From the NCBI RefSeq assembly GCF_009768975.1, contig NZ_CP035733.1, positions 2,710,001 through 2,774,000 of the forward strand: 64,000 nt of DNA, read 5' to 3'. Below are positions 1-64,000 of the stretch, one piece after another; position 1 is the first letter of the stretch; the number at the start of each line of letters is the position of its first letter. Under the pieces are notes generated by a model. That model saw nothing but the letters and a program-made list of their open reading frames with translations, was not told where the DNA came from and ran no database searches. The position numbers and the translations under genes were made by a program. Source of the DNA: Sphingorhabdus lacus. Lineage in GTDB: Bacteria; Pseudomonadota; Alphaproteobacteria; Sphingomonadales; Sphingomonadaceae.

Positions 1-431
1 GGCAGGTTATCGTTCTTATCCTGTACCCGAAGTGCCGCGATAGCAGCAAACGCAAGGAAGCTAACCGCCGTGATTGTAAAGCTTGCGACAAGTAGCAGTG
101 CTGGCAGAAGATTGTCAGGATCCGCGAGACCAAAGGCGACAGGGATTGATACGTAAAACACATAATCCGCGATACTGTCGAGATAGCCTCCCCATGCGGT
201 TGGCCCATTAATCCTAGCGACTGCGCCGTCCAGTCCGTCAAAAACCCTGCTTGCCACAATAAGGGCGAGAGCTAGAGGCATATATCCACCGGCAACTGCC
301 GCCGCTGCGCCTATTGCCACCATCGCGCCGGAAAGAGTCAGGCAATCTGCTGACGGTCCAACGCGGGCCACGCGAACAGCCACGAAGTTCAGTGGCCGAT
401 CAACCAGCAAACGCAGTTGCGTATCAAACAT
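1..431 (-). CDS. CDP-alcohol phosphatidyltransferase family protein (partial, 3' end outside window)
   Basis: Integral membrane enzyme family that transfers a phosphoalcohol from a CDP-alcohol in phospholipid synthesis. The reading frame begins at an ATG at 431 and runs off the left edge after 143 codons. Around residues 65-90 it carries the family signature D-G-x2-A-R-x7-G-x3-D-x3-D (DGAVAR, then GGYLDSIAD), which holds the metal and CDP ligands. Hydrophobic stretches flank the motif (residues about 35-60 and 100-135). The exact product, such as phosphatidylglycerophosphate or another alcohol, cannot be told. The DUF177 gene lies just upstream on the same strand with a 6-base gap, so co-transcription is likely. 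Confidence 0.85.
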   Translation of the reverse strand, partial: MFDTQLRLLVDRPLNFVAVRVARVGPSADCLTLSGAMVAIGAAAAVAGGYMPLALALIVASRVFDGLDGAVARINGPTAWGGYLDSIADYVFYVSIPVAFGLADPDNLLPALLLVASFTITAVSFLAFAAIAALRVQDKNDNL

Positions 432-437
432 CGCGCA

Positions 438-968
438 TCATTTTTTTTCTAGCTTTTCCTTTAACGAGGCGAGTACGCCGAAAGGACCTGCTTCATCTTC
501 CCCCTTTACACCTGCCGACTTCAAAAGCGCATCGGCATTGGGGCTGCGTGGATAGGGATCAAGCGCAAGTCCCAATGATTGGGCAACAGCTTCACCTAGA
601 TCAATCAGCTGGCCATCGTGGAACATAACATCGCAATCTTCTTCGGCGAGTTCGAACTCGGCTTCTTCGTTTATACGCGGTTCGGGAATGAAGCGGATAG
701 TTACAGCCTCGCTTACTGTGACTGGTACAGGTTCACCGGTGGCAACGCAAGTCTGCGCCAGAACGGCGTTAAGCTCGCCCGTTGCGAATATATCCGATCT
801 CTCGGTGGTCATTGTCAAATCGGCGTCCAGTCGGTCCAGTGCGGCAAGGTCGAACCGTTTGGCCAAGGCTGCACGTTGAGATGCATCTGCGGAAAGATGG
901 ATGCTGCGCATCTTCCCTCCCAGTTCCGATATTTTCAGTTCGTGGCTGAATTCGCTCAGAGTCACCAT
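438..968 (-). CDS. DUF177 / YceD-family protein
   Basis: 176 residues. The middle has the YceD-type signature with Cys74 followed by a T-G-E-P turn (CVATGEPV) and a second Cys about 40 residues later in an acidic stretch (AEEDCDV). The C-terminus has the P-R-S-P-N-A region usual for alphaproteobacterial members. In many bacteria the yceD homologue sits before rpmF and is linked to 23S rRNA metabolism, but no rpmF is next to it here. It overlaps the upstream bc1 chaperone gene by 7 bases, which implies translational coupling. Family assignment is firm; function is not established by this sequence. Confidence 0.85.
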   Translation of the reverse strand: MVTLSEFSHELKISELGGKMRSIHLSADASQRAALAKRFDLAALDRLDADLTMTTERSDIFATGELNAVLAQTCVATGEPVPVTVSEAVTIRFIPEPRINEEAEFELAEEDCDVMFHDGQLIDLGEAVAQSLGLALDPYPRSPNADALLKSAGVKGEDEAGPFGVLASLKEKLEKK

Positions 969-1486
969 AGAGCTTTTCCTGCGGCTAGATCGTTTGGAGC
1001 GATCTCTGAGAGTGCCTGGTCGATTGTCAACAGACCCTGCCTCACATGCACCGCTGCTGAGATGTTTACCGCTTCGCCGCGATATAGGTTGCGCGCAATT
1101 GCATCGTCCAATTTATCCTTACAGGCCAGCGCATCCCGGAAAGCTGTGATTTTACCGCCAACTGAACCCATTATCTTACCGATATGCTTACCCACGATCA
1201 TGTCGCCGACACCTACTTCGCGCAGTTGCCCGTCCATATCGTCCACCAGAACCTCTGTCAGGCGCGCCATATTTCCTGCCTGCGAAGGCTCTTTTTCCAA
1301 CCTTAACAAAACCAGCGAAAACAGCGTTGCAATCATATCAAACCGGCCATCAATGCTATCGGGTACCTGACCCGTTTCGTACCAGTGTGGCTCGCGAGCC
1401 TTGGCCACGATCTGGTTATAGAGTGGAATAACCAGCACTTTGGGATCGGCCTGAGTAGATCTCCAGATATTTTTCCAAAAAGTCAT
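962..1486 (-). CDS. Ubiquinol-cytochrome c chaperone family protein
   Basis: Related to the mitochondrial CBP3/UQCC1 proteins that help assemble cytochrome b of the bc1 complex. The chosen start (MTFWKN) gives 174 residues. An in-frame ATG seven codons upstream, at 1507, is the alternative, and neither has an outstanding ribosome site. The core (residues 20-110) has the helical pattern of the family, including the segment around GRFDMIATLFSLVLLRLE and the conserved D-D-M-D-x-Q-L-R-E-x-G-V-G-D block. It is soluble with no signal peptide. The order chaperone then DUF177 is common in sphingomonads. It is divergent from bamE. Confidence 0.85.
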   Translation of the reverse strand: MTFWKNIWRSTQADPKVLVIPLYNQIVAKAREPHWYETGQVPDSIDGRFDMIATLFSLVLLRLEKEPSQAGNMARLTEVLVDDMDGQLREVGVGDMIVGKHIGKIMGSVGGKITAFRDALACKDKLDDAIARNLYRGEAVNISAAVHVRQGLLTIDQALSEIAPNDLAAGKALW

Positions 1487-1597
1487 CCGCGTTCGTTCCC
1501 ATTGCACTCACCCAGCATTCATCTGGCATTGCATATTGATATTGCTGGCCAACGATGCAATGGCAACGCCTTAGTTTCGTGAAAAGCGGAGAAGTAT

Positions 1598-2071
1598 ATG
1601 CGCAAGTCGCAAATTATGGTTTTGGGCACCCTTGTTACCGCGTTGGTAATGTCGTCGGGCTGTACACGCCTGCGTGCGCATCAAGGCTATATCGGTGACC
1701 AGACCCTTCTGTCCTCTGTCCAGCCGGGAGTGGATAACAAAGATTCGGTGCAAGCGTCGTTGGGACGTCCGACATTTGTTGGTCAGTTTGACAAAAATGA
1801 CTGGTATTATTACGCGCGCGACACACGGCAACTAGCTTTTGCCCAGCCTGCCGCGACTGAGCAATATGTGTTGAAAGTCCGGTTTGATTCAGCGGGGAAC
1901 GTTGCCTCCGTAACGCAGACCGGTAAGGAATTGATCTCCAAGATCAGCCCCGAAGGCGACAAGACACCCACCTTAGGTCGCAATAAGAGCTTCTTCGAAG
2001 ATATTTTTGGAAACATCGGGTCCGTTGGTGCTGGCACTGGTCAGGGTAGTACGCCCAACAGCCCCAATTAA
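1598..2071 (+). CDS. bamE: Outer membrane protein assembly factor BamE (SmpA/OmlA lipoprotein)
   Basis: Small lipoprotein of the beta-barrel assembly machine, acting at the inner face of the outer membrane. Residues 1-22 form a lipoprotein signal ending in a lipobox (S-S-G-C, Cys22). The SmpA/OmlA fold follows: the segment near QPGVDNKDSVQASLGRP matches the family pattern of a charged residue then LG-x-P, followed by a W-Y-Y-Y-A strand. The 157-residue length fits alphaproteobacterial members, which have a longer low-complexity tail rich in Gly, Ser and Pro. It is divergent from the bc1 chaperone gene and convergent with maeB. Confidence 0.92.
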   Translation: MRKSQIMVLGTLVTALVMSSGCTRLRAHQGYIGDQTLLSSVQPGVDNKDSVQASLGRPTFVGQFDKNDWYYYARDTRQLAFAQPAATEQYVLKVRFDSAGNVASVTQTGKELISKISPEGDKTPTLGRNKSFFEDIFGNIGSVGAGTGQGSTPNSPN

Positions 2072-2099
2072 GTAGGAATTTAGCGACGAGAAATACGGG

Positions 2100-4361
2100 T
2101 TATTCCGTAACTGCCGCCGCTGCCAATACCGCCAGTGTGACCAGATCGCTTGTACTTGACGCCATCGTGGCGACCTGCACTTGCTTTTCCATTCCGATCA
2201 ACATGGGCCCTATCACCTGATCACCGCCTAATTCGCGGAGCAGCTTTGCCGACAGATTGGCGGATTGCAAGCCAGGCATCACTAGAACATTTGCTGGCCC
2301 GGACAAGCGACAGAAGGGGTAATTTTTCATCAGTGCGGGATTAAGAGCCACGTCAGGTGGCATGTCACCTTCATATTCAAAGTCCGGACGCCGAGCATCG
2401 AGCATTGCAACCGCATCACGGATATTGTTTAGCCATGTTCCGTGCGGATTGCCGAAAGTCGAAAAGGACAGGAACGCCACACGCGGTACATGGCCCATTC
2501 GCCGGGCGACGGCGGCGGTCTTCTCGGCAATATGCGCCAATTCTTCCGCAGAGGGTCGTTCGTTTACAGTGGTATCTGCAATGAAAACAGTATGGGTCTT
2601 TCCGACCATCACGTGAATACCAAAGGATATCTCACCCTTTTTGGGGTCAAGCACACGGCGTAGTTCGCGTAACGTCTGGCCGAAGGTCCGCGTGACGCCG
2701 GTAATCATGGCGTCGGCCTGATCCATCTGTAACAACAATGCGCCAAATATATTGCGGTCCCGGTTTACCATGCGCTGGATATCACGCCGCAAATAACCTC
2801 GCCGTTGCAGCCGGTTATACAGGCGGTCGACCATCTTTTCCACTAGCGGACTTTGCGCACTATTGTGGATCTCATAATCTTCCGGGTCAGTGCCAAGTTC
2901 GCGCAGCATATCCTTCACGCGCGCGTCGCGCCCGACAAGGACCGGCACGCCATAGCCATCTTGCTTGAATTGGACTGCTGCGCGCAAGACGACATCCTCT
3001 TCAGCTTCCGCAAATATGACACGGCGTGGTTTAGCTCGTGCGGCTTCATATACTTGGGTCAACACCGAATTGGTCGGGTTCAAGCGGGCGCGCAGCTGGG
3101 CGCGATAGGCTGCGATATCCGTTATCGGCTTTTGCGCTACACCCGATTCCATCGCGGCCTTGGCAACAGCGGAGGCGACGATTTCCATCAGGCGCGGATC
3201 AAATGGAGAGGGAATGATATAGTCGCGGCCAAATTTGTGCGACATACCGCCATAGGCGGCGGCAACCTCCTCAGGCACAGTTTCACGGGCGAGTTGCGCC
3301 AGTGCATTTGCAGCGGCAATTTTCATTGGTTCGTTGATGGTCGTCGCGCGGACATCTAGCGCGCCGCGGAAAAGGAAAGGAAAGCAGAGGACATTATTTA
3401 CTTGATTGGGAAAATCCGAACGGCCGGTTGCGATGATTGCATCTGCGCGCGCCGCGCGCGCTACGGGTGGCGAAATTTCCGGATCGGGATTTGCCATTGC
3501 AAAGATGATCGGTTGGCCTGACATCGACCGTACCATATCCGCACTGAGCGCGTTAGCCGCCGATAAGCCCAAGAATACATCCGCACCGACAATAGCCTCA
3601 GCCAGCGTGCGGGTGCTTGTCTTCGCAGCATGTGCCGACTTCCACTGGTCCATGCCTTCGGCCCGGCCCTGATAAATCACACCGGTGCGATCGCACATGA
3701 TGACATTGTCGTGCGGGACGCCCATCGCCTTAATCAGTTCGGTGCAAGCAATAGCTGCTGCGCCTGCGCCGTTGCACACGACTTTGACGTCTTTTAGTGA
3801 GCGACCCGTCAGTTCGCATGCGTTGATCAGGCCTGCCGCCGCAATAATTGCGGTACCATGCTGGTCATCATGGAATACAGGTATGTTCATGCGCTCACGC
3901 AAAGTCTGTTCAATAATGAAGCAGGATGGCGCTGCAATGTCTTCGAGGTTGATCCCGCCAAAAGTCGGCTCAAGTAGTTCGACCGCGTCAATGAAGCGGT
4001 CAACATCTTCGGTCTTAACTTCAATATCAATGGAATCCACGTCGGCAAAACGTTTGAATAGGACCGCCTTGCCCTCCATCACGGGTTTGGATGCGAGAGC
4101 CCCCAAATTACCCATTCCCAGTATCGCAGTGCCGTTTGAAATAACCGCAACAAGATTTCCCTTGGCGGTATAGTCATAGGCAGTGGCTGGATCGTCATAG
4201 ATCGCTTGGACAGGAACCGCGACGCCAGGCGAATAGGCAAGGCTCAGGTCGCGCTGTGTCGCCATGGGTTTGGTGGCGATGATTTCTATTTTGCCCGGAC
4301 GTCCTTGTGAATGGAAATCTAGGGCCTCTTGCGCGGTGAACTGGACATCGCTTTCACTCAT
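2100..4361 (-). CDS. maeB: NADP-dependent malic enzyme with C-terminal phosphotransacetylase-like domain
   Basis: Oxidative decarboxylation of malate to pyruvate with NADP, cytoplasmic. At 753 residues it has the usual length of the bacterial MaeB hybrid. The malic domain (about 20-155) has the S-L-A-Y-S-P-G-V-A-V-P motif, and the F-H-D-D-Q-H-G-T-A metal and substrate motif lies near residue 165. The NAD(P)-binding domain follows with a G-A-G-A-A-A-I-A-C dinucleotide loop near 200. Residues about 430-753 resemble phosphate acetyltransferase (G-x-T-R-T near 550), a domain that is regulatory rather than catalytic in studied homologues. It is transcribed away from mutS across a 104-bp divergent region. 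Confidence 0.96.
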   Translation of the reverse strand: MSESDVQFTAQEALDFHSQGRPGKIEIIATKPMATQRDLSLAYSPGVAVPVQAIYDDPATAYDYTAKGNLVAVISNGTAILGMGNLGALASKPVMEGKAVLFKRFADVDSIDIEVKTEDVDRFIDAVELLEPTFGGINLEDIAAPSCFIIEQTLRERMNIPVFHDDQHGTAIIAAAGLINACELTGRSLKDVKVVCNGAGAAAIACTELIKAMGVPHDNVIMCDRTGVIYQGRAEGMDQWKSAHAAKTSTRTLAEAIVGADVFLGLSAANALSADMVRSMSGQPIIFAMANPDPEISPPVARAARADAIIATGRSDFPNQVNNVLCFPFLFRGALDVRATTINEPMKIAAANALAQLARETVPEEVAAAYGGMSHKFGRDYIIPSPFDPRLMEIVASAVAKAAMESGVAQKPITDIAAYRAQLRARLNPTNSVLTQVYEAARAKPRRVIFAEAEEDVVLRAAVQFKQDGYGVPVLVGRDARVKDMLRELGTDPEDYEIHNSAQSPLVEKMVDRLYNRLQRRGYLRRDIQRMVNRDRNIFGALLLQMDQADAMITGVTRTFGQTLRELRRVLDPKKGEISFGIHVMVGKTHTVFIADTTVNERPSAEELAHIAEKTAAVARRMGHVPRVAFLSFSTFGNPHGTWLNNIRDAVAMLDARRPDFEYEGDMPPDVALNPALMKNYPFCRLSGPANVLVMPGLQSANLSAKLLRELGGDQVIGPMLIGMEKQVQVATMASSTSDLVTLAVLAAAAVTE

Positions 4362-4465
4362 TTTTTTGGCCCTGACCCTTTATTGTCGACTTACACTGCC
4401 CCTAACCTGCTGGCGACGTTAGAGCAAGCATTGCCCCATAGTCTTGCCTTCGCTAACGCAGCTAT

Positions 4466-7072
4466 ATGGCGGGCGATAACAAACCGACACCGATGATGGT
4501 GCAATATCTGGGTCTGAAGGCGAAAGCGGGCGATTGCCTGCTCTTCTACCGGATGGGGGATTTTTTCGAACTTTTTTTCGACGACGCTCGCGTAGCTTCG
4601 GCAACACTTGATATTGCGCTCACATCGCGTGGGGAGCATGATGGCAACCCGATTCCGATGTGCGGCGTTCCGGTGCATGCCGCTGAAGGCTACCTGGCGC
4701 GGCTCATAAAGGCTGGGCATCGAGTCGCCATTGCGGAGCAGACCGAAAGCCCGGAGGAAGCACGTGCACGTGGCGGGTCCAAAACACTTGTTGCCCGAGA
4801 CATCATCCGCTTTGTCACCGCTGGTACGCTGACCGAGGACAGCTTGCTTGATAGTTGGGCATCCAACATGCTTGTGGCAGTGTCGGCGATCGGTGATTCC
4901 GTCGGCATCGCCGCGGCTGATATATCAACAGGCCACTTTGAACTGGTTAATGTGCCTCACGGTGCGCTCGAAGCCGAATTGGCACGGCTAGCCGCCAGCG
5001 AGATTATAGTCACAGATGGATTTATAGGCGCGCCATTGGGAGCGATCCAGCGACCGAACGCAGAATTTGATAGTCTCGCCGGCGAGCAGAGTCTGAAGCA
5101 GCTTTTCATGCTCTCGACGTTAGAAACTATTGGCGCCTTGACTCGCGCTGAGCTGTCTGCGGCGGGGGGATTGCTCGCCTATCTTGGTCATGTTGGCCAA
5201 GGTACTATGCCGTTCTTGAAACTGCCTTTGCACCGTGAAGTACATGACCACCTGTTAATCGATCAGGCTACCCGCGACAGTCTGGAAGTTAACAGTGGTA
5301 CTAAAGGCGGTCGTGCGGGCTCTTTGCTTGCGGAAGTGGACCGGACAATTACCGGCGCAGGGGCGAGACAGTTGGCGACGGATTTGGCCGCTCCCTTGAT
5401 GGACAAAGCACGAATCGACGCGCGCCTTTCATTGGTACAATGGTTCCACGATGCCCCACTGTTGCGCGACGCTATCCGCATGGCACTTCGCCAACTGCCT
5501 GATATCGCCCGTGCTCTTGGCCGCGTGGTCGCGGGACGAGGAAGTCCGCGGGACGTCGGACAAATTCGCGACGGTTTAAACGGTGCTCGCACCTTGCGCG
5601 AAAGACTTGGCAATGCGGATGATCGGCCTCTGTTGCTTGACCAGTTGCTACCCTCGCTTGACGGGCACGGGGCGATGGTGGATCTGTTCACCCGCGCGCT
5701 GGTCGCCGCCCCGCCCACCGACACGGGGCAGGGAGGCTACATCGCCGAAGGCTATGACGCAGCGCTTGATTCCCTGCGCCTTGCCGGGCGTGATGGCCGG
5801 CATGCCATCGCCCAAATGGAAGCGCGCTACCGTGCTTTGACCGGAATTTCGGCGCTCAAGATCCGACACAATGCGGTATTGGGTTATTTCGTCGAGGTTC
5901 CGGCTAAATATGGCGATGCACTTCTGGCGCCCGGAAGCGGATTCACTCACCGTCAGACAATGGCGGGCGCAGTGCGTTTCAATTCACCCGAACTACATGA
6001 AGAAGCAGTTCGCATCACTCAGGCTAGCGGTCATGCGGTTGCGGCAGAAGCGGCCCATCTGGAAGAGTTGATAGTCTATGTACTTGATCGCCGTGACGCG
6101 ATATCTGCGAGCGCCGAAGCGTTAGCTCGAATCGACGTTGCTGCTGCACTCGCGGAACGTGCCGTCGAAGGCGGTTGGTGTCGTCCGACTTTTTCAGATT
6201 CACCGGAACTACATATCGATGGCGGCCGACATCCGGTTGTGGAAAGCGCGCTTTCCAAATCGGGTGACCGATTTATCGCGAATGATTGCACCCTTACTCC
6301 GGACCGTAGGCTTTGGCTCGTTAGCGGCCCTAATATGGGCGGTAAATCAACATTCCTGCGGCAAAATGCGCTAATCGTCCTGCTTGCGCAGGCGGGTAGC
6401 TATGTTCCTGCGTCAGTAGCCCGGTTGGGACTCGTCGATCGGCTGTTTAGCCGCGTCGGGGCGTCCGACAATCTGGCCCGGGGCAGGTCAACTTTCATGG
6501 TCGAAATGGTCGAAACGGCAGCCATTTTGGCACAGGCAACGCCGCGCAGCTTTGTGATATTGGACGAAGTTGGACGCGGCACTTCTACCTACGACGGCCT
6601 CGCCATCGCTTGGGCCGTTGTCGAAGGCATTCACGAAAAAAACCGCTGTCGTTGCCTTTTTGCTACCCATTATCATGAACTGATTCGATTGGCGGAAAGT
6701 TTGGATGCGCTTTCGCTCCACCACGTTCGGGCGAAGGAATATAAAGGCGATCTTGTTTTGCTGCACGAACTTGCAGAAGGTCCTGCTGATCGCAGTTATG
6801 GCATTGCCGTTGCGAAATTGGCGGGACTGCCGCCGTCGGTCATCGCTCGGGCTCAAACGGTGCTCAGTAAGCTTGAGAAGGGTCGGGCTGAGACAGGTGG
6901 ATTGGCAGCTGGCCTTGATGATTTGCCACTTTTTAGCGCCGCTCTTAACTTGGCTGAAGCTAGGGTAGATGTTTTGAGGGACAAGCTGAACGGCCTCGAC
7001 ATCGATTCCCTGAGTCCCCGGGCCGCGCTTGACTTGCTTTATGAGCTCAAGCGCGCGGCGGGTGAGGAGTGA
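4466..7072 (+). CDS. mutS: DNA mismatch repair protein MutS
   Basis: Mismatch recognition ATPase. 868 residues, full length. The N-terminal mismatch-reading motif F33-F34-E35 is present in M-G-D-F-F-E-L. The ATPase domain has Walker A (GPNMGGKST) near residue 621, Walker B (ILDEVGRGTSTYDG) near 698 and the F-A-T-H-Y-H-E-L switch further on. The C-terminus ends in the short dimerisation helices. The start ATG follows a purine-poor leader; no upstream in-frame alternative is better. The next gene is convergent, so mutS is probably transcribed alone. No mutL is seen in the window. Confidence 0.97.
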   Translation: MAGDNKPTPMMVQYLGLKAKAGDCLLFYRMGDFFELFFDDARVASATLDIALTSRGEHDGNPIPMCGVPVHAAEGYLARLIKAGHRVAIAEQTESPEEARARGGSKTLVARDIIRFVTAGTLTEDSLLDSWASNMLVAVSAIGDSVGIAAADISTGHFELVNVPHGALEAELARLAASEIIVTDGFIGAPLGAIQRPNAEFDSLAGEQSLKQLFMLSTLETIGALTRAELSAAGGLLAYLGHVGQGTMPFLKLPLHREVHDHLLIDQATRDSLEVNSGTKGGRAGSLLAEVDRTITGAGARQLATDLAAPLMDKARIDARLSLVQWFHDAPLLRDAIRMALRQLPDIARALGRVVAGRGSPRDVGQIRDGLNGARTLRERLGNADDRPLLLDQLLPSLDGHGAMVDLFTRALVAAPPTDTGQGGYIAEGYDAALDSLRLAGRDGRHAIAQMEARYRALTGISALKIRHNAVLGYFVEVPAKYGDALLAPGSGFTHRQTMAGAVRFNSPELHEEAVRITQASGHAVAAEAAHLEELIVYVLDRRDAISASAEALARIDVAAALAERAVEGGWCRPTFSDSPELHIDGGRHPVVESALSKSGDRFIANDCTLTPDRRLWLVSGPNMGGKSTFLRQNALIVLLAQAGSYVPASVARLGLVDRLFSRVGASDNLARGRSTFMVEMVETAAILAQATPRSFVILDEVGRGTSTYDGLAIAWAVVEGIHEKNRCRCLFATHYHELIRLAESLDALSLHHVRAKEYKGDLVLLHELAEGPADRSYGIAVAKLAGLPPSVIARAQTVLSKLEKGRAETGGLAAGLDDLPLFSAALNLAEARVDVLRDKLNGLDIDSLSPRAALDLLYELKRAAGEE

Positions 7073-7079
7073 TTTAGCC

Positions 7080-8345
7080 CTAGCCCAAACTGAGGAACAG
7101 TCCCGCCAATGCCGCGCTCATCAGGTTGGACAGGGATCCGGCCGCCAATGCTTTGAGGCCCAGCTTTGCGATGACGGGACGCTGGTTGGGCGCCAGTCCA
7201 CCTGTCACGGCCATCTGGATGGCAATCGACGAGAAGTTGGAGAAACCGCACAAGGCGAACGTCACGATCCCGACCGTGGCCGGCGACAAGGTCTTCAGGG
7301 CACCCAGATCAATGAAAGCGACAAATTCGTTGAGGACGATCTTGGTTCCGAACAGCCCGCCGGCTTGCAAAGCCTCGCCCCATGGAACGCCCAGCAAAAA
7401 CATGACCGGCGCAAAGACATAACCGACAATCTGCTGGAAGCTGAGATCGGGCTGGCCAAACAACCCGCCGATTCCTCCCAAAATGCCATTGGCGAGTGCG
7501 ACGAGCGCGACAAAGGCGAGCACCATCGCACCAACGGCAACGGCCAGCTTGACCCCGGTCTGCGCGCCTTGGGCCGCGGCCATGATGATGTTGGCAGGTT
7601 TTTCTTCCCCATCGTCGGCAAGGATTACGGGCTCTTCATCCGGGTGCGGATTGGCAAGGGCAGGGTCGCCTTCGCTGACCGGCATGGGCGGCACGTCGGG
7701 CATCATCAGCTTGGCCATCAAGATGCCGCCCGGTGCCGACATGAAAGCGGCGGCCAGTAAATAGTCGATGCGAATGCCCATGGATGCATAAGCCGCCAAT
7801 ATGGTGCCTGCGACTCCGGCCATACCGACTGTCATCACGCAAAATAGCTGCTCGGGCTTTAGGCTGGCCAGATAGGGACGGATCACAAGCGGCGATTCCG
7901 ACTGGCCGACAAAGATGTTGGCGGCGGCGCACAGGCTTTCGACTTTGGAAATACCCGTTACCTTCTGCAAGCCACCGCCAATCCAGCGGATCACATATTG
8001 CATCAGGCCCAGATAATAGAGGATCGAGATCAGCGACGCGAAGAAGATGATGACGGGCAAGGCCGCAATCGCAAAACTGTTTCCGCCAATTTCGGGTGAT
8101 GCCAGCGGGCCGAAGATGAAGTTGGTTCCCGCTGCCGCATAGCCCAGAAGATTGGACACACCGTTCGACATGACTTCCAGCACCGTCTTGCCCCACGGCA
8201 CATAGAGCACCAGCGCAGCCAGGCTAGCCTGCAACGCAAAGGCGGCACCGACGACGCGAAACTTGATGGCGCGGCGGTTCGACGAAAGCGCAACCGCAAT
8301 CGCCAAAATCACAACCATGCCTGCAAGGCTTAACAAAATTTGCAT
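7080..8345 (-). CDS. nupC: NupC/CNT-family nucleoside:proton symporter
   Basis: Inner membrane concentrative nucleoside transporter. 421 residues with about ten hydrophobic segments. Family hallmarks are visible: the G-Q-S-E-S-P-L-V-I-R-P-Y substrate loop near residue 145, and the F-A-L-C-G-F-S-N-F-S-S-I-A-I-Q re-entrant region near 360. The hydrophilic insert at about 215-245, rich in Pro, Glu and Asp, sits between helices. It is monocistronic by layout: convergent with mutS and divergent from the queuosine precursor transporter gene. Confidence 0.94.
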   Translation of the reverse strand: MQILLSLAGMVVILAIAVALSSNRRAIKFRVVGAAFALQASLAALVLYVPWGKTVLEVMSNGVSNLLGYAAAGTNFIFGPLASPEIGGNSFAIAALPVIIFFASLISILYYLGLMQYVIRWIGGGLQKVTGISKVESLCAAANIFVGQSESPLVIRPYLASLKPEQLFCVMTVGMAGVAGTILAAYASMGIRIDYLLAAAFMSAPGGILMAKLMMPDVPPMPVSEGDPALANPHPDEEPVILADDGEEKPANIIMAAAQGAQTGVKLAVAVGAMVLAFVALVALANGILGGIGGLFGQPDLSFQQIVGYVFAPVMFLLGVPWGEALQAGGLFGTKIVLNEFVAFIDLGALKTLSPATVGIVTFALCGFSNFSSIAIQMAVTGGLAPNQRPVIAKLGLKALAAGSLSNLMSAALAGLFLSLG

Positions 8346-8380
8346 GAAAAACTCCCGACCCCGAGCACTTTACACTCCAC

Positions 8381-8423
8381 CTAGCGTCAACCTCGGTCTT
8401 GCGCCAATAAAATTAGACGCTAG
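8381..8423 (+). promoter_or_regulatory. Inverted repeat in the leader of the queuosine precursor transporter gene
   Basis: Perfect 8-base arms (CTAGCGTC at 8381-8388, GACGCTAG at 8416-8423) are separated by 27 bases. The right arm ends 9 bases before the likely ATG at 8433, where the ribosome site should be, and no clear purine-rich Shine-Dalgarno is visible. It could be an RNA hairpin that masks the start, or a spaced operator in the divergent region with nupC. The match to known preQ1 riboswitches is not convincing by eye. Confidence 0.4.
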
Positions 8424-8432
8424 TCAGTGTCC

Positions 8433-9089
8433 ATGACTGAACAGACCACATCGGGCACTTCTCTGAGTGCCATTCCGCGCTCGCTCTTTGTATTTGCGAT
8501 CTTTTACGGCGGCATGGTTCCCTTGGGTGGGTTTCTGGGGGCAAAGCAGGTGGCAATTGGTCCCCTGGCTGTCGAAGCCGGGATCTTTCCCTTCCTGACA
8601 CTGATCGCGGTATCGAGCGCCATTGCCGAATTGCACGGGCGGGACATTGCCGATCGGCTGGTCCGCTATGGTTTCGTTCCGCTGTTTATCGCGATTGGCC
8701 TATCCTATTTCGTGCTGCAACTGCCGACCGATGCCGGCATGTACGAACCCGCGAAGGAAGCCTTCCCCATCATCGTCGGCCAAAGCGGCCGCATGATGGC
8801 GGCAGGCATTTTGGCCTATGGCGTTTCGGTATCCCTGAATGTCTGGTTGTTTGCGCGGCTGAAAGGGACATCGGGGCGGTTCCTCGCGATACGCGGCTTC
8901 ATTGCAGCGGCGCTTTCGCAAATTGTCGACACGTTGATCTTCATCACTGTCTCCTTCTATGGAGTCCGCCCCATTGCCGAACTCATGATGGGTCAAATGA
9001 TCGCCAAAATCGTCCTGTCGGCGGTGATGGTTCCATTGGTCATTGCGCTTGTAGTGCGTATCGGCCGCAAACTGGATGCGGCGGCCTGA
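8433..9089 (+). CDS. yhhQ: VUT-family queuosine precursor transporter (YhhQ-like)
   Basis: Inner membrane protein of the COG1738 family that imports preQ0/preQ1 for queuosine tRNA modification. It has about six transmembrane segments. Family features include the early [10 protein letters not shown] segment, an I-A-E-L-H-G-R cytosolic turn and the late S-Q-I-V-D-T-L-I-F segment. A GTG two codons upstream (8427) is an alternative start; ATG 8433 is preferred. It is followed after 2 bases by argB, so the two are probably co-transcribed. The substrate is inferred from the family. Confidence 0.88.
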
Positions 9090-9091
9090 CG

Positions 9092-9982
9092 ATGAGCATC
9101 GACCCTATCAATCTCGCCAAGGCGGAAACGCTTACCGAAGCCCTTCCCTATCTGCAGCGTTATGCGGGTAAGACCTTCGTCGTGAAATATGGCGGCCATG
9201 CGATGGGCGATGCGGCTTTGGCACGCGATTTTGCATCGGATGTCGTCTTGCTGAAGGCGGTCGGTATCAATCCGGTCGTTGTGCATGGCGGCGGCCCGCA
9301 AATCGGCGCAATGCTCAAGAAATTGGGGGTCGAAAGCGAATTTGTGGATGGCCTGCGGGTCACCGATGCAGAAACCGCCAAGGTCGCCGAAATGGTTCTT
9401 TCGGGCGCGATCAACAAGGAACTGGTCGGCTGGATTAATGCCGCCGGTGGCCGGGCTTTGGGAATCTCCGGCAAGGATGGCGGGTTTGTAACCGCAACCA
9501 AAGTGCAGCGGACGCAGAAAGACCCCGACAGCAATATTGAACGCAATATCGATCTGGGATTTGTGGGCGAACCAGAGAAGGTCGATCGCAGTGTTATCGA
9601 CACAATCAGCGGCGCCGGAATGATCCCCGTCATCGCCCCGATCGGCGTAGGCGAAGATGGCCACACCTATAATATCAACGCAGATACCATGGCGGGTGCT
9701 GTGGCAAGCGCTTTGGGGGCTTCGCGCCTGTTCCTGTTGACAGACGTTGCCGGCGTATTGAACAAAGCAGGCGACTTGCTAACCGATCTCGACCCCGAAG
9801 CCATTGCTGCACTGCAGGCCGATGGCACGATCAGCGGCGGGATGATCCCCAAAATCGAAACTTGCGTTAATGCAGTGGAGGCAGGAGTAGACGCCGCCGT
9901 TATTTTGGACGGACGTGCAAGCCATGCGATGCTAATTGAAATGTTCACGGACAAGGGTGCGGGTACGCTGATCCACAAATAG
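9092..9982 (+). CDS. argB: Acetylglutamate kinase
   Basis: Second step of arginine synthesis: ATP-dependent phosphorylation of N-acetylglutamate in the cytoplasm. 296 residues, typical length. The amino acid kinase fold shows K-Y-G-G-H-A-M near residue 33, the [10 protein letters not shown] phosphate loop near 65, and the C-terminal G-G-M-I-P-K-I and D-G-R motifs. The N-terminal helix preceding the kinase fold is that of the hexameric, arginine-inhibited enzymes. The start is 2 bases after the transporter stop. It is first of a run argB-yggT-folD-lipoprotein-marC on one strand. Confidence 0.97.
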
Positions 9983-10052
9983 TGTTTTAGGTGATTGATA
10001 CAGCGCGCCGCCTCGGCTAATCGCACCTATCTGTCTTCTATCGGAGAAACCC

Positions 10053-10355
10053 ATGCTTCTCGCGCTTATTTCGATCATTGGTTATTTGATGACGATCTTG
10101 TCGACCGTCGTCATTGTTCAATTCATCCTTAGCCTTCTGATCGCTTTCAATGTGGTTAGCCTGTCGAACAATTTCGTATCCTCGATCTGGCATGCCCTGA
10201 ACATGATATTGGATCCGTTTCTAAAACCGATCCGCAAGATTATGCCGGATACCGGTATGATCGACTTTTCTCCCATGGTGCTGCTGATCGGTTTACGCAT
10301 CCTGCAAATGCTGTTGATGGGTCTGGCCAATGACATTGCTTCGGCGGGCATGTGA
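10053..10355 (+). CDS. YggT family membrane protein
   Basis: 100 residues with two long hydrophobic segments (about 1-35 and 60-98) and the YggT signature between them: a short loop with [12 protein letters not shown] near residue 55. In other bacteria the family is linked to osmotic shock tolerance and cell division gene clusters; the mechanism is unknown. The stop overlaps the GTG start of folD by 4 bases, implying coupled translation. Confidence 0.9.
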
Positions 10356-11248
10356 GCACCGATAATATCATTGATGGCAAGGCATTCGCGGCAGATCTGC
10401 GCGGACGTATTGCGGCATCTGTGCTGGACTTCGTGGCACATAGCGGTCGCAAGCCCGGGCTGGCCGTTGTGCTGGTCGGCGACGATCCCGCAAGCCAGGT
10501 CTATGTAGGCTCCAAGAAAAAGGCGACGATTGAAGCTGGAATGGCCAGTTTCGAATATCGCCTGCCCGAAGATACCGCACAGGCCGACCTGATTGCTTTG
10601 GTCGAACGGCTCAACGCCGATGAACAGGTTGATGGCATCCTCGTTCAATTGCCTTTGCCCTCGCATATGGACGACAAGGCCGTGATTGCCGAGCTTGATC
10701 CAGCCAAGGATGTGGACGGTTTCCACGTCGTCAACGCCGGACGGCTTGCCGTGGGCGAAGATGCCTTTGTTCCCTGCACGCCTTTGGGCTGTCTGATGCT
10801 TCTCAAGGACCGGTTGGGCGATTTGTCAGGCAAAAATGCCGTAGTGATTGGTCGTTCCAACATTGTAGGCAAGCCGATGGCGCAACTATTGCTGGCCGAA
10901 AATTGCACCGTCACGATCGCGCACAGCCGGACACAGGATCTGGCTGATGTCGTGCGCCGTGCCGATATCATCGTAGCAGCTGTTGGCCGTGCGGAAATGG
11001 TGAAAGGCGACTGGATCAAGGACGGAGCGGTCGTCATCGATGTTGGAATCAACCGGCTCGCGCCAGCCGAAGGCGAAACCAAAGGTCGTCTGGTCGGCGA
11101 TGTTGCCTTTGCCGAGGCGGCGGTGCATTCTGCCGCCATCACACCGGTGCCGGGAGGGGTTGGCCCCATGACAATCGCCTGTTTGTTACGCAATACACTG
11201 GTGGCGGCATATCGCCGTGCCGACCTGCCACGGCCAAAGGGATTTTGA
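10352..11248 (+). CDS. folD: Bifunctional methylenetetrahydrofolate dehydrogenase / methenyltetrahydrofolate cyclohydrolase
   Basis: Interconverts one-carbon forms of tetrahydrofolate with NADP in the cytoplasm. 298 residues with a GTG start inside the yggT stop (GTGA overlap). The catalytic Y-V-G-S-K-K-K segment lies near residue 50, the [10 protein letters not shown] motif near 95, the NADP loop G-R-S-N-I-V-G-K-P near 170 and the closing [11 protein letters not shown] near 267. All key elements are intact. Confidence 0.97.
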
Positions 11249-11252
11249 TGCG

Positions 11253-11939
11253 ATGATGCGGATTGGCCTAGTTGGCGCAGCCCTGTTGGTTCTTTCGGCC
11301 TGTGTCGGGGGACCGCGCGCACCGGCCGGGTTCGAACCGCGCATCGCCAATCCGAGCGCGATCATCTCGGCTGAAATAGCCTTTGCCCGACTGGCACAGG
11401 AAAAGGGGCAGTGGACCGCCTTTCGCGAAACAGCGGCGAAGGATGCCGTAATGTTCGACCCGGAGCCCAATTTGGCGCAGGCCTGGCTTAAAGGCCGCGC
11501 AGACCCGCCCGCTGCGGTCAAATGGCAGGCGCATAAGGCATTCATGTCATGTGATGGCAAAACCGGAGCAACAACTGGCGCATGGCAGCGGCCCAATGGC
11601 ACATTCGGTTATTTCACAACCATATGGCAGTTCATTCAGAAGAATGAACGTGGCGACGGCGAATGGAAATGGGTGGTTGACCATGGCGATGCGCTGTCGA
11701 CACCGCGCGTGCCCAAGGAAATGATCGAGACAAAGGTAGCAAGCTGCAAGGGCCGCGCCCCCGCGCTGCTAACCGCCCCTGCCGAAGGTGCGCAAATGAA
11801 AAGCGGGTTTTCGCGCGACCAATCGCTGAGCTACACATGGGTCGTACAACCTGATGGCAGCCGCACGGTCGAGGTGAAATTGTGGAACGGGCAAATGTCC
11901 GAAACCGTGATTTTGGATCAGGTCGCGGCATCTAAATGA
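11253..11939 (+). CDS. Hypothetical lipoprotein
   Basis: 228 residues of unknown function. The chosen start (MMRIGL) gives a short lipoprotein signal with lipobox L-S-A-C (Cys17). A longer frame opening at 11217 lies inside folD and is unlikely. The mature part has a helical region with F-R-E-T-A-A-K-D-A-V-M-F, which resembles the core of SnoaL/DUF4440-like proteins, then a W-Q-F-I-Q segment and a C-terminal beta-rich part. It starts 4 bases after folD and overlaps marC by 4 bases, so it is in the same operon. It is probably envelope-located. Confidence 0.75.
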   Translation: MMRIGLVGAALLVLSACVGGPRAPAGFEPRIANPSAIISAEIAFARLAQEKGQWTAFRETAAKDAVMFDPEPNLAQAWLKGRADPPAAVKWQAHKAFMSCDGKTGATTGAWQRPNGTFGYFTTIWQFIQKNERGDGEWKWVVDHGDALSTPRVPKEMIETKVASCKGRAPALLTAPAEGAQMKSGFSRDQSLSYTWVVQPDGSRTVEVKLWNGQMSETVILDQVAASK

Positions 11940-12556
11940 CTGACCTGTTCCTTTCCGCCTTCATCACATTTTTCGTCGTCATTGACCCACCGGGTTGCGC
12001 GCCGATTTATGCCAGCCTGACCAAGGGGGCGAATGCGGCACAACGCCGCAATATGGCGTTTCGCGCCATATTTGTAGCGTCGCTAATATTACTGGTATTT
12101 GCGCTTTTCGGCGAAGAATTGCTTGCGGCGCTACATATCGAACTCAACAGTTTTCGTATCGCCGGCGGCATCATGCTGTTCCTGATCGCCATCGACATGG
12201 TGTTCGAAAAGCGCACGGAACGCCGCGAAGAACGGGCACAGAAAATCATCGATACGCCCGAGATCGAAGATGTATCCGTCTTCCCCATGGCTATGCCGAT
12301 GATTGCGGGGCCGGGGTCAATCGCGTCGGTCATGCTTCTGATGGCGCAGAATGACGGTCTGGATCGGGCCGGGATCATTCTGGCTGCTCTTGCGGCTGTT
12401 CTGCTTCTAACGCTGTTGGCGCTGCTCGCGGCGGGTCCGCTGATGCGGGTGCTGGGTGCCAAGGCGGAGGCCGTTATTACCCGGCTGCTCGGCGTATTGT
12501 TGGGTGCGTTGGCCGCACAATTTGTGATTGATGGTTTGCGCGAAAGCTTTTTGTAA
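11936..12556 (+). CDS. MarC family integral membrane protein
   Basis: 206 residues with about six transmembrane helices and the family opening D-P-P-G-C-A-P-I-Y near residue 19, plus the internal repeat segment A-M-P-M-I-A-G-P-G-S-I near 120. The family (UPF0056) was once tied to multiple antibiotic resistance, but that link was not upheld and its role is unknown. The ATG overlaps the stop of the lipoprotein gene, making it the last gene of the argB-folD run. It is convergent with the LON-domain gene. Confidence 0.9.
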   Translation: MTDLFLSAFITFFVVIDPPGCAPIYASLTKGANAAQRRNMAFRAIFVASLILLVFALFGEELLAALHIELNSFRIAGGIMLFLIAIDMVFEKRTERREERAQKIIDTPEIEDVSVFPMAMPMIAGPGSIASVMLLMAQNDGLDRAGIILAALAAVLLLTLLALLAAGPLMRVLGAKAEAVITRLLGVLLGALAAQFVIDGLRESFL

Positions 12557-12573
12557 GCGGATTTGATCGAATG

Positions 12574-13191
12574 CTATTGCAAGGTAACGCGGTCGTCCGA
12601 ACCATCGTGCCGACCGAAAAACTGCATCAACTGAACGATCAAATCGGCTCGCGCCGATAAGCCGCGTGCCTCTAGCAAGGCTTGCTTGGCCGCATAATCG
12701 AATGGCGCTATCTGGGCGATGGCGTTGACCAGTGAATAATCATCCAGTTGTCCGACCGCGCCCCAATCCACGGCATAGCCTTGAATGTCGGCAAAGCGGC
12801 GGGACTCGATTTCAAGCGACGCACGTTCGGCAATCGACAGTGCGTCGGATGCCTCGTCTTCTTCCCATAGGTCCGCTTCGACTTGGCGGAAACTGGTGCT
12901 GACGTCGAGCTCCTTGCGGATCGTAAAGCGCTGCAGCCCCTCCAATATGATGTTGTAACGGCCGTCTTCCATTGCTTCCACATCGCCGATCCGGCCCAGG
13001 CAACCAACTTCGAACAATGCGGAACCATTACCCTGTCCCTTTGGTTGGACCATGCCGATCATCCGGTCGCGTGCGAGCGAATCGCCGACTAAATCGCGGT
13101 AGCGTTGCTCGAAGATATGCAAAGGCAATTGCATGCCCGGAAACAAAATCGCGCCGGTGAGGGGAAAGATCGAGATGCGGCGAATGGTCAT
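12574..13191 (-). CDS. LON peptidase substrate-binding domain protein
   Basis: 205 residues made only of the N-terminal (PUA-like) domain of Lon protease. There is no AAA+ or Ser-Lys protease part. The start segment I-F-P-L-T-G-A-I-L-F-P-G-M-Q-L-P-L-H-I-F is the domain signature, with the G-x-x-R-Y-N-I-I-L-E-G strand near residue 80. Its ATG overlaps the stop of the upstream thioredoxin-TPR gene by 4 bases. This pairing with a YbbN-like chaperone is common in alphaproteobacteria and suggests a proteostasis role. No substrate is known. Confidence 0.9.
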   Translation of the reverse strand: MTIRRISIFPLTGAILFPGMQLPLHIFEQRYRDLVGDSLARDRMIGMVQPKGQGNGSALFEVGCLGRIGDVEAMEDGRYNIILEGLQRFTIRKELDVSTSFRQVEADLWEEDEASDALSIAERASLEIESRRFADIQGYAVDWGAVGQLDDYSLVNAIAQIAPFDYAAKQALLEARGLSARADLIVQLMQFFGRHDGSDDRVTLQ

Positions 13192-14111
13192 CCGAACAAA
13201 ATGGCCGACAATTTGCGGCGTGTCGCCGAAACCCAGGGGTCTTCCAGGCCGATCATCGCAAATATTTCGAGCAACCGCGCTTTGGCCGCACCATCATTCC
13301 ACGCACGATCTGCTGCGATGCTTTGCAGCAACGCGTCGGCGGCTTCATCCCGCTGGCCAGCAGCCATCAGCGCGTTGGCAAGCTCAATCCGCTTGGCATG
13401 ATCGTCCGGCGCAGCCTCGACCGCGGCTTTGAGTGTGTTGAGCTCGTCCGGTGCCACGGCGGCTGCCGCGATGCTTAAAACCGAGCTGGCCCGTACCAAG
13501 GCGGCGTCCGCCTTCAGCGTTTCGTCCAGACTGTCATAAATGGCCTGCGCCTCATCCGCGCGGCCCAGCGCTGCCAAGGCGCGAATCAGTCCGGACAGGG
13601 CGCCGGGATGTTCGGGCGCAATAGCGAGCGCGTCGATAAACAGGTTATAGGCCTGCTCTGCGCCATCATGTTCCAGCAATTCTTCGCCCGCGTCCAGCAA
13701 GGGCGTGATCTGCGCCGCAGGGTCGGGTGACCCGTCTCCCGCCTGTATGGGCAGCTTTTCCAATATCTGGTCCAGCATTTGGGCCAATTGCGGCTCGGTC
13801 CGGGCCGGGGTCAGGTCAGCAATGGGTTGACCTTGGTAAATGGCATAGACGGTGGGGATGGACCGGACCTGGAATTGCGCGGCTATGAATTTATTCTCGT
13901 CCACATTCACCTTGGCCAGAACGACACCACGGTCGGCATAATCGGCCGCAACCTTTTCCAGCACCGGCGTCAGCTGCTTGCATGGGCCGCACCATTCAGC
14001 CCAGAAATCCAATATGACGAGTTTGTCCATCGACGGCGTCACCACCTGTTCGCGGAATTGCTCGACTGCTTTTTGCTCTTCGGTGGTCAGGCCCATCGTT
14101 GCCAAAGTCAT
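13188..14111 (-). CDS. Thioredoxin-TPR co-chaperone (YbbN/CnoX-like)
   Basis: 307 residues. The N-terminal thioredoxin domain (about 8-115) keeps the redox pair C41-G-P-C44, unlike Escherichia coli CnoX, where the motif is altered. The rest (about 130-307) is a TPR-type helical domain with Ala/Leu/Glu-rich repeats. Family members hold unfolding or oxidised proteins and hand them to chaperones; here the CGPC centre also allows disulfide exchange. It is first in a two-gene operon with the LON-domain protein. Confidence 0.9.
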   Translation of the reverse strand: MTLATMGLTTEEQKAVEQFREQVVTPSMDKLVILDFWAEWCGPCKQLTPVLEKVAADYADRGVVLAKVNVDENKFIAAQFQVRSIPTVYAIYQGQPIADLTPARTEPQLAQMLDQILEKLPIQAGDGSPDPAAQITPLLDAGEELLEHDGAEQAYNLFIDALAIAPEHPGALSGLIRALAALGRADEAQAIYDSLDETLKADAALVRASSVLSIAAAAVAPDELNTLKAAVEAAPDDHAKRIELANALMAAGQRDEAADALLQSIAADRAWNDGAAKARLLEIFAMIGLEDPWVSATRRKLSAILFG

Positions 14112-14308
14112 TCTCCGTGCTTTGTAAGCGGATTCGTACCTGCCCTATGTGCGCAAAGTCACGCCTTATACAAGACAGGCAATCACCCGTTTGCATAAAA
14201 AGCATGTAATTGGGGGTTGCGGGGGGAAATACCCCATGCTAACGGCGCGCCTCACCTGTCGGGGAATCGAGATGGCCACTAGGTCAATCACATGTCCCGA
14301 CCGCCAGA

Positions 14309-14383
14309 GCGGGCGTAGCTCAGGGGTAGAGCACAACCTTGCCAAGGTTGGGGTCGAGGGTTCGAATCCCTTCGCCCGCTCCA
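14309..14383 (+). tRNA. tRNA-Gly (anticodon GCC)
   Basis: 75 nt including an encoded CCA. The acceptor stem GCGGGCG pairs with CGCCCGC (14373-14379), with discriminator T. The anticodon stem CAACC/GGTTG frames the loop TTGCCAA, giving anticodon GCC. The T-arm GGGTTCGAATCCC is present. A run of six T follows shortly after the 3' end and may end transcription. Confidence 0.98.
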
Positions 14384-14416
14384 GTTTTTTCAAAGACTTC
14401 CGAATAATAAGGCCGC

Positions 14417-15583
14417 TTAGGCCCCGCGCACCATTGTGCTTTTCGCCAGGCGATAGGCGAGGCCGGGTAGGCCCTTGTAACTGGCGCTGTGGTAGGCGGA
14501 ATCCGGCGCAAGTTCAGCGCTGAGGCGGCGATGTGCTTCGCCCAGTGCATGATAGGGCACGCTTGGCAGCAAGTGGTGTAGCGCGTGGTAACGCAGGCCA
14601 ACCGGCGCCCACAATGCGGGCAACAGCCCTGGCGGCGGTACATTGACGCTGTCGAGGAATTGCGCGGTGACGCTCAACGGTTCGCCATCATTTTCCCACA
14701 GGTGGGCGACCAATGTGCGAATCTGGTTCAGCACGGCGACTGCCGATACGATAGCCAAAAAGATCAGGAACGCGTTCAGCGGGATGATTCCGGTGAAAAC
14801 ACCGGTCAGCAGCGCAATCGACCAGAGGCTGGCGGCGGTTTCCTGCCAGATCCAGTTACGGCGCGCCTCGCCTTCGGCCGGACGGCGGCGGAAGGCGGGG
14901 TTGATGACCAGGCCGGAGTAACGTTCCACCACAAGCCTGCGCAGCGGCGGGATGAACAGCGATAAGGGCGCCAAAACGGCATTGCGGAACAGCAGCGCGA
15001 AGGGCGCGAGGATCGATACGAGGATGAAGACCGGCAGGGTCCACGGCTTCATCAGCGCAAGCGGGAGATATTCAGGGTCCTGATCGGTTCCATAACGGGT
15101 GCGCGCATGGTGCAGATTGTGAATGCCCTCATACATATAGGACGGCACCAGCAACGGCACGCCAATGACAGCGTTAAAGCCGAAACGGAAACCCGGCACC
15201 GATGAATGCTTCATATGGGTGACTTCATGGATAAAGCCCCCCGCCCGGTAGAGCGCGAGTATCGAAACGGCCGCGGCCACGAGCTTCAACCAAAGCGGGG
15301 CGGCCATTATGGCAACGGCGAGCGCGGCATAACCCAGAAACGCTGAGAACAGGAAATCCGACCAGAAGATACGCGGGTTCGCGGTCCCAAGATCGCGCGT
15401 CAGTTCAGCGACCGCGCGCAGCATAGCCTTGTCGTCGGGCACGCGTTTCAGGCGCTCGGCACGGGCGGCAACGCCGATGTCGGACGCTGTTTCGCGCGCC
15501 GCTTCGGCTGGGGAGAAGGTCATGTCAGTCATATTGCAAGTTTCGCATTGGGGATCGTAGCCTTCCAGATAGGCATTAGTCAT
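14417..15583 (-). CDS. Membrane fatty acid desaturase
   Basis: Di-iron desaturase of the membrane-bound family that introduces a double bond in acyl chains. 388 residues, with a possible start also at Met18 or Met21. The three histidine boxes are present: H-E-V-T-H (119-123), H-N-L-H-H (155-159) and H-A-L-H-H (about 334). Hydrophobic segments lie between boxes 1-2 and 2-3. The boxes lack the extra spacing of the HxxxxH first box found in some desaturases. Regioselectivity is unknown. It is divergent from the GH68 gene; the first LacI-type operator lies between the two, about 60 bases above this start. Confidence 0.88.
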   Translation of the reverse strand: MTNAYLEGYDPQCETCNMTDMTFSPAEAARETASDIGVAARAERLKRVPDDKAMLRAVAELTRDLGTANPRIFWSDFLFSAFLGYAALAVAIMAAPLWLKLVAAAVSILALYRAGGFIHEVTHMKHSSVPGFRFGFNAVIGVPLLVPSYMYEGIHNLHHARTRYGTDQDPEYLPLALMKPWTLPVFILVSILAPFALLFRNAVLAPLSLFIPPLRRLVVERYSGLVINPAFRRRPAEGEARRNWIWQETAASLWSIALLTGVFTGIIPLNAFLIFLAIVSAVAVLNQIRTLVAHLWENDGEPLSVTAQFLDSVNVPPPGLLPALWAPVGLRYHALHHLLPSVPYHALGEAHRRLSAELAPDSAYHSASYKGLPGLAYRLAKSTMVRGA

Positions 15584-15642
15584 GGCGATATCATGGCAAA
15601 AAAGGCCAAATATGGCTGGGAAATTTCGCTGACCCTTATTAA

Positions 15643-15681
15643 TGCAATCGATTGTTGTAATTTGCCGACAGGCGTTATAGG
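15643..15681 (+). promoter_or_regulatory. LacI-type operator overlapping the GH68 promoter
   Basis: The palindromic core CAATCGATTG (15645-15654) has the central CG typical of LacI-family sites. The surrounding 19 bases match those at 18895-18913 in 17 of 19 positions (consensus ATGCAATCGWTTGTTGYAA). A likely -35 (TTGTTG, 15652-15657) and -10 (TATAGG, 15676-15681) are 18 bases apart, so a bound repressor would cover the -35 box. The regulator is presumably the LacI protein encoded at 17792-18805. Confidence 0.7.
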
Positions 15682-15713
15682 GACAGGCCCGAAGAGAGGG
15701 GCAAGAGCAGCGA

Positions 15714-16895
15714 ATGTCGATTTCAGCGCACTATATTTCCGATGATCGCGGCTGGCCGGCATCCCAATGGACTGCGGAGCATGTCGCGGATATCGCCAGG
15801 CATCCATTGCCCGAAGCACCCTTCATCACTTCAGAAGATGTCGTATCCGTCGTTCCGGATCAGGATTTGTGGGACCTGTGGCCCCTGCAGAATGCCGACG
15901 GCACGGTTGCGAACATCACGGGCGGTGAGCTTTGGATGGTGTTGTCGGCCCCCCGTTTGCCAGACCCCGGCCTGCGCCATGACATTGCACGTACGCGGCT
16001 GCTCTTCCGGACAGGACGGACATGGGTTGATTGCGGCCTCCTGTTTCCAGATGACCTGAATCCCGGAACACGTGAATGGTCCGGCTCGGCCCGTTTCAAT
16101 GCGGAAACCGGCGAGGTGACAGCCTATTTCACGGCAGCAGGCCGTCGCAGCGACCCCACACCCAGTTTTGAACAACGGCTGTTCCAGACAACAGGACAAC
16201 TCAACCTTTCGGGCAGCCGCCCGACCATTTCCAACTGGTCCGCCGCAAGCCCCATCGTTGTTAATGATGGCAGCCTGTATGTCGATGTAGCCGTCGACCA
16301 GGGCGTACCCGGAAATATCAAGGGTTTCCGGGATCCTTATTGGTTCTGCGACCCAGTCGATGGCAATGCCTATATCCTGTTTACCGGGTCTCAACCGGGT
16401 TCACAGTCCAGCCATAATGGCGTCGTGGGACTGGCGGTGGCGCATTCCGCAATGGGTGAGGACGGATTCCGCCTGTTGCCACCTATCATTACCGCCGACG
16501 GTGTTTGCAACGAAATGGAACGTCCGCATTTGGTCCTGAAGGACGGCCTCTATTATCTCTTCTGGTCTTCGCAGAACGCCGTATTTGCCCCTGATGGTCC
16601 CAAGGGGCCAAGCGGGCTTTACGGCATGGTCGCGCCTTCGCTGACTGGACCCTATACACCGCTGAACGGTACAGGTCTTGTCATCGCGAACCCTGAAGCC
16701 GAGCCAAGGCAGGCATATTGCTGGCAAGTTCTGGACACGCTGGAAGTATATAGCTTCATCGACCATTGGGGACTGGAAGGCCGCGACATTTTTACTGATC
16801 CCCGATTGCAGCGCGACCAATTCGGGGGCACTATCGCACCTGTGTTAAAGATCGCTATCGACGGGAATACCACACAGCTTCTGGGTCTCGCATGA
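15714..16895 (+). CDS. GH68 family sucrase (levansucrase/invertase-type)
   Basis: Cleaves sucrose, releasing glucose and passing fructose to water or a growing fructan. 393 residues. The GH68 catalytic set is intact: nucleophile Asp54 in L-W-D-L-W-P, the E-W-S-G-S-A motif at 121-126, transition-state Asp207 in F-R-D-P-Y, and acid/base Glu269 in E-M-E-R-P-H. No signal peptide is visible, so it may act in the cytoplasm, although Zymomonas GH68 enzymes leave the cell without one. The stop overlaps the fructokinase start by 4 bases, tying it to use of released fructose. Hydrolysis versus polymerisation cannot be told from sequence. Confidence 0.92.
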   Translation: MSISAHYISDDRGWPASQWTAEHVADIARHPLPEAPFITSEDVVSVVPDQDLWDLWPLQNADGTVANITGGELWMVLSAPRLPDPGLRHDIARTRLLFRTGRTWVDCGLLFPDDLNPGTREWSGSARFNAETGEVTAYFTAAGRRSDPTPSFEQRLFQTTGQLNLSGSRPTISNWSAASPIVVNDGSLYVDVAVDQGVPGNIKGFRDPYWFCDPVDGNAYILFTGSQPGSQSSHNGVVGLAVAHSAMGEDGFRLLPPIITADGVCNEMERPHLVLKDGLYYLFWSSQNAVFAPDGPKGPSGLYGMVAPSLTGPYTPLNGTGLVIANPEAEPRQAYCWQVLDTLEVYSFIDHWGLEGRDIFTDPRLQRDQFGGTIAPVLKIAIDGNTTQLLGLA

Positions 16896-17785
16896 GTCGC
16901 ACCGTTTTTGGCTGTATCGAGGCCGGCGGAACGAAATTTGTGGCCGGCATAGTAGCGGGCCCCGATGATATTCGCGAAACCGCGCGCTTCGATACGACTA
17001 CACCGCAGGAAACAATCGGCGCAACGCTCGATTGGTTGCGCGCGGCGCAAGACCGCCATGGCGCACTAGCCGCAATCGGCATCGCAAGCTTCGGTCCGCT
17101 GGAACTGGATCGTCAAGCACCCGACTGGGGGCACATAACCGCGACAACGAAAAAGGGGTGGAGCAACACCGATTTTGCAGGATTGATCGGCCGTGCTCTC
17201 GACTTGCCTGTTGGATTCGACACAGATGTGAACGGCGCGGCACTTGCCGAGTCCCGATGGGGCGCCGGGCAAGGAAAGCCTGCCAGTGTTTATATTACGA
17301 TCGGCACCGGTATTGGCGGCGGCGCCATTGTCGATGGCAAGCCTCTTCAGGGTCTATCCCACCCCGAAATGGGCCATATCCGCGTTCCCCGCCACCCGCT
17401 GGATACGGCATTTCCCGGTATTTGCCCGTTTCACGGCGATTGCCTGGAAGGTCTCGCCAGTGGCCCCGCCATCAAGGCGCGGTGGGGCGCGTCCTTGTCC
17501 GAACTGCCATCCGACCACGAAGCGCATGATATCGTCGCCTGGTATTTGGCGCACATGGTGGTGACGCTCCAATCGATCATGGAGCCGGGCTGTGTCATCC
17601 TGGGCGGAGGCGTGACCGGAACGCCTGCGTTGCTCGACCGGATTCGCGCGCAGGCCGACAAATTGGGCGGGGGTTATTTCCGCGGAAGGGCATCCGACAT
17701 TATCGTGGCGCCCGGCCTTGGCGACAAAGCCGGATTACTCGGCGGATTGGCGCTGGCGCAGGATATTCTGACGTCGACTATTTAA
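16892..17785 (+). CDS. ROK family fructokinase
   Basis: Phosphorylates fructose with ATP. 297 residues. The ATP loop E-A-G-G-T-K-F lies at about residue 10, and the D-V-N-G-A-A-L-A-E sugar-binding motif and G-T-G-I-G-G-G phosphate motif near 110-140. The zinc-binding ROK signature (H-P-E-M-G-H, then C-P-F-H-G-D-C-L-E-G) near 155-190 is complete, as in Bacillus YdhR-type fructokinases. Coupled to the GH68 gene by a 4-base overlap. It is convergent with lacI, leaving only 6 bases between them. Confidence 0.92.
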   Translation: MSRTVFGCIEAGGTKFVAGIVAGPDDIRETARFDTTTPQETIGATLDWLRAAQDRHGALAAIGIASFGPLELDRQAPDWGHITATTKKGWSNTDFAGLIGRALDLPVGFDTDVNGAALAESRWGAGQGKPASVYITIGTGIGGGAIVDGKPLQGLSHPEMGHIRVPRHPLDTAFPGICPFHGDCLEGLASGPAIKARWGASLSELPSDHEAHDIVAWYLAHMVVTLQSIMEPGCVILGGGVTGTPALLDRIRAQADKLGGGYFRGRASDIIVAPGLGDKAGLLGGLALAQDILTSTI

Positions 17786-17791
17786 GAGCAC

Positions 17792-18805
17792 TTAGCTCGA
17801 TTGACGGATGACCAATTCGGGCTTTAGCACCACTGACCGCGTCGCTTCACCTGCAATGCGCCGGAACAACAGGTCAACGAGGTGTCCTGCACCAGCGGCA
17901 AGGTCCTGCTTCACTGTCGAAAGTGTTGGCACCGTCTGATTGGCAAAGGGCAAGTCATCATAGCCCACCACATGAACTTGACCCGGCACCTTAACGCCAT
18001 GTTCGGCGAGCGCGCGTAACGCGCTCATCGCGATCACGTCGGATGCGGCGATGATGCCGTTGGGGATCGACTGTGTGTCATCCAACCATTTGCTGATGGC
18101 AGGGTGCGCGGTTTCGGCGGTCAGATGGGCCGGCAAGATGCTGAGATTGTCTCCCAGACCTGCCGACGAAAGAGCGGCGCGGCATCCTTCAAGCCGCTCG
18201 GCAATTTCGGGCGCGACCGGATCGCCAAAGAATGCAAAATTGCGGCATCCCCGGTCAATCAGATGCTGTGCGGCGATTTCGCCACCCTTTCGGTTGTCCG
18301 AGCCAACAGAGCAGTGATTCTTGCCCGGCAAATTTGCCCCCCAAGCGACCAAAGGAAGATAGCGGCTGGCAACTTTTTCGATGACATCGATCTGGTCCGA
18401 CTGGCCAATTAATATGACGCCGTCCACACGACCGGAATCAACAACGCGGTTCAGCCAGTCCGGATCTTTCGGAATAACGCGTGACAAAAGAAGATCATGC
18501 CCCCTCTCGGTCAGCGCATCGGCCAGATGGCCCAGCATGGTCATGAAGAACGGGTCGGAAATATGCTGCCCGGTTTCATGGCCGAGTGGAATCAGTACGC
18601 CGATGGCGCCAGCGCGTTTGATCCGCAGGTTGCGCGCCATGACATTCGGCCGAAAGTCATGTTCGCGGGCGAGCTGCTGGATTTTCTCGCGGGTCTTTTT
18701 GGCAATCAGGTGGGAATCTGCCAAGGCGCGCGAAACTGTTCCGGGAGAGACCCCGGCCAAACGCGCCAAATCTGTGATATTCCGAACCCGCCCCTGACCG
18801 TCCAT
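17792..18805 (-). CDS. LacI family transcriptional regulator of the sugar locus
   Basis: 337 residues. The N-terminal helix-turn-helix (residues about 8-30) carries I-T-D-L-A-R-L-A-G-V-S-P-G-T-V-S-R-A-L, followed by the hinge helix and a periplasmic-binding-protein-like sensor domain (about 65-337). It is divergent from the MFS transporter gene, with an operator in the shared region. Related sites precede the GH68 gene and the TonB receptor, so it is the natural candidate to bind them. The effector is inferred to be a sucrose-type sugar or fructose, not shown. Confidence 0.93.
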   Translation of the reverse strand: MDGQGRVRNITDLARLAGVSPGTVSRALADSHLIAKKTREKIQQLAREHDFRPNVMARNLRIKRAGAIGVLIPLGHETGQHISDPFFMTMLGHLADALTERGHDLLLSRVIPKDPDWLNRVVDSGRVDGVILIGQSDQIDVIEKVASRYLPLVAWGANLPGKNHCSVGSDNRKGGEIAAQHLIDRGCRNFAFFGDPVAPEIAERLEGCRAALSSAGLGDNLSILPAHLTAETAHPAISKWLDDTQSIPNGIIAASDVIAMSALRALAEHGVKVPGQVHVVGYDDLPFANQTVPTLSTVKQDLAAGAGHLVDLLFRRIAGEATRSVVLKPELVIRQSS

Positions 18806-18894
18806 TTTTGCTCCTAATACCGGGTTCAGACCCCTTTAATATTGAGGACGATTTGCCCCCATGGCAAGAGGAAAGAAAATAACAGTCCCGTGTT

Positions 18895-18934
18895 ATGCAA
18901 TCGTTTGTTGCAATATTTTCCCCAAGCGTTAGCA
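18895..18934 (+). promoter_or_regulatory. LacI-type operator in the lacI-transporter divergent region
   Basis: The core CAATCGTTTG (18898-18907) lies within ATGCAATCGTTTGTTGCAA. It nearly repeats the GH68 site and also has GCGTTA 12 bases downstream (11 at the GH68 site), so operator and promoter are conserved as a unit. A -35 (TTGTTG, 18905-18910) and a weak -10 (TTAGCA, 18929-18934) can be drawn with 18-base spacing. It may control both the transporter and lacI itself. Confidence 0.7.
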
Positions 18935-18977
18935 GATAATGAGGAGAGTGGCGGATTGTTCCGCACAGGAGAGAAAA

Positions 18978-20300
18978 ATGTCACAACCGGCGACCAAGCC
19001 ACATCTGTCCTTGTCCAAAATTCTGCAAATGAATCTAGGCTTCTTGGGCCTGCAATTCAGCTTTGGGCTGCAGCAGGGCAATATGGCGCCGATTTATTCC
19101 TATCTCGGCGCGGACGAGGCTTCCCTGCCGATTCTGCAACTGGCGGGTCCGATTACCGGATTGGTCGTGCAACCTATCATTGGCGCAATGAGCGATCGTA
19201 CAAATTCGAAATGGGGGCGACGCACGCCCTATTTCATTGTCGGTGCAATATTATGCTCGCTTGGCCTGCTGTTCATGCCTCTGTCGCAAAGCATATTGAT
19301 GGCAGCGAGCCTGCTTTGGATCCTGGACGCTGGCAATAACATCACGATGGAGCCTTATCGCGCCTATGTCAGCGACCGTCTGAATGAAGACCAGCACAAT
19401 GTCGGCTTTTTAACCCAGAGTGCCTTTACCGGGCTGGCCCAATGTCTTGCGCTCGGAACGCCAGCGCTGCTGGTCGGTCTGTTTGGCATGAACAAGGATG
19501 CCATTGGCGCCAACAATATTCCCGATACGGTCTATGTTGTCTTTACCATCGGAGCCGTTCTGTCGCTTTCCACCATATTATGGTCTGTCATTCGCGTACC
19601 AGAGCTGCCTCTGACGGAAAGCCAAAAGACCGAGATTGCGGCACAGCCAAAAACTGCTTCTGCAACCTTCAAGGAAATTGGTTCGGCGATCATGGAAATG
19701 CCACGGCCCATGCGCAAGCTGGGCGTGATGATGCTGTTCCAATGGTATGCGATGGGCATTTACTGGACCTATGTGACCTATTCGATTGCCCGATCGGTTT
19801 ACAACACCAGCGAACCGGTCAGCGACGGTTTCCGCAGCGCCGTGCTGACCAACGGGACAATGGCGGCCTTTTATAATGCCGTGGCTTTTGTGGCGGCGCT
19901 GGTGATGATGCCTTTGATCCGGAAAATGGGTGCACGCAAGGTGCATGCCGTGGCGCTGGTGGCAGGCGGTCTTGGTATGATGGCCATTCCCCAGATGACC
20001 GAAACATCTATGTTGTTCCCGGCCGCCATTGGTGTCGGCATCTGCTGGGGCAGTATCATGGGAACGCCCTATGTCATGCTGGCCAGCTGCATTCCGCCAC
20101 GCCGGACCGGGGTCTATATGGGGATTTTCAACATGATGATCGTAATCCCCATGCTGTTGAACGCCGCGACCTTCCCCTTCTATTATGAACCTTGGCTCGG
20201 GGGCGATGCCCGCAATGCGCTGGTACTCGCGGGTGCATTGCTGATATGCGCAGCAATTGCGGTTATGCGAGTGAAGGATAGCGAATTAGGTACCCCCTGA
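18978..20300 (+). CDS. MFS sugar transporter (SUC/GPH-like)
   Basis: Inner membrane sugar:cation symporter. 440 residues from the ATG that follows a strong AGGAGAG; a longer frame from 18939 lacks such support. About 12 hydrophobic segments. The sequence Q-Q-G-N-M-A-P-I-Y-S-Y-L-G-A and the loop S-D-R-T-N-S-K-W-G-R-R-T-P-Y after helix 2 match the maltose/sucrose transporters of proteobacteria and plant SUC proteins. Position between lacI and the TonB receptor fits import of a disaccharide across the inner membrane. Substrate inferred from the GH68 neighbour. Confidence 0.92.
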   Translation: MSQPATKPHLSLSKILQMNLGFLGLQFSFGLQQGNMAPIYSYLGADEASLPILQLAGPITGLVVQPIIGAMSDRTNSKWGRRTPYFIVGAILCSLGLLFMPLSQSILMAASLLWILDAGNNITMEPYRAYVSDRLNEDQHNVGFLTQSAFTGLAQCLALGTPALLVGLFGMNKDAIGANNIPDTVYVVFTIGAVLSLSTILWSVIRVPELPLTESQKTEIAAQPKTASATFKEIGSAIMEMPRPMRKLGVMMLFQWYAMGIYWTYVTYSIARSVYNTSEPVSDGFRSAVLTNGTMAAFYNAVAFVAALVMMPLIRKMGARKVHAVALVAGGLGMMAIPQMTETSMLFPAAIGVGICWGSIMGTPYVMLASCIPPRRTGVYMGIFNMMIVIPMLLNAATFPFYYEPWLGGDARNALVLAGALLICAAIAVMRVKDSELGTP

Positions 20301-20361
20301 ACGGCCTAAAGTCCGGAAAATTGTGACGATAATGCCACAGAAAAGCCTCGGATAAAATTTT

Positions 20362-20412
20362 ATGCAAAGGTTTGCGAAAAATTCTTGCAAACGATTTCCA
20401 AATCACTATCAA
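20362..20412 (+). promoter_or_regulatory. Two tandem LacI-type operator-like sites before the TonB receptor
   Basis: The cores CAAAGGTTTG (20365-20374) and CAAACGATTT (20388-20397) are 23 bases apart, about two DNA turns. Each matches part of the operator consensus from the other two sites (13 of 19 and fewer). A possible -35 TTGCAA (20385-20390) and -10 TATCAA (20407-20412) overlap the second site. The match is weaker than at the other promoters, so assignment is tentative. Confidence 0.45.
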
Positions 20413-20465
20413 GCGCAGTGGAGGCGTAAAACAGCGCCCATTTACGATTTTTAGGGGAGGATGAT

Positions 20466-22985
20466 ATGAAGATATCCCGTTTGCATGGTTATGCATCAGC
20501 GATCGCGTTGTGCACGGCATTGGTTGCCGTTCCGGCATTTGCGCAGGATGAGGCCGCAGCTGCTGATGAAGAAGTTTCCAGCCTTGACGAAATTGTGGTG
20601 ACCGCCTCGGGCCGTGACCAGACCAAGATCGAAACCTCGGTATCTGTTACCAGCATCGACGCCCAGCTTATCCAGGATTTTCAGCCGAGCTCCGAAGCTG
20701 AAGTCTTCAAACTGATTCCCGGCATTCAGGTGCCCGGAACATCCGGCCCTGGTGGTAACTCCAATATCGCGGTGCGCGGTCTGCCGGTTGCTACCGGTGG
20801 TGCTCCTTTCGTGCAATTGCAGGAAGACGGCCTGCCAGTTGTTCTGTTCGGCGATATCCAGTTCGGCAATAACGACTATTGGACACGTTTTGACCCGTCG
20901 GTCGCCAGCATCGAAGCTGTACGTGGCGGTTCTGCCACGACCTTTGCATCGCAGGCCCCAGGCGCTGTTATCAACTATATCAGCAATTATGGCCGTGAAG
21001 AAGGCGGCTATGTCGAGCTCAAAAAAGGTATCGATTACAGCGAAACCCAGTTGAACTTCCGCTATGGCGGCGCACTGACCGACAGCATGAACTTCCATGT
21101 TGGTGGTTCTTTCAAGCGCGGTCGCGGCCCGCTCAACGCTGGCTATAATCTTAGCGACAGCATTCAGGTAAAGGCGAATGTCACCAAGGAATTTGGCGAT
21201 GGCAAAGGCTATTTCCGCCTGCTGTTCAAATATGCCGATACGGCAGAACCCAACTACACAGGTGCACCAGCCTTGGCGACAATCAGTGGTGGCAAGGTCA
21301 GCAATGTGCGTCCTTTCCCTGGCTTTGATGGCCGCACGGACACCAACTACTCGCTCTATAATCAGAGCTTCCTGATCTATAACCGTCAGGGCACGCTGGA
21401 GCGCGTCAAAATGGACGGGATCACCACCAAGCAGAAGTCAATCGGTGCCTCGTTCCACTATGAGTTGAGTGACAATATCACTGTCGACAACAACGCCCGC
21501 TATTCCGATCTGAGCGGTGGCTTTGCATCGCCCTTCCTTGGGATCGCGACAACAGCTAGCGTTCTGGGTTCTACCGTCAATGGCCGTACCGTGCAGGCAA
21601 TCCGCTATGCGAGCGGACCCAATGCCGGACAGCTCTACACAGGCACCTATCTCGACAATAACGTGAATGTGAAGACGAATATCCGCGATCTGGGCAGCTT
21701 TGTGAACGATCTGACCATCGCTGGTAAATTTGAAACGGGCTTTGCAGATCTGACTGCGCGTGTCGGCTATTTCTACATGGACCAGACCATCGCAATGGAC
21801 TGGCATGTTAACAAATCGCTGCGCGAACTCAGCGGCAATAACCCTTCGCAGCTTGACCTGTTTGACAGCGCAACATCGACCGCAGCTGCCAACCAGATCA
21901 CGCAAGAAGGTATCTCTGGCTATAACAATAACTGGGGCAATTGCTGCGCACGTGATTATGATCTGTCCTACACCAACACTGCGCCATATGCGCAGTTGGT
22001 GCTCGACAATGACACCTTCAATCTGGACGGCAGCGTTCGTTTTGAAAAGGTCAAGGCATCGGGCTACACCATTGCCGGAGGCCCGGAGTTCAACGTAAAT
22101 TCCAATGGCATCCTCATCCCCACGATGACCGCCAACGGCACACGCGAAGTTCTTGACTATAGCCGCAGCTACACGAGCTGGACCGCAGGTGCCTTGTGGA
22201 AAGCAACGCCTGATCTGTCGATCTTCGGTCGTGCATCGCGTGGTGGCCGCTTCAACAGCGATCGTCAAACCGTCAGCGGAAAATTCAACCCGGATGGCAG
22301 CCTCTGCACCCGTGCACAGGCAACCGCGCTGGCCTGTACCGACGGCGTTACGCCTTCGGTCGACTTCGTGAACCAGTATGAAATCGGTTTGAAGAACCGG
22401 GGCAACTTGGGTGATGGCCGTTACACCGTTGAGTTCACCCTGTTGAAGGGCGATTTCAAGCGTAGCGACTTTGAACCAACCACGACCGGTATCTGCCCCG
22501 GCGGCGGTTGCGTCATCGACAACAGCTTCAAGACCCAGGGTGCCGAATTCTTCGCCACACTGCGTCTGGGCGGTTTCAACTTCATCGCCAACGCAACCTA
22601 CACAAAGGCGAAGCAGAAGTTCACGTCGACCCGCAATGGGACCCAAGTGGCAGGCTCGGCCAATTTCGGCCGCGCGCTGAACATTCCGGACCTCAGCTAC
22701 TCGCTGTCGGCCAATTATGACGTAATGGAAATTGCAACCATCGGCGTCACCGCAGTGGGTCAGTCGAGCACTTTTGACGGCGCGTTGGTCTATCCGGGCA
22801 AAACGGTCTTCAACACCAATTTGAAGGTCATGCCGCTCGAAAATCTGGAAGTGGGCCTCAATGTCTACAACCTGTTCAACACCTATGACTCGCGCGGTAA
22901 CGGCAACGGAACCTTTGGCGGCGGCATTACCGGCACACCGGTAATCGGCCGCACGCTGACCGGTTCGGTGCGTTTCAGCTTCTAA
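20466..22985 (+). CDS. TonB-dependent outer membrane receptor (sugar locus)
   Basis: Outer membrane active transporter. 839 residues. A signal peptide is cleaved near residue 26 (A-F-A then Q-D). A short acidic linker and a TonB box (E-I-V-V-T-A-S) follow, then the plug domain (about 55-180, with G-N-S-N-I-A-V-R-G-L-P) and a long beta-barrel ending in the terminal aromatic G-S-V-R-F-S-F. A strong ribosome site (AGGGGAGG) precedes the ATG. It lies directly after the MFS gene with operator-like sequence in the 165-base gap, so it likely imports the same sugar. The operon-level parallel is the Xanthomonas sucrose uptake locus. Confidence 0.94.
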   Translation: MKISRLHGYASAIALCTALVAVPAFAQDEAAAADEEVSSLDEIVVTASGRDQTKIETSVSVTSIDAQLIQDFQPSSEAEVFKLIPGIQVPGTSGPGGNSNIAVRGLPVATGGAPFVQLQEDGLPVVLFGDIQFGNNDYWTRFDPSVASIEAVRGGSATTFASQAPGAVINYISNYGREEGGYVELKKGIDYSETQLNFRYGGALTDSMNFHVGGSFKRGRGPLNAGYNLSDSIQVKANVTKEFGDGKGYFRLLFKYADTAEPNYTGAPALATISGGKVSNVRPFPGFDGRTDTNYSLYNQSFLIYNRQGTLERVKMDGITTKQKSIGASFHYELSDNITVDNNARYSDLSGGFASPFLGIATTASVLGSTVNGRTVQAIRYASGPNAGQLYTGTYLDNNVNVKTNIRDLGSFVNDLTIAGKFETGFADLTARVGYFYMDQTIAMDWHVNKSLRELSGNNPSQLDLFDSATSTAAANQITQEGISGYNNNWGNCCARDYDLSYTNTAPYAQLVLDNDTFNLDGSVRFEKVKASGYTIAGGPEFNVNSNGILIPTMTANGTREVLDYSRSYTSWTAGALWKATPDLSIFGRASRGGRFNSDRQTVSGKFNPDGSLCTRAQATALACTDGVTPSVDFVNQYEIGLKNRGNLGDGRYTVEFTLLKGDFKRSDFEPTTTGICPGGGCVIDNSFKTQGAEFFATLRLGGFNFIANATYTKAKQKFTSTRNGTQVAGSANFGRALNIPDLSYSLSANYDVMEIATIGVTAVGQSSTFDGALVYPGKTVFNTNLKVMPLENLEVGLNVYNLFNTYDSRGNGNGTFGGGITGTPVIGRTLTGSVRFSF

Positions 22986-23024
22986 ACCAAAACCGAAGGG
23001 TCACACCTTCGACAGGATAAGAGG

Positions 23025-23058
23025 CGGGTCCGGCGGCGCAAGCTTCCGGACCCGTTTT
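23025..23058 (+). terminator. Rho-independent terminator after the TonB receptor
   Basis: A 9-bp perfect stem (CGGGTCCGG with CCGGACCCG) and a 12-base loop are followed by TTTT. It separates the receptor from the halogenase gene, which therefore needs its own promoter or relies on read-through. Confidence 0.75.
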
Positions 23059-23091
23059 CGTTGCAAAAACAAGTAGCGGGCGTAACGGGAA

Positions 23092-24597
23092 ATGATGACG
23101 GACAAGCGTATCGAATCGATTGTAATTGTCGGCGGCGGTTCGGCCGGATGGATGACGGCGGCCGCGTTGTCGAACAGCCTGCGGCAGGGGTGCAAGATCA
23201 CCCTGATCGAGTCCGACGATATCGGCACCGTCGGTGTAGGTGAGGCCACGATTCCGCCTATCCGCACGTTTAACGAAATGCTCGGCATTGATGAACGCGA
23301 GTTCGTCAAATCGACCCAAGGCTCGTTCAAGCTGGGGATCGAGTTTGTCGACTGGGGCCATTTGGGCAACCGCTATTTCCACCCCTTCGGACCACATGGC
23401 CGGGCGTTCGATATCGTCGGACTCCACCATTATTGGCTGAAGGCGCGCGAGGCCGGAGAGACGGCGGCCTTTGACGAACATTGCATGGCATGGGCACTCG
23501 CGCGGGCAGGGCGCTTTACGCGGCCCGGGCAAGACCCGCGCAATGTGCTGTCGACCTTTGACTATGCCTATCATTTCGACGCCGGGCTCTACGCACGTCA
23601 TCTGCGGCGTTATTCCGAGGAGCGTGGCGTTTTACGGGTCGAAGGCAAAATCGCTTCAGTCGCCCAAAATGGCGAAAGCGGATTTGTCGAGACGGTTCAA
23701 CTGGAGGATGGCCAGGTCTTTGCCGCCGATCTGTTTATCGACTGCTCCGGATTTCGCGGGCTTCTGATCGAGGGCAGTTTACAAACGGGCTACGAAGATT
23801 GGTCGCATTGGTTGCCCTGCGACCGGGCCGTCGCCATGCCTTGTGCGAAGGGTGGCGCGTTTACGCCCTACACCCGTTCCACCGCCCGCGCCGCCGGGTG
23901 GCAATGGCGCATCCCGCTGCAGCACCGGACAGGCAATGGCTATGTCTATTGCAGCCAGTTTATATCGGACGAAGAAGCTGAGGCAACGTTGCGCGGCAAT
24001 CTGGATGGGGAGGCGCTCGCCGGGCCAAACCGCTTGCGCTTTACCACGGGTCGGCGGAAGAAATTCTGGAACAAGAATGTCATCGCTATCGGCCTGTCGA
24101 GCGGCTTTATGGAGCCTCTCGAATCGACCAGCCTACATTTGATCCAAGCGGGCATTTCGAAACTTTTGGCGCTGTTTCCGGACAAGGGCTTCAACCCGCT
24201 GCTGGCCGACGAATACAACCATATTGCGGTGACCGAATTTGAACGCATCCGCGATTTTCTGGTGCTGCACTATAAACTCACCACCCGCGACGACAGTGAA
24301 TTGTGGCGCTATTGCGCGCATATGGAGATCCCCGACACGCTGCAGTTCAAAATCGACCATTTCAAAAGCTATGGCCGCCATATCGCACGGGACATGGATT
24401 TGTTCGGCCCGCCCAGTTGGCTCGCCGTGCATATCGGACAGGGCAATATTCCCGATGCAGTCGATCCGCTGTTCGACTATCGCGGGATCGATGGACGCGA
24501 ATGGCTGGGCAAGTTGCGAGGCGCGATGCAGTTTGAAGCCGAGCGCCAGCCGAGCCACCAGCAGTTTATCGACCAGCATTGCAAGGCAGGCAGCTAA
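23092..24597 (+). CDS. Flavin-dependent tryptophan-halogenase family protein
   Basis: 501 residues. The FAD loop G-G-G-S-A-G-W is at 14-20. Lys80 in S-F-K-L-G-I-E-F aligns with the catalytic lysine of RebH/PrnA. The halogenase signature W-x-W-x-I-P is intact (W270 to P275), and E-P-L-E-S-T-S at 341-347 matches the acidic residues near the active site. On sequence it should be able to form and use hypohalous acid. Members beside TonB receptors, such as BrvH from Brevundimonas, halogenate indole-type compounds rather than free tryptophan; the natural substrate is unknown. An alternative ATG lies one codon further. The oxygenase-like gene follows after 3 bases. Confidence 0.88.
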
Positions 24598-24600
24598 ACC

Positions 24601-25959
24601 GTGGACGCCGCCGCGCTGTTCCGGACAGCCTGTCAGGCGCGGCAGAACCAGGATATCGAAAGCGCGATCGGGGCGATTGACGATGCGCAGCGGCTGGCCC
24701 CTGATGACCCCCAGATCGCAGCGGTCCGCGCGCTTTTATATTATGAGAGTTGGCGACCGTCCTCCGACCTTTTTGCTCACGCCCTGGCGCTGAATCCCGA
24801 AGATATGCAACTTCGCCGCAATCAGGCGTTGGCTTTGGTATCGGAAGGGGAGCGTGACGCTGCCGAAGCCTTGCTCGAACGCGAATTGCAGCGGCAGCCG
24901 GTCTGGTCGGAAGGGCATAGCACCTTGTCGCGCATCCGGCTTACTGCGGGCGATGCTGCAAATTATGACCGCAGTTTCGCCGACGCCTGCGCCCGTCAGG
25001 ATGGTTCGTTTTCGCTGCATCTCGCCTGGTTCCATCAGGCCGCTTTGATAAAGGATTGGGATAAAGTCAGGTCGATTCTGGCCAAAGCAGAATTACGCTA
25101 TCCCGGACAAAGCGCGTTGCGTTCCGCGCGTTTCTATCTCGCGGCGGAGTCGGGAGATGAGGCCGGTGCCGAAGCTGCTTATGGCGATGTTGCCAACTTG
25201 GCCGATCCGGGTCTGGATCTGTGCAAGGTGCGTTACCATCTGCGCAAGGGCCATTGGGGTGCCGCAGAAGAATGCGCGCGCCGTTATATCGGAACGCCGG
25301 TTGGCGCGATGTTCTGGCCTTATCTGTCGCTCATATGGCGCGTGACGGACAATGCGCTGGCGCACTGGCTGGATGGTGCGCCGCCCTATTTGTCTGTCAT
25401 TGATTTGGACGTTTCGTCGAGGCAAGTTTCTGATCTCGCGGATGTGCTGCGCCGCTTGCATATCCTGCAGGCGCCCTATCCCGAGCAATCGGTACGCGGC
25501 GGCACGCAAACCGACCGACCGCTGTTTTTTCACCCCGATCCCGCGGTGCAGGCCATACGTCGCACGATCATGAATGCGGTGCGCGGCTTTGTGGAGGCGC
25601 TGCCCCCCCCTGATCCGCGGCACCCTTTGCTGGGGGCCAACCGTTCCACAATGCTGCTGGACGGCAGCTGGTCGGTTCGACTTACGGGTAAAGGCTTTCA
25701 TGCCAGCCACAGCCATGTGAACGGATGGATCAGTTCGGCTTTTTATGTTGCCTTACCCGACCAACCGGGACCACCGCCGTCTGGCCATTTCGCGCTGGGC
25801 ACGCCGCCGCCGGAACTGGGGCTTGAACTGCCAGCCTATCAAACGGTCGAGCCACGCCCGGGGCGGCTGGTTTTGTTCCCGTCCACCATGTGGCACAGCA
25901 CCATTCCCTTTGACGCGGGGGAGCGGCTGACCATCGCTTTTGATATTAAGCGTCCATGA
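24601..25959 (+). CDS. TPR protein with C-terminal putative 2OG-Fe(II) oxygenase domain
   Basis: 452 residues with a GTG start 3 bases after the halogenase stop. The first half (about 1-250) is TPR-like, rich in Ala, Leu and Arg. The C-terminal part (about 260-452) resembles the PF13759-type 2-oxoglutarate/Fe(II) oxygenase fold: a G-F-H-A-S-H-S-H-V-N-G-W metal-ligand region near 368, then P-G-R-L-V-L-F-P-S-x-M-W-H with the distal His, and a final Arg-containing strand. Such TPR-oxygenase proteins recur next to halogenase-like genes and TonB receptors in Caulobacterales and Sphingomonadales. Substrate unknown. Confidence 0.82.
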   Translation: MDAAALFRTACQARQNQDIESAIGAIDDAQRLAPDDPQIAAVRALLYYESWRPSSDLFAHALALNPEDMQLRRNQALALVSEGERDAAEALLERELQRQPVWSEGHSTLSRIRLTAGDAANYDRSFADACARQDGSFSLHLAWFHQAALIKDWDKVRSILAKAELRYPGQSALRSARFYLAAESGDEAGAEAAYGDVANLADPGLDLCKVRYHLRKGHWGAAEECARRYIGTPVGAMFWPYLSLIWRVTDNALAHWLDGAPPYLSVIDLDVSSRQVSDLADVLRRLHILQAPYPEQSVRGGTQTDRPLFFHPDPAVQAIRRTIMNAVRGFVEALPPPDPRHPLLGANRSTMLLDGSWSVRLTGKGFHASHSHVNGWISSAFYVALPDQPGPPPSGHFALGTPPPELGLELPAYQTVEPRPGRLVLFPSTMWHSTIPFDAGERLTIAFDIKRP

Positions 25960-25978
25960 AGCTCTTGCTCTTGACGGG

Positions 25979-27970
25979 ATGCCCATTAACAAGACCGTCA
26001 TGTTAGGCGTTTGCTATTATCCCGAACATTGGCCCGAACAGATCTGGGCTCGCGATGCGCAGCGGATGCGCGATCTGGGCCTCACCTATGTGCGCATCGG
26101 TGAGTTCGCCTGGGGCCGTTTAGAAAAGAGCGAGGGCCAGTTCACTTGGGAATGGATGGACCGCGCTATTGACACATTGGGAGAGGCCGGGCTGAAGGTG
26201 GTTCTGGGCACACCCACGGCGACACCGCCCAAATGGTTGTGCGAAAAATATCCGGACATTTTGCCGGTAGATACCCACACCGGCCAGCGCCGTGACTTCG
26301 GTTCGCGCCGCCATTATGATTTTTCCAGCGAAACCTATCTTGTTCAGGCGGAACGCATCAGCGCAGCGATGGCGCAGCGTTACGGCTCACATCTCCATGT
26401 CGCAGGATGGCAGACCGATAATGAACTCTGCTGCCATGATACAACGCAAAGCGCGTCACCGGCGGCGCGTGATGCATTCCGGATATGGTGCGCCGAACGC
26501 TACGGGACAGTCGAGGCACTGAATGCCGCCTGGGGCAATGTGTTCTGGTCGATGGAATATGACAGCTTTGACCAGATCGAGCTGCCATTCTTCACGGTAT
26601 GCGAAACAAATCCTGCACACCGTCTCGCTTTTCGCCGCTTTGCATCGGATCAGGTGGTGCGCTTTCATGACGTCATGATTGCCGCTATCCGCGCGCACGC
26701 AGGCGAGGGGCAATGGGTCACACATAATATCATTCCGCCTGCAACGACCGGCGTCGATAATGCCGGGCTGACCCGCGGTCTCGATTTTGTAAGCTATGAT
26801 AATTATCCGCTCGGCTTTTCAGACCAGTTGATGGCCAGGGCACCGGCTTCGGATTGGCAGCCCTTCATGCGGACGGGGCACCCTGATTTGGCGGCGTTGA
26901 ATTTCGATTCGGTGCGCGGGCTTTCCAAAGGGGCCTGGTGGGTGATGGAGCAACAGCCTGGCCCGGTAAACTGGGCTCCCCACAATCCACGCCCGGCGCC
27001 CGGCATGATACGGCATTGGACGTTGCAGGCCTTCGCCCATGGCGCGGCCTGCGTGGCCTATTTTCGCTGGCGGCAGGTGCCCTTTGCGCAGGAACAGATG
27101 CATGCGGGATTGCTGCGTCCCGATGACCAGCGCGCACCTGCATGGCCAGAAGTTGAACAGGTTGTGCGTGAAATGGCACTGCTGGGCGATCTGTCGGCAG
27201 TATCCGAAAAAGCGCCGGTAGCGTTGCTGGTTGATCCCGCTTCGGCGTGGGTTGACGATATCGAGCGGCAAGGTGCGGGTTATCGTTATCCGGCGGTTGT
27301 GTTCCAATATTATGGCGCGCTGCGGGCCTTGGGGCTGGATGTGGATATCCTGCCTGCGGGCGATGTGCCGCTGGACGGATATAAGTTGATCGTCGCTCCG
27401 ACGCTTGCAATGCCGGATGAAACAACCGTTGGGACATTGCGGGCGAGTGATGGCTTGCTTCTTTTCGGACCGCGTTCGGGCGCAAAGACACAGGAGTTTT
27501 CCATTAGCGACGGTTTACCGCCTGGCCCGTTGCGGGAATTTGTACCTGTAAAAGTCATCGCAGTAGAGACATTGCGCCCGGACTGTACCGGGGGTCTTCA
27601 TTATCAAGGCGAGCATTTCGAAAGCGGTCGCTGGCGCGAAACAATTGAAGCAGGCGATACGGAAATCGTGGCAACCTACGAAGATGGTGCTCCTGCTGCC
27701 ATTCGTTCGGGCCGCAGCACCTATATAGCGACATTGACCGATGACGCTTTTCTGAAAAGCGTTTTGGTTCGGCTGTGCGCCGAAGCGAATATTCCGGTCA
27801 CGCCGTTGCCGCCGACCTTGCGTTTACGCCGCCGCGGCGATCTGAGCTTTGCCTTCAACTTGTCGGATGAATCTACCCATGCTCCAGCATCCGAAGACGC
27901 AGAATTCGTAATCGGCGGTCGCCAGATCGAACCCTTTGGTGTCGCTGTCTGGCGATCAGCCGCCATTTAA
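25979..27970 (+). CDS. GH42 beta-galactosidase
   Basis: Releases terminal beta-galactose from small galactosides; cytoplasmic, no signal peptide. 663 residues from the ATG at 25979, chosen because the longer frame starts at TTG inside the upstream gene. The ATG at 26000 is also possible. The (beta/alpha)8 domain carries the acid/base Glu149 in Q-T-D-N-E and the nucleophile Glu324 in W-V-M-E-Q-Q-P-G. A trimerisation domain and a small C-terminal beta domain follow. The N-terminal G-V-C-Y-Y-P-E-H-W-P is the family hallmark. It lies 19 bases after the oxygenase-like gene, so probably co-transcribed; convergent with prfC. Confidence 0.93.
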   Translation: MPINKTVMLGVCYYPEHWPEQIWARDAQRMRDLGLTYVRIGEFAWGRLEKSEGQFTWEWMDRAIDTLGEAGLKVVLGTPTATPPKWLCEKYPDILPVDTHTGQRRDFGSRRHYDFSSETYLVQAERISAAMAQRYGSHLHVAGWQTDNELCCHDTTQSASPAARDAFRIWCAERYGTVEALNAAWGNVFWSMEYDSFDQIELPFFTVCETNPAHRLAFRRFASDQVVRFHDVMIAAIRAHAGEGQWVTHNIIPPATTGVDNAGLTRGLDFVSYDNYPLGFSDQLMARAPASDWQPFMRTGHPDLAALNFDSVRGLSKGAWWVMEQQPGPVNWAPHNPRPAPGMIRHWTLQAFAHGAACVAYFRWRQVPFAQEQMHAGLLRPDDQRAPAWPEVEQVVREMALLGDLSAVSEKAPVALLVDPASAWVDDIERQGAGYRYPAVVFQYYGALRALGLDVDILPAGDVPLDGYKLIVAPTLAMPDETTVGTLRASDGLLLFGPRSGAKTQEFSISDGLPPGPLREFVPVKVIAVETLRPDCTGGLHYQGEHFESGRWRETIEAGDTEIVATYEDGAPAAIRSGRSTYIATLTDDAFLKSVLVRLCAEANIPVTPLPPTLRLRRRGDLSFAFNLSDESTHAPASEDAEFVIGGRQIEPFGVAVWRSAAI

Positions 27971-27979
27971 CGGCTGGAA

Positions 27980-29542
27980 TTACCGTTCTTTTGTCGCGCT
28001 AAATTTCAGGTCGGGGTGCTTTTCCTGCTGGTAACCGACGTCCCATGCCGATCGCGCCATGAAGACAGGGTGGCCGTCGCGATCCTTCGCCATATTGCCG
28101 CCGTTGAAGGACGCAAATTGCGCAAGCGCGCTGTCCGAACCGACGAGCCAGCGGGCCGTGTCATAGGGTGCGGCCTCCAAAAAGGCATCGACCTTATATT
28201 CCGCTTCCAGTCGGGAAATGAGAACATCAAGCTGCAATTGCCCGACTACACCTATGACCCAGTTGGAGCCGACTTCGGGATAGAAAACCTGAATGACACC
28301 CTCTTCACTTAAATCATCGAGGGCTTTGCGCAGTTGCTTGGTTTTTGTGGGGTCCCGCAGCACGACGCGGCGAAGGATTTCCGGCGCGAAGTTAGGCAAG
28401 CCTGTGAATCGCACATCGTTCCGTTCGGACAATGTGTCGCCAACACGCAAGGTGCCATGGTTCGGAATACCTATGATATCGCCGGGTTCCGCGCTGTCGG
28501 CGATTTCCCTGTCCTGCGCGAAAAACAGGATGGGGGAGTGGATGGCAACCGGCTTACCCAGACCCGAAGGGGTCAGTTTCATACCGCGCTTGAAAGTTCC
28601 TGAGCAGAGCCGCATGAACGCGATACGGTCGCGGTGCTGCGGGTCCATATTCGCCTGCACTTTAAAAATGAACCCCGTCACTTCCTTGGCCGAAGGGTCG
28701 ATTTCCCCTTTCGAACTAGGCTGTGGACGCGGCGGCGGTGCGTATGCGGCAATGGCAGTGATCAGCTCGACAACGCCGAATTCCTTCAGCGCGGATCCGA
28801 AATAGACCGGGGTCAAATCACCGTTCCGGAACGCGGTCAGGTCGAATTCGGAATAGCCTGCCTGTGCGAGCTCGGCCTCTTCGCGTAGGCGCGCAGCACC
28901 TGCTGCCGTCAAAACATCGTCAAGACTTGTGGCGTCAAGGCTGCTGTGGGTGCTGACCTTGCCCTCAAAAGCTTTGCTGTCGCCCGATGGCTGGCTCAGT
29001 CGTCCGCTCGTGAAATCATAGAGCCCTTCAAATTCGCCGCCCATGCCGACAGGCCAGTTCATCGGGCATACGTCCAGCGCGAGTGCGTCGGCAACTTCGT
29101 CGATGGTTTCGAATGCCGCGCGGCCTTCGCGGTCGACCTTGTTTACAAATGTAATGATGGGCACCGAACGCAAGCGACACACTTCGAATAATTTGCGGGT
29201 CTGCGGTTCGATCCCCTTCGCGGCATCAATCACCATGATCGCCGAATCGACGGCGGTCAGCGTGCGATAGGTATCTTCGGAAAAATCCTCATGCCCCGGC
29301 GTGTCGAGAAGGTTGAAGACAATGCCGTCCTTCTGGAATGTCATGACCGAGGAGGTGACCGAGATGCCGCGTTGCTGTTCGATCTTCATCCAGTCCGAAC
29401 GTGCACGTCGGGCCTGCCCGCGTGCCTTGACCTCTCCGGCGAGATGAATGGCGCCGCCTTGCAGCAACAGCTTTTCGGTCAGCGTCGTTTTACCGGCGTC
29501 GGGGTGGGAAATGATAGCAAAGGTGCGGCGGTTCAGCGTCAT
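27980..29542 (-). CDS. prfC: Peptide chain release factor 3
   Basis: GTPase that recycles RF1/RF2 after peptide release. 520 residues. G1 loop S-H-P-D-A-G-K-T-T (13-21), G3 D-T-P-G-H-E-D-F near residue 80 and G4 N-K-V-D near 134 are present, followed by the EF-Tu-like domain 2 and the RF3 C-terminal domain. Length and motifs separate it from EF-G and TypA. It is the downstream neighbour of the TetR gene on the same strand, 64 bases apart. Confidence 0.95.
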   Translation of the reverse strand: MTLNRRTFAIISHPDAGKTTLTEKLLLQGGAIHLAGEVKARGQARRARSDWMKIEQQRGISVTSSVMTFQKDGIVFNLLDTPGHEDFSEDTYRTLTAVDSAIMVIDAAKGIEPQTRKLFEVCRLRSVPIITFVNKVDREGRAAFETIDEVADALALDVCPMNWPVGMGGEFEGLYDFTSGRLSQPSGDSKAFEGKVSTHSSLDATSLDDVLTAAGAARLREEAELAQAGYSEFDLTAFRNGDLTPVYFGSALKEFGVVELITAIAAYAPPPRPQPSSKGEIDPSAKEVTGFIFKVQANMDPQHRDRIAFMRLCSGTFKRGMKLTPSGLGKPVAIHSPILFFAQDREIADSAEPGDIIGIPNHGTLRVGDTLSERNDVRFTGLPNFAPEILRRVVLRDPTKTKQLRKALDDLSEEGVIQVFYPEVGSNWVIGVVGQLQLDVLISRLEAEYKVDAFLEAAPYDTARWLVGSDSALAQFASFNGGNMAKDRDGHPVFMARSAWDVGYQQEKHPDLKFSATKER

Positions 29543-29606
29543 GCGCGCCGCTTAGAGGGATTTGGCCGCAATTGGAACCGGTAACCGAGTGGATTGGGGG
29601 ACTGCT

Positions 29607-30230
29607 TTACCGTTTCAATCCATGGGTCAGGAAGTCGGCGGCAATCTGGGCCACCTCGTTGGCGTCGCGGTCCTCCCCCATGACGCCATAGCGTAGGCCT
29701 AGAAACACGTTCATGCCGACAATGGCCCATGCGTGCACTTCTTCGACGTCGGAACGGACCTGGCCCTTTTCGGCGGCGACTTTAAGGCTGGCAACATAGC
29801 CCGCAACCGTGTTTTCATAATGCGCCCGGTAGCTTGGGGGATCGACAAACTCGGCTTCGTCGATGATCCGGTATAATTCCTTGTGCCGGCGCACAAAGCG
29901 CAAGAACTCTGCCAAGCCCTTGCGTTCGCCATCGAGGCGGTCCGGTTCCGCAGCCATGACGGGACCGACAGTATTGCGCACCTGTGCCGACATGTCGCGG
30001 ACCAGCGCTTGAAACAGCGAATCTTTCGAATCGAAATAGGTATAAAAGCTTCCCAGAGCGACCCCTGCGCGCTGCGTAATGCTGACTACCGAACTTTCGT
30101 GAAAACCCTTTTCCCCGAATTCAGCCGCAGCGGCATCGAGCAGCAGACGCAAGGTTTTGCGCCCACGTTCGGTGCGGGGGGTTTTGCCAGCGGGCGTCAT
30201 TGTTGCTGATATGCCACGTTCTGCGGGCAT
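29607..30230 (-). CDS. TetR/AcrR family transcriptional regulator
   Basis: 207 residues. The N-terminal HTH (about 20-65) includes G-V-A-L-G-S-F-Y-T-Y-F-D-S-K-D, the classic TetR recognition helix and following turn. The rest is a helical ligand domain of unknown specificity. It is divergent from a TonB receptor gene with a perfect palindrome between the two, so it likely represses both. Two alternative Met starts (residues 1 and 11) exist; the first is kept. Confidence 0.92.
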   Translation of the reverse strand: MPAERGISATMTPAGKTPRTERGRKTLRLLLDAAAAEFGEKGFHESSVVSITQRAGVALGSFYTYFDSKDSLFQALVRDMSAQVRNTVGPVMAAEPDRLDGERKGLAEFLRFVRRHKELYRIIDEAEFVDPPSYRAHYENTVAGYVASLKVAAEKGQVRSDVEEVHAWAIVGMNVFLGLRYGVMGEDRDANEVAQIAADFLTHGLKR

Positions 30231-30252
30231 TCTCCAGCTTTCCTCTCACTTC

Positions 30253-30284
30253 AAGTTGAAACATGGTTCAACTTTCACTATAGC
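30253..30284 (+). promoter_or_regulatory. TetR operator overlapping the TonB receptor promoter
   Basis: The perfect arms AAGTTGAA (30253-30260) and TTCAACTT (30267-30274) flank six bases. The left arm overlaps a -35 box TTGAAA (30256-30261). After 17 bases comes the -10 TATAGC (30279-30284), giving a start about 40 bases before the ATG. The site lies about 25 bases upstream of the TetR start codon, a position suited to autorepression as well. Confidence 0.75.
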
Positions 30285-30332
30285 CCATTTCCAGAACGGG
30301 TAAAGACCCGCTTTTCTGCAGGAGAGTGACAT

Positions 30333-32687
30333 ATGAAATCCCCTAAAATCTCTTTCGTTCGCGCCGCTTTGCTGGCTGGCATTGCTGCACCTGGCCTTTT
30401 GGTAGCCGCGCCTGTGTTAGCGCAGAATGCTGCTGATGAAGCCGAATCAGGAGGTGATGAAATCATCGTGACCGCCCGTCGCCGCGAAGAAAGTCTTCAG
30501 GATGTGCCGATCGCCGTCAGCGCCTTTTCCGGTGAAGCCCTTGAAATGCGTGGCGCACTCGACCTGACCGATATCGGCAACATCACGCCAAACACCACAC
30601 TTGAAACGTCGCGCGGCAGCAACTCGACTTTGTCTGCGTTCATTCGTGGCATTGGGCAGCAGGATCCGGTGTCCGGTTTTGAACCCGGTGTCGGTATCTA
30701 TCTTGACGATGTCTATCTAAACCGTCCGCAGGCGGCCGTTCTCGATATTTACGACGTGGAACGCATCGAAGTTCTGCGTGGCCCGCAAGGCACGCTTTAT
30801 GGACGCAACACCATCGGTGGCGCGGTAAAATATGTTACCAAGCGGCTTCCCCAAGAGGTGTCTTTTGCGGTGCGCGGAACCGTCGGGACCTACGGTCAGG
30901 CAGACGGCGTGATCACAGCTTCTGCACCCATTGGCGATATCGTGCGCGTTGGCGGCAGCTTCGCTCGCCTGTCGCGGGGCGGCTTTGGTGACAATCTGAC
31001 CACGGGCCTTGAAAATTACAACAAGGATGTCTGGGCAGCCCGCGGCACCATCGAACTGGGCGGCTATGGCGCGCCTGTGTCGGTCCGTATCAGCGGCGAC
31101 TATAGCCGGGACAAGAGCGACCCGCGCGGCGGCCATCGCCTGATCCCTGGCTTATTGTCCGGTGCACCCGTCTTGGACGATGTCTATGACACCCGTGGCG
31201 GCCTCGTCGATCCGAAGCAGGATATCAAGGCGTACGGTCTCGCGATGAATATTTCGGTCGATCTGTCCGAAAGTTTGACCCTTCGTTCGATCAGCGCCTG
31301 GCGCAAGGACGATACCTTTACCCCGATCGATTTCGACGCGCTTCCCGCTGTCGACGTCGACGTACCGGGTGGCTATTTCAACGAACAGATCAGCCAGGAG
31401 GTGCAGTTGCTCGTCGATGCGGGCCCGCTGAACGGTATGATCGGCGCCTACTATCTCGACGCGACCGCCGATACACTGTTCGACGTCCGTCTGTTTACGA
31501 CACTGAACGGATTGACGGCGTTTACAAATGCTGCGGTGGATACGGAAACCTACGCCGTGTTCGGTGATTTCACCTATGACTTTTCCGACCAGCTCAGCCT
31601 GTCGGTCGGCGGCCGCTACACATGGGATACGCGCACCGCGAATATCCTGCGCCAGAATTATCTGGGTGGCGGGTCGCCATTCTTTGGCGGCGCAGGCGTA
31701 CCATTCGGGGCGGCCAGCACGAACTTCAGTGGGAAGCGCAGCTTCAACAAGTTCACGCCGCGCGTGTCGGTCAGCTTCAAGCCGACCCCCGAGCACAACA
31801 TCTACGCCAGCTATAGCCAAGGCTTCAAAGGCGGTGGCTTCGACCCCCGTGGTGTTGGTGCAAATGCTCCCGATCTCAATGGAAATGGCATCCGGGGCGA
31901 AAATGACGAAGTTGCCGCATTCCTCAGCTTCCGTCCTGAAAGCGTCGACAGCTATGAAGTTGGTTATAAGGGCAATCTGTTCGATGGCGGCCTGACCTTT
32001 GCCTTGGCCGGTTTTTATGCAGATTATACCGATGTCCAGATCCCCGGTTCGGTTGCCTGCATCGTCGGTGGCTTGCCGTCGTTCTGTGGTGTGACATCAA
32101 ATGCGGGCAAGGCAACGTTCAAGGGCGTCGAACTGGAATTCAACGCACGGCTTGGTGAAAATTTTGCTACCGATGGTGACCGGTTCAATCTGCTCGGCGC
32201 AGTCGGCTATATCGATGCCAAGTTCGACGAATATATCACCAACATTGCGAACGTACCGACTGATGTCGCCCAATTCCGCCAAATCCAGAACACCCCGGAT
32301 TGGACCGCAAGTGCGACCCTAGCTTATATGACACCTGTTGGTGCAGGGCGGTTGAATCTCGGAACAACTCTGTCCTATCGCAGCAGCACCAACCAGTTCG
32401 AGATCCCCAATCCCTATATCGACCAGTCGGGTTATGCGTTGCTCGACGCTAGCATCGTCTACACGTCGCCTGATGATAAATGGAGTATCGGCATCCACGG
32501 TAAGAATCTGACCGACAAGCAGTATAAGACTTCGGGATACAGCTTTATTGCCGGCAATGCGACAACGGGCGTTCCGACGCTTGGCGTCAATGGCCTGCCG
32601 ATTGCCTCTTTGGGTAGAGAAGGAACGTTGACCGCATTTTATGGCAACCCGCGTCAGGTATTTTTGACGGCTGGTTTGAAATTCTAA
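30333..32687 (+). CDS. TonB-dependent outer membrane receptor
   Basis: 784 residues. Signal peptide to about residue 30 (V-L-A then Q-N), a TonB box E-I-I-V-T-A-R, a plug (about 55-170, with R-G-P-Q-G-T-L-Y-G-R-N-T-I-G-G-A) and a beta-barrel ending in T-A-G-L-K-F. The R-G-P-Q-G-T-L-Y-G-R motif is typical of the large sphingomonad receptor group whose ligands are mostly unknown, rather than classic siderophore receptors. A good ribosome site (CAGGAGAG) precedes the ATG. Controlled by the divergent TetR. A terminator follows. Confidence 0.93.
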   Translation: MKSPKISFVRAALLAGIAAPGLLVAAPVLAQNAADEAESGGDEIIVTARRREESLQDVPIAVSAFSGEALEMRGALDLTDIGNITPNTTLETSRGSNSTLSAFIRGIGQQDPVSGFEPGVGIYLDDVYLNRPQAAVLDIYDVERIEVLRGPQGTLYGRNTIGGAVKYVTKRLPQEVSFAVRGTVGTYGQADGVITASAPIGDIVRVGGSFARLSRGGFGDNLTTGLENYNKDVWAARGTIELGGYGAPVSVRISGDYSRDKSDPRGGHRLIPGLLSGAPVLDDVYDTRGGLVDPKQDIKAYGLAMNISVDLSESLTLRSISAWRKDDTFTPIDFDALPAVDVDVPGGYFNEQISQEVQLLVDAGPLNGMIGAYYLDATADTLFDVRLFTTLNGLTAFTNAAVDTETYAVFGDFTYDFSDQLSLSVGGRYTWDTRTANILRQNYLGGGSPFFGGAGVPFGAASTNFSGKRSFNKFTPRVSVSFKPTPEHNIYASYSQGFKGGGFDPRGVGANAPDLNGNGIRGENDEVAAFLSFRPESVDSYEVGYKGNLFDGGLTFALAGFYADYTDVQIPGSVACIVGGLPSFCGVTSNAGKATFKGVELEFNARLGENFATDGDRFNLLGAVGYIDAKFDEYITNIANVPTDVAQFRQIQNTPDWTASATLAYMTPVGAGRLNLGTTLSYRSSTNQFEIPNPYIDQSGYALLDASIVYTSPDDKWSIGIHGKNLTDKQYKTSGYSFIAGNATTGVPTLGVNGLPIASLGREGTLTAFYGNPRQVFLTAGLKF

Positions 32688-32710
32688 CCTCGCCCGATCA
32701 ACGGAAAATA

Positions 32711-32744
32711 AAAAAGGCCGGGGCAGTGATGCTCCGGCCTTTTT
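32711..32744. terminator. Bidirectional terminator between the TonB receptor and pheT
   Basis: A hairpin with a stem of AAAAAGGCCGG against CCGGCCTTTTT (inner pairs GGCA/TGCT region forming the loop). The A-run and T-run on the two sides allow it to end both convergent transcripts. Confidence 0.85.
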
Positions 32745-32746
32745 CT

Positions 32747-35131
32747 TTAGCCTCTTAACTGCGCACCCTGCTTGGACGCTGCGGCGATAATCCTGTCGGA
32801 AATCGCTTTCAAATCTTCGTCGCTGTAGCTCTTTTCAACCGGCTGCAGCGTCACTTCGAATGCCAATGATTTCTGGCCTTCCGGGACGCCCTGTCCACTG
32901 AACTGGTCGAACAAACGGACATCGACAATATTCTGTTTATCGGCACCTTTGATAGAACGGGCCAGATCGCCAGCGGGCATATCGGCTGGCACGAGGAAGG
33001 CAAAATCACGGGTCACCGCTTGCAATGCAGGTGGCGTGTAGGCGGTTCGCATGAAAGTTGCACTTTTCTTGTGCGGGATGGCATCGAGAAAAATCTCGGC
33101 CGCAACAACCGGACCGTCAAGGTCGAAAGCCTTGGCCGTCACCGGATGCAACGTACCAAATGCGGCCAGAATATTCTTTGGCCCCATGCGCAGAGTTGCC
33201 GATTGGCCGGGGTGATAATGTGCCCCGGCTTCGCCCATGAGCATCAAGCCTTCGGTAGCCACGCCAGCCGCGGCCAGCAAAGCGAGGACCTCGCCCTTGG
33301 TATCATAGGCATCAAACCGCGTTGCCTTGCCACTGGCCCAGTTGCGTTGCGCTTTTTCCCCGGCGAGGACAAAGGCAGCGGTCAAATGTTCGCTTTCCGC
33401 CAAATAGCGACGGCCGATTTCGAAAAGCCGGACGGACGAAGCGCCTCGATTCATGTTCCGCTGCGCAGCGGATAACAGCCCAGGCAGCAATGACGGCCGC
33501 ATGACCTTCATATCTTCGCTGATCGGATTGGCGAGCGACCAATGGCCACCACCAAAGGCGTTCGCTTCCTTTTCGGGAAGGAACGACCAGTTGATGGCTT
33601 CGTTCAAACCACGCGCTGCGGCGGTCCGGCGAACCTTGCGCTCAATCTTTTGCATGGCGGTCGCGGTCGGCTTCGCCACACCTTCGGCCCGGGGCAGTGG
33701 AGTGGAGGGAACATTGTCCAGCCCAACCATGCGGACCACTTCTTCGACAATGTCTGCCGAGCCTTCGACGTCGCGGCGCCAGCTAGGTGGCGTGACCTGC
33801 CACTCTGGCGTCAGTGAAAAGCCGAGTCTTTCCAGAATGTTACGCTGTTCATTTGCTGGAACATCAACGCCGCCGAGCCGAAGGCAGTGACCGGGGTCGT
33901 AGGAAATGTTGCGCGGCGCAACTGGTGGCGAGCCGGCGCGCGTAATCGCACTGGGCAGGCCCCCGCAGTGGTCGATCACCAATTTGGTAGCGATGGCGAG
34001 GCCATCATCCAGAAATTCCGGATCGACTCCACGCTCAAACCGCTGACGGGCATCGCTAGTCAGGGTAAGCTTCTGCCCGGTACGGGCGATATGTTCGGGG
34101 GTGAAATAGGCGCATTCGATCAGAACATCAGTGGTGCTTTCGGACACGCCCGAATGCTCGCCTCCCATGACTCCACCAATATCGTGGACCATGCCGTCAT
34201 CGGCAATCACGGTCATGCTGCTATCCAGCGTATAGGTCTTGCCATTTAACGCTAGCACCTCTTCCCCGTCAGTCGCTTTTCGCGCGACAAGGGGACCGTT
34301 TAGTTTTGCACGATCATAGACGTGCAACGGGCGGCCCAGATCGATCGAGATAAAGTTGGTGATGTCGACGAGGACCGAAATCGGTTTCTGACCAATGGCG
34401 TGCAACTTGTCGCGCATCCACTGCGGAGCAGGCCCGTTGGTCACGCCCGAAACAGCTTGCGCGTAAAAGGCGGGGCAGCCTTCTGGATCGTGCGTGGCAA
34501 TGTCGGGTGCAGGACCTTCGCCCGATATCGGCGCGAGCGAGTCCATGCGATACACGTCGTGTAGCGGACGCAGCTTGCCAAGGCCTGCCGCGGCCAGATC
34601 GCGGGCAATTCCGCGCACGCCCATGCAATCTTGCCGGTTGGGCGTGATGCTGACATCAATTACGGGATCATCTAGGCCTGCCCATTGAGCATATACCTGA
34701 CCTACCGGAGCATCTTCGGCTAACTCGATGATACCGTCATGATCATCGCCCAGCTCCAGTTCCGCGATGGAGCACATCATGCCGTTGGATTCCACACCGC
34801 GTATGGCCGCAACTTTCAAGACCATGCCATTGGCAGGCACGACCGCGCCGGCGGGACCAAAAACCCCCAGCATGCCTGCCCGAGCATTAGGCGCGCCGCA
34901 GACTACCTGAAGCGGTTCGCCACCGGCGTCGACCGAAAGCACCTGCAATTTGTCCGCTTGCGGATGCGGGGCAGCGGTCAGGACGCGTGCGATACGGAAT
35001 GCCGACAGTTTCTCGGCGGGATTATCGATACTTTCGACCTCATGGCCGATGCGATTCAATGCATCGGCAACGCCTTGGGCGTCGGCGTCGGTATCCAGAT
35101 GATCTTTGAGCCAGCTCAGCGAGAATTTCAT
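32747..35131 (-). CDS. pheT: Phenylalanine--tRNA ligase beta subunit
   Basis: Beta chain of the alpha2-beta2 synthetase. 794 residues from the ATG at 35131 ([12 protein letters not shown]), whose ATGA overlaps the pheS stop; an open frame 21 codons longer is inside pheS and is not used. Domains in order: tRNA-binding EMAP-like (about 40-150), B3/B4 editing domain (about 210-370), B5 (about 400-470), catalytic-like core and the FDX-anticodon-binding domain at the end (about 700-794). It is co-transcribed with pheS. Confidence 0.96.
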
Positions 35132-36204
35132 GCCGATACTCCTCCGCTCAGAGTTGGAACATCCAATGCAGCAAAGCCATAATGCTTCAGCCAACGCAGA
35201 TCACCGTCAAAGAATGCGCGAAGGTCGTCCATGCCATATTTCAACATTGCCAGGCGGTCGACACCGACCCCGAAGGCGAAGCCTTGGTAAATGTCCGGAT
35301 CAAGCCCACAGGCCGAAATCACCTTGGGATGGACCATGCCGGAGCCCAGCAGCTCCATCCATCCCCCAGTCCCGCCTAGGATGCGCTTGCCATTTTCCAG
35401 TGAGAAACTGACATCCACTTCGGCCGAAGGCTCGGTGAAGGGGAAATAGCTTGGCCGTAGACGAATGGTCAGATCATCACGTTCGAAAAAGGCCTTGAGG
35501 AAAGTTTCCAGCGTCCATTTTAGATGCCCGAGATGGATGCCCTTGTCGATGACGAGCCCTTCAATCTGGTGGAACATCGGGGTGTGCGTCGCGTCACTAT
35601 CGCTGCGGTAGACGCGCCCCGGTGCGATGATCCGGATCGGTGGTTCCTGTGACGTCATGGTGCGGATTTGCACAGGGGATGTGTGCGTACGCAGCAGCTT
35701 AGCCGTTCCATCTGCGCCTGCGGGAAAATAGAATGTGTCGTGCATGGCGCGCGCGGGATGGGTCTCCGGAATATTGAGCGCCGTGAAATTGTGCCAGTCA
35801 TCCTCGATTTCCGGACCCTCCGCTACGGCAAAGCCCATATCAGCGAAAATCTCGGCAAGCTCGTCCATGACCTGGCTGACCGGATGCACCGATCCCTGAG
35901 GCGCAGACGGGGCAGGCAAAGTCATATCCAGCCGCTCTGTCGCAAGGCGGGCGTTCAGAACCGCGGTGTCGAGCGTCGCCTTTTTTGCCGTAAGCGCATC
36001 AGATACCGTTTCGCGGAGGCCATTGATCAACGGACCGCGAACCTGGCGCTCTTCGGGCGACATACTGCCCATGGTTTTCAGCAGTGCGGAAACACTTCCT
36101 TGTTTGCCGAGCGCGGCGATCCGGACGGCTTCAAGGGCTTCGGGCGACTCGGCGGCCTCAATGGCGGCGGTCAGTTCACTTTGTAAGGTTGCTATGTCTG
36201 TCAT
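35128..36204 (-). CDS. pheS: Phenylalanine--tRNA ligase alpha subunit
   Basis: Catalytic chain. 358 residues from the Met of M-T-D-I-A-T-L; the frame extends 13 codons upstream into a region with a hairpin, which is unlikely to be coding. An N-terminal coiled coil (about 1-90) precedes the class II core: motif 2 F-H-Q-I-E-G-L near residue 215 and motif 3 [13 protein letters not shown] near 320. It follows rplT on the same strand past a terminator-like hairpin, and overlaps pheT by 4 bases. Confidence 0.96.
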
Positions 36205-36222
36205 CTCGGTTCGCCTGCATAA

Positions 36223-36264
36223 GCAAAAGGGCGCGAACGGCAAGTGCCGCCCACGCCCTTTTGC
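36223..36264 (-). terminator. Terminator-like hairpin between rplT and pheS
   Basis: The perfect 11-bp stem GCAAAAGGGCG / CGCCCTTTTGC encloses a 20-base loop. It lies 22 bases after the rplT stop and 18 bases before the pheS ATG (minus-strand reading). It could end the ribosomal transcript or act as an attenuator for pheST; no Phe-rich leader peptide was recognised. Confidence 0.65.
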
Positions 36265-36285
36265 GCATTATTCGAAGTTGGAGGT

Positions 36286-36651
36286 TTAAGCCGCTTTCGC
36301 CAGCGCCGCCTTCGACTGCGCGATGATGGTGCTAAACATGGCGCCTTCGTTCATGGCGAGGTCGGCAAGCACCTTGCGGTCCAGTTCGACACCGGCCAGC
36401 TTCAGACCGTGCATGAACACGCCGTAGGTCATGCCTTCGGCGCGGACAGCAGCGTTGATGCGCTGAATCCAGAGCGCGCGGAAATTGCGCTTGTTTACCT
36501 TGCGGTCGCGATACGCATATTGGCCAGCCTTTTCGACGGCCTGCCGCGCGACGCGGATGGTATTTTTGCGACGGCCATAATAGCCTTTCGCCTGTTCCAA
36601 AATTCTCTTATGTTTGGCTTTGGTGGTCACACCACGTTTGACGCGTGCCAT
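36286..36651 (-). CDS. rplT: 50S ribosomal protein L20
   Basis: 121 residues, basic and mostly helical, with the conserved start [15 protein letters not shown] and the R-x-Y-x-Y-R-D-R-K region near residue 50. L20 assembles early onto 23S rRNA. It is second in the rpmI-rplT pair, 34 bases after rpmI. The infC gene that heads this operon in many bacteria is absent here. Confidence 0.98.
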
Positions 36652-36685
36652 AATCTATATCCTTTCGTGCAAATGATCGCCGGTC

Positions 36686-36886
36686 TCAGAGACCGTAAGG
36701 CGCCCATTTCTTGATTGTCTTGGCATCGGGATCGGAGATCACGCTGGTGCCACGGTTCTGGCGGATATATTTTGCATTATGGCTGCTCAAACGGTGCCGC
36801 TTTCCAACGACGCCATGTTTGATCTTGCCGGTTGCGGTGAGTTTGAAGCGTTTCTTCACACCGCTCTTGGTCTTGAGCTTGGGCAT
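36686..36886 (-). CDS. rpmI: 50S ribosomal protein L35
   Basis: 66 residues, strongly basic. Start [14 protein letters not shown], core [11 protein letters not shown] strong ribosome site (AAAGGAG) lies 8 bases before the ATG. The 142 bases upstream, between it and the araC stop, hold no gene; a TTGCAT box and TAGGCG 17 bases later on the minus strand are a possible promoter. Confidence 0.98.
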
Positions 36887-37028
36887 TTTGGTCTCCTTTG
36901 TTGAGTCCGTATCAAGCCGACATGGCAGCCCTATTGGCCAGCCTGCTTATTCGGAAGGCGCGCGCCTAGCGGGATTCGGGCACGAATGCAAGCAAAGAAG
37001 GGATAGAGTTCGAACCTGAGACCCGACC

Positions 37029-37916
37029 CTAATGGTCGTCGGACAATCCTGGCCCTTGCAGAGCTTGCAAGGGATGGCCGACATGTTCGGCGCGCGCCAA
37101 AGTCGCAGCAATGCTGATTGGCCTTGGCATGGCGAGATACTGGCCGGGGGACATGCCCATAAATTCCTGGAAATCGCGGTTAAAATGGGCCTGATCGAAA
37201 TATTGGTCATCAAGTGCGGCGGACCATTTTAGTTCCGGATCCATCATAACACTGCCTAACGTGCGCAAAAACCGCTGGCGCCTTAAAAGCCGTTTCGGAG
37301 GAAAGCCGAATACCCGCCGCGAAAGACGTTCTAAACGCTGTTGGCCGATACCGGCTACGTCCGCCAGATCGGCAACGCTGCTGATGTCGGGATTCGCCAG
37401 CGCTTCGTGGATATTTTCAATCTCCATTTCCAGCGGATCGGCAACGGTGATCTTTTCGAGCAGCATCCGGTCGAACAGGGCAGCAATCTGCTGCGGATCG
37501 TTCAGACTTTTCAATTCGGTCCAGATATTCTGGAATAAGGCAAATTCGGGCGCATCTTCCAACTCGCCGACTTTATTCGCCCAGCGCTCTGCAGGGCAAC
37601 CCACGAGTCGGTACCAGCCGAGCGGAAGAAGGCCGATACCGATGAGTTTTAGTTCTTCGAAAAAGATTCGCGCGGCTTTGCCGGTCGGACCCGTCATATT
37701 TACATCAGGCGTCGGCAATGGCGGTTCGCCGACAATACTGCCTCTTGAGGATCCAGAAACCGTATAATGGACGCTGGCCCATTCCGGGTGCAGCAAATCT
37801 TCAAGTTCTCCGGAATCACTCGTGAAATCAAAGAAATAATAGGTCGACACATAGCGCCGCAGCGCATGGGCGGGCAGGATGAAATGAACCGGGTTGATGC
37901 GCTTCAATGATCGCAC
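37029..37916 (-). CDS. AraC family transcriptional regulator
   Basis: 295 residues. The C-terminal double HTH (about 190-290) contains the conserved second-helix region F-D-Q-A-H-F-N-R-D-F-Q-E-F-M-G-M-S-P-G-Q-Y, and A-D-V-A-G-I-G-Q-Q-R-L-E-R for the first. The N-terminal 180 residues form a sensor domain not recognised beyond the general DUF6597-like pattern of aromatic residues (Y-Y-F-F-D-F). The start overlaps the end of hisN by 13 bases, placing it last in a prs-hisN-araC run, an odd partner for these two enzymes. Targets unknown. Confidence 0.9.
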   Translation of the reverse strand: MRSLKRINPVHFILPAHALRRYVSTYYFFDFTSDSGELEDLLHPEWASVHYTVSGSSRGSIVGEPPLPTPDVNMTGPTGKAARIFFEELKLIGIGLLPLGWYRLVGCPAERWANKVGELEDAPEFALFQNIWTELKSLNDPQQIAALFDRMLLEKITVADPLEMEIENIHEALANPDISSVADLADVAGIGQQRLERLSRRVFGFPPKRLLRRQRFLRTLGSVMMDPELKWSAALDDQYFDQAHFNRDFQEFMGMSPGQYLAMPRPISIAATLARAEHVGHPLQALQGPGLSDDH

Positions 37917-38686
37917 TGGACGGCCTCCAGCACGTCTTCCAAGCGTGCGGGGTCGCCTACGGCGATAACATGCCCACTAGAATCCGCGTGAAGCGGTTCT
38001 CCTGACCAATCGCTCATCATGCCACCCGATCCTATTATTACAGGTACTAAAGCAGCAAAATCGTGCAGCTTCAAGCCAGCTTCCACCACGATGTCGATAT
38101 GGCCGCTGGCAAGGAGGGCGTAATTGTAGCAGTCACCACCGAACAGCATGCGCTTATGTGCCGTTTTGGCAGCGAGAGCCATGAAATGCTCCCCGTCATG
38201 TTGCGTAAAATATTGGGGTCCGCTGGTGGCCAGCGTCGCGTCCGACAGCGAACGGCAGGTCCTGGTTTTCACCGCACTACCGTTCAGGGTTGTCGGATAG
38301 CCGGTTGCGCCGACCCAGCGTTCACGGTTGATGCACTGGTCAATCACGCCCAGCACCGGCCAGTTTTCTTCCAGCAGGGCAAGAAGCGAACCGAAAATCG
38401 GCCTACCCGCCATGAAGCTGACCGTGCCGTCAATCGGATCGATGACCCAAGTGCGGCCGGATGTCCCTGCCTTTTCCCCATATTCTTCGCCAATAATGCC
38501 ATCGCGCGGGCATTCGGCATCCAATATGCGCCTTATCGCGGCCTCTGCCGCACGGTCCGCCTCCGTCACCGGAGACGAATCTTCCTTGGCCTCATGCGTA
38601 AAGCCAGAGCGGAAAAATGGCCGAATCGCCTCACCCGCTGCATCAGCCAGCCTGTTGGCAAGAAGGATATCTGCGGGCGTCATCAA
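37904..38686 (-). CDS. hisN: Histidinol-phosphatase, inositol monophosphatase-like
   Basis: 260 residues of the lithium-sensitive phosphatase fold. Metal ligands are visible: the I-G-E-E-Y-G motif near residue 65, W-V-I-D-P-I-D-G-T near 80, and the late L-K-L-H-D-F-A-A-L segment near 207. The F-M-A-G-R-P loop and F-G-G-D-C-Y-N-Y fit the HisN type, which makes histidinol from its phosphate, better than SuhB or CysQ. It overlaps prs by 4 bases upstream and araC by 13 downstream. A link of prs (PRPP) to histidine synthesis makes biological sense. Confidence 0.85.
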
Positions 38687-39618
38687 TCGAAAAGAGAGCT
38701 GACCGAACTTTCATCGGCGATGCGCTTGATCGCTTCGCCCAAGAGCGGCGCGATCGGAAGCTGCCGGATTTTTTCGCTGTCGTTGGCGGCATCGGAGGCC
38801 AATATCGAATCGGTAATCACCAATTTGCGCAAAGACGACGCATTGACGCGGTTGACCGCTTCGCCCGAAAGCACGCCATGGGTAATATAGGCGACAACAT
38901 CCGATGCGCCTGCGGCCTTTAGCGCGTCGGCAGCGTTGCAAAGCGTACCCGCGCTGTCGGCAATATCGTCGATCAGGATGCAGAACCGGTCTTTAACGTC
39001 ACCGATGATGTTCATCACTTCAGACACACCGGCCTTTTCACGGCGCTTGTCGACGATGGCGAGCGGTGCATCTTCCAACCGCTTGGCCAGCGCGCGGGCG
39101 CGGACCACACCGCCGACGTCGGGCGAAACGACGGTGATATTCTTGTCGGCATGGCGCGACAAGATATCGGCGCTCATGACCGGTGCGCCATAGAGATTGT
39201 CCGTCGGAATATCGAAAAAGCCCTGAATTTGCCCGGCGTGCAGGTCAACCGTGAGCACGCGGTCAGCCCCAGCTTCAGTGATGAGGTTGGCGACCAGCTT
39301 GGCGGAAATGGGCGTGCGCGGACCAGGTTTGCGGTCCTGCCGGGCATAGCCGAAATAAGGTAGCACAGCGGTGATTCGCTTGGCCGAGGCGCGCCGCAAC
39401 GCATCGATCATGATGAGCAATTCCATCAGATTGTCGTTGGCGGGGTGGCTGGTCGACTGGATCACGAACATATCTTCGCCGCGCACATTCTCATGGATTT
39501 CCACGAAAATTTCATTGTCGGCAAAACGGCGGACACTGGCATCGGTAAGGGGCAAGCCCATATATTCGGCAATGCCCTTGGCCAAGGGCAGGTTGCTGTT
39601 TCCTGTCATCAATTTCAT
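38683..39618 (-). CDS. prs: Ribose-phosphate pyrophosphokinase
   Basis: Makes PRPP from ribose 5-phosphate and ATP for nucleotide, histidine and tryptophan synthesis. 311 residues from the ATG at 39618 (MKLMTGNSN), the normal length. The open frame continues 49 codons upstream but without family sequence. Motifs: R-F-A-D-N-E-I-F-V near 25-35, the A-R-Q-D-R-K loop near 95, V-V-S-P-D-V-G-G near 165 and the PRPP loop D-D-I-A-D-S-A-G-T near 218. It is first of the minus-strand prs-hisN-araC operon and divergent from nadE. Confidence 0.96.
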
Positions 39619-39727
39619 GCGCGCGTTCCCCGAAAAGCACCTTGCAGGTTTTCCGGTCGCTCTAGCGACACCAAAGCAACCTGACAATCGGCTTGCCCCC
39701 TTAGATTGTGGACAATAGACAGGGGCA

Positions 39728-41383
39728 ATGACAGACCAGCTCACAATCGCCATGGCGCAAATCAATCAGCGGGTCGGTGACCTGTCCGGCAATGCAGCGG
39801 CGATGCTGGCGTGGCGTGCCAAAGCGCCGGGCGCGGACCTGATTGTATTTCCGGAACAGCAACTTATCGGTTACCCGGCCGAAGATCTTGTTCTGAAACC
39901 CGTTTTTGCTGCCAAAGCGGCGGCACAGCTCGCCGAATTAGCTCTTGCGACTGCGGATGGCGGACCTGCGATGCTGGTGGGCTCCATATTTGCAGACAAT
40001 GGCGCGCTCTACAACGGGCTCGCGCTGCTCGACGGTGGGCGCATCGCTGCCGTGCGCTACAAACATGAGCTGCCCAACTATGGCACCTTTGACGAGAAAC
40101 GCATTTTCACGCCGGGTCCCTTGCCTGAACCTGTGGAGTTCAAGGGGGTCAAGCTGGGCCTGCCCATTTGCGAGGATGGCTGGCTGCAGCCTGTATCAAC
40201 ACATCTTGCCAAACAGGGCGCCGAAATCCTGATTTCGGTGAATGGCAGCCCCTATGAAATCGACAAGGATGACCGCCGGCTGGAACAGGTCTTTGCCGCC
40301 CGCGTCGCCGAAACGGGTTTGCCACTATTGTTTCTGAACCGCGTCGGTGGGCAGGATGAACTCGTCTTCGACGGCAGCTCATTCATCCTCAACGCCGATG
40401 GAATCGCCGCGCACCGTTTGCCCGACTGGACCGAAGAGCTGCGTGTTACCCACTGGACCCGCAAGGGTGCAGGCTGGATATGTGAAGCAGGTGAGCTGGC
40501 GGTCTGGGAGGACCATCCTGCCGACATTTATAGCGCGATGGTGACGGGCCTTCGCGATTATGTCGACACCAACCGCTTCCCCGGCGTGGTATTGGGCTTG
40601 TCGGGCGGCATCGACAGCGCCATTTGCGCGGCCATTGCGGCCGATGCCTTGGGGCCTGACCGAGTCTGGTGCGTGATGCTGCCAAGCCGCTACACAAGCC
40701 AATCGAGCCTGGATGATGCCGGACAATGCGCGCGCATGATCGGCTGCAGGCTGGACACCATTGCGATTTCGCCCGCGGTCGATGCCTTTGACGTCATGCT
40801 TTCAGACAGCTTTGCCGATGCCCAAGTCGATATCACGGAAGAAAATGTGCAATCGCGTATCCGCGGCGTGACGTTGATGGCCCTGTCCAACAAATTTGGC
40901 CACATGCTGATGACGACCGGGAACAAGAGCGAGATGAGCGTCGGCTATGCCACCATCTACGGCGATATGGCCGGTGGCTATAATCCGATTAAAGACGCCT
41001 ATAAAATGACGGTCTTTGCCATTTCCAAATGGCGGAACAGCCATAAGCCACGCATTGGCCTCGGTCCGGACGGGCCCGTCATGCCGGAATCGATCATCAC
41101 CAAACCGCCCAGCGCAGAACTGCGGCCTGATCAGAAAGACAGCGATTCCCTGCCCGAATATCCGGTGCTCGACAAAATGCTGCACGCGTTGGTGGAAGAG
41201 GACTTGTCGGTCGATGAAGTTGTGGCACGCGGTTTTGACCGGGCCGATGTGACCCGGATCGAACGATTGCTGTATCTCGCCGAATATAAGCGTCGGCAGG
41301 CGCCCCCGGGCGTCAAACTCGGCACCCGCAATTTTGGGCGCGACCGGCGCTATCCCATCACCAACGCTTTCCGCAGCGCTTGA
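39728..41383 (+). CDS. nadE: Glutamine-dependent NAD+ synthetase
   Basis: Final step of NAD synthesis: amidates deamido-NAD using glutamine. 551 residues. The N-terminal nitrilase-like amidase domain (about 1-260) has the catalytic Glu in F-P-E-Q-Q, a Lys and the Cys near 148 in P-I-C-E-D-G-W. The synthetase domain (about 270-551) has the pyrophosphate loop S-G-G-I-D-S-A near 292 and the later T-T-G-N-K-S-E. Length fits the shorter bacterial two-domain form. It is divergent from prs. Confidence 0.97.
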
Positions 41384-41421
41384 GCCCTGCAGAGGCGTGC
41401 ATGGCCGCCGAAAATTTTCGA

Positions 41422-41486
41422 TTGCAATCAGAACGATATAATATAACATAACTAATGCGAGACGAGTCCGGAGTGGTTCGTTGACA
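41422..41486 (+). promoter_or_regulatory. Possible promoter region of tonB
   Basis: The AT-rich stretch after nadE contains an exact TATAAT (41437-41442) and a TTGACA at 41481-41486, but neither has a good partner box at 16-18 bases. The tonB ATG at 41535 is preceded by GAGAGAGGAG. Start of transcription not resolved. Confidence 0.3.
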
Positions 41487-41534
41487 CAGTTGGCTCCGGC
41501 CCTCTCGCCATAACTGGGAGAGAGGAGACCCGAT

Positions 41535-42194
41535 ATGAGTTATGTACAAGAAACGCGGCGCACCAATAGTTTGGGGATGGGAGCCGCCATATTGGTCAAT
41601 GGATCCATTATATTAGCTGTGGCGCTGTCGCCGATCATTGCCGAACGAGTGCCAATTCCGACTATCATTCAGGGCACCAATATTCCGGAACAGAAACCCG
41701 TCAAAAAGGATCCCAAACCGGACGACAATGTCGCAAAGCCAATAAAGCCGATATTTGCGCCCGACCCGATCATTGAAACAAAAACGCCACCGGATCTTGG
41801 GCCGTCAACGACCAATGAATGGACGGACATTGGATCCATAGGAACCACCGCGGGCGGCGATGACGAGGCGGGTTCGACACTTGGGAATATTCCCAAAATA
41901 CCGATGCCGATATTTAAAGCGGCTTTACGCGATCCACGCTTCGCCAGGGCTTTCCAACCGGAATACCCGGTCGGCAAATTGCGTCTGGAAATTGAAGGCA
42001 GCGTAACGGTTCGCATATTGGTCGGCACCGATGGACGCGTTCGGCAGGTCCAGATTCTGAACGCGACCGATCCCGACTTTGCCCGTGCGACCGAAAAACA
42101 GGCGTTAAAGGCCTGGCGCTTCAAGCCGGCGACACGTGACGGTGTTCCGGTTGAAGACTGGCAAACGCTGACTGTCCGCTTCGACATTAACTGA
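41535..42194 (+). CDS. tonB: Energy transducer TonB
   Basis: Links the proton motive force of ExbB/ExbD to outer membrane receptors. 219 residues: one membrane anchor (about 17-37), a Pro/Lys/Asp-rich periplasmic spacer (about 45-90) and a C-terminal TonB domain (about 130-219) with the Y-P-V-G-K-L-R and V-R-I-L-V-G-T-D-G-R-V segments and a late L-K-A-W-R-F-K-P-A. No exbB/exbD lie nearby. It may serve the two receptors in this window, but the genome probably holds several TonB proteins. A strong hairpin follows the stop. Confidence 0.93.
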   Translation: MSYVQETRRTNSLGMGAAILVNGSIILAVALSPIIAERVPIPTIIQGTNIPEQKPVKKDPKPDDNVAKPIKPIFAPDPIIETKTPPDLGPSTTNEWTDIGSIGTTAGGDDEAGSTLGNIPKIPMPIFKAALRDPRFARAFQPEYPVGKLRLEIEGSVTVRILVGTDGRVRQVQILNATDPDFARATEKQALKAWRFKPATRDGVPVEDWQTLTVRFDIN

Positions 42195-42197
42195 TTT

Positions 42198-42236
42198 GGT
42201 GCGGCCTGATTCGGGCACTGGAAATCAGGCCGCACC
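42198..42236 (+). terminator. Strong hairpin after tonB
   Basis: A 14-bp perfect stem (GGTGCGGCCTGATT with AATCAGGCCGCACC) and an 11-base loop start 4 bases after the tonB stop. No T-run follows, so it may end transcription only partly or stabilise the 3' end. Confidence 0.6.
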
Positions 42237-42253
42237 CCGCCTATTGAGCGGAT

Positions 42254-42661
42254 ATGTCCTTCTTTAAAGATGTCTCGCTGAAAAGCGCCGGTTCCGACCT
42301 GATCGGGTTTTTGCGAACGTCGGGCAACCACAGTCCGTGGTTGTTTCTCGCAGCCTGTGTTCCGACTGCCATCATCATATACACCTTCTATATAGACACG
42401 CTGCAAAAGGGAAAGCCGCCGCCACGCGAGATTATCTATGTGGAAAGCTGGCCCGCCACACGCACGATCGAGGAATCGAAAGCCGCAATTGCCGAGAGGC
42501 AAAAGCTGAAAGACGAGATGATTGCGCGTGAGAAGGAGGCGTACAAAGCCTTTGGCCGCGCGGTAGGAATGGATGTCGACCGTATCGAGCGTGAGGCTCT
42601 TGCCGAACAGGCTGCGCAAAAGGCTGCACAGGAAAAGCAGGACGCAGGAGCGGTCAAATAG
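42254..42661 (+). CDS. Hypothetical small membrane protein
   Basis: 135 residues, not recognised. One clear transmembrane segment (about 29-48, W-L-F-L-A-A-C-V-P-T) preceded by a short cytosolic or periplasmic arm. A charged C-terminal half (about 70-135) rich in Ala, Glu, Lys and Gln looks like a coiled coil. It lies between tonB and ribD on the same strand; its 3' end contains the ribosome-site-like AGGAG before the ribD frame. Confidence 0.7.
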   Translation: MSFFKDVSLKSAGSDLIGFLRTSGNHSPWLFLAACVPTAIIIYTFYIDTLQKGKPPPREIIYVESWPATRTIEESKAAIAERQKLKDEMIAREKEAYKAFGRAVGMDVDRIEREALAEQAAQKAAQEKQDAGAVK

Positions 42662-42684
42662 CAACGCCCGCCGACCACCGTTAT

Positions 42685-43629
42685 ATGGCCGCTGCCTTGG
42701 CAATTGCCGAGCGCGGTGTTGGCCAGACCGGGAACAATCCATCTGTCGGATGCGTGATTGTCCAGGATGACATCATCGTCGGGCGAGGCTGGACACAATA
42801 TGGTGGCCGTCCCCATGCCGAGGCGATGGCGCTGGCGCAAGCCGGATCAAAAGCCGCGGGCGCGACCATTTACGTCACGCTTGAACCCTGTGCGCATCCG
42901 TCCGAACGCGGCCCTGCCTGTGCGCATTTGGTATACGATGCGCGACCAGCGCGGGTTGTGGGCGCTGTGACAGACCCGGACCCGCGCACGGCGGGACAGG
43001 GCTTCGCTCGGCTGCGCGAAGCAGGCATAGAGGTTGAAACCGGCGTCATGGCGTCAGAGGCTCGGGTACAATTAGCCGGATTTTTCAGTCGCTTGGAACG
43101 GTCACGTCCCTTTGTAACGTTGAAAATGGCGACATCGCTGGATGGTCAGATAGCCATGGCAAATGGCCAAAGCCGCTGGATCACCGGCGACTTTGCGCGT
43201 GCCCATGCCCATGTCGAGCGCGCGCGATGCGATGCGATTTTGGTAGGCGCCGGCACGGTGCGGATCGATGCCCCCCGGCTGGATGTGCGTCTCGCCGGGC
43301 TGGAGCATCGCAGTCCGCGCAAAATCATGCTGGGCAGTGGCGATGCACCGCAGGGCTGGGACGTTCTGCGCAGTCTGGAGGAACTTGGATCTCTCGCGTG
43401 CAACACACTGCTTGTGGAAGGTGGCGCCATGACCGCCTCGGCTTTTTTGCGCGCCGGTCTTGTGGACCGTTTGCTTTTATATCGCGCGCCCATCCTGATC
43501 GGTGCCGGGACGGCGTGCCTCGGCGATATCGGCCTTGATAATCTCGATGTGGCGCATGGCCGGTGGCAGATTTCCCTATCGCGCCGTCTTGGCAAGGATA
43601 GCATCGAAGTCTACGACGCCCTTATCTAA
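42685..43629 (+). CDS. ribD: Riboflavin biosynthesis deaminase/reductase RibD
   Basis: Second and third steps of riboflavin synthesis. 314 residues from ATG. The deaminase half has the zinc motif H-A-E-A near residue 46 and P-C-A-H-P-S-E-R-G-P-A-C near 70; the reductase half starts near 145 with K-M-A-T-S-L-D-G-Q-I-A. The frame stays open upstream with no ATG, GTG or TTG, yet those codons read D-H-R-Y just before this Met, matching the start of other RibD proteins. An ATA at 42658 has AGGAG 7 bases ahead and could be the real start. It overlaps or abuts the upstream gene stop; ribE follows after 18 bases. Confidence 0.93.
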   Translation: MAAALAIAERGVGQTGNNPSVGCVIVQDDIIVGRGWTQYGGRPHAEAMALAQAGSKAAGATIYVTLEPCAHPSERGPACAHLVYDARPARVVGAVTDPDPRTAGQGFARLREAGIEVETGVMASEARVQLAGFFSRLERSRPFVTLKMATSLDGQIAMANGQSRWITGDFARAHAHVERARCDAILVGAGTVRIDAPRLDVRLAGLEHRSPRKIMLGSGDAPQGWDVLRSLEELGSLACNTLLVEGGAMTASAFLRAGLVDRLLLYRAPILIGAGTACLGDIGLDNLDVAHGRWQISLSRRLGKDSIEVYDALI

Positions 43630-43647
43630 TTCAAAGGCTCAATTAAA

Positions 43648-44256
43648 ATGTTCACCGGCATTATTACCGATATCGGCACCGCGACTTCTGTCGAACAGCG
43701 GGGCGACCTGCGGATGGTTATCTCCTGCACCTATGACATGGATAGTGTTGCCATCGGTGCCTCAATTGCCTGTTCGGGGGTATGCTTGACGGTCGTGGAC
43801 AAGGGCGAAGGCTGGTTTGCCATCGACGCCTCTGCCGAAACAGTATCGCGCACAGCCAGCGGTTTGTGGCAGTCGGGTGCGCGTCTGAACCTCGAGCGCG
43901 CGTTGAAGGTTGGGGACGAATTGGGTGGCCATATTGTGACCGGGCATGTCGATGGCGTTGGTCATATTGTTGCCAGCGATCCCGTGGGTGATAGCTGGAA
44001 AGTCGTTGTTTCAGCGCCCGCCGCGCTTGCCCCCTATATCGCGGCCAAGGGTTCGATCACCGTTGATGGCATTTCCCTGACCGTCAATGAAATTACCGAT
44101 CAATCCGATCAGACGGCACAATTCACGCTCAATATCATTCCACACACGGCCGAGATGACCACGCTGGATAGCCTGTTCGTCGGTCGAGAAGTGAATCTGG
44201 AGATCGATGTCCTCGCCCGCTATCTCAAGCGGATGGAAGATTTGCGCGCCCGTTAA
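43648..44256 (+). CDS. ribE: Riboflavin synthase, alpha subunit
   Basis: Dismutates two 6,7-dimethyl-8-ribityllumazine molecules to riboflavin. 202 residues with the start M-F-T-G-I-I and two lumazine-binding repeats (about 1-90 and 95-190); each has the G-D-x-x-G-G-H-x-V-x-G-H-V or equivalent strand, clearest as L-G-G-H-I-V-T-G-H-V-D-G near 95. It sits 18 bases after ribD and overlaps the convergent eipA by 4 bases. No FMN riboswitch was seen in the short gap before it or ahead of ribD. Confidence 0.96.
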   Translation: MFTGIITDIGTATSVEQRGDLRMVISCTYDMDSVAIGASIACSGVCLTVVDKGEGWFAIDASAETVSRTASGLWQSGARLNLERALKVGDELGGHIVTGHVDGVGHIVASDPVGDSWKVVVSAPAALAPYIAAKGSITVDGISLTVNEITDQSDQTAQFTLNIIPHTAEMTTLDSLFVGREVNLEIDVLARYLKRMEDLRAR

Positions 44257-44966
44257 AAGGGCAGCCAACGCTGCTTTTTGGAAAATTTCATATAGCCGAC
44301 ATTGGCACCCAGCCGGAGCCCTGCGCCCACGCGGATCGGAATGAGGACCACGTCGCCGCGCCGCAGATAGCTGGCGTTGAATCCACCGACCAGATAGGCA
44401 ACGCCTTCGCCGGACGGGAAGCGCTTATAAATATCTTCGGTATCGTAGAGGTTATAGACGAGCACGAACGTGCTGCCCGCGTTAGCGCCGGCATCAAATC
44501 CGATTGATGGGCCCGTCCAGTACACAGGCTTTTGGCCTTCGACCTTGTGGTTCAATGTTCCCGAGCCATAGCGCAGGCCGACGACCAGCGCACCGCCGCC
44601 TTCGCGGCCGACAATATAGCCGTTGGGACGGCCCTGCTTTTTCAATATGTCTTCGATCAGCTTACCCAAGCCTTGGGCGCCTTTACCGAATACACCTTCG
44701 GCAGCGCCGATCAGGTCGTCTTCCTGGTAGGTGTTCTGGTCCGCCGCTGGTGCGGGCGTGATCATCGTATCGGAAGGCGCGGGCATCGGTGCTTCGGTCG
44801 GAATCCCGTCCTGCACGGTCACATTTGTTTCAGAGGGCGCGGTTGCGGGCGGAGTTCCGAGATCGGCATCGATCGCCTCATTCGGATCAACCGACGTAAT
44901 CTGGGCGCTCGACGGGGCGGCTACAAAAAGCGCCAATGCCATCATCAGCAATGCCTGTTTTGCCAT
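44253..44966 (-). CDS. EipA-like envelope protein (DUF1134)
   Basis: 237 residues from the ATG of M-A-K-Q-A-L-L; the frame is open 15 codons longer. A signal peptide cleaves near residue 21 (S-S-A then Q-I). A Pro/Ala/Thr-rich linker (about 25-90) precedes the DUF1134 domain (about 100-237) with the G-Y-I-x-G-R-E-G-G-G-A segment and aromatic strands. The Brucella member EipA is periplasmic and needed for envelope integrity and virulence. Here it is convergent with ribE and stands alone. Confidence 0.88.
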   Translation of the reverse strand: MAKQALLMMALALFVAAPSSAQITSVDPNEAIDADLGTPPATAPSETNVTVQDGIPTEAPMPAPSDTMITPAPAADQNTYQEDDLIGAAEGVFGKGAQGLGKLIEDILKKQGRPNGYIVGREGGGALVVGLRYGSGTLNHKVEGQKPVYWTGPSIGFDAGANAGSTFVLVYNLYDTEDIYKRFPSGEGVAYLVGGFNASYLRRGDVVLIPIRVGAGLRLGANVGYMKFSKKQRWLPF

Positions 44967-45150
44967 CGCTGCTATTCCCTGCTTATGTGCCCGATTGTGC
45001 ATGATGCACACCTCCCGTCAAAAATGGCCTAAACATATGAATCTTGTAGATGAGCGCACAATGAACGGGCGACCACCCGAGTCCTATTTGCGCCAGAGCG
45101 AATCTCGGGACGCAATTTTGATGCTGCTGCCATTCTCCCATCAATAACCG

Positions 45151-45179
45151 TTGCAGCCCCTGAATTGCGACGCTATAGG
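45151..45179 (+). promoter_or_regulatory. Promoter of tRNA-Ser
   Basis: A -35 TTGCAG (45151-45156) and a -10 TATAGG (45174-45179) with an exact 17-base spacer. Transcription should start about 14 bases before the tRNA at 45200. Confidence 0.7.
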
Positions 45180-45199
45180 CCCCCGATGCCAAGCGCGCA

Positions 45200-45292
45200 G
45201 GAGACGTGGGTGAGTGGCTGAAACCAACGGTTTGCTAAACCGTCGTACTGGTAAATCCGGTACCGAGGGTTCGAATCCCTCCGTCTCCGCCA
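45200..45292 (+). tRNA. tRNA-Ser (anticodon GCT)
   Basis: 93 nt with encoded CCA. Acceptor GGAGACG pairs with CGTCTCC (45282-45288), discriminator G. The anticodon stem ACGGT/ACCGT frames the loop TTGCTAA, giving anticodon GCT for AGC/AGU codons. A long variable arm and a T-arm with GGTTCGAATCC confirm a class II serine tRNA. Confidence 0.98.
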
Positions 45293-45330
45293 GTTTGTGG
45301 CTCCTTTGACAGGTGAAACCGCGCTAAAAT

Positions 45331-46599
45331 ATGTCCAGGAAACGTAAAGCTCCCCCGCGTTTTGCCGCCCTTCGGGCAAAGCCGCCCGTATTCTGGGTCA
45401 AGTTGGTCAGTATCGCTGCCGTCACCTGCACTCTTGCATGGTTTTCCTTCATCCATGCCGTTGCTAATATTACGTGGCAACAGAATCCCGATATGGCGCT
45501 GCGCTTTGTGCCCGATCATCCTCTGGCCCTGTCGCGTAAAGCGGACGAGCTGTTTGCGGCCAAGCAGGATCCGGCGACGTTGGCCAAGGTCGAGGCGATG
45601 GCAAAGCAGTCGCTCCGCGGGGGTGCGTTGAACCCCGTGGCGATCCGTCTTTTGGGTTATGTCGCCGATGCACGGGGAGATCAGAAGAAGGCCCGCGAAT
45701 TAATGCTGCTGTCCCAGAAGGTCTCGCGGCGGGATTTCGGAACGCAGCTTTGGTTGATCGAAGATGCGGTCAAGCGGAATGACAAGAAACAGGCCCTCTA
45801 CCATTATGATATTGCCATGCGGACCACACCCAGCAGTTTTCCGCTTCTGTTTCCCACATTGACCGGTGCGCTGGACGATCCCGAAGTGCGCGCCGGATTG
45901 GCACCTTATGTGAAGGCTGCGCCCGAATGGCTCCTACCGTTCCTGCCCCATGCCATCGGGACCAGCGAAAACCCCTCCTATCTTGCCGACGTGTTGCTGA
46001 AAGCGGGGCCTCTGCCAGATCGCCCTGAATATCGCGAACAATCCAATTATCTGCTGTCGACGCTCGCCAACAAAGGCCAGTTTTCCGCATTCCAGCGCTA
46101 TTATTCCAGTCTGCCCTCAGTGCGATCAAAAGCGCTGCAAACAGCAGCCTTGAATAAGGACACGATCAACCTGCGCTACCCCGCTGCCGGGTGGCAACTA
46201 ACCGAAAACTCCGTGATCGGCGGGGCGTTTTCCGAACCTGATAAAAGCGGCGCCTTCACCCTTTCTGCCTTTGCCGGATCGGGCGAACGGGGTGAGTTGA
46301 TGCGAAAATTGCTGTTCCTCAAGCCCGGCACCTACCGGTTTGCGGCACAATATGAGGCCCAGTCGAGCGCTCCGGATTCGGAAATCAGATGGGACCTTTT
46401 TTGCGCTTCGCAAAAGGGGAATGTCAGCAAATGGTTCACTTCTCGCGCGGTGAAAACGGGTCGTAGCGGCGACGTGCAGAGCTTCACGCTTGGCGCTGAC
46501 TGCCCGCACCAGCTGCTCCAGCTTCAACTGGCGGGCGGAAGTGGACAGTTGGGCGCGGAGTTTGTCCTGCGTTCGGTGGATATCGTCCGCGCGCCGTAA
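45331..46599 (+). CDS. Hypothetical TPR-like membrane-anchored protein
   Basis: 422 residues, not recognised. A basic N-terminus and one transmembrane segment (about 24-46) anchor it in the inner membrane. Residues about 60-170 are helical with TPR spacing (L-S-R-K-A-D-E-L-F, then A-R-E-L-M-L-L-S-Q-K). The C-terminal third (about 290-422) is beta-rich with two Cys (D-L-F-C-A and G-A-D-C-P), like a carbohydrate-binding fold. It starts 38 bases after tRNA-Ser; read-through from the tRNA promoter is possible. Similar proteins are seen near exopolysaccharide genes in sphingomonads, but none lies here. Confidence 0.7.
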   Translation: MSRKRKAPPRFAALRAKPPVFWVKLVSIAAVTCTLAWFSFIHAVANITWQQNPDMALRFVPDHPLALSRKADELFAAKQDPATLAKVEAMAKQSLRGGALNPVAIRLLGYVADARGDQKKARELMLLSQKVSRRDFGTQLWLIEDAVKRNDKKQALYHYDIAMRTTPSSFPLLFPTLTGALDDPEVRAGLAPYVKAAPEWLLPFLPHAIGTSENPSYLADVLLKAGPLPDRPEYREQSNYLLSTLANKGQFSAFQRYYSSLPSVRSKALQTAALNKDTINLRYPAAGWQLTENSVIGGAFSEPDKSGAFTLSAFAGSGERGELMRKLLFLKPGTYRFAAQYEAQSSAPDSEIRWDLFCASQKGNVSKWFTSRAVKTGRSGDVQSFTLGADCPHQLLQLQLAGGSGQLGAEFVLRSVDIVRAP

Positions 46600-46621
46600 G
46601 CGCTAATTTCAGCCGCCGTTG

Positions 46622-47038
46622 TTAACGTGGCTTATGCTTCGTGTCGGTTCCGGCGGTGATGAACAGGGCTACCGCTTCTCCTTCCACATCGACTGTGTGC
46701 CAGGTTCCTGGCGGGTTTACGGCATATTCGTTCGGGCAAAGTGTCACGACCGCCGTCGCGCCATCGGCATGCTCCTGATGCAGGGTCATCGAGCCGCTGA
46801 GGCAAAGCACCACCTCATCGCCGAGGGGGTGCATTTCCCAACTGTCCCAGTTTTCGCTGAAGCGGTGCATGGACACCAGCCGCCCTTCCGCCCCGTCCTG
46901 CGCGGTGCGGGCGGCATAGCTTTGATACCATTCCAAGCCGGTAAAAGGCGGTTGTGGCTGCGCCGTTGCGCCCAGCCCGAGATGCAGGGGGTGTGTTTCC
47001 AGATTATATGCATCTTGGGCCATGGCGCTCTCCTCCAA
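46622..47038 (-). CDS. Cupin domain protein
   Basis: 138 residues. The single cupin barrel shows the pattern W-E-M-H-P-L-G-D-E-V-V-L-C-L-S-G-S-M for motif 1, with His and Glu as metal ligands, and N-P-P-G-T-W-H-T-V-D for motif 2. The third ligand set is otherwise reduced, and one usual second His of motif 1 is not obvious. A metal-binding enzyme or sensor is likely, with unknown substrate. It lies 12 bases after a VOC gene on the same strand and is probably co-transcribed. Confidence 0.85.
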   Translation of the reverse strand: MEESAMAQDAYNLETHPLHLGLGATAQPQPPFTGLEWYQSYAARTAQDGAEGRLVSMHRFSENWDSWEMHPLGDEVVLCLSGSMTLHQEHADGATAVVTLCPNEYAVNPPGTWHTVDVEGEAVALFITAGTDTKHKPR

Positions 47039-47050
47039 GCTGTGGGGACT

Positions 47051-47419
47051 TCAGGTCATGATAAAGGCGTTCAGCTTATTCCCGTCGGGGTCGCGGAAAT
47101 AGCCGGCATAAAAGGAATCGCCACGCGGTCCTGGAGGGCCTTCGCAGGTTCCACCATTGGCAAGCGCAAGTGCGTGTAGCCGGTCCACCTGTTCCTTGTC
47201 CCTGGCCTCAAGCGCAATCATCACGCCATTACCGACCGTTGCCGGGTTCCCGTCAAAGGGCTTGGTCAGGCCAATGCCCGCCGCACCGCCGGGCTTGCCC
47301 CAGGCGATGAAGCCGTCAAAGTCCATCATCCGGGGTGTTTCCAGTTCCCCCGCCAGAGCGTCATAGAAAACAGCCGCACGCGCGAGGTCATTTGTACCTA
47401 AGGTAACATATCCAATCAT
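47051..47419 (-). CDS. VOC (glyoxalase/bleomycin resistance) family protein
   Basis: 122 residues from the Met of M-I-G-Y-V-T-L-G-T-N-D; the frame opens 10 codons earlier. It has two beta-alpha-beta-beta-beta units, with metal-site-type segments G-Y-V-T-L-G-T at the start and G-Y-F-R-D-P-D-G-N-K-L-N-A at the end, the latter being the common C-terminal Glu/Asn region. Members include lactoylglutathione lyases, but this short form is of unknown substrate. Partner of the cupin gene; upstream is yghU. Confidence 0.85.
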   Translation of the reverse strand: MIGYVTLGTNDLARAAVFYDALAGELETPRMMDFDGFIAWGKPGGAAGIGLTKPFDGNPATVGNGVMIALEARDKEQVDRLHALALANGGTCEGPPGPRGDSFYAGYFRDPDGNKLNAFIMT

Positions 47420-47474
47420 CGAATCTCTCCCAAAAGAAGAAGAGAACATTAAGAGAACATTCCAACAGAGTCAA

Positions 47475-48353
47475 TCAGCCCGGTTTTGAGACCTTGTCCT
47501 GTGTTTTCGTGTCGAAATCGCTGGCATCATGGCGCTCGTGCAACTGGCTGGCGGGGTCACCCATGACGCGGTTCACCATCCGTCCGCGTTTCACCGCAGG
47601 CCGTTCGGCAATCTGGTCGGTCCAGCGCACCACATTGGTATATTCGTGCACCGACAGAAATTCGCCAGCCTCATAAATGAGGCCTTTGACGAGCGCGCCA
47701 TACCAGGGCCAGATCGCCATGTCGGCGATGCTGTATTCGTCGCCGGCCATATATTCGCGATCCGCAAGGTTCCGGTCGAGCACATCAAGCTGCCGCTTCA
47801 CCTCCATCGCAAAACGGTCAATGGCATATTCAAACTTGAAGGGTGCATAGGCGTAGAAATGGCCGAACCCACCGCCCAGATAGGGCGCGCTGCCCATTTG
47901 CCACATCAGCCAGTTCATGGTTTCCGTGCGCTTGTGATGTTGGGTTGGCAAAAAGGCCCCGAACTTCTCGGCCAGATAGATCAATATGGATCCCGATTCG
48001 AAAACACGGGTGGGCTCGGGTGTCGAATGGTCGAACAAAGCGGGGATTTTCGAATTGGGATTGGCCTCGACGAATCCGCTCGAAAACTGATTGCCGTCGC
48101 GAATGTTTACCAGCCACGCATCATATTCGGCGCCTTCATGGCCTAGGGCCAGCAGCTCTTCGAGCATCACGGTCACCTTCACCCCGTTCGGTGTCGCCAG
48201 CGAATAGAGTTGCAGCGGATGCTTGCCGACAGGCCGATCCTTATCGTGCGTCGCACCGGCTATGGGCCTGTTGATATTGGCGAACTGCCCGCCATTTTCC
48301 TTGTTCCACTCCCAGATTTTGGGCGGGGTATAATCGGAAAATGTCTGCGTCAT
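47475..48353 (-). CDS. yghU: Glutathione S-transferase, YghU type
   Basis: 292 residues. The YghU/Nu-class extension (about 1-45, with N-I-N-R-P-I-A-G-A-T) precedes a thioredoxin-like domain with L-Y-S-L-A-T-P-N-G-V-K-V and P-N-S-K-I-P-A-L near 105, then the helical domain (about 135-270). The Escherichia coli homologue binds two glutathiones and has disulfide-bond reductase activity. It is first of a minus-strand run with VOC and cupin, possibly a small detoxification unit, and divergent from the crotonase gene. Confidence 0.92.
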   Translation of the reverse strand: MTQTFSDYTPPKIWEWNKENGGQFANINRPIAGATHDKDRPVGKHPLQLYSLATPNGVKVTVMLEELLALGHEGAEYDAWLVNIRDGNQFSSGFVEANPNSKIPALFDHSTPEPTRVFESGSILIYLAEKFGAFLPTQHHKRTETMNWLMWQMGSAPYLGGGFGHFYAYAPFKFEYAIDRFAMEVKRQLDVLDRNLADREYMAGDEYSIADMAIWPWYGALVKGLIYEAGEFLSVHEYTNVVRWTDQIAERPAVKRGRMVNRVMGDPASQLHERHDASDFDTKTQDKVSKPG

Positions 48354-48451
48354 ACTGAACTCCTGAATGATGTTGGGCTGATATTAGCGGGTGCCGTCCC
48401 GAACGCCACACCAAAAGAATCGCACGCGCACGGTGCGACTATCAATAGCGC

Positions 48452-48480
48452 TTGACGTTTACGTAAACTGCGAGTTTAAT
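48452..48480 (+). promoter_or_regulatory. Promoter with internal palindrome before the crotonase gene
   Basis: -35 TTGACG (48452-48457), 17-base spacer, -10 TTTAAT (48475-48480). The perfect 12-base palindrome GTTTACGTAAAC (48457-48468) lies in the spacer, as expected for an operator of a regulator that binds between the boxes. A MerR-family LiuR-like site is one reading (TTGACG-N4-CGTAAA); the regulator is not in the window. Confidence 0.7.
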
Positions 48481-48510
48481 CGGGTGGTTAAAGCCTGAGG
48501 GAGAAAAGCC

Positions 48511-49191
48511 ATGTCCGCCACTGTCGAAATCGCCAATGATATTGCCCTGATCCGGATGGATGATGGCAAGGCGAACGCGATCAATTTCGACATGATCGCG
48601 GCGGTCAATAGTGCGCTCGACAAGGCAGAGGCGGAGGCAAAGGCAATCGTTCTCGCGGGACGCGAAGGCCGTTTTTCCGGCGGGTTCGACCTCAATGCCT
48701 TTGCGACGCTCGGCGCCGATGGAGTGTATAAATTACTGGACGCAGGCGCCGAACTTTTGCTTCGCCTTTATGGCGGACCTTTGCCAGTCGTGGCGGCCTG
48801 CACCGGCCATGCGATCGCGATGGGGACATTTTTGCTCCATGCCTGCGACACCCGCGTCGGTGCATCGGGCGCGTTCAAGATCGGCGCGAATGAAGCGGTA
48901 ACCGGGATGCAGCTTCCCATTTTTGCGATGGAACTCGCGCGCGACCGGCTGAATCCCACCCATATGACCCGCGCGATGATTCAGGGTTTCATCTATGATC
49001 CTGCCGGCGCGTTGGAAGCCGGCTATCTCGACATGCTCGTTGATCTGGAAAAGGTGGAGGCGACCGCTCTGGCCGTGGCCGGACAATTGGCGCAGCTCCC
49101 CGCACCATCCTATGCCTGGAACAAGAAATCGATCCGCAAGACGACGCTCGACCGGATCCGGTCCAGCATCGGGGCGCATCACAAGCTTTGA
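48511..49191 (+). CDS. Enoyl-CoA hydratase/isomerase (crotonase) family protein
   Basis: 226 residues, slightly short for the family. The core has D-D-G-K-A-N-A-I-N near residue 20, the oxyanion-hole segment G-R-F-S-G-G-F-D-L near 55 and the C-G-H-A-I-A-M-G-T-F region near 97. The usual catalytic Glu pair of true hydratases is not evident, so an isomerase, hydrolase or other CoA reaction is possible. It is transcribed alone from a well-formed promoter; convergent with aminopeptidase P across the repeat cluster. Confidence 0.88.
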   Translation: MSATVEIANDIALIRMDDGKANAINFDMIAAVNSALDKAEAEAKAIVLAGREGRFSGGFDLNAFATLGADGVYKLLDAGAELLLRLYGGPLPVVAACTGHAIAMGTFLLHACDTRVGASGAFKIGANEAVTGMQLPIFAMELARDRLNPTHMTRAMIQGFIYDPAGALEAGYLDMLVDLEKVEATALAVAGQLAQLPAPSYAWNKKSIRKTTLDRIRSSIGAHHKL

Positions 49192-49319
49192 AATCCAACT
49201 AGTTCCGGGCGGACAGGGCACAACCCCTCACCAACTTCGCCACATTCGCTGCGCTCATAAGGCTGTATCCTTTCCCAAGGGGAGAGGGGGCGTTCATCCG
49301 ACATCTGATCACAACATCT

Positions 49320-49393
49320 GTCACCCTGAACTTGTTTCAGGGTCTTAGTAATGCGACTTGGAAACTAAGACCCTGAAACAAGTTCAGGGTGAC
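49320..49393. repeat. Perfect 29-bp inverted repeat (REP-like hairpin)
   Basis: Arms 49320-49348 and 49365-49393 are exact reverse complements, beginning GTCACCCTGAACTTG, with a 16-base loop. As RNA or cruciform it would be very stable and may also stop transcription from both sides. Confidence 0.9.
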
Positions 49394-49442
49394 GGGTGCG
49401 AGAATATGGCTCAAATACACTCTATCTGGAGTCAGGCAATTC

Positions 49443-49530
49443 CAGCCTCTGCGAACTTTGCGCTCTCTGCGTGAACCAAGAACGGACGCGTACAAGGTTC
49501 ACGCAGAGTGCGCGGAGAACGCGGAGGCGG
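49443..49530. repeat. Imperfect 35-bp inverted repeat
   Basis: Arms 49443-49477 and 49496-49530 match at about 27 of 35 positions; the best part is GTGAACC with GGTTCAC and the adjoining CTCTGC/GCAGAG. The repeating GCAGAG/GCGGAG texture is like intergenic repeats common in other gammaproteobacterial and sphingomonad genomes. Confidence 0.7.
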
Positions 49531-49667
49531 CAGCAATCAGCCTAAACCCCCTCTCCCCTTGGGAGAGGCAGCGAGACTTGCGATCTGTGATCGCTAGTCG
49601 CAGCGGTGAGGGGTTGTGCGCTAACGATAACGCGCTCCCTATCACCACCTTCCTGGAGGAGCGGGTA

Positions 49668-51476
49668 TTATCCCTTAGCCAAGGGTGCGCAGGCTTTGGT
49701 TGCCCATGCGAGCGCATCGCCGTCCAACTGCGGTGCGACGATTTCCAGAACTTTGGCATGGTAATCATCCCACCACCGCAATTCGTCGCGGGTGAGAAGG
49801 CTGGTGTCGACCAAGGCTTTGTCAATCGGCGCGAAGGTGAGGGTTTCGAATCCGAAATAGCGCCCCTCTGCGCAAGCGATTTCCCGCTCTTCCACCAAAA
49901 TGAGATTCTCGATCCGGATGCCAAATTCACCTTGCTTGTAATAGCCGGGCTCATTCGACAAAATCATGCCCGCTTGCAACGGCTCATCCGTTCCGGCCTG
50001 TCCGCCGGAGAATTTGCCGATGCGTTGCGGGCCTTCGTGCACGGCAAGGAAGCTGCCCACGCCATGGCCGGTGCCATGGGCGTAATCGACGCCTGCCTGC
50101 CACAGCGCCGCGCGCGCCAATGTGTCGAGTTGCGCCCCGCGCGTGCCTTCCGGAAAGACGGCAAGCGCAAGCGCGATATGGCCCTTGAGAACGCGGGTGT
50201 AGCGGTCCTTCATTTCTGCTGTCGGCTCGCCCGGCCCGACCCAGATGGTGCGGGTGACGTCGGTGGTCCCGTCCAGATATTGACCGCCGCTGTCGACCAG
50301 ATAGATGCTGTTGGGGTCAATACGCCGGTTCGATTTCTCTTCGACCTTATAATGCGGGCTGGCTCCATTTGGTCCGGCGGCCGAGATGGTATCGAAGCTC
50401 AGATCCTTTAGCATGCCGGTCGCCTCGCGGAAGGCGCGGAGCTGGGCCGCAGCCGACAATTCCGTCAGTTCGCCCTTATGCGCCTCTTGGGCGAGCCAGT
50501 GCAGATAGCGGCTCAAGGCCGCGCCATCGCGTGCTTGCGCTGCGCGATGGCCATCCTGCTCGACAGGGTTTTTGATGGCCTTGGGCAAGATGGTGGGATC
50601 GCGCGCCTCCACGATCGTGGCGCCGCCATCTTTCAGTGCGCCGAAAATAGCGGCGACGGCGCGATCGGGATCGACGGCTATACGCTTGCCATTCATGGCC
50701 TTGAGCGCGGGAACAAATTCCTCCGGTGTCCGCAACCGGACCGCGTTGCCAAGATGGGCTTGCACCGCCTCGTCCACTTTTTCCGGTGCGACAAACAGGT
50801 CCGCTGTGCCGTCGGCATGCGCGAGCACAAAGCTCAGCGCAACAGGTGTGTTCGACACGTCTGACCCGCGCACATTCAGCAGCCATGCGACCGAATCCAG
50901 TGCCGAGATCACCGTGCTGTCCACGCCATTTTCGGCCAGCCACTCCGCCACCGCCGCGCGTTTTTCCGCGCTGTTCTGGCCGGCATAGCGGTCCTCATGT
51001 ACCATCAGCTTGGCGTCGCTTTTCTCCGGTTGGTCGGCCCATACCGCATCAATCGGATTGCTTTTGACAGCGACCAGTTCGGCGCCCTTGGCTTTGAGTG
51101 CACGGCTGGCGCTCTCGACCCAGCCTTTGGTATGAACCCATGGGTCATAGCCGATACGGGCGCCCGCCGGTGCATGTTCCTTCAGCCAGTCCGAAATGCT
51201 GGTTTGCGGCACCCCGACATATTGCCAATTCTGTCCGTCGACCTGTTCGCGCACCTGCAGCGTATACCGACCGTCGGTGAAGATGGCTGCTTCCTCGCTC
51301 AGCACAACGGCCGATCCTGCCGACCCGCCAAAGCCCGTCAACCATCCCAGACGCTGCGCATAGTCGCCGACATATTCGGACATATGTTCATCGCAGATCG
51401 GCACGACAAAGCCGTCGAGCTGGTCTTTCTTCAATTGCGCGCGCAAGGCGCCTAGGCGGGCTTCATAGGTGGACAT
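49668..51476 (-). CDS. Aminopeptidase P family (M24B) Xaa-Pro peptidase
   Basis: 602 residues, the long three-domain form. Two creatinase-like N-terminal domains (about 1-160 and 165-320) precede the metal-binding pita-bread domain (about 325-540). Dinuclear metal ligands appear as V-D-S-G-G-Q-Y near 405, T-T-D-V-T-R-T, H-G-T-G-H-G-V-G near 468 and the late E-P-G-Y-Y and R-I-E-N motifs. It is cytoplasmic with no signal peptide and removes an N-terminal residue before proline. It is divergent from an S9 peptidase gene that also handles prolyl or basic peptides. Confidence 0.94.
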   Translation of the reverse strand: MSTYEARLGALRAQLKKDQLDGFVVPICDEHMSEYVGDYAQRLGWLTGFGGSAGSAVVLSEEAAIFTDGRYTLQVREQVDGQNWQYVGVPQTSISDWLKEHAPAGARIGYDPWVHTKGWVESASRALKAKGAELVAVKSNPIDAVWADQPEKSDAKLMVHEDRYAGQNSAEKRAAVAEWLAENGVDSTVISALDSVAWLLNVRGSDVSNTPVALSFVLAHADGTADLFVAPEKVDEAVQAHLGNAVRLRTPEEFVPALKAMNGKRIAVDPDRAVAAIFGALKDGGATIVEARDPTILPKAIKNPVEQDGHRAAQARDGAALSRYLHWLAQEAHKGELTELSAAAQLRAFREATGMLKDLSFDTISAAGPNGASPHYKVEEKSNRRIDPNSIYLVDSGGQYLDGTTDVTRTIWVGPGEPTAEMKDRYTRVLKGHIALALAVFPEGTRGAQLDTLARAALWQAGVDYAHGTGHGVGSFLAVHEGPQRIGKFSGGQAGTDEPLQAGMILSNEPGYYKQGEFGIRIENLILVEEREIACAEGRYFGFETLTFAPIDKALVDTSLLTRDELRWWDDYHAKVLEIVAPQLDGDALAWATKACAPLAKG

Positions 51477-51530
51477 ATCGGACTTCCGTTCATATGGTTA
51501 CACCACCCCTATAAGCGAGGAAGTCTTCTC

Positions 51531-53687
51531 ATGAAAGCGTTGCTCCCCCTGTTTGTCATGATTGGCGCACTCTCTTCGCCTGTATTTGCCCAGAAAGAAA
51601 ATATGACCGAAAAATCCGCCGCCGAAATCAAGCCGCCTGTCGCGGCCACGCGTCCGCACAGCGCAACCTATCATGGCGTGACGCTGACCGACGACTATTA
51701 CTGGCTCAAGGATCAAAGCTATCCCACCATCGATGACGCGGAAATATTGGAGCATCTGAAGGCCGAGAACGCCTATTTCGACGCGCAGATGGCCCCACAG
51801 GCCGCGCTCACTGAAACCATTTTTCAGGAGATGAAGGGCCGCGTCAAAGAAGATGACAGTTCAGTCCCGCAAAAGGATGGCGACTATATCTACTGGTCCA
51901 AATTTGAAGAAGGCGCGCAATATCGCAAGCATTACCGCAAGCCCGTTGCAGGTGGACCGGACCAGTTGATTCTGGACGAAAACGAGCTCGCCAAGGGCAA
52001 GGATTATTTCCGCCTTGGCGCCGCCGAAGTGAGCCCCGACGGTACAATTCTTGCCTATGCCTATGACGACAACGGTTCCGAACGGTTCGACCTGCACTTC
52101 CGGAATCTGGCGACAGGCGAAAATCTGAAGGATGTGATTCCCGGCACCTTGTCGGGTATCGTCTGGTCATCCGACAGCAAGGGTGTGGTCTATGGCCTCG
52201 CCAATGAAAACTGGCGCACGGACAATGCCTGGTATCACCGCTTGGGCGAAGAACTGACGGCGGCCAAGCTGCTGTACAAGGAACAGGATATCGGCTTTGG
52301 CGTTGGCGTCGGACTGACCGCGCAAGAAGACTGGATCGTCATTGCAACGGGCGACAATGTGACCAGCGAAGTCCGTCTGGTTCCCGCCAACAACCCCACG
52401 GCAACGCCCATCATGATTTCCCCGCGCAAGGTCGGCCGCCAGTATAGCGTCGATGTGCGTGACGGCATGCTCTACATCCTGACCAACGACGACCATGTGA
52501 ATTTCCGCATAGCGACCGCGAGCCTGAAAAAGCCCGGAGAGTGGGAGACACTGATTGGCGGGTCGGACAGGCATTATTTGACGGGACTTGCGCTGTTCAA
52601 GAATTTCTACGTCACAGAAGGGCGGATCGATGGCCTCGATCAGGTCGAAATTCGCGATTATGCGGATGCGAAAAAGATCCAGCCCATCACCTTCCCCGAG
52701 GCAAGCTATGAAGCCGGGCTTGGCGACAATCCCGAATATGATGTGACGAAATTGCGCCTCGGCTATGAATCGATGGTCACGCCCGATACGGTATTTGACT
52801 ATCATATCGCTGAAAAACGGCTCGAAACGCTGAAGGTTCAGGAAATTCCGAGTGGCTATGATCCGGCCCAATATGTGACCGAGCGCGTCATGATCACCGC
52901 ACGCGACGGAACGAAGGTTCCGGTGTCGGTGCTCTACAAAAAGGGCTTCAAGAAAGATGGCAGCCAGCCGCTGCATCTCTATGCCTATGGCGCTTATGGC
53001 TATGCTGTGCCGCCGGGTTTCTCGGCCAACCGGCTCAGCATGGTGGACCGCGGCTTTGCCTATGCCATCGCGCATATTCGCGGCGGCGATGATTTGGGCT
53101 ACCAATGGTATCTCGACGGAAAGCTGACCAAGCGGACCAACACCTTCAACGATTTTGTCGACGCGGCAAAGGGCCTGATCCAGTTGGGCTTCACCGGCAA
53201 GGGCAAGGTAACCGCCAGCGGTGGCTCGGCGGGCGGCGAACTGATGGGTGCGGTGGTCAATCAGGCGCCTGAATTATTTGGCGCGGTGGTCAGCCATGTT
53301 GCCTTTGTCGACGTGCTCAACACGATGCTCGACAAGGACCTGCCGCTGACGCCGGGCGAGTGGCCCGAATGGGGCAATCCGATCACCGACAAGGCTGCGT
53401 TCGACTATATCCGCAGCTATTCGCCTTACGACAATGTCGAAGCAAAGGCCTATCCGCCCATGTTGTGGACGGCGGGCCTCAATGACCCGCGCGTGACCTA
53501 TTGGGAACCTGCGAAAATGGTCGCCAAGCTGCGCGCGATGAAGACCGACGACCATGTGCTTTTGCTCAAGACCAATATGGGCGCAGGGCATGGCGGCAAG
53601 TCGGGGCGCTTTGAACGCTTACGTGAAAATGCGGAGGAAGCGGCCTTCCTTCTGTGGCAGATGGGGATGGCCAAAAGCGGATCATGA
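51531..53687 (+). CDS. S9 family prolyl oligopeptidase / oligopeptidase B
   Basis: 718 residues with a signal peptide (cleaved near residue 22, V-F-A then Q-K), so periplasmic or secreted. A seven-bladed propeller domain (about 95-430) gates the alpha/beta-hydrolase domain (about 440-718) with nucleophile Ser near 565 in G-G-S-A-G-G, Asp near 650 in L-N-D-P-R-V and His near 686 in G-A-G-H-G-G. The early D-D-Y-Y-W-L-K-D motif and the G-G-S-A-G-G rather than G-G-S-N-G-G favour oligopeptidase B (cleaves after Lys/Arg). Its stop overlaps the next start by 4 bases. Confidence 0.92.
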   Translation: MKALLPLFVMIGALSSPVFAQKENMTEKSAAEIKPPVAATRPHSATYHGVTLTDDYYWLKDQSYPTIDDAEILEHLKAENAYFDAQMAPQAALTETIFQEMKGRVKEDDSSVPQKDGDYIYWSKFEEGAQYRKHYRKPVAGGPDQLILDENELAKGKDYFRLGAAEVSPDGTILAYAYDDNGSERFDLHFRNLATGENLKDVIPGTLSGIVWSSDSKGVVYGLANENWRTDNAWYHRLGEELTAAKLLYKEQDIGFGVGVGLTAQEDWIVIATGDNVTSEVRLVPANNPTATPIMISPRKVGRQYSVDVRDGMLYILTNDDHVNFRIATASLKKPGEWETLIGGSDRHYLTGLALFKNFYVTEGRIDGLDQVEIRDYADAKKIQPITFPEASYEAGLGDNPEYDVTKLRLGYESMVTPDTVFDYHIAEKRLETLKVQEIPSGYDPAQYVTERVMITARDGTKVPVSVLYKKGFKKDGSQPLHLYAYGAYGYAVPPGFSANRLSMVDRGFAYAIAHIRGGDDLGYQWYLDGKLTKRTNTFNDFVDAAKGLIQLGFTGKGKVTASGGSAGGELMGAVVNQAPELFGAVVSHVAFVDVLNTMLDKDLPLTPGEWPEWGNPITDKAAFDYIRSYSPYDNVEAKAYPPMLWTAGLNDPRVTYWEPAKMVAKLRAMKTDDHVLLLKTNMGAGHGGKSGRFERLRENAEEAAFLLWQMGMAKSGS

Positions 53688-54094
53688 CGCCCTTCGCGCA
53701 AAGCTTTACCGCTATCCCCGCCGACATTGACGAGCTTGGCCATGTCAACAATGCGGTGTGGGTGCGGTGGATTCAGGATATGGCGACCTCGCACTGGCAG
53801 GCGGTTGCCGCGCCCGAGCATATCGCGGCCTATATCTGGGTCGTGACCCGGCACGAGATCGACTATCGCGGTAACATTGCTGCAGGCGAAAGCGTCACGG
53901 GCCGGACATGGATCGAGAGCAGCCCAAAGGGTGCGCAATTTGACCGGCGGGTCGATTTTGTCGATGCGGCCGGGAAAGTTATCGTGCGGGCCAATACCAC
54001 CTGGGCGATGATTGACCGCGAAAGCGGAAGGCTGGCCCGTGTACGACCGGAAATCGCCGCACCCTTTATCGGCGATCAGGCGTCCAGCTCATAA
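53684..54094 (+). CDS. Hotdog-fold acyl-CoA thioesterase (FadM/YbgC-like)
   Basis: 136 residues. The ATG sits in the peptidase stop (ATGA). The 4HBT segment D-E-L-G-H-V-N-N-A-V-W near residues 16-26 gives the catalytic Asp and is followed by a central helix; strands continue with H-E-I-D-Y-R-G-N-I. No signal peptide, so cytoplasmic. It likely hydrolyses acyl-CoA, substrate unknown. The 3' end overlaps the convergent Anbu gene by 19 bases. Confidence 0.88.
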   Translation: MTPFAQSFTAIPADIDELGHVNNAVWVRWIQDMATSHWQAVAAPEHIAAYIWVVTRHEIDYRGNIAAGESVTGRTWIESSPKGAQFDRRVDFVDAAGKVIVRANTTWAMIDRESGRLARVRPEIAAPFIGDQASSS

Positions 54095-54822
54095 TCCGGT
54101 AGCGAATGGAACGCGTTGCGTAGCGCCTCGCTCCAGCTGTCGGAGATTTTCTCGAAATAAGGGTCATCGGCGGTGATGCGGCGTTCGTGGAACGGTGCAA
54201 AGTCGTCGTTGCGGTAGAGCATCAGGTCCAGCGGCAGACCCACCGACAGGTTTGCCTTCAACGTGGAATCGAACGACACCATCAGCAGCTTGGTGATGTC
54301 GGCAAAGGACATGTGCGATTCAAATCCGCGCACCAATATGGGTCGGCCATATTTGGTTTCGCCGATCTGGAAAAAGGGCGTTTCGGGGCTCGCCTCGATG
54401 AAGTTGCCCTCGGGGTAGATGAGGTAGAGGCGCGGCTCCATGCCCGCGATCTGGCCGCCGACGATGACACTGGCGTTGAAATTGGGGGCAGGGCTGGCCG
54501 CGACGGGTCCGGTGAGGGCCCGCGCGGCGATCGTGTCGCGCAGGGTGGTGCCAATGATATTGGCCACCTGGAACATGGTCGGCGCTTCCAATATCGACGG
54601 CTTGCGCTCGCTCGGGGCCTTGGTGCGTTCTTCCAGCTGGCTGATCAGCGCCTGTGTGGTGGCGAGGTTGCCCGCGGTCATCATGGTGATGAAACGTTCA
54701 CCGGGGACGGACCAGCTGAACATCTTGCGGAAGGTCGATATGTTGTCGACACCCGAATTGGTGCGCGTGTCGGACATGAACGCCATGCCCTTATCCAGCA
54801 ACATTCCCACGCAATATGTCAT
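54076..54822 (-). CDS. Anbu proteasome-like peptidase
   Basis: 248 residues from the ATG at 54822; a longer open frame to 55050 lies inside the transglutaminase gene. After Met removal the chain begins T-Y-C-V-G-M, with the N-terminal Thr as nucleophile of the Ntn-hydrolase fold. Next come the S-D-T-R-T-N-S-G-V-D segment, a Lys in F-R-K-M and the G-G-Q-I core. Anbu is an ancestral relative of HslV and the proteasome beta chain that forms helical or lock-washer assemblies. Last gene of a four-gene operon with transglutaminase, alpha-E and ATP-grasp proteins. Substrate unknown. Confidence 0.93.
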   Translation of the reverse strand: MTYCVGMLLDKGMAFMSDTRTNSGVDNISTFRKMFSWSVPGERFITMMTAGNLATTQALISQLEERTKAPSERKPSILEAPTMFQVANIIGTTLRDTIAARALTGPVAASPAPNFNASVIVGGQIAGMEPRLYLIYPEGNFIEASPETPFFQIGETKYGRPILVRGFESHMSFADITKLLMVSFDSTLKANLSVGLPLDLMLYRNDDFAPFHERRITADDPYFEKISDSWSEALRNAFHSLPDYELDA

Positions 54823-54859
54823 TATCCGAAAAGTCCCCCGACCCTTGATATTGATTCGC

Positions 54860-55660
54860 TTACTGTTCCACCCGCAAGCTGACAACCATGCTTTTATCCC
54901 GCGCGCCAAAGGACATGCCCGATATGGGCGCGGCGTCGCGATAGTCGAAGCCGGTGGCGACGCGGACATAGCGGCCATCGGGGCTGATGCCGTTCGAGAT
55001 ATCGAACCCGACCCAGCCAATCGCATCGACATGCGCCTCGGCCCAGGCATGGCTTGCGGACTGTTCCACCTGCCCGTCCATCATCAGATATCCCGACACA
55101 TAGCGTGCAGGAATGCCCATGGACCGGCAGGCGGCGATGAAGATATGGGCGTGGTCCTGACACACCCCTGCCCCTGCGGCGATGGCATTTTCCGCGCTGC
55201 TGTCCACACCCGTCGCCCCGCCCTGATAGGTGACCGAGCCCAGGATATGCGCGGATAACTGATGCAGCAAAGCGAGCTTGTCCGACTGTTCGCGGTCGAC
55301 ACCGGCCACCAGCTTTTGCACTCCCCGCCCCGCCGTGGTCAGCTTTGTAGGCCGGCAATAGGCCCAGAGCGGCACATGGCTGCGGTGGCGGCCCAATATG
55401 CCGTGGTTGTCGGTGGTTTCGACCTGGCCATGGCAGCTGATGGTGATGGACGTTCGGCCTTCTTCCACCGAGATCAGCGTCACATGATTGTTGTGCGGGT
55501 CATCATGCTCGGCCTCGACCTTGCCGCCGTCGACGGTCAGGGTCCAGCCGATGATCTGCTGCCCCGCCCCGTCTTTGGGACGCAGCTTCAGCCGTTGCAG
55601 CGCGTAATGGACCGGCTGGTCAAACTGATATTCGGTGAGGTGGTGGATGGACAAAAGCAT
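54860..55660 (-). CDS. Transglutaminase-like family protein (Anbu operon)
   Basis: 266 residues. N-terminal beta domain (about 1-110, Y-Q-F-D-Q-P-V-H-Y near 10) and a transglutaminase-core cysteine-protease fold with Cys near 165 in G-A-G-V-C-Q-D-H-A-H, His near 205 in A-S-H-A-W-A-E-A and Asp near 220 in G-W-V-G-F-D-I-S-N. These form the catalytic triad. It overlaps the alpha-E gene by one base and is followed by Anbu after 37 bases. It probably cleaves or cross-links peptides, which fits a peptide-modifying partner of the ATP-grasp. Confidence 0.92.
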   Translation of the reverse strand: MLLSIHHLTEYQFDQPVHYALQRLKLRPKDGAGQQIIGWTLTVDGGKVEAEHDDPHNNHVTLISVEEGRTSITISCHGQVETTDNHGILGRHRSHVPLWAYCRPTKLTTAGRGVQKLVAGVDREQSDKLALLHQLSAHILGSVTYQGGATGVDSSAENAIAAGAGVCQDHAHIFIAACRSMGIPARYVSGYLMMDGQVEQSASHAWAEAHVDAIGWVGFDISNGISPDGRYVRVATGFDYRDAAPISGMSFGARDKSMVVSLRVEQ

Positions 55661-56601
55661 CAGGAGTTGAACCTATATTCCTGCTCCACCATCGCCGCCA
55701 GCCTGCGGTTCTGCGTCAGAAAATCAACCAGAAATTCATGCAGTCCATCTTCCAGTATCGAGGCGGCGGTCATGGACGCGAACCCGGCATAGATGCGTTC
55801 GGCTTCGGTCAGGCTGTCCGACTGGACGCCGTAGGACATGGCAAGGTGGCGCAGATTGTCGGTCAGCTTGCCATAGCAGAAGGCAAGGCTGCGCGGGAAA
55901 CGGCGGTCGAGAATGAGAAAGTCGGCAATGCCGAGCGCGCTTGCCCGGCCGGGGTAAAGCCAACGGTAGGCGCTATAGGCCGAGGTCGACCGCAGGATCG
56001 TTTCCCACTGGATATTGTCGAGCGAGGAACCGACAAAGGATACCGACGGCAAAAGCACATAATATTTGACGTCAAGAAGTCGCGCCATGCTGTCCGCACG
56101 CTCGATAAAGTTGCCGACGCGGCTGAAATTATACCCGTCGTTTCGCAACATCGTATTTTCCAGCGCACCGCGCACCTGCGCCGTCTGCCGTTCGATCAGG
56201 TCGATTGTCGCGGGAAGTTCGGCCTCGCGCACTTGCCGTTTCAGGGCGTCATTGACGCAGATCCAGCATTCGTTGACGGCTTCCCACAATTCACGGGTTA
56301 TCGCGGTGCGGGTGGTCCGCGCATTCTGCCGCGCGCTGTCGATCAGGTTGCGCAAATTGCCGGGGTTGGCCTTGTCGCGCAGCAGATAGTCGACGACCTG
56401 CGCCGCGTTATATTCCTCATGATTGGCGCGATAGGCGGCATCCATGCCCAGCGCCGAGAGGATGGAGCGCCATTCGTCCTGTCGACCACGGTTGCGGGTC
56501 AGGGTAAAGCGGTGTCCGGTCTCGATCAGACGTGCAATATTCTCCGCCCGCTCCAGATAGCGGAACATCCAGAATATACCGGAAGCGGTCTTGCCTAGCA
56601 T
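55660..56601 (-). CDS. Alpha-E domain protein (DUF403)
   Basis: 313 residues, all helical. The opening M-L-G-K-T-A-S-G-I-F-W-M-F-R-Y-L-E-R-A-E-N is the family hallmark, with Arg and Glu repeated in R-V-G-N-F-I-E-R-A-D-S-M-A-R near residue 165. Its role is unknown; it always accompanies the circularly permuted ATP-grasp and transglutaminase in such operons. It lies 3 bases after the ATP-grasp stop and overlaps the next gene by one base. Confidence 0.93.
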   Translation of the reverse strand: MLGKTASGIFWMFRYLERAENIARLIETGHRFTLTRNRGRQDEWRSILSALGMDAAYRANHEEYNAAQVVDYLLRDKANPGNLRNLIDSARQNARTTRTAITRELWEAVNECWICVNDALKRQVREAELPATIDLIERQTAQVRGALENTMLRNDGYNFSRVGNFIERADSMARLLDVKYYVLLPSVSFVGSSLDNIQWETILRSTSAYSAYRWLYPGRASALGIADFLILDRRFPRSLAFCYGKLTDNLRHLAMSYGVQSDSLTEAERIYAGFASMTAASILEDGLHEFLVDFLTQNRRLAAMVEQEYRFNS

Positions 56602-56604
56602 GGC

Positions 56605-58035
56605 TCAATCATCCTCGATCACCCAGCTATCCTTGGTGCCGCCGCCCTGGCTTGAATTGACCACCAGCGATCCCTTGCGCAGGGCCACGCGGGTCAGGCC
56701 ACCGGGCGTGATGTCGATCTTGTCGGGTGATACCAGCACGAAAGGCCGCAGGTCCACATGGCGTGGGGCAAGGCCGCTGTTGGCGAAAATGGGGATGGTC
56801 GACAGGGCGAGCGTCGGTTGCGCAATATAATTGGCCGGTTTGGCCTTCAGTTTTGCCGTAAAGGCAGCCAACTCCTTCTTGCTGGCCGCAGGCCCGATCA
56901 ACATGCCGTATCCGCCCGATCCATGCACTTCCTTGACGACCAGTTCGGACAGATGGTCGAGCACATAGGCAAGGGAATCAGGTTCTGAACACCGCCAGGT
57001 ATCGACATTTTTCAAAATGGGTTTTTCGCCGGTATAAAATTCGACGATGTCGGGCATGTAGCTGTAAATCGCCTTGTCGTCCGCGATCCCTGTGCCGGGA
57101 GCATTGGCGATGGTGATCTTGCCCGCCCGGTAAAGGTCGAAAACACCTGGTATACCGAGCACCGAATCCGGCTTGAAAATCAACGGATCGAGATAATCAT
57201 CATCGAGCCGCCGGTAGAGCACATCGATCGGCTGGTAACCCCGGGTCGTCCGCATGGCGACCCGGCCGTTGACGATACGGATGTCGTGGCCTTCGACCAG
57301 TTCAGCGCCCATCTGGTCCGCCAGAAAGGCATGTTCGAAATAGGCGCTGTTATGGATACCGGGCGTCAGCACCGCGACAACAGGATCGCCGGTGCAGGCC
57401 GGCGGCGCGACGCGGCTGAGCGAGGCGCGCAGGTTTTTGGGGTAATCGCTGACGTTACGGACGCGGATGGTGCTGAACAGTTCGGGAAACATGTTCATCA
57501 TCGTTTCGCGGTTTTCGAGCATGTAGGACACGCCCGACGGGGTGCGGGCGTTGTCTTCCAGCACCATGAATTCATCCGGCCCGGTGCGCACAAGGTCGAT
57601 GCCGACGATATGGGTGTAAACCCCGCCCGGGGGTGTGAAGCCAATCATCTGCGATACAAAGGCTTCGTTCTTGACCAGCAAATCAATCGGCAAGCGACCG
57701 GCGCGGACGATTTCCTGCCGGTGGTAGATATCCTGCAAAAAGGCATTGATGGCGCGGACACGCTGTTCGATTCCGCGCGATAATTTGGTCCATTGCCGAG
57801 CCGTGACGATGCGCGGGATGATGTCGAACGGGATCAGCCGTTCTTCGGCCTCGTCATCGCCATAGACTGCAAAGGTGATACCTGTGCGGCGGAAAAACTC
57901 CTCCGCATCGCGGGCCTTTTGCTTCAAATGGGTGCTGTCCTGCTCGGTGAACCATTTATGATAGGCTGCATAAGCCGCGCGCGGCGTGCCGTCCTCATTT
58001 AGCATTTCATCAAAGCAGGGCGGTTTAGATACCAT
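56605..58035 (-). CDS. Circularly permuted type 2 ATP-grasp protein
   Basis: 476 residues (DUF404/DUF407 family). Key segments: F-D-E-M-L near the start, V-L-E-D-N-A-R-T-P-S-G-V-S-Y-M near 165, P-G-T-G-I-A-D-D-K near 320, and the K-E-V-H-G-S-G-G-Y-G-M nucleotide loop near 385. Predicted to form a peptide or amide bond using ATP; the product is unknown. First gene of the Anbu operon. Its ATG is only 5 bases from an inverted-repeat element that replaces the normal upstream region; no clear ribosome site is seen. Confidence 0.93.
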   Translation of the reverse strand: MVSKPPCFDEMLNEDGTPRAAYAAYHKWFTEQDSTHLKQKARDAEEFFRRTGITFAVYGDDEAEERLIPFDIIPRIVTARQWTKLSRGIEQRVRAINAFLQDIYHRQEIVRAGRLPIDLLVKNEAFVSQMIGFTPPGGVYTHIVGIDLVRTGPDEFMVLEDNARTPSGVSYMLENRETMMNMFPELFSTIRVRNVSDYPKNLRASLSRVAPPACTGDPVVAVLTPGIHNSAYFEHAFLADQMGAELVEGHDIRIVNGRVAMRTTRGYQPIDVLYRRLDDDYLDPLIFKPDSVLGIPGVFDLYRAGKITIANAPGTGIADDKAIYSYMPDIVEFYTGEKPILKNVDTWRCSEPDSLAYVLDHLSELVVKEVHGSGGYGMLIGPAASKKELAAFTAKLKAKPANYIAQPTLALSTIPIFANSGLAPRHVDLRPFVLVSPDKIDITPGGLTRVALRKGSLVVNSSQGGGTKDSWVIEDD

Positions 58036-58040
58036 TGTCT

Positions 58041-58305
58041 GGGGTCAGGACCTGCTCAATGCGCTTGCGAGGTTTGAGGCCATTTTGCTCAGGGCAAGGA
58101 AGGAAGCCGCGGGGATATAGACATATCTCAAGGCTTTCTGACGCAGCCATGGGCAAAATGGGTCAAATCCTTCGGACGTCAAAATGGCTTTGATCTCGAA
58201 CCAAAACACGCTTGCAGGCAGAATAACTGCCTGACGTCGCGCATTTTGGTCCGATATCTTTGCCATTTTGACGCCTCGCAAGTGCATTGAGCAGGTCCTG
58301 ACCCC
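58041..58305. mobile_element. MITE-like element with 32-bp terminal inverted repeats
   Basis: 265 bases bounded by 32-bp inverted repeats (58041-58072 and 58274-58305, one mismatch) that begin GGGGTCAGGACCTGCTCAAT. The pentamer TGTCT occurs at 58036-58040 and at 58307-58311, one base off the right end, and may be a target duplication. No transposase is encoded. The inside contains further CCATTTTG/CAAAATGG pairs. An open frame through it on the minus strand (58045-58428) shows no recognisable domain. It fills most of the 352-base gap before the next gene; bases 58306-58387 hold nothing recognisable. Confidence 0.75.
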
Positions 58306-58387
58306 ATGTCTGCACAAAAATAATGCAGAGAACAAGTAACTTCGCACATGCACAAATTTTGGGCAGATTTCGACCCGATGGCGCGGT

Positions 58388-58552
58388 TCAGAAGTCGATG
58401 GCGACGCCCTTAAGTTCCCAATCGCCATAGCGCACAGGGTCTGGCCGTTCCGAATCCGGCTCCGGCTCCCGTGCGACGGCTTTGGGTTCGGGCACCGGCG
58501 GGCTTTTCGACAGATAAGCGGGCGCTTTCACATGGGGTGGGCGCTGGCCCAT
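58388..58552 (-). CDS. DUF1674 small protein (succinate dehydrogenase assembly factor 4-like)
   Basis: 54 codons. A Pro/Lys/Glu-rich N-terminal two thirds ends in the DUF1674 motif D-P-V-R-Y-G-D-W-E near residues 38-46, then K-G-V-A-I-D-F at the C-terminus, the conserved end of mitochondrial SDHAF4/Sdh8 and its alphaproteobacterial homologues. Those bind flavinylated SdhA and protect it during complex II assembly. An AAGGAG lies about 8 bases before the ATG. It is divergent from htpX, with 65 bases between the starts, and alphaproteobacterial sets often keep the two near each other. Confidence 0.85.
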
Positions 58553-58617
58553 GGCGGATGCTCCTTGAAGGATTTTCGGATAGTTCCCACATTGGGTGCA
58601 ACAGGAGTATTTGCAAG

Positions 58618-59502
58618 ATGAACATGCTCAAAACCACAATGTTACTGGCCGGACTGACCGCGCTGTTCATGGCGCTGGGCTATATGCTGGGCGGATCGGG
58701 CGGCGCGATGATTGCGCTCCTCGTCGCATTCGGCATGAATATTTTCACCTTCTGGAACGCCGACAAGATCGTATTGCGGATGCACGACGCACGCGAGGTC
58801 GACATAAATAGCGCGCCGGAATTTTACAGCATGGTGCGCAAATTGGCGCAGCGGGCCGAACTCCCCATGCCCAAAGTATATATCATCGACAGCCCCCATC
58901 CCAATGCGTTCGCGACCGGACGCAATCCGGAAAATGCGGCAGTTGCCGCCACCACAGGCCTGATGAACATGCTCGACCGGGATGAGGTCGAAGGGGTTAT
59001 GGCGCACGAACTGGCGCATGTGAAAAACCGCGACACGTTGATCATGACCATGGTCGCAACAATTGCAGGGGCTATCTCGATGCTCGCCAATTTCGGACTG
59101 TTCTTCCGCAGCGGCGATGATCGCAGCGGTGGTTTGGCGGCTCTGGCTGCTGTGCTCGTGGCTCCCTTTGCTGCCATGATTGTACAGATGGCGATCAGCC
59201 GCACGCGCGAATATGGTGCCGACCGCGGCGGGGCGGAAATTTCGGGCAATCCGATGGCGCTGGCCTCTGCCCTCGCCAAAATTTCGGGTGCCGCGCAGGC
59301 AATCCGCAATCCTGTGAGTGAAGCCAATCCGTCGGCGGCGCAGCTTTACATTGTGCCCACGCAAGTGTCGGAGCTTTTCTCGACCCATCCGGCGACGGAA
59401 AACCGGATTGCCGCCTTGCAGGATCTGGCGGGTGAAATTCGCACCGGCGAAATGCCACCAAAGCCACGCCGCAGCGCACTCGATCCCTTGGGCCGCGAAT
59501 AA
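58618..59502 (+). CDS. htpX: Zinc metalloprotease HtpX
   Basis: Membrane M48 protease for quality control of inner membrane proteins. 294 residues from the ATG at 58618 (AGGAG 10 bases ahead); the frame is open 49 codons upstream into the small gene on the other strand. Two N-terminal membrane segments (about 4-45), the zinc site H-E-L-A-H near 128, two more hydrophobic segments (about 140-200) and the downstream E-Y-G-A-D-R third ligand. All active residues are present. Confidence 0.95.
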
Positions 59503-59575
59503 GGACCGCCGTTAGCCAAGGCCGGGAAAGGACAATCTGATTGAGGTTCGTCGGGCGACGGCCTAACGGGCGTTC

Positions 59576-60847
59576 ATGAACGAAGAAATTTCCGGCCTTC
59601 CCACCCGCCGCGCTGCCTTGCGCCTGCTTGATGCGGTTATGCGCATGGGCACGCCCATGGACCAGGCAACGGCGAATGCGACCAAGGGCCTCTCGCCGCC
59701 AGACCGCGCCTTGGCAATCGCCATTGCACAGGAAAGCCTGCGATGGTCGGTCGATCTTGATATCCTGATCGACAGCAAGACGAAGCAGGCGCTGCCCGAC
59801 GATAGCAAGGCGCGCATGGTTTTGCGGCTGGCACTGGCGCAGATTTTGCGGCTCGGCACGCCGCCCCATGCCGTGATCGCAACGGCCCTGCCACTGGTCG
59901 ACAAAGGCCCCCGCCGTTTGGTGCATGGCGTGCTGGGATCCTTGTTGCGGGCCAATGCGGCCCTACCCGAACTGCCGTCCTTGCCCGAATCCGTTATGAT
60001 GCGGTGGCATCCGGCATGGGGCGACGACATGGTTGCAGGCGCGCAAGCCGCCCTGTCGGAACCACCACCACTGGATCTTGCGTTGCGCGATCCCGCATCG
60101 ACCGCGCATTGGGCCGAGATATTGGGCGGGGAAAGCCTGATGCCGGGCCATGTCCGTCTGCCGCGCGGCACGGCGGTGGAAGAATTGCAGGGCTATGATG
60201 AAGGCGCGTGGTGGGTACAGGATCTGGCCGCAAGCCTGCCCGGACGGCTTCTGGGCAATGGTTCGGACAAGCGGGCGCTTGATCTGTGTGCCGCACCGGG
60301 TGGCAAGACGATGCAGCTTTCGGCTGCCGGCTTTACCGTCACCGCGCTGGACAACAGCGCGCGTCGTATGGACCGGTTGATGGCCAATCTGGAACGAACA
60401 CAGCTCAACGCCGATCGGGTCACGGCCGACGTGATGGAATGGGAGCCTTCGGGCACATATGATGCCATTTTGCTCGACGCGCCGTGCAGCGCGACCGGCA
60501 CCATGCGCCGCCATCCCGATGTATTGCAGCGTATCGATATCAAGCAGATCAACAATCTGGCCGCGCTGCAATGCGCTATGCTCGATCGCGCGGCGGCCTG
60601 GGTCAAACCCGGCGGCATGCTGGTCTATGCCACCTGTTCGCTGGAGCCGCAGGAAGGCGAGGCGCAGGCGGAGTTGTTTCTGTCCAAACATCCCGATTTT
60701 TCGTCCCTCCCCGCGACCGAAGGCGAACTACCCCAAGGGGTCACGGCCAATGCGCAGGGTGATGTCCGGACCATGCCGCACATGCTTGCAGACAAGGGCG
60801 GTATGGACGGATTTTTCATTGCGCGGTTCATTCGAAAGGGTGCCTGA
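59576..60847 (+). CDS. rsmB: 16S rRNA (cytosine-967-C5)-methyltransferase RsmB-like
   Basis: 423 residues. An N-terminal NusB-like helical RNA-binding domain (about 5-135) and a SAM-dependent methyltransferase domain (about 215-423). The SAM loop L-C-A-A-P-G-G-K-T is near 238; the two catalytic cysteines are in D-A-P-C-S-A-T-G near 303 and A-T-C-S-L near 352. The proposed target, C967 of 16S rRNA, comes from the family. The order rsmB, GNAT, rpe, heparinase-like, purH is on one strand. Confidence 0.93.
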   Translation: MNEEISGLPTRRAALRLLDAVMRMGTPMDQATANATKGLSPPDRALAIAIAQESLRWSVDLDILIDSKTKQALPDDSKARMVLRLALAQILRLGTPPHAVIATALPLVDKGPRRLVHGVLGSLLRANAALPELPSLPESVMMRWHPAWGDDMVAGAQAALSEPPPLDLALRDPASTAHWAEILGGESLMPGHVRLPRGTAVEELQGYDEGAWWVQDLAASLPGRLLGNGSDKRALDLCAAPGGKTMQLSAAGFTVTALDNSARRMDRLMANLERTQLNADRVTADVMEWEPSGTYDAILLDAPCSATGTMRRHPDVLQRIDIKQINNLAALQCAMLDRAAAWVKPGGMLVYATCSLEPQEGEAQAELFLSKHPDFSSLPATEGELPQGVTANAQGDVRTMPHMLADKGGMDGFFIARFIRKGA

Positions 60848-60852
60848 AATTT

Positions 60853-61386
60853 ATGATTGCACCAACGCTGACAACCGAACGGCTCCGCATCGAACCCATG
60901 GCGCTGTCGCATTGGGAGGCATATGCCGCCGCATGGGCCGATCCACGCATGACCGAATTTATCGGCGGCGATCCGCGAAACCGAAACACCAGTTGGGGTA
61001 AATTTTTGGGCGGGATCGGGCTATGGTCCCTTCTGGGCTATGGCTATTGGTCATTTGTAGAGCGCGCGACAGGAGCTTTTGTGGGGAATGGCGGTCTTGC
61101 GAGCTTTGAGCGTGGCCTGCCCGAGCTGGTGGACTATCCCGAAGCTGGCTGGGCATTTGTTCCCGACGCATGGGGTAAGGGATATGCGACCGAAGCCCTG
61201 ACCGCTATTTTGCACTGGGCAGATCACGAAGCGCGCCTCGGCGAAATCCGCTGCATCATAGATCGCGGCAACACTGCATCGCACAATGTCGCGGGCAAGT
61301 TGGGTTTCGTCAAATTTGCCGAATCGCACGACGTCATCGGTGACCTGTTCATTTACCGCCGCGAACCGAGTCTCGGTCTGCGATAA
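60853..61386 (+). CDS. GNAT family N-acetyltransferase
   Basis: 177 residues of the RimJ/RimL-like branch. The start T-L-T-T-E-R-L-R-I-E-P is typical, and the acetyl-CoA loop W-G-K-G-Y-A-T-E-A near residue 112 is intact, followed by the N-T-A-S-H-N-V-A-G-K-L-G-F segment. Acceptor unknown: ribosomal protein N-terminus or small amine. It begins 5 bases after rsmB, so probably co-transcribed. Confidence 0.9.
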   Translation: MIAPTLTTERLRIEPMALSHWEAYAAAWADPRMTEFIGGDPRNRNTSWGKFLGGIGLWSLLGYGYWSFVERATGAFVGNGGLASFERGLPELVDYPEAGWAFVPDAWGKGYATEALTAILHWADHEARLGEIRCIIDRGNTASHNVAGKLGFVKFAESHDVIGDLFIYRREPSLGLR

Positions 61387-61446
61387 GCTGTGCATAACGC
61401 AACGGCTCGCCTTGCCGCTGGCGTGTCAGGCCGCTAAGCGCCATTC

Positions 61447-62109
61447 ATGACCCGCGCCATCCGCATTGCGCCTTCCATCCTCTCCGCCGATTTCGCTCGG
61501 CTGGGCGATGAAGTGCGCGCGATCGACGCAGCGGGCTGTGACTGGATCCATGTTGACGTGATGGATGGTCATTTCGTGCCGAACATCACCATAGGTCCGG
61601 CCGTGGTCAAGGCGCTTCGCCCCCACAGCAGCAAGCCTTTTGACGTGCATCTGATGATTTCGCCGGTCGACCAATATGTGAAAGATTTTGCCGACGCGGG
61701 CGCGGATATCATTTCCTTCCACCCCGAAGCCGGCCCGCATCCGCACCGGACGGTGCAGCTGATCAAGTCCCTCGGCAAGCAGGCCGGCGTCGTGTTGAAC
61801 CCGGCAACACCGGCCAAGATGCTCGACTATTTGATCGACGATGTGGATCTGGTCCTTGTGATGAGCGTGAACCCCGGCTTTGGCGGACAAAGCTTCATCT
61901 CCAGCCAGCTGCGCAAGATTGAAGCGATCCGCAAAATGATCGACAAGACAGGCCGTGATATCCGGCTGGAAGTCGATGGCGGTATCACCGTCGAAACCGC
62001 GCCGCTGGCCATTGCCGCCGGGGCCGACACGCTCGTCGCGGGGACGGCCACTTTCAAGGGCGGCCCTGACCAATATGCCGCCAACATCCACGCATTGAGG
62101 GGTGGATGA
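61447..62109 (+). CDS. rpe: Ribulose-phosphate 3-epimerase
   Basis: Interconverts ribulose and xylulose 5-phosphates in the pentose phosphate pathway. 220 residues, (beta/alpha)8 barrel. Start [10 protein letters not shown], the metal ligands in H-V-D-V-M-D-G-H-F near 35-45 and H-L-M near 68, the phosphate loop V-N-P-G-F-G-G-Q near 140, and Asp in V-D-G-G-I near 178. The stop overlaps the next gene by 4 bases. Confidence 0.97.
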
Positions 62110-63824
62110 CGGAAAATGACGCAGGCGGTGAAGGAGTAAGGCAGGCGGCATTGATCGTCAGGCCCACGGGTGTGGGTCAGAATCTTTTCGAACGTCTGTC
62201 GTTGCAATTTTACAAACTCACTTGGCGCACGCCCCTGCACAGCGGACGGCTGAAGGGCAAAGTGCCCCTCCGCCTGATTACGGTTCCCGAAGATATATTG
62301 AAGGGCGATGCCGCGCGCGGGCAGGCGCTGCGGATGGGCAAATTCTACCATCAGGGGTTTGAGCAGGCGTTTAGCGGGCTCGACTACCAGAAGCTGGCGC
62401 TGCCGCCCACCATGACGGACTATATCCACCGTTTCGGCTGGCTGCGCGATCTGGCGGCGGCGACGAACCGCGGCGACGGGGCGCCAATTGCGGCGGCGAT
62501 TGCGGACGACTGGCTGATCGCCAATGGCATGAAGACGCGCGAGCCTGCTTGGCGCGTGGACAATTGCGCGTGGCGGTTGCTGAACATGGCGGCAGGCTCG
62601 CCCCTGTTGCTCAGCAGCAATGATCCGGTTTACCGGTCGCGTGTCATAAACCATTTTGCCCGTGTCGCGCGGCATCTCGACCAGTCGGCCCCGCGTGCGC
62701 AAAGCCATTTCACCAAAAGTCTGGGTTGGGCCGGCGTCGTCGCGGCGTCATTGTTGCTGCCCGAAGGCAAGGCGCGGCGGGCTGTTGGGGAAGACGGGCT
62801 GGCGGCATCCTTGCAGGCAACGATATTCCCCGATGGCGGGGTGATTTCCCGCTCGCCGGTGCAGTTGATCGAGCTGATCGGTCTGCTGAGCCTGTTGAAA
62901 CAATGCTATAATGCCCGCAAGGAAATGGTGCCGGCCTTCCTGTCCGATGCGATCGGACGCGCGGTTCCGGCTTTGCTCGGCCTGACGCACGCCGATGGCG
63001 GTCTGGGGGCGTGGCAAGGCTCGGCCCATATGGCTGCCGAAAGCATCGAGGCGCTCGTTGCGGCGAGCGAAGTGCGCGCCCGTCCGCACCGTCAGGCGCT
63101 GGATTGGGGCTATCAACGGGTATCGGCGGGCAAGTCGGTCCTGCTGCTGGATGCAGGCCCGCCACCTCTGGCGCGGCAATCGGCATCGGGCTGCGCATCG
63201 ACGCTTGCGTTCGAACTGTCGCACGGGCGCCAGCGGATTATCGTGAATTGTGGCGGGGCGGCCTTGGTCGGTTCGTCAATCCCTGTCGCTCTCGCGCGGG
63301 GTTTGCGGACGACAGCGGCGCATTCGACGCTCTGCATCAACGACACAAATTCGACCGCGATCCTTCAGGGCGGGCAATTGGGCAAGGGCGTGGCCGAAGT
63401 CGGCCTTGAACGGCGGGACGTCGACAAGGCAACGCGCATCGAGGCGAGCCACGACGGCTATGTGCGCGGCTATGGCTATATCCACTCGCGGCTTTTGATT
63501 TTGCGGTCGGACGGCCTCGAACTGCGCGGGGAGGATACGCTGCTGCCCAAGGGGAAGTCAAAGGAAGGCACGCCGGTGCACGTCCGTTTTCACCTTGGTC
63601 CCGATATCGAAATCATGCCGACCGAAAACAAACAGACTGCCTTGCTGCGCATGGCAGACGGCAGCAACTGGGCCTTTGCCGCCGCAGGCGGAACGCTGGC
63701 GGTCGACGAAAGCCTCTGGGTCGACGAAGAAGGTCGCCCGCATCCCACGCATCAACTTGTGATCGGTGCCGATTCCGGTAAAGGCGGCCTCACCTTCAGC
63801 TGGCAATTGCGCCATTTAGGATAA
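62106..63824 (+). CDS. Heparinase II/III family protein
   Basis: 572 residues. A helical N-terminal domain (about 30-330, [10 protein letters not shown] near 155) and a beta-sandwich heparinase II/III-like domain (about 345-572, with [10 protein letters not shown] and [10 protein letters not shown]). There is no signal peptide, unusual for a polysaccharide lyase. Joined to rpe by a 4-base overlap and to purH by a short gap, an arrangement seen in many alphaproteobacteria. A role in envelope or exopolysaccharide metabolism has been guessed but the substrate is unknown. Confidence 0.88.
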
Positions 63825-63828
63825 GTAC

Positions 63829-64000
63829 ATGGAAGACGTCGTAATCAAACGGGCCCTTTTGTCGGTTTCGGATAAAACCGGCCTTGTCGAATTGGGTCAT
63901 GCCCTGGCGGCGCGGCATGTCGAGCTGGTGTCGACAGGCGGCACGGCAAAGACCCTGCGCGACGCCGGTCTGGCGGTGAAAGATATCAGCGAATTGACCG
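63829..64000 (+). CDS. purH: Bifunctional IMP cyclohydrolase / AICAR formyltransferase PurH (partial, 5' end)
   Basis: The final purine steps. Only the first 57 codons are in the window; the gene continues past the right edge. The start [18 protein letters not shown] and then [10 protein letters not shown] are the family signature of the cyclohydrolase domain. It begins 4 bases after the heparinase-like gene. Confidence 0.95.

Follow-up and report, generated by a model that had tools for sequence, protein, structure and literature searches.

Gene content of the sucrose locus

The window, a 64,000-nucleotide stretch of Sphingorhabdus lacus contig NZ_CP035733.1 (positions 2,710,001 to 2,774,000), carries a sucrose-type sugar-uptake locus in which a TonB-dependent receptor (TBDR) is followed by two putative modifying enzymes. 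Its features, in window coordinates, are as follows.

15714..16895, + strand: sucrose-locus GH68 enzyme, levansucrase/invertase type (PF02435, E 1e-58)
16892..17785, + strand: ROK family kinase (PF00480, E 5e-59)
17792..18805, - strand: LacI-family regulator (PF00356/PF13377)
18939..20300, + strand: MFS transporter, sucrose-symporter relative (PF07690; TIGR01301 GPH_sucrose E 8e-25, 87.6 bits, below the cut-off of 511)
20466..22985, + strand: TBDR of 839 aa (PF07715, PF00593; family "TBDRc"; not a TIGR01782 member)
20880..20882, + strand: codon of receptor Trp139 in the plug, a candidate target; Trp here is tied to halogenase-linked core receptors
21933..21935, + strand: codon of receptor Trp490 in the barrel region, a candidate target; Trp here is commoner in linked receptors
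22983..23091, + strand: stable RNA hairpins from receptor stop to halogenase start
23092..24597, + strand: BrvH-type flavin-dependent halogenase of 501 aa (PF04820, E 6e-194)
24601..25959, + strand: TPR protein of 452 aa with a C-terminal PF13759 oxygenase-like domain (H370xH372...H432...R442)
25940..27970, + strand: GH42 beta-galactosidase ORF with three GH42 domains, accessory and outside the conserved module

The GH68, ROK, LacI, MFS and TBDR genes all lie upstream of the halogenase, from which the receptor is separated by 106 bases. The halogenase, TPR-oxygenase and GH42 ORFs were recovered where a sequence-only reading had placed them, with the 3-base gap it described between the halogenase stop (24597) and the GTG start of the TPR protein (24601). 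The GH42 ORF as listed opens at TTG 25940, and codon scoring favours a start at ATG 25979. LacI operator-like sites number 3 against 3.9 expected and are located in two promoter gaps.

The receptor-halogenase gap is rich in RNA structure (z -4.47 against 200 shuffles), and 41 of the 46 related gaps between a TBDR and a following halogenase have z below -2. As a halogenase-specific signal the hairpins were rejected, since they follow receptors whatever gene comes next (7/10).

The sucrose locus suxABCR of Xanthomonas campestris likewise unites a TBDR, an inner-membrane transporter, a sucrose-splitting enzyme and a repressor, according to the passages available of its description (PMC1790865), but its suxB is an amylosucrase, whereas the window locus has GH68 and ROK genes. 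The word "halogenase" is absent from the main text of that paper on carbohydrate TBDR loci. Twelve sister receptors lie in loci with the core genes of the window and have neither the halogenase nor the TPR-oxygenase beside them.

The halogenase and the TPR-oxygenase

The halogenase contains the catalytic features named by the sequence-only reading, Lys80 and W270-Q-W-R-I-P275, as well as GGGSAG at 14-19 and E341-PLEST, with E344 aligning to the catalytic Glu. At the second position of the halide site Ser replaces Gly, giving T346-S347 in EPLESTSL, comparable to T351-S352 of BrvH. The nearest solved relatives are BrvH of Brevundimonas (6frl, E 2e-154), which had been named beforehand as the closest studied case, 9luq (E 7e-146) and Xcc4156 (6y1w, E 3e-140), all sharing GxGxxG, Lys and WxWxIP with the window enzyme. 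Alignment to 6frl requires few gaps, each of 1-2 residues, which bears on whether the window enzyme has the short loops of this type. The term TonB is absent from the main text of the BrvH and Xcc4156 papers, whereas the window enzyme is linked to both a receptor and a TPR-oxygenase. As far as the available text of these papers goes, BrvH and Xcc4156 have an open active site and fail to use free Trp, and a peptide-type substrate is suggested by the authors (PMC7336383; PMC5945002).

Weak profile matches also connect the halogenase to QhpG, LodB and GoxB, flavoproteins involved in modifying protein Trp residues. Their scores lie far under the respective cut-offs, so that the window halogenase is no member of these families, and the common FAD fold alone may account for the matches. 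QhpG is described, in the part of the report available, as having a halogenase-like structure and hydroxylating a protein Trp (PMC7876137).

In the TPR protein, PF13759 (2OG-FeII_Oxy_5) covers residues 356-448 with E 1.6e-19 and 70.5 bits, well above the cut-off of 27, which bears out the predicted oxygenase-like domain. The single Pfam TPR match is below its cut-off (21.2 versus 23.5 bits), and TPR chains were recovered with a 10-row family profile at E 5.5e-36. The HxD/E...H iron triad of 2OG-Fe(II) oxygenases is absent from the 10 family members compared, the motif having no acidic residue; instead H370-x-H372...H432, as well as R442 near the C-terminus, are invariant in 10/10. Collagen prolyl 4-hydroxylase, AspH and prolyl 3-hydroxylase are TPR-containing protein hydroxylases that similarly fuse a TPR part to an oxygenase domain, but with HxD/E...H in place of HxH...H. 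None of the three was recovered by a single-protein search with the TPR-oxygenase, whose oxygenase match was the uncharacterised 2rg4 (E 0.001). Inspection of the translations by eye revealed no apparent N-terminal signal sequence in either enzyme.

Linkage of halogenases to receptors

Among 80 named halogenase loci (the best 80 of 584 matches), a TBDR lies within 5 kb in 73, and in 60 of the 65 with full 5-kb flanks; the refuting outcome named by the sequence-only reading, a lack of conserved linkage in relatives, thus did not arise. In the same best 80 of 584, GH13 occurs within 5 kb 25 times, LacI 20 times and GH42 once, no family among those counted being as constant as the receptor; six loci, four of them with full flanks, have no TBDR within 5 kb. 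A TBDR was likewise found in 55 of 60 further Sphingomonadaceae halogenase loci. The trio of receptor, halogenase and TPR-oxygenase, the order whose conservation had been put forward for checking, recurs across alpha- and gammaproteobacteria, being present in 9 of the 13 named loci of highest similarity. In the laboratory model Caulobacter vibrioides a halogenase follows a TIGR01782-like receptor (L248). Counts were repeated by HMM over all ORFs because the codon-scored caller had missed genes (e.g., at L076 and L098).

In 39 Sphingomonadaceae genomes, from typed lists that omit halogenase rows below about 300 bits and one below-cut-off TIGR01782 row, a TIGR01782 receptor is found no more than 10 kb from 67 of 77 halogenases, and a halogenase accompanies 41 of the 105 receptors of this type. 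The window genome itself encodes 8 PF04820 genes in 4 loci, every one at a TBDR, so the adjacency is more than chance. The window receptor does not match TIGR01782, and the genome's other three halogenase-linked receptors score 582-657 (cut-off 310). On a tree of 100 Sphingomonadaceae receptors, linkage needs 4 changes, compared with a minimum of 26 and a mean of 33.3 in 200 shuffles, and it tracks receptor lineage across maltose, xylan and beta-glucan types.

Among the open-access papers listed, no title or abstract opening described a halogenase-TBDR link. Some Caulobacter or Xanthomonas sugar-uptake work may list such genes. In the passages available, the halogenase and TBDR of PMC11337851 appear solely as separate transcripts, with speculation on a halogenase role in virus-receptor interactions, while PMC11340318 names a halogenase in its transposon hits and adds no comment; the word "halogenase" is absent from PMC4911050.

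Tryptophan positions in the receptors

Residue 139 is Trp in 15/15 halogenase-linked core receptors and Phe or Leu in 38/38 that have no halogenase beside them, the unlinked sucrose-type receptors being judged on 1.5-kb flanks only. The swap coincides with a single linkage change, within the sucrose-type receptor family, and belongs to a set of 48 clade-specific columns (27 under a stricter cut, one of them Trp); the deep linked receptors L100, L232, L242 and L252 have Phe or Tyr there. Residue 490 is Trp in 20/20 linked receptors. It was rejected as a strict marker: Trp occurs in 1/23 unlinked receptors in Sphingomonadaceae, but in 6/38 when the phylum is sampled. Receptors shorter than 700-850 aa were left out; L116_17127 and L119_13053, second receptors of their loci, were shifted to the control set together with two others; and L268 was removed from the unlinked set, as SapC and JmjC genes adjoin it and its halogenase is outside the flank retrieved.

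A universal Trp target was likewise rejected for TIGR01782 receptors, no Trp position being conserved in all halogenase-linked members. The best loop column there has Trp in 53/97 linked versus 2/55 unlinked receptors, and an independent-pairs test of the loop Trp columns points in the right direction but has too few pairs, reaching at most 3:0 among the columns listed (p 0.25 at best).

Discussion

With a probability of roughly 45%, the halogenase and the TPR-oxygenase are enzymes dedicated to the receptor, modifying its polypeptide before export. That the receptor protein is the target of the pair is what we infer from the gene neighborhoods.

The sequence-only reading had instead suggested modification of an imported aglycone or of an indole or phenol compound. 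That the pair acts on such a small aromatic molecule, taken up by the receptor or along with the sugar, is consistent with the glycosidase and receptor in the same gene run and with the in vitro bromination of indole by BrvH, an activity that is low and that its authors doubt to be natural, according to the available part of their report (PMC5945002). This idea appears doubtful. The sugars of related halogenase loci, namely maltose/starch, xylan, beta-glucan and sucrose, carry no aromatic ring, GH42 accompanies 1 of the best 80 of 584 loci, and linkage tracks receptor lineage; the aglycone proposal is thus unsupported, as is a part for GH42 in the function. Nor did the Pfam-scanned genes of the genome's four halogenase loci include a core biosynthetic gene (NRPS, PKS, precursor peptide, etc.).

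Somewhat less probable is a target elsewhere in the uptake system, such as a TonB partner, a surface lipoprotein or a short peptide, with the receptor merely sharing the gene run. The peptide-type substrate proposed for BrvH and Xcc4156 in the text available (PMC7336383) would suit it, as would the lack of a fixed Trp common to all linked TIGR01782 receptors; however, the receptor is the most constant of the families counted and lies only 106 bases from the halogenase in the window.

It is unlikely that the flavoprotein is a redox or sensory enzyme that performs no halogenation in vivo, its linkage being regulatory only. Bromide is scarce in freshwater, and the catalytic Lys is lost in 8 of 101 Sphingomonadaceae family members from the fetched loci (2 sequences do not cover it), but 91/101 keep Lys, WxW and EP(L/M)E together, which argues for catalysis. 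Simple carry-along of genes inherited with receptor loci, with no receptor-specific role, would accord with the sister sucrose receptors that do without both genes, but is very improbable given that the halogenase's catalytic residues are kept and that all 6 core receptors from receptor-only searches, spanning three Alphaproteobacteria families, have a halogenase, that of the L292 receptor being seen in L077.

Under the preferred reading of receptor modification, both enzymes would be made in the cytosol from what is presumably the receptor's own operon, probably at a lower level than the receptor. The halogenase would act on a receptor Trp by bromination or a related flavin oxidation, and the TPR-oxygenase would hydroxylate the receptor while its TPR part holds the protein. 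The modified site may be found among the Trp residues that characterise linked receptors (139, 490 and 572), and modification might tune ligand binding or stability.

TPR-PF13759 genes also sit near receptors away from halogenases: in 14 of 20 loci (L131-L150, a part of the TPR-length matches, deliberately picked outside halogenase loci and therefore lacking a halogenase), a receptor of another family is no more than 3.2 kb distant. In the window genome, where the TPR-oxygenase lies at a TBDR, so do 4/4 TPR-sulfotransferases (within 1.5 kb, where 6.7% of the genome is so placed), versus 0/3 other sulfotransferases; 0/6 P450 genes are within 16 kb of one. At some halogenase loci the partner is instead a JmjC-like protein matching the protein hydroxylases FIH, JMJD5 and JMJD7, with its best match to the tRNA enzyme C2orf60, which we take to be TYW5. 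Arguments from JmjC, DUF6445 and sulfotransferase proteins concern enzymes other than those of the window. It is tempting, though decidedly tentative, to propose that in many Proteobacteria TBDRs undergo programmed pre-export modification by interchangeable locus-encoded enzymes: BrvH-type halogenases acting on Trp, oxygenases of the TPR-PF13759, JmjC/cupin_8 and DUF6445 types, and TPR-sulfotransferases.

Genomic evidence thus nominates the neighbouring outer-membrane receptor as a specific candidate substrate for BrvH-type halogenases, and a ready comparison is at hand in sister sucrose receptors that either have the enzymes beside them or lack them. If the proposal is true, a receptor-maturation system would be the missing natural role of these halogenases, halogenated or hydroxylated side chains would represent a novel means of tuning sugar uptake, and protein modification in bacteria would gain a new class.

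The receptor-linked gene module

As judged from gene neighbourhoods, the halogenase and the TPR-oxygenase of the Sphingorhabdus lacus locus form a conserved pair linked to a TonB-dependent receptor (TBDR). The halogenase, TPR-oxygenase and GH42 genes are confirmed at their reported coordinates, behind the TBDR gene:

20466..22985 (+), TBDR
23092..24597 (+), halogenase
24601..25959 (+), TPR-oxygenase
25940..27970 (+), GH42

The catalytic features reported for the halogenase are present (Lys80, and WQWRIP at 270-275), and three bases separate its stop from the next start. In this single-contig genome of 3.46 Mb, where the window covers 2,710,001-2,774,000, genes for GH68, a ROK kinase, a LacI regulator, an MFS protein and the TBDR lie 5' of the halogenase, and because of these the locus is assigned by sequence to a sucrose or fructan type; a profile search matched the MFS protein weakly to sucrose symporters. 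The same order, GH68-ROK-LacI-MFS-TBDR-halogenase-TPR/oxygenase-GH42, is found in Sphingorhabdus profundilacus, the closest named locus among the best 80 of 584 matches, whose halogenase is 95% identical. The two promoter gaps of this locus contain three LacI-operator-like sites (18896-20399), and the count of such sites over the whole window is no higher than chance expectation.

The window receptor belongs to a family, here TBDRc, that is not TIGR01782. TBDRc, halogenase and TPR-oxygenase occur together in nine of the 13 named loci with the highest similarity (L181-184, L186-189 and L192), so that the expected conservation of their linkage in relatives is borne out; the hosts are Sphingorhabdus, Novosphingobium, Rheinheimera, Aliiglaciecola and one Caulobacterales, one alphaproteobacterial and one gammaproteobacterial genome. 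Of the remaining four, L193 shows the oxygenase only as a fragment at its edge, the contigs of L185 and L191 are short, and L190 has another receptor type. These 13 loci had been found via the halogenase. Searches with the receptor alone found six window-like (core) receptors spanning three Alphaproteobacteria families (the window, L292 = L077, L293 = L075, L305/L317 = L096, L361 and L362), and all six have a halogenase, five within 1.5 kb; that of L292 lies beyond the TPR-oxygenase, as visible in L077.

The receptor-halogenase gap (22983-23091) contains a stable RNA hairpin (z -4.47). Values of z < -2 recur in 41 of 46 receptor-to-halogenase gaps of named loci, against 9/55 other same-strand gaps and 3/23 gaps behind a halogenase. 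The hairpin is a feature of the end of the receptor gene, since 7 of 10 gaps between a receptor and a non-halogenase gene have one too; it would suit high receptor and low enzyme output.

Halogenases accompany receptors across sugar types

The genome of the window holds eight PF04820 genes at four loci, each with a TBDR, which is less than 5 kb away for seven genes and 8.2 kb for the eighth, in the maltose locus. The sugars are inferred from the enzymes:

Sucrose type: the window locus
Maltose/starch type: LacI, MFS, two GH13, GH97
Xylan type: GH10, GH3, sugar kinase, four halogenases, DUF6445
Beta-glucan type: GH16, LacI, MFS

PF04820 matches over cut-off occur in 40/59 Sphingomonadaceae genomes, and 55 of 60 neighbourhoods picked around such matches have a TBDR within 5 kb (four have none; in L129 it lies at 7.3 kb). 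Among the 80 named halogenase loci that ranked highest in similarity out of 584, a TBDR lies within 5 kb in 73 and within 10 kb in 74; the 5-kb flanks hold GH13 in 25 loci, LacI in 20 and GH42 in one, which places GH42 outside the conserved trio. Across 39 Sphingomonadaceae genomes, 67/77 halogenases have a TIGR01782 receptor within 10 kb, and 41/105 TIGR01782 receptors have a halogenase. On a tree of 100 Sphingomonadaceae TIGR01782 rows (45 linked, that is, beside a halogenase), linkage requires 4 changes, compared with a minimum of 26 and a mean of 33.3 in 200 shuffles; with named loci added (152 rows), 7 changes are required. These low counts owe something to entire gene runs being inherited together; the linkage still crosses sugar types. 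By its neighbourhoods, the halogenase belongs with receptors, not with one particular sugar. The proposal that the pair acts on an imported glycoside aglycone, an indole or a phenol is weakened by this crossing of sugar types and by the single GH42 neighbour, which also counts against GH42 as part of the function.

Halogenases and partner enzymes

The catalytic Lys is kept in 91 of 101 halogenases from the fetched Sphingomonadaceae loci, lost in 8 and uncovered in 2. Lys-less degenerate homologues adjoin intact ones, several in xylan-type loci, and may be non-catalytic partner subunits:

L009:8701-10248 (-), degenerate halogenase homologue; others in L071, L074, L087, L093, L102, L104 and L107

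A second subfamily (L010:16013-17521; ~33% identity to the window's halogenase, 'EPLEAT' replacing 'EPLEST') closes several gene runs of the maltose type.

BrvH, named earlier as the nearest studied case, is indeed the best solved relative. Its authors describe slow indole bromination, no acceptance of free Trp, and a solvent-open site, which they liken to the peptide halogenase MibH (PMC5945002); the Xcc4156 paper applies the peptide-substrate idea to that enzyme (PMC7336383). The word TonB is absent from both main texts. The window halogenase also resembles QhpG, LodB and GoxB, flavoproteins acting on Trp in proteins, through weak profile matches only; QhpG modifies Trp within a protein (PMC7876137).

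In the TPR-oxygenase, H370-x-H372, H432 and R442 are invariant among 10 homologues; because the acidic residue of the motif is missing, it is not a proven 2OG-Fe(II) enzyme. PF13759 was found in 70/99 Sphingomonadaceae genomes, and 14 of 20 TPR-length matches chosen from outside halogenase loci have a receptor of another family within 3.2 kb. At other halogenase loci among the same best 80 of 584 named ones, the neighbour is instead a cupin_8/JmjC protein (12/80, within 10 kb; H159xD161 in 12 rows), DUF6445 (13/80) or SapC (2/80). The cupin_8/JmjC protein is sequence kin of the protein hydroxylases FIH, JMJD5 and JMJD7, although its top match is C2orf60/TYW5, a tRNA enzyme; the sole strong cupin_8 gene of the window's genome lies 15 kb from the xylan receptor. 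DUF6445 (PF20043; L072:16441-17202 and relatives), to which Pfam gives no function, conserves H451xD453...H539...R555 in 13 rows, an invariant HxD...H...R resembling iron/2-oxoglutarate oxygenases.

All four TPR-sulfotransferases of the window's genome (L378-L381) have a TBDR no more than 1.5 kb away, and such zones cover 6.7% of the genome; three other sulfotransferases lie 9.9, 107 and 118 kb from one, and the six P450s 16.9 kb or more. In L186, a TPR-sulfotransferase sits between halogenase and TPR-oxygenase.

Tryptophan positions in linked receptors

Twelve same-family Sphingomonadaceae receptors (L294-L304, L306), placed between MFS and GH68 genes, have neither enzyme in their 1.5-kb flanks; such sucrose loci therefore occur without the pair. 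Trp139 (plug, 'GNNDYW') is present in 15/15 linked core receptors covering that position, absent from all four deep linked receptors (L100, L232, L242, L252), and found in 0/38 receptors without an adjacent halogenase (Phe 37, Leu 1). Trp490 occurs in 20/20 linked (16 core, 4 deep) versus 6/38 unlinked receptors, and Trp572 in 16/16 core, 2/4 deep and 5/38 unlinked. This pattern fits a Trp-directed enzyme, but a single change of linkage suffices on the sucrose-family receptor tree and the clades differ at 48 columns, or at 27, one of them Trp, under a more stringent criterion. No Trp position is common to all linked TIGR01782 receptors; one loop column has Trp in 53/97 linked versus 2/55 unlinked members, and an independent-pairs test of the loop columns lacked enough informative pairs, two of the columns displayed giving 3:0 (p 0.25). 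Trp139, Trp490, Trp572 and the TIGR01782 loop Trp are only candidate modification sites. On the sequence evidence assembled here, the putative target of the halogenase-oxygenase pair is probably the receptor protein.
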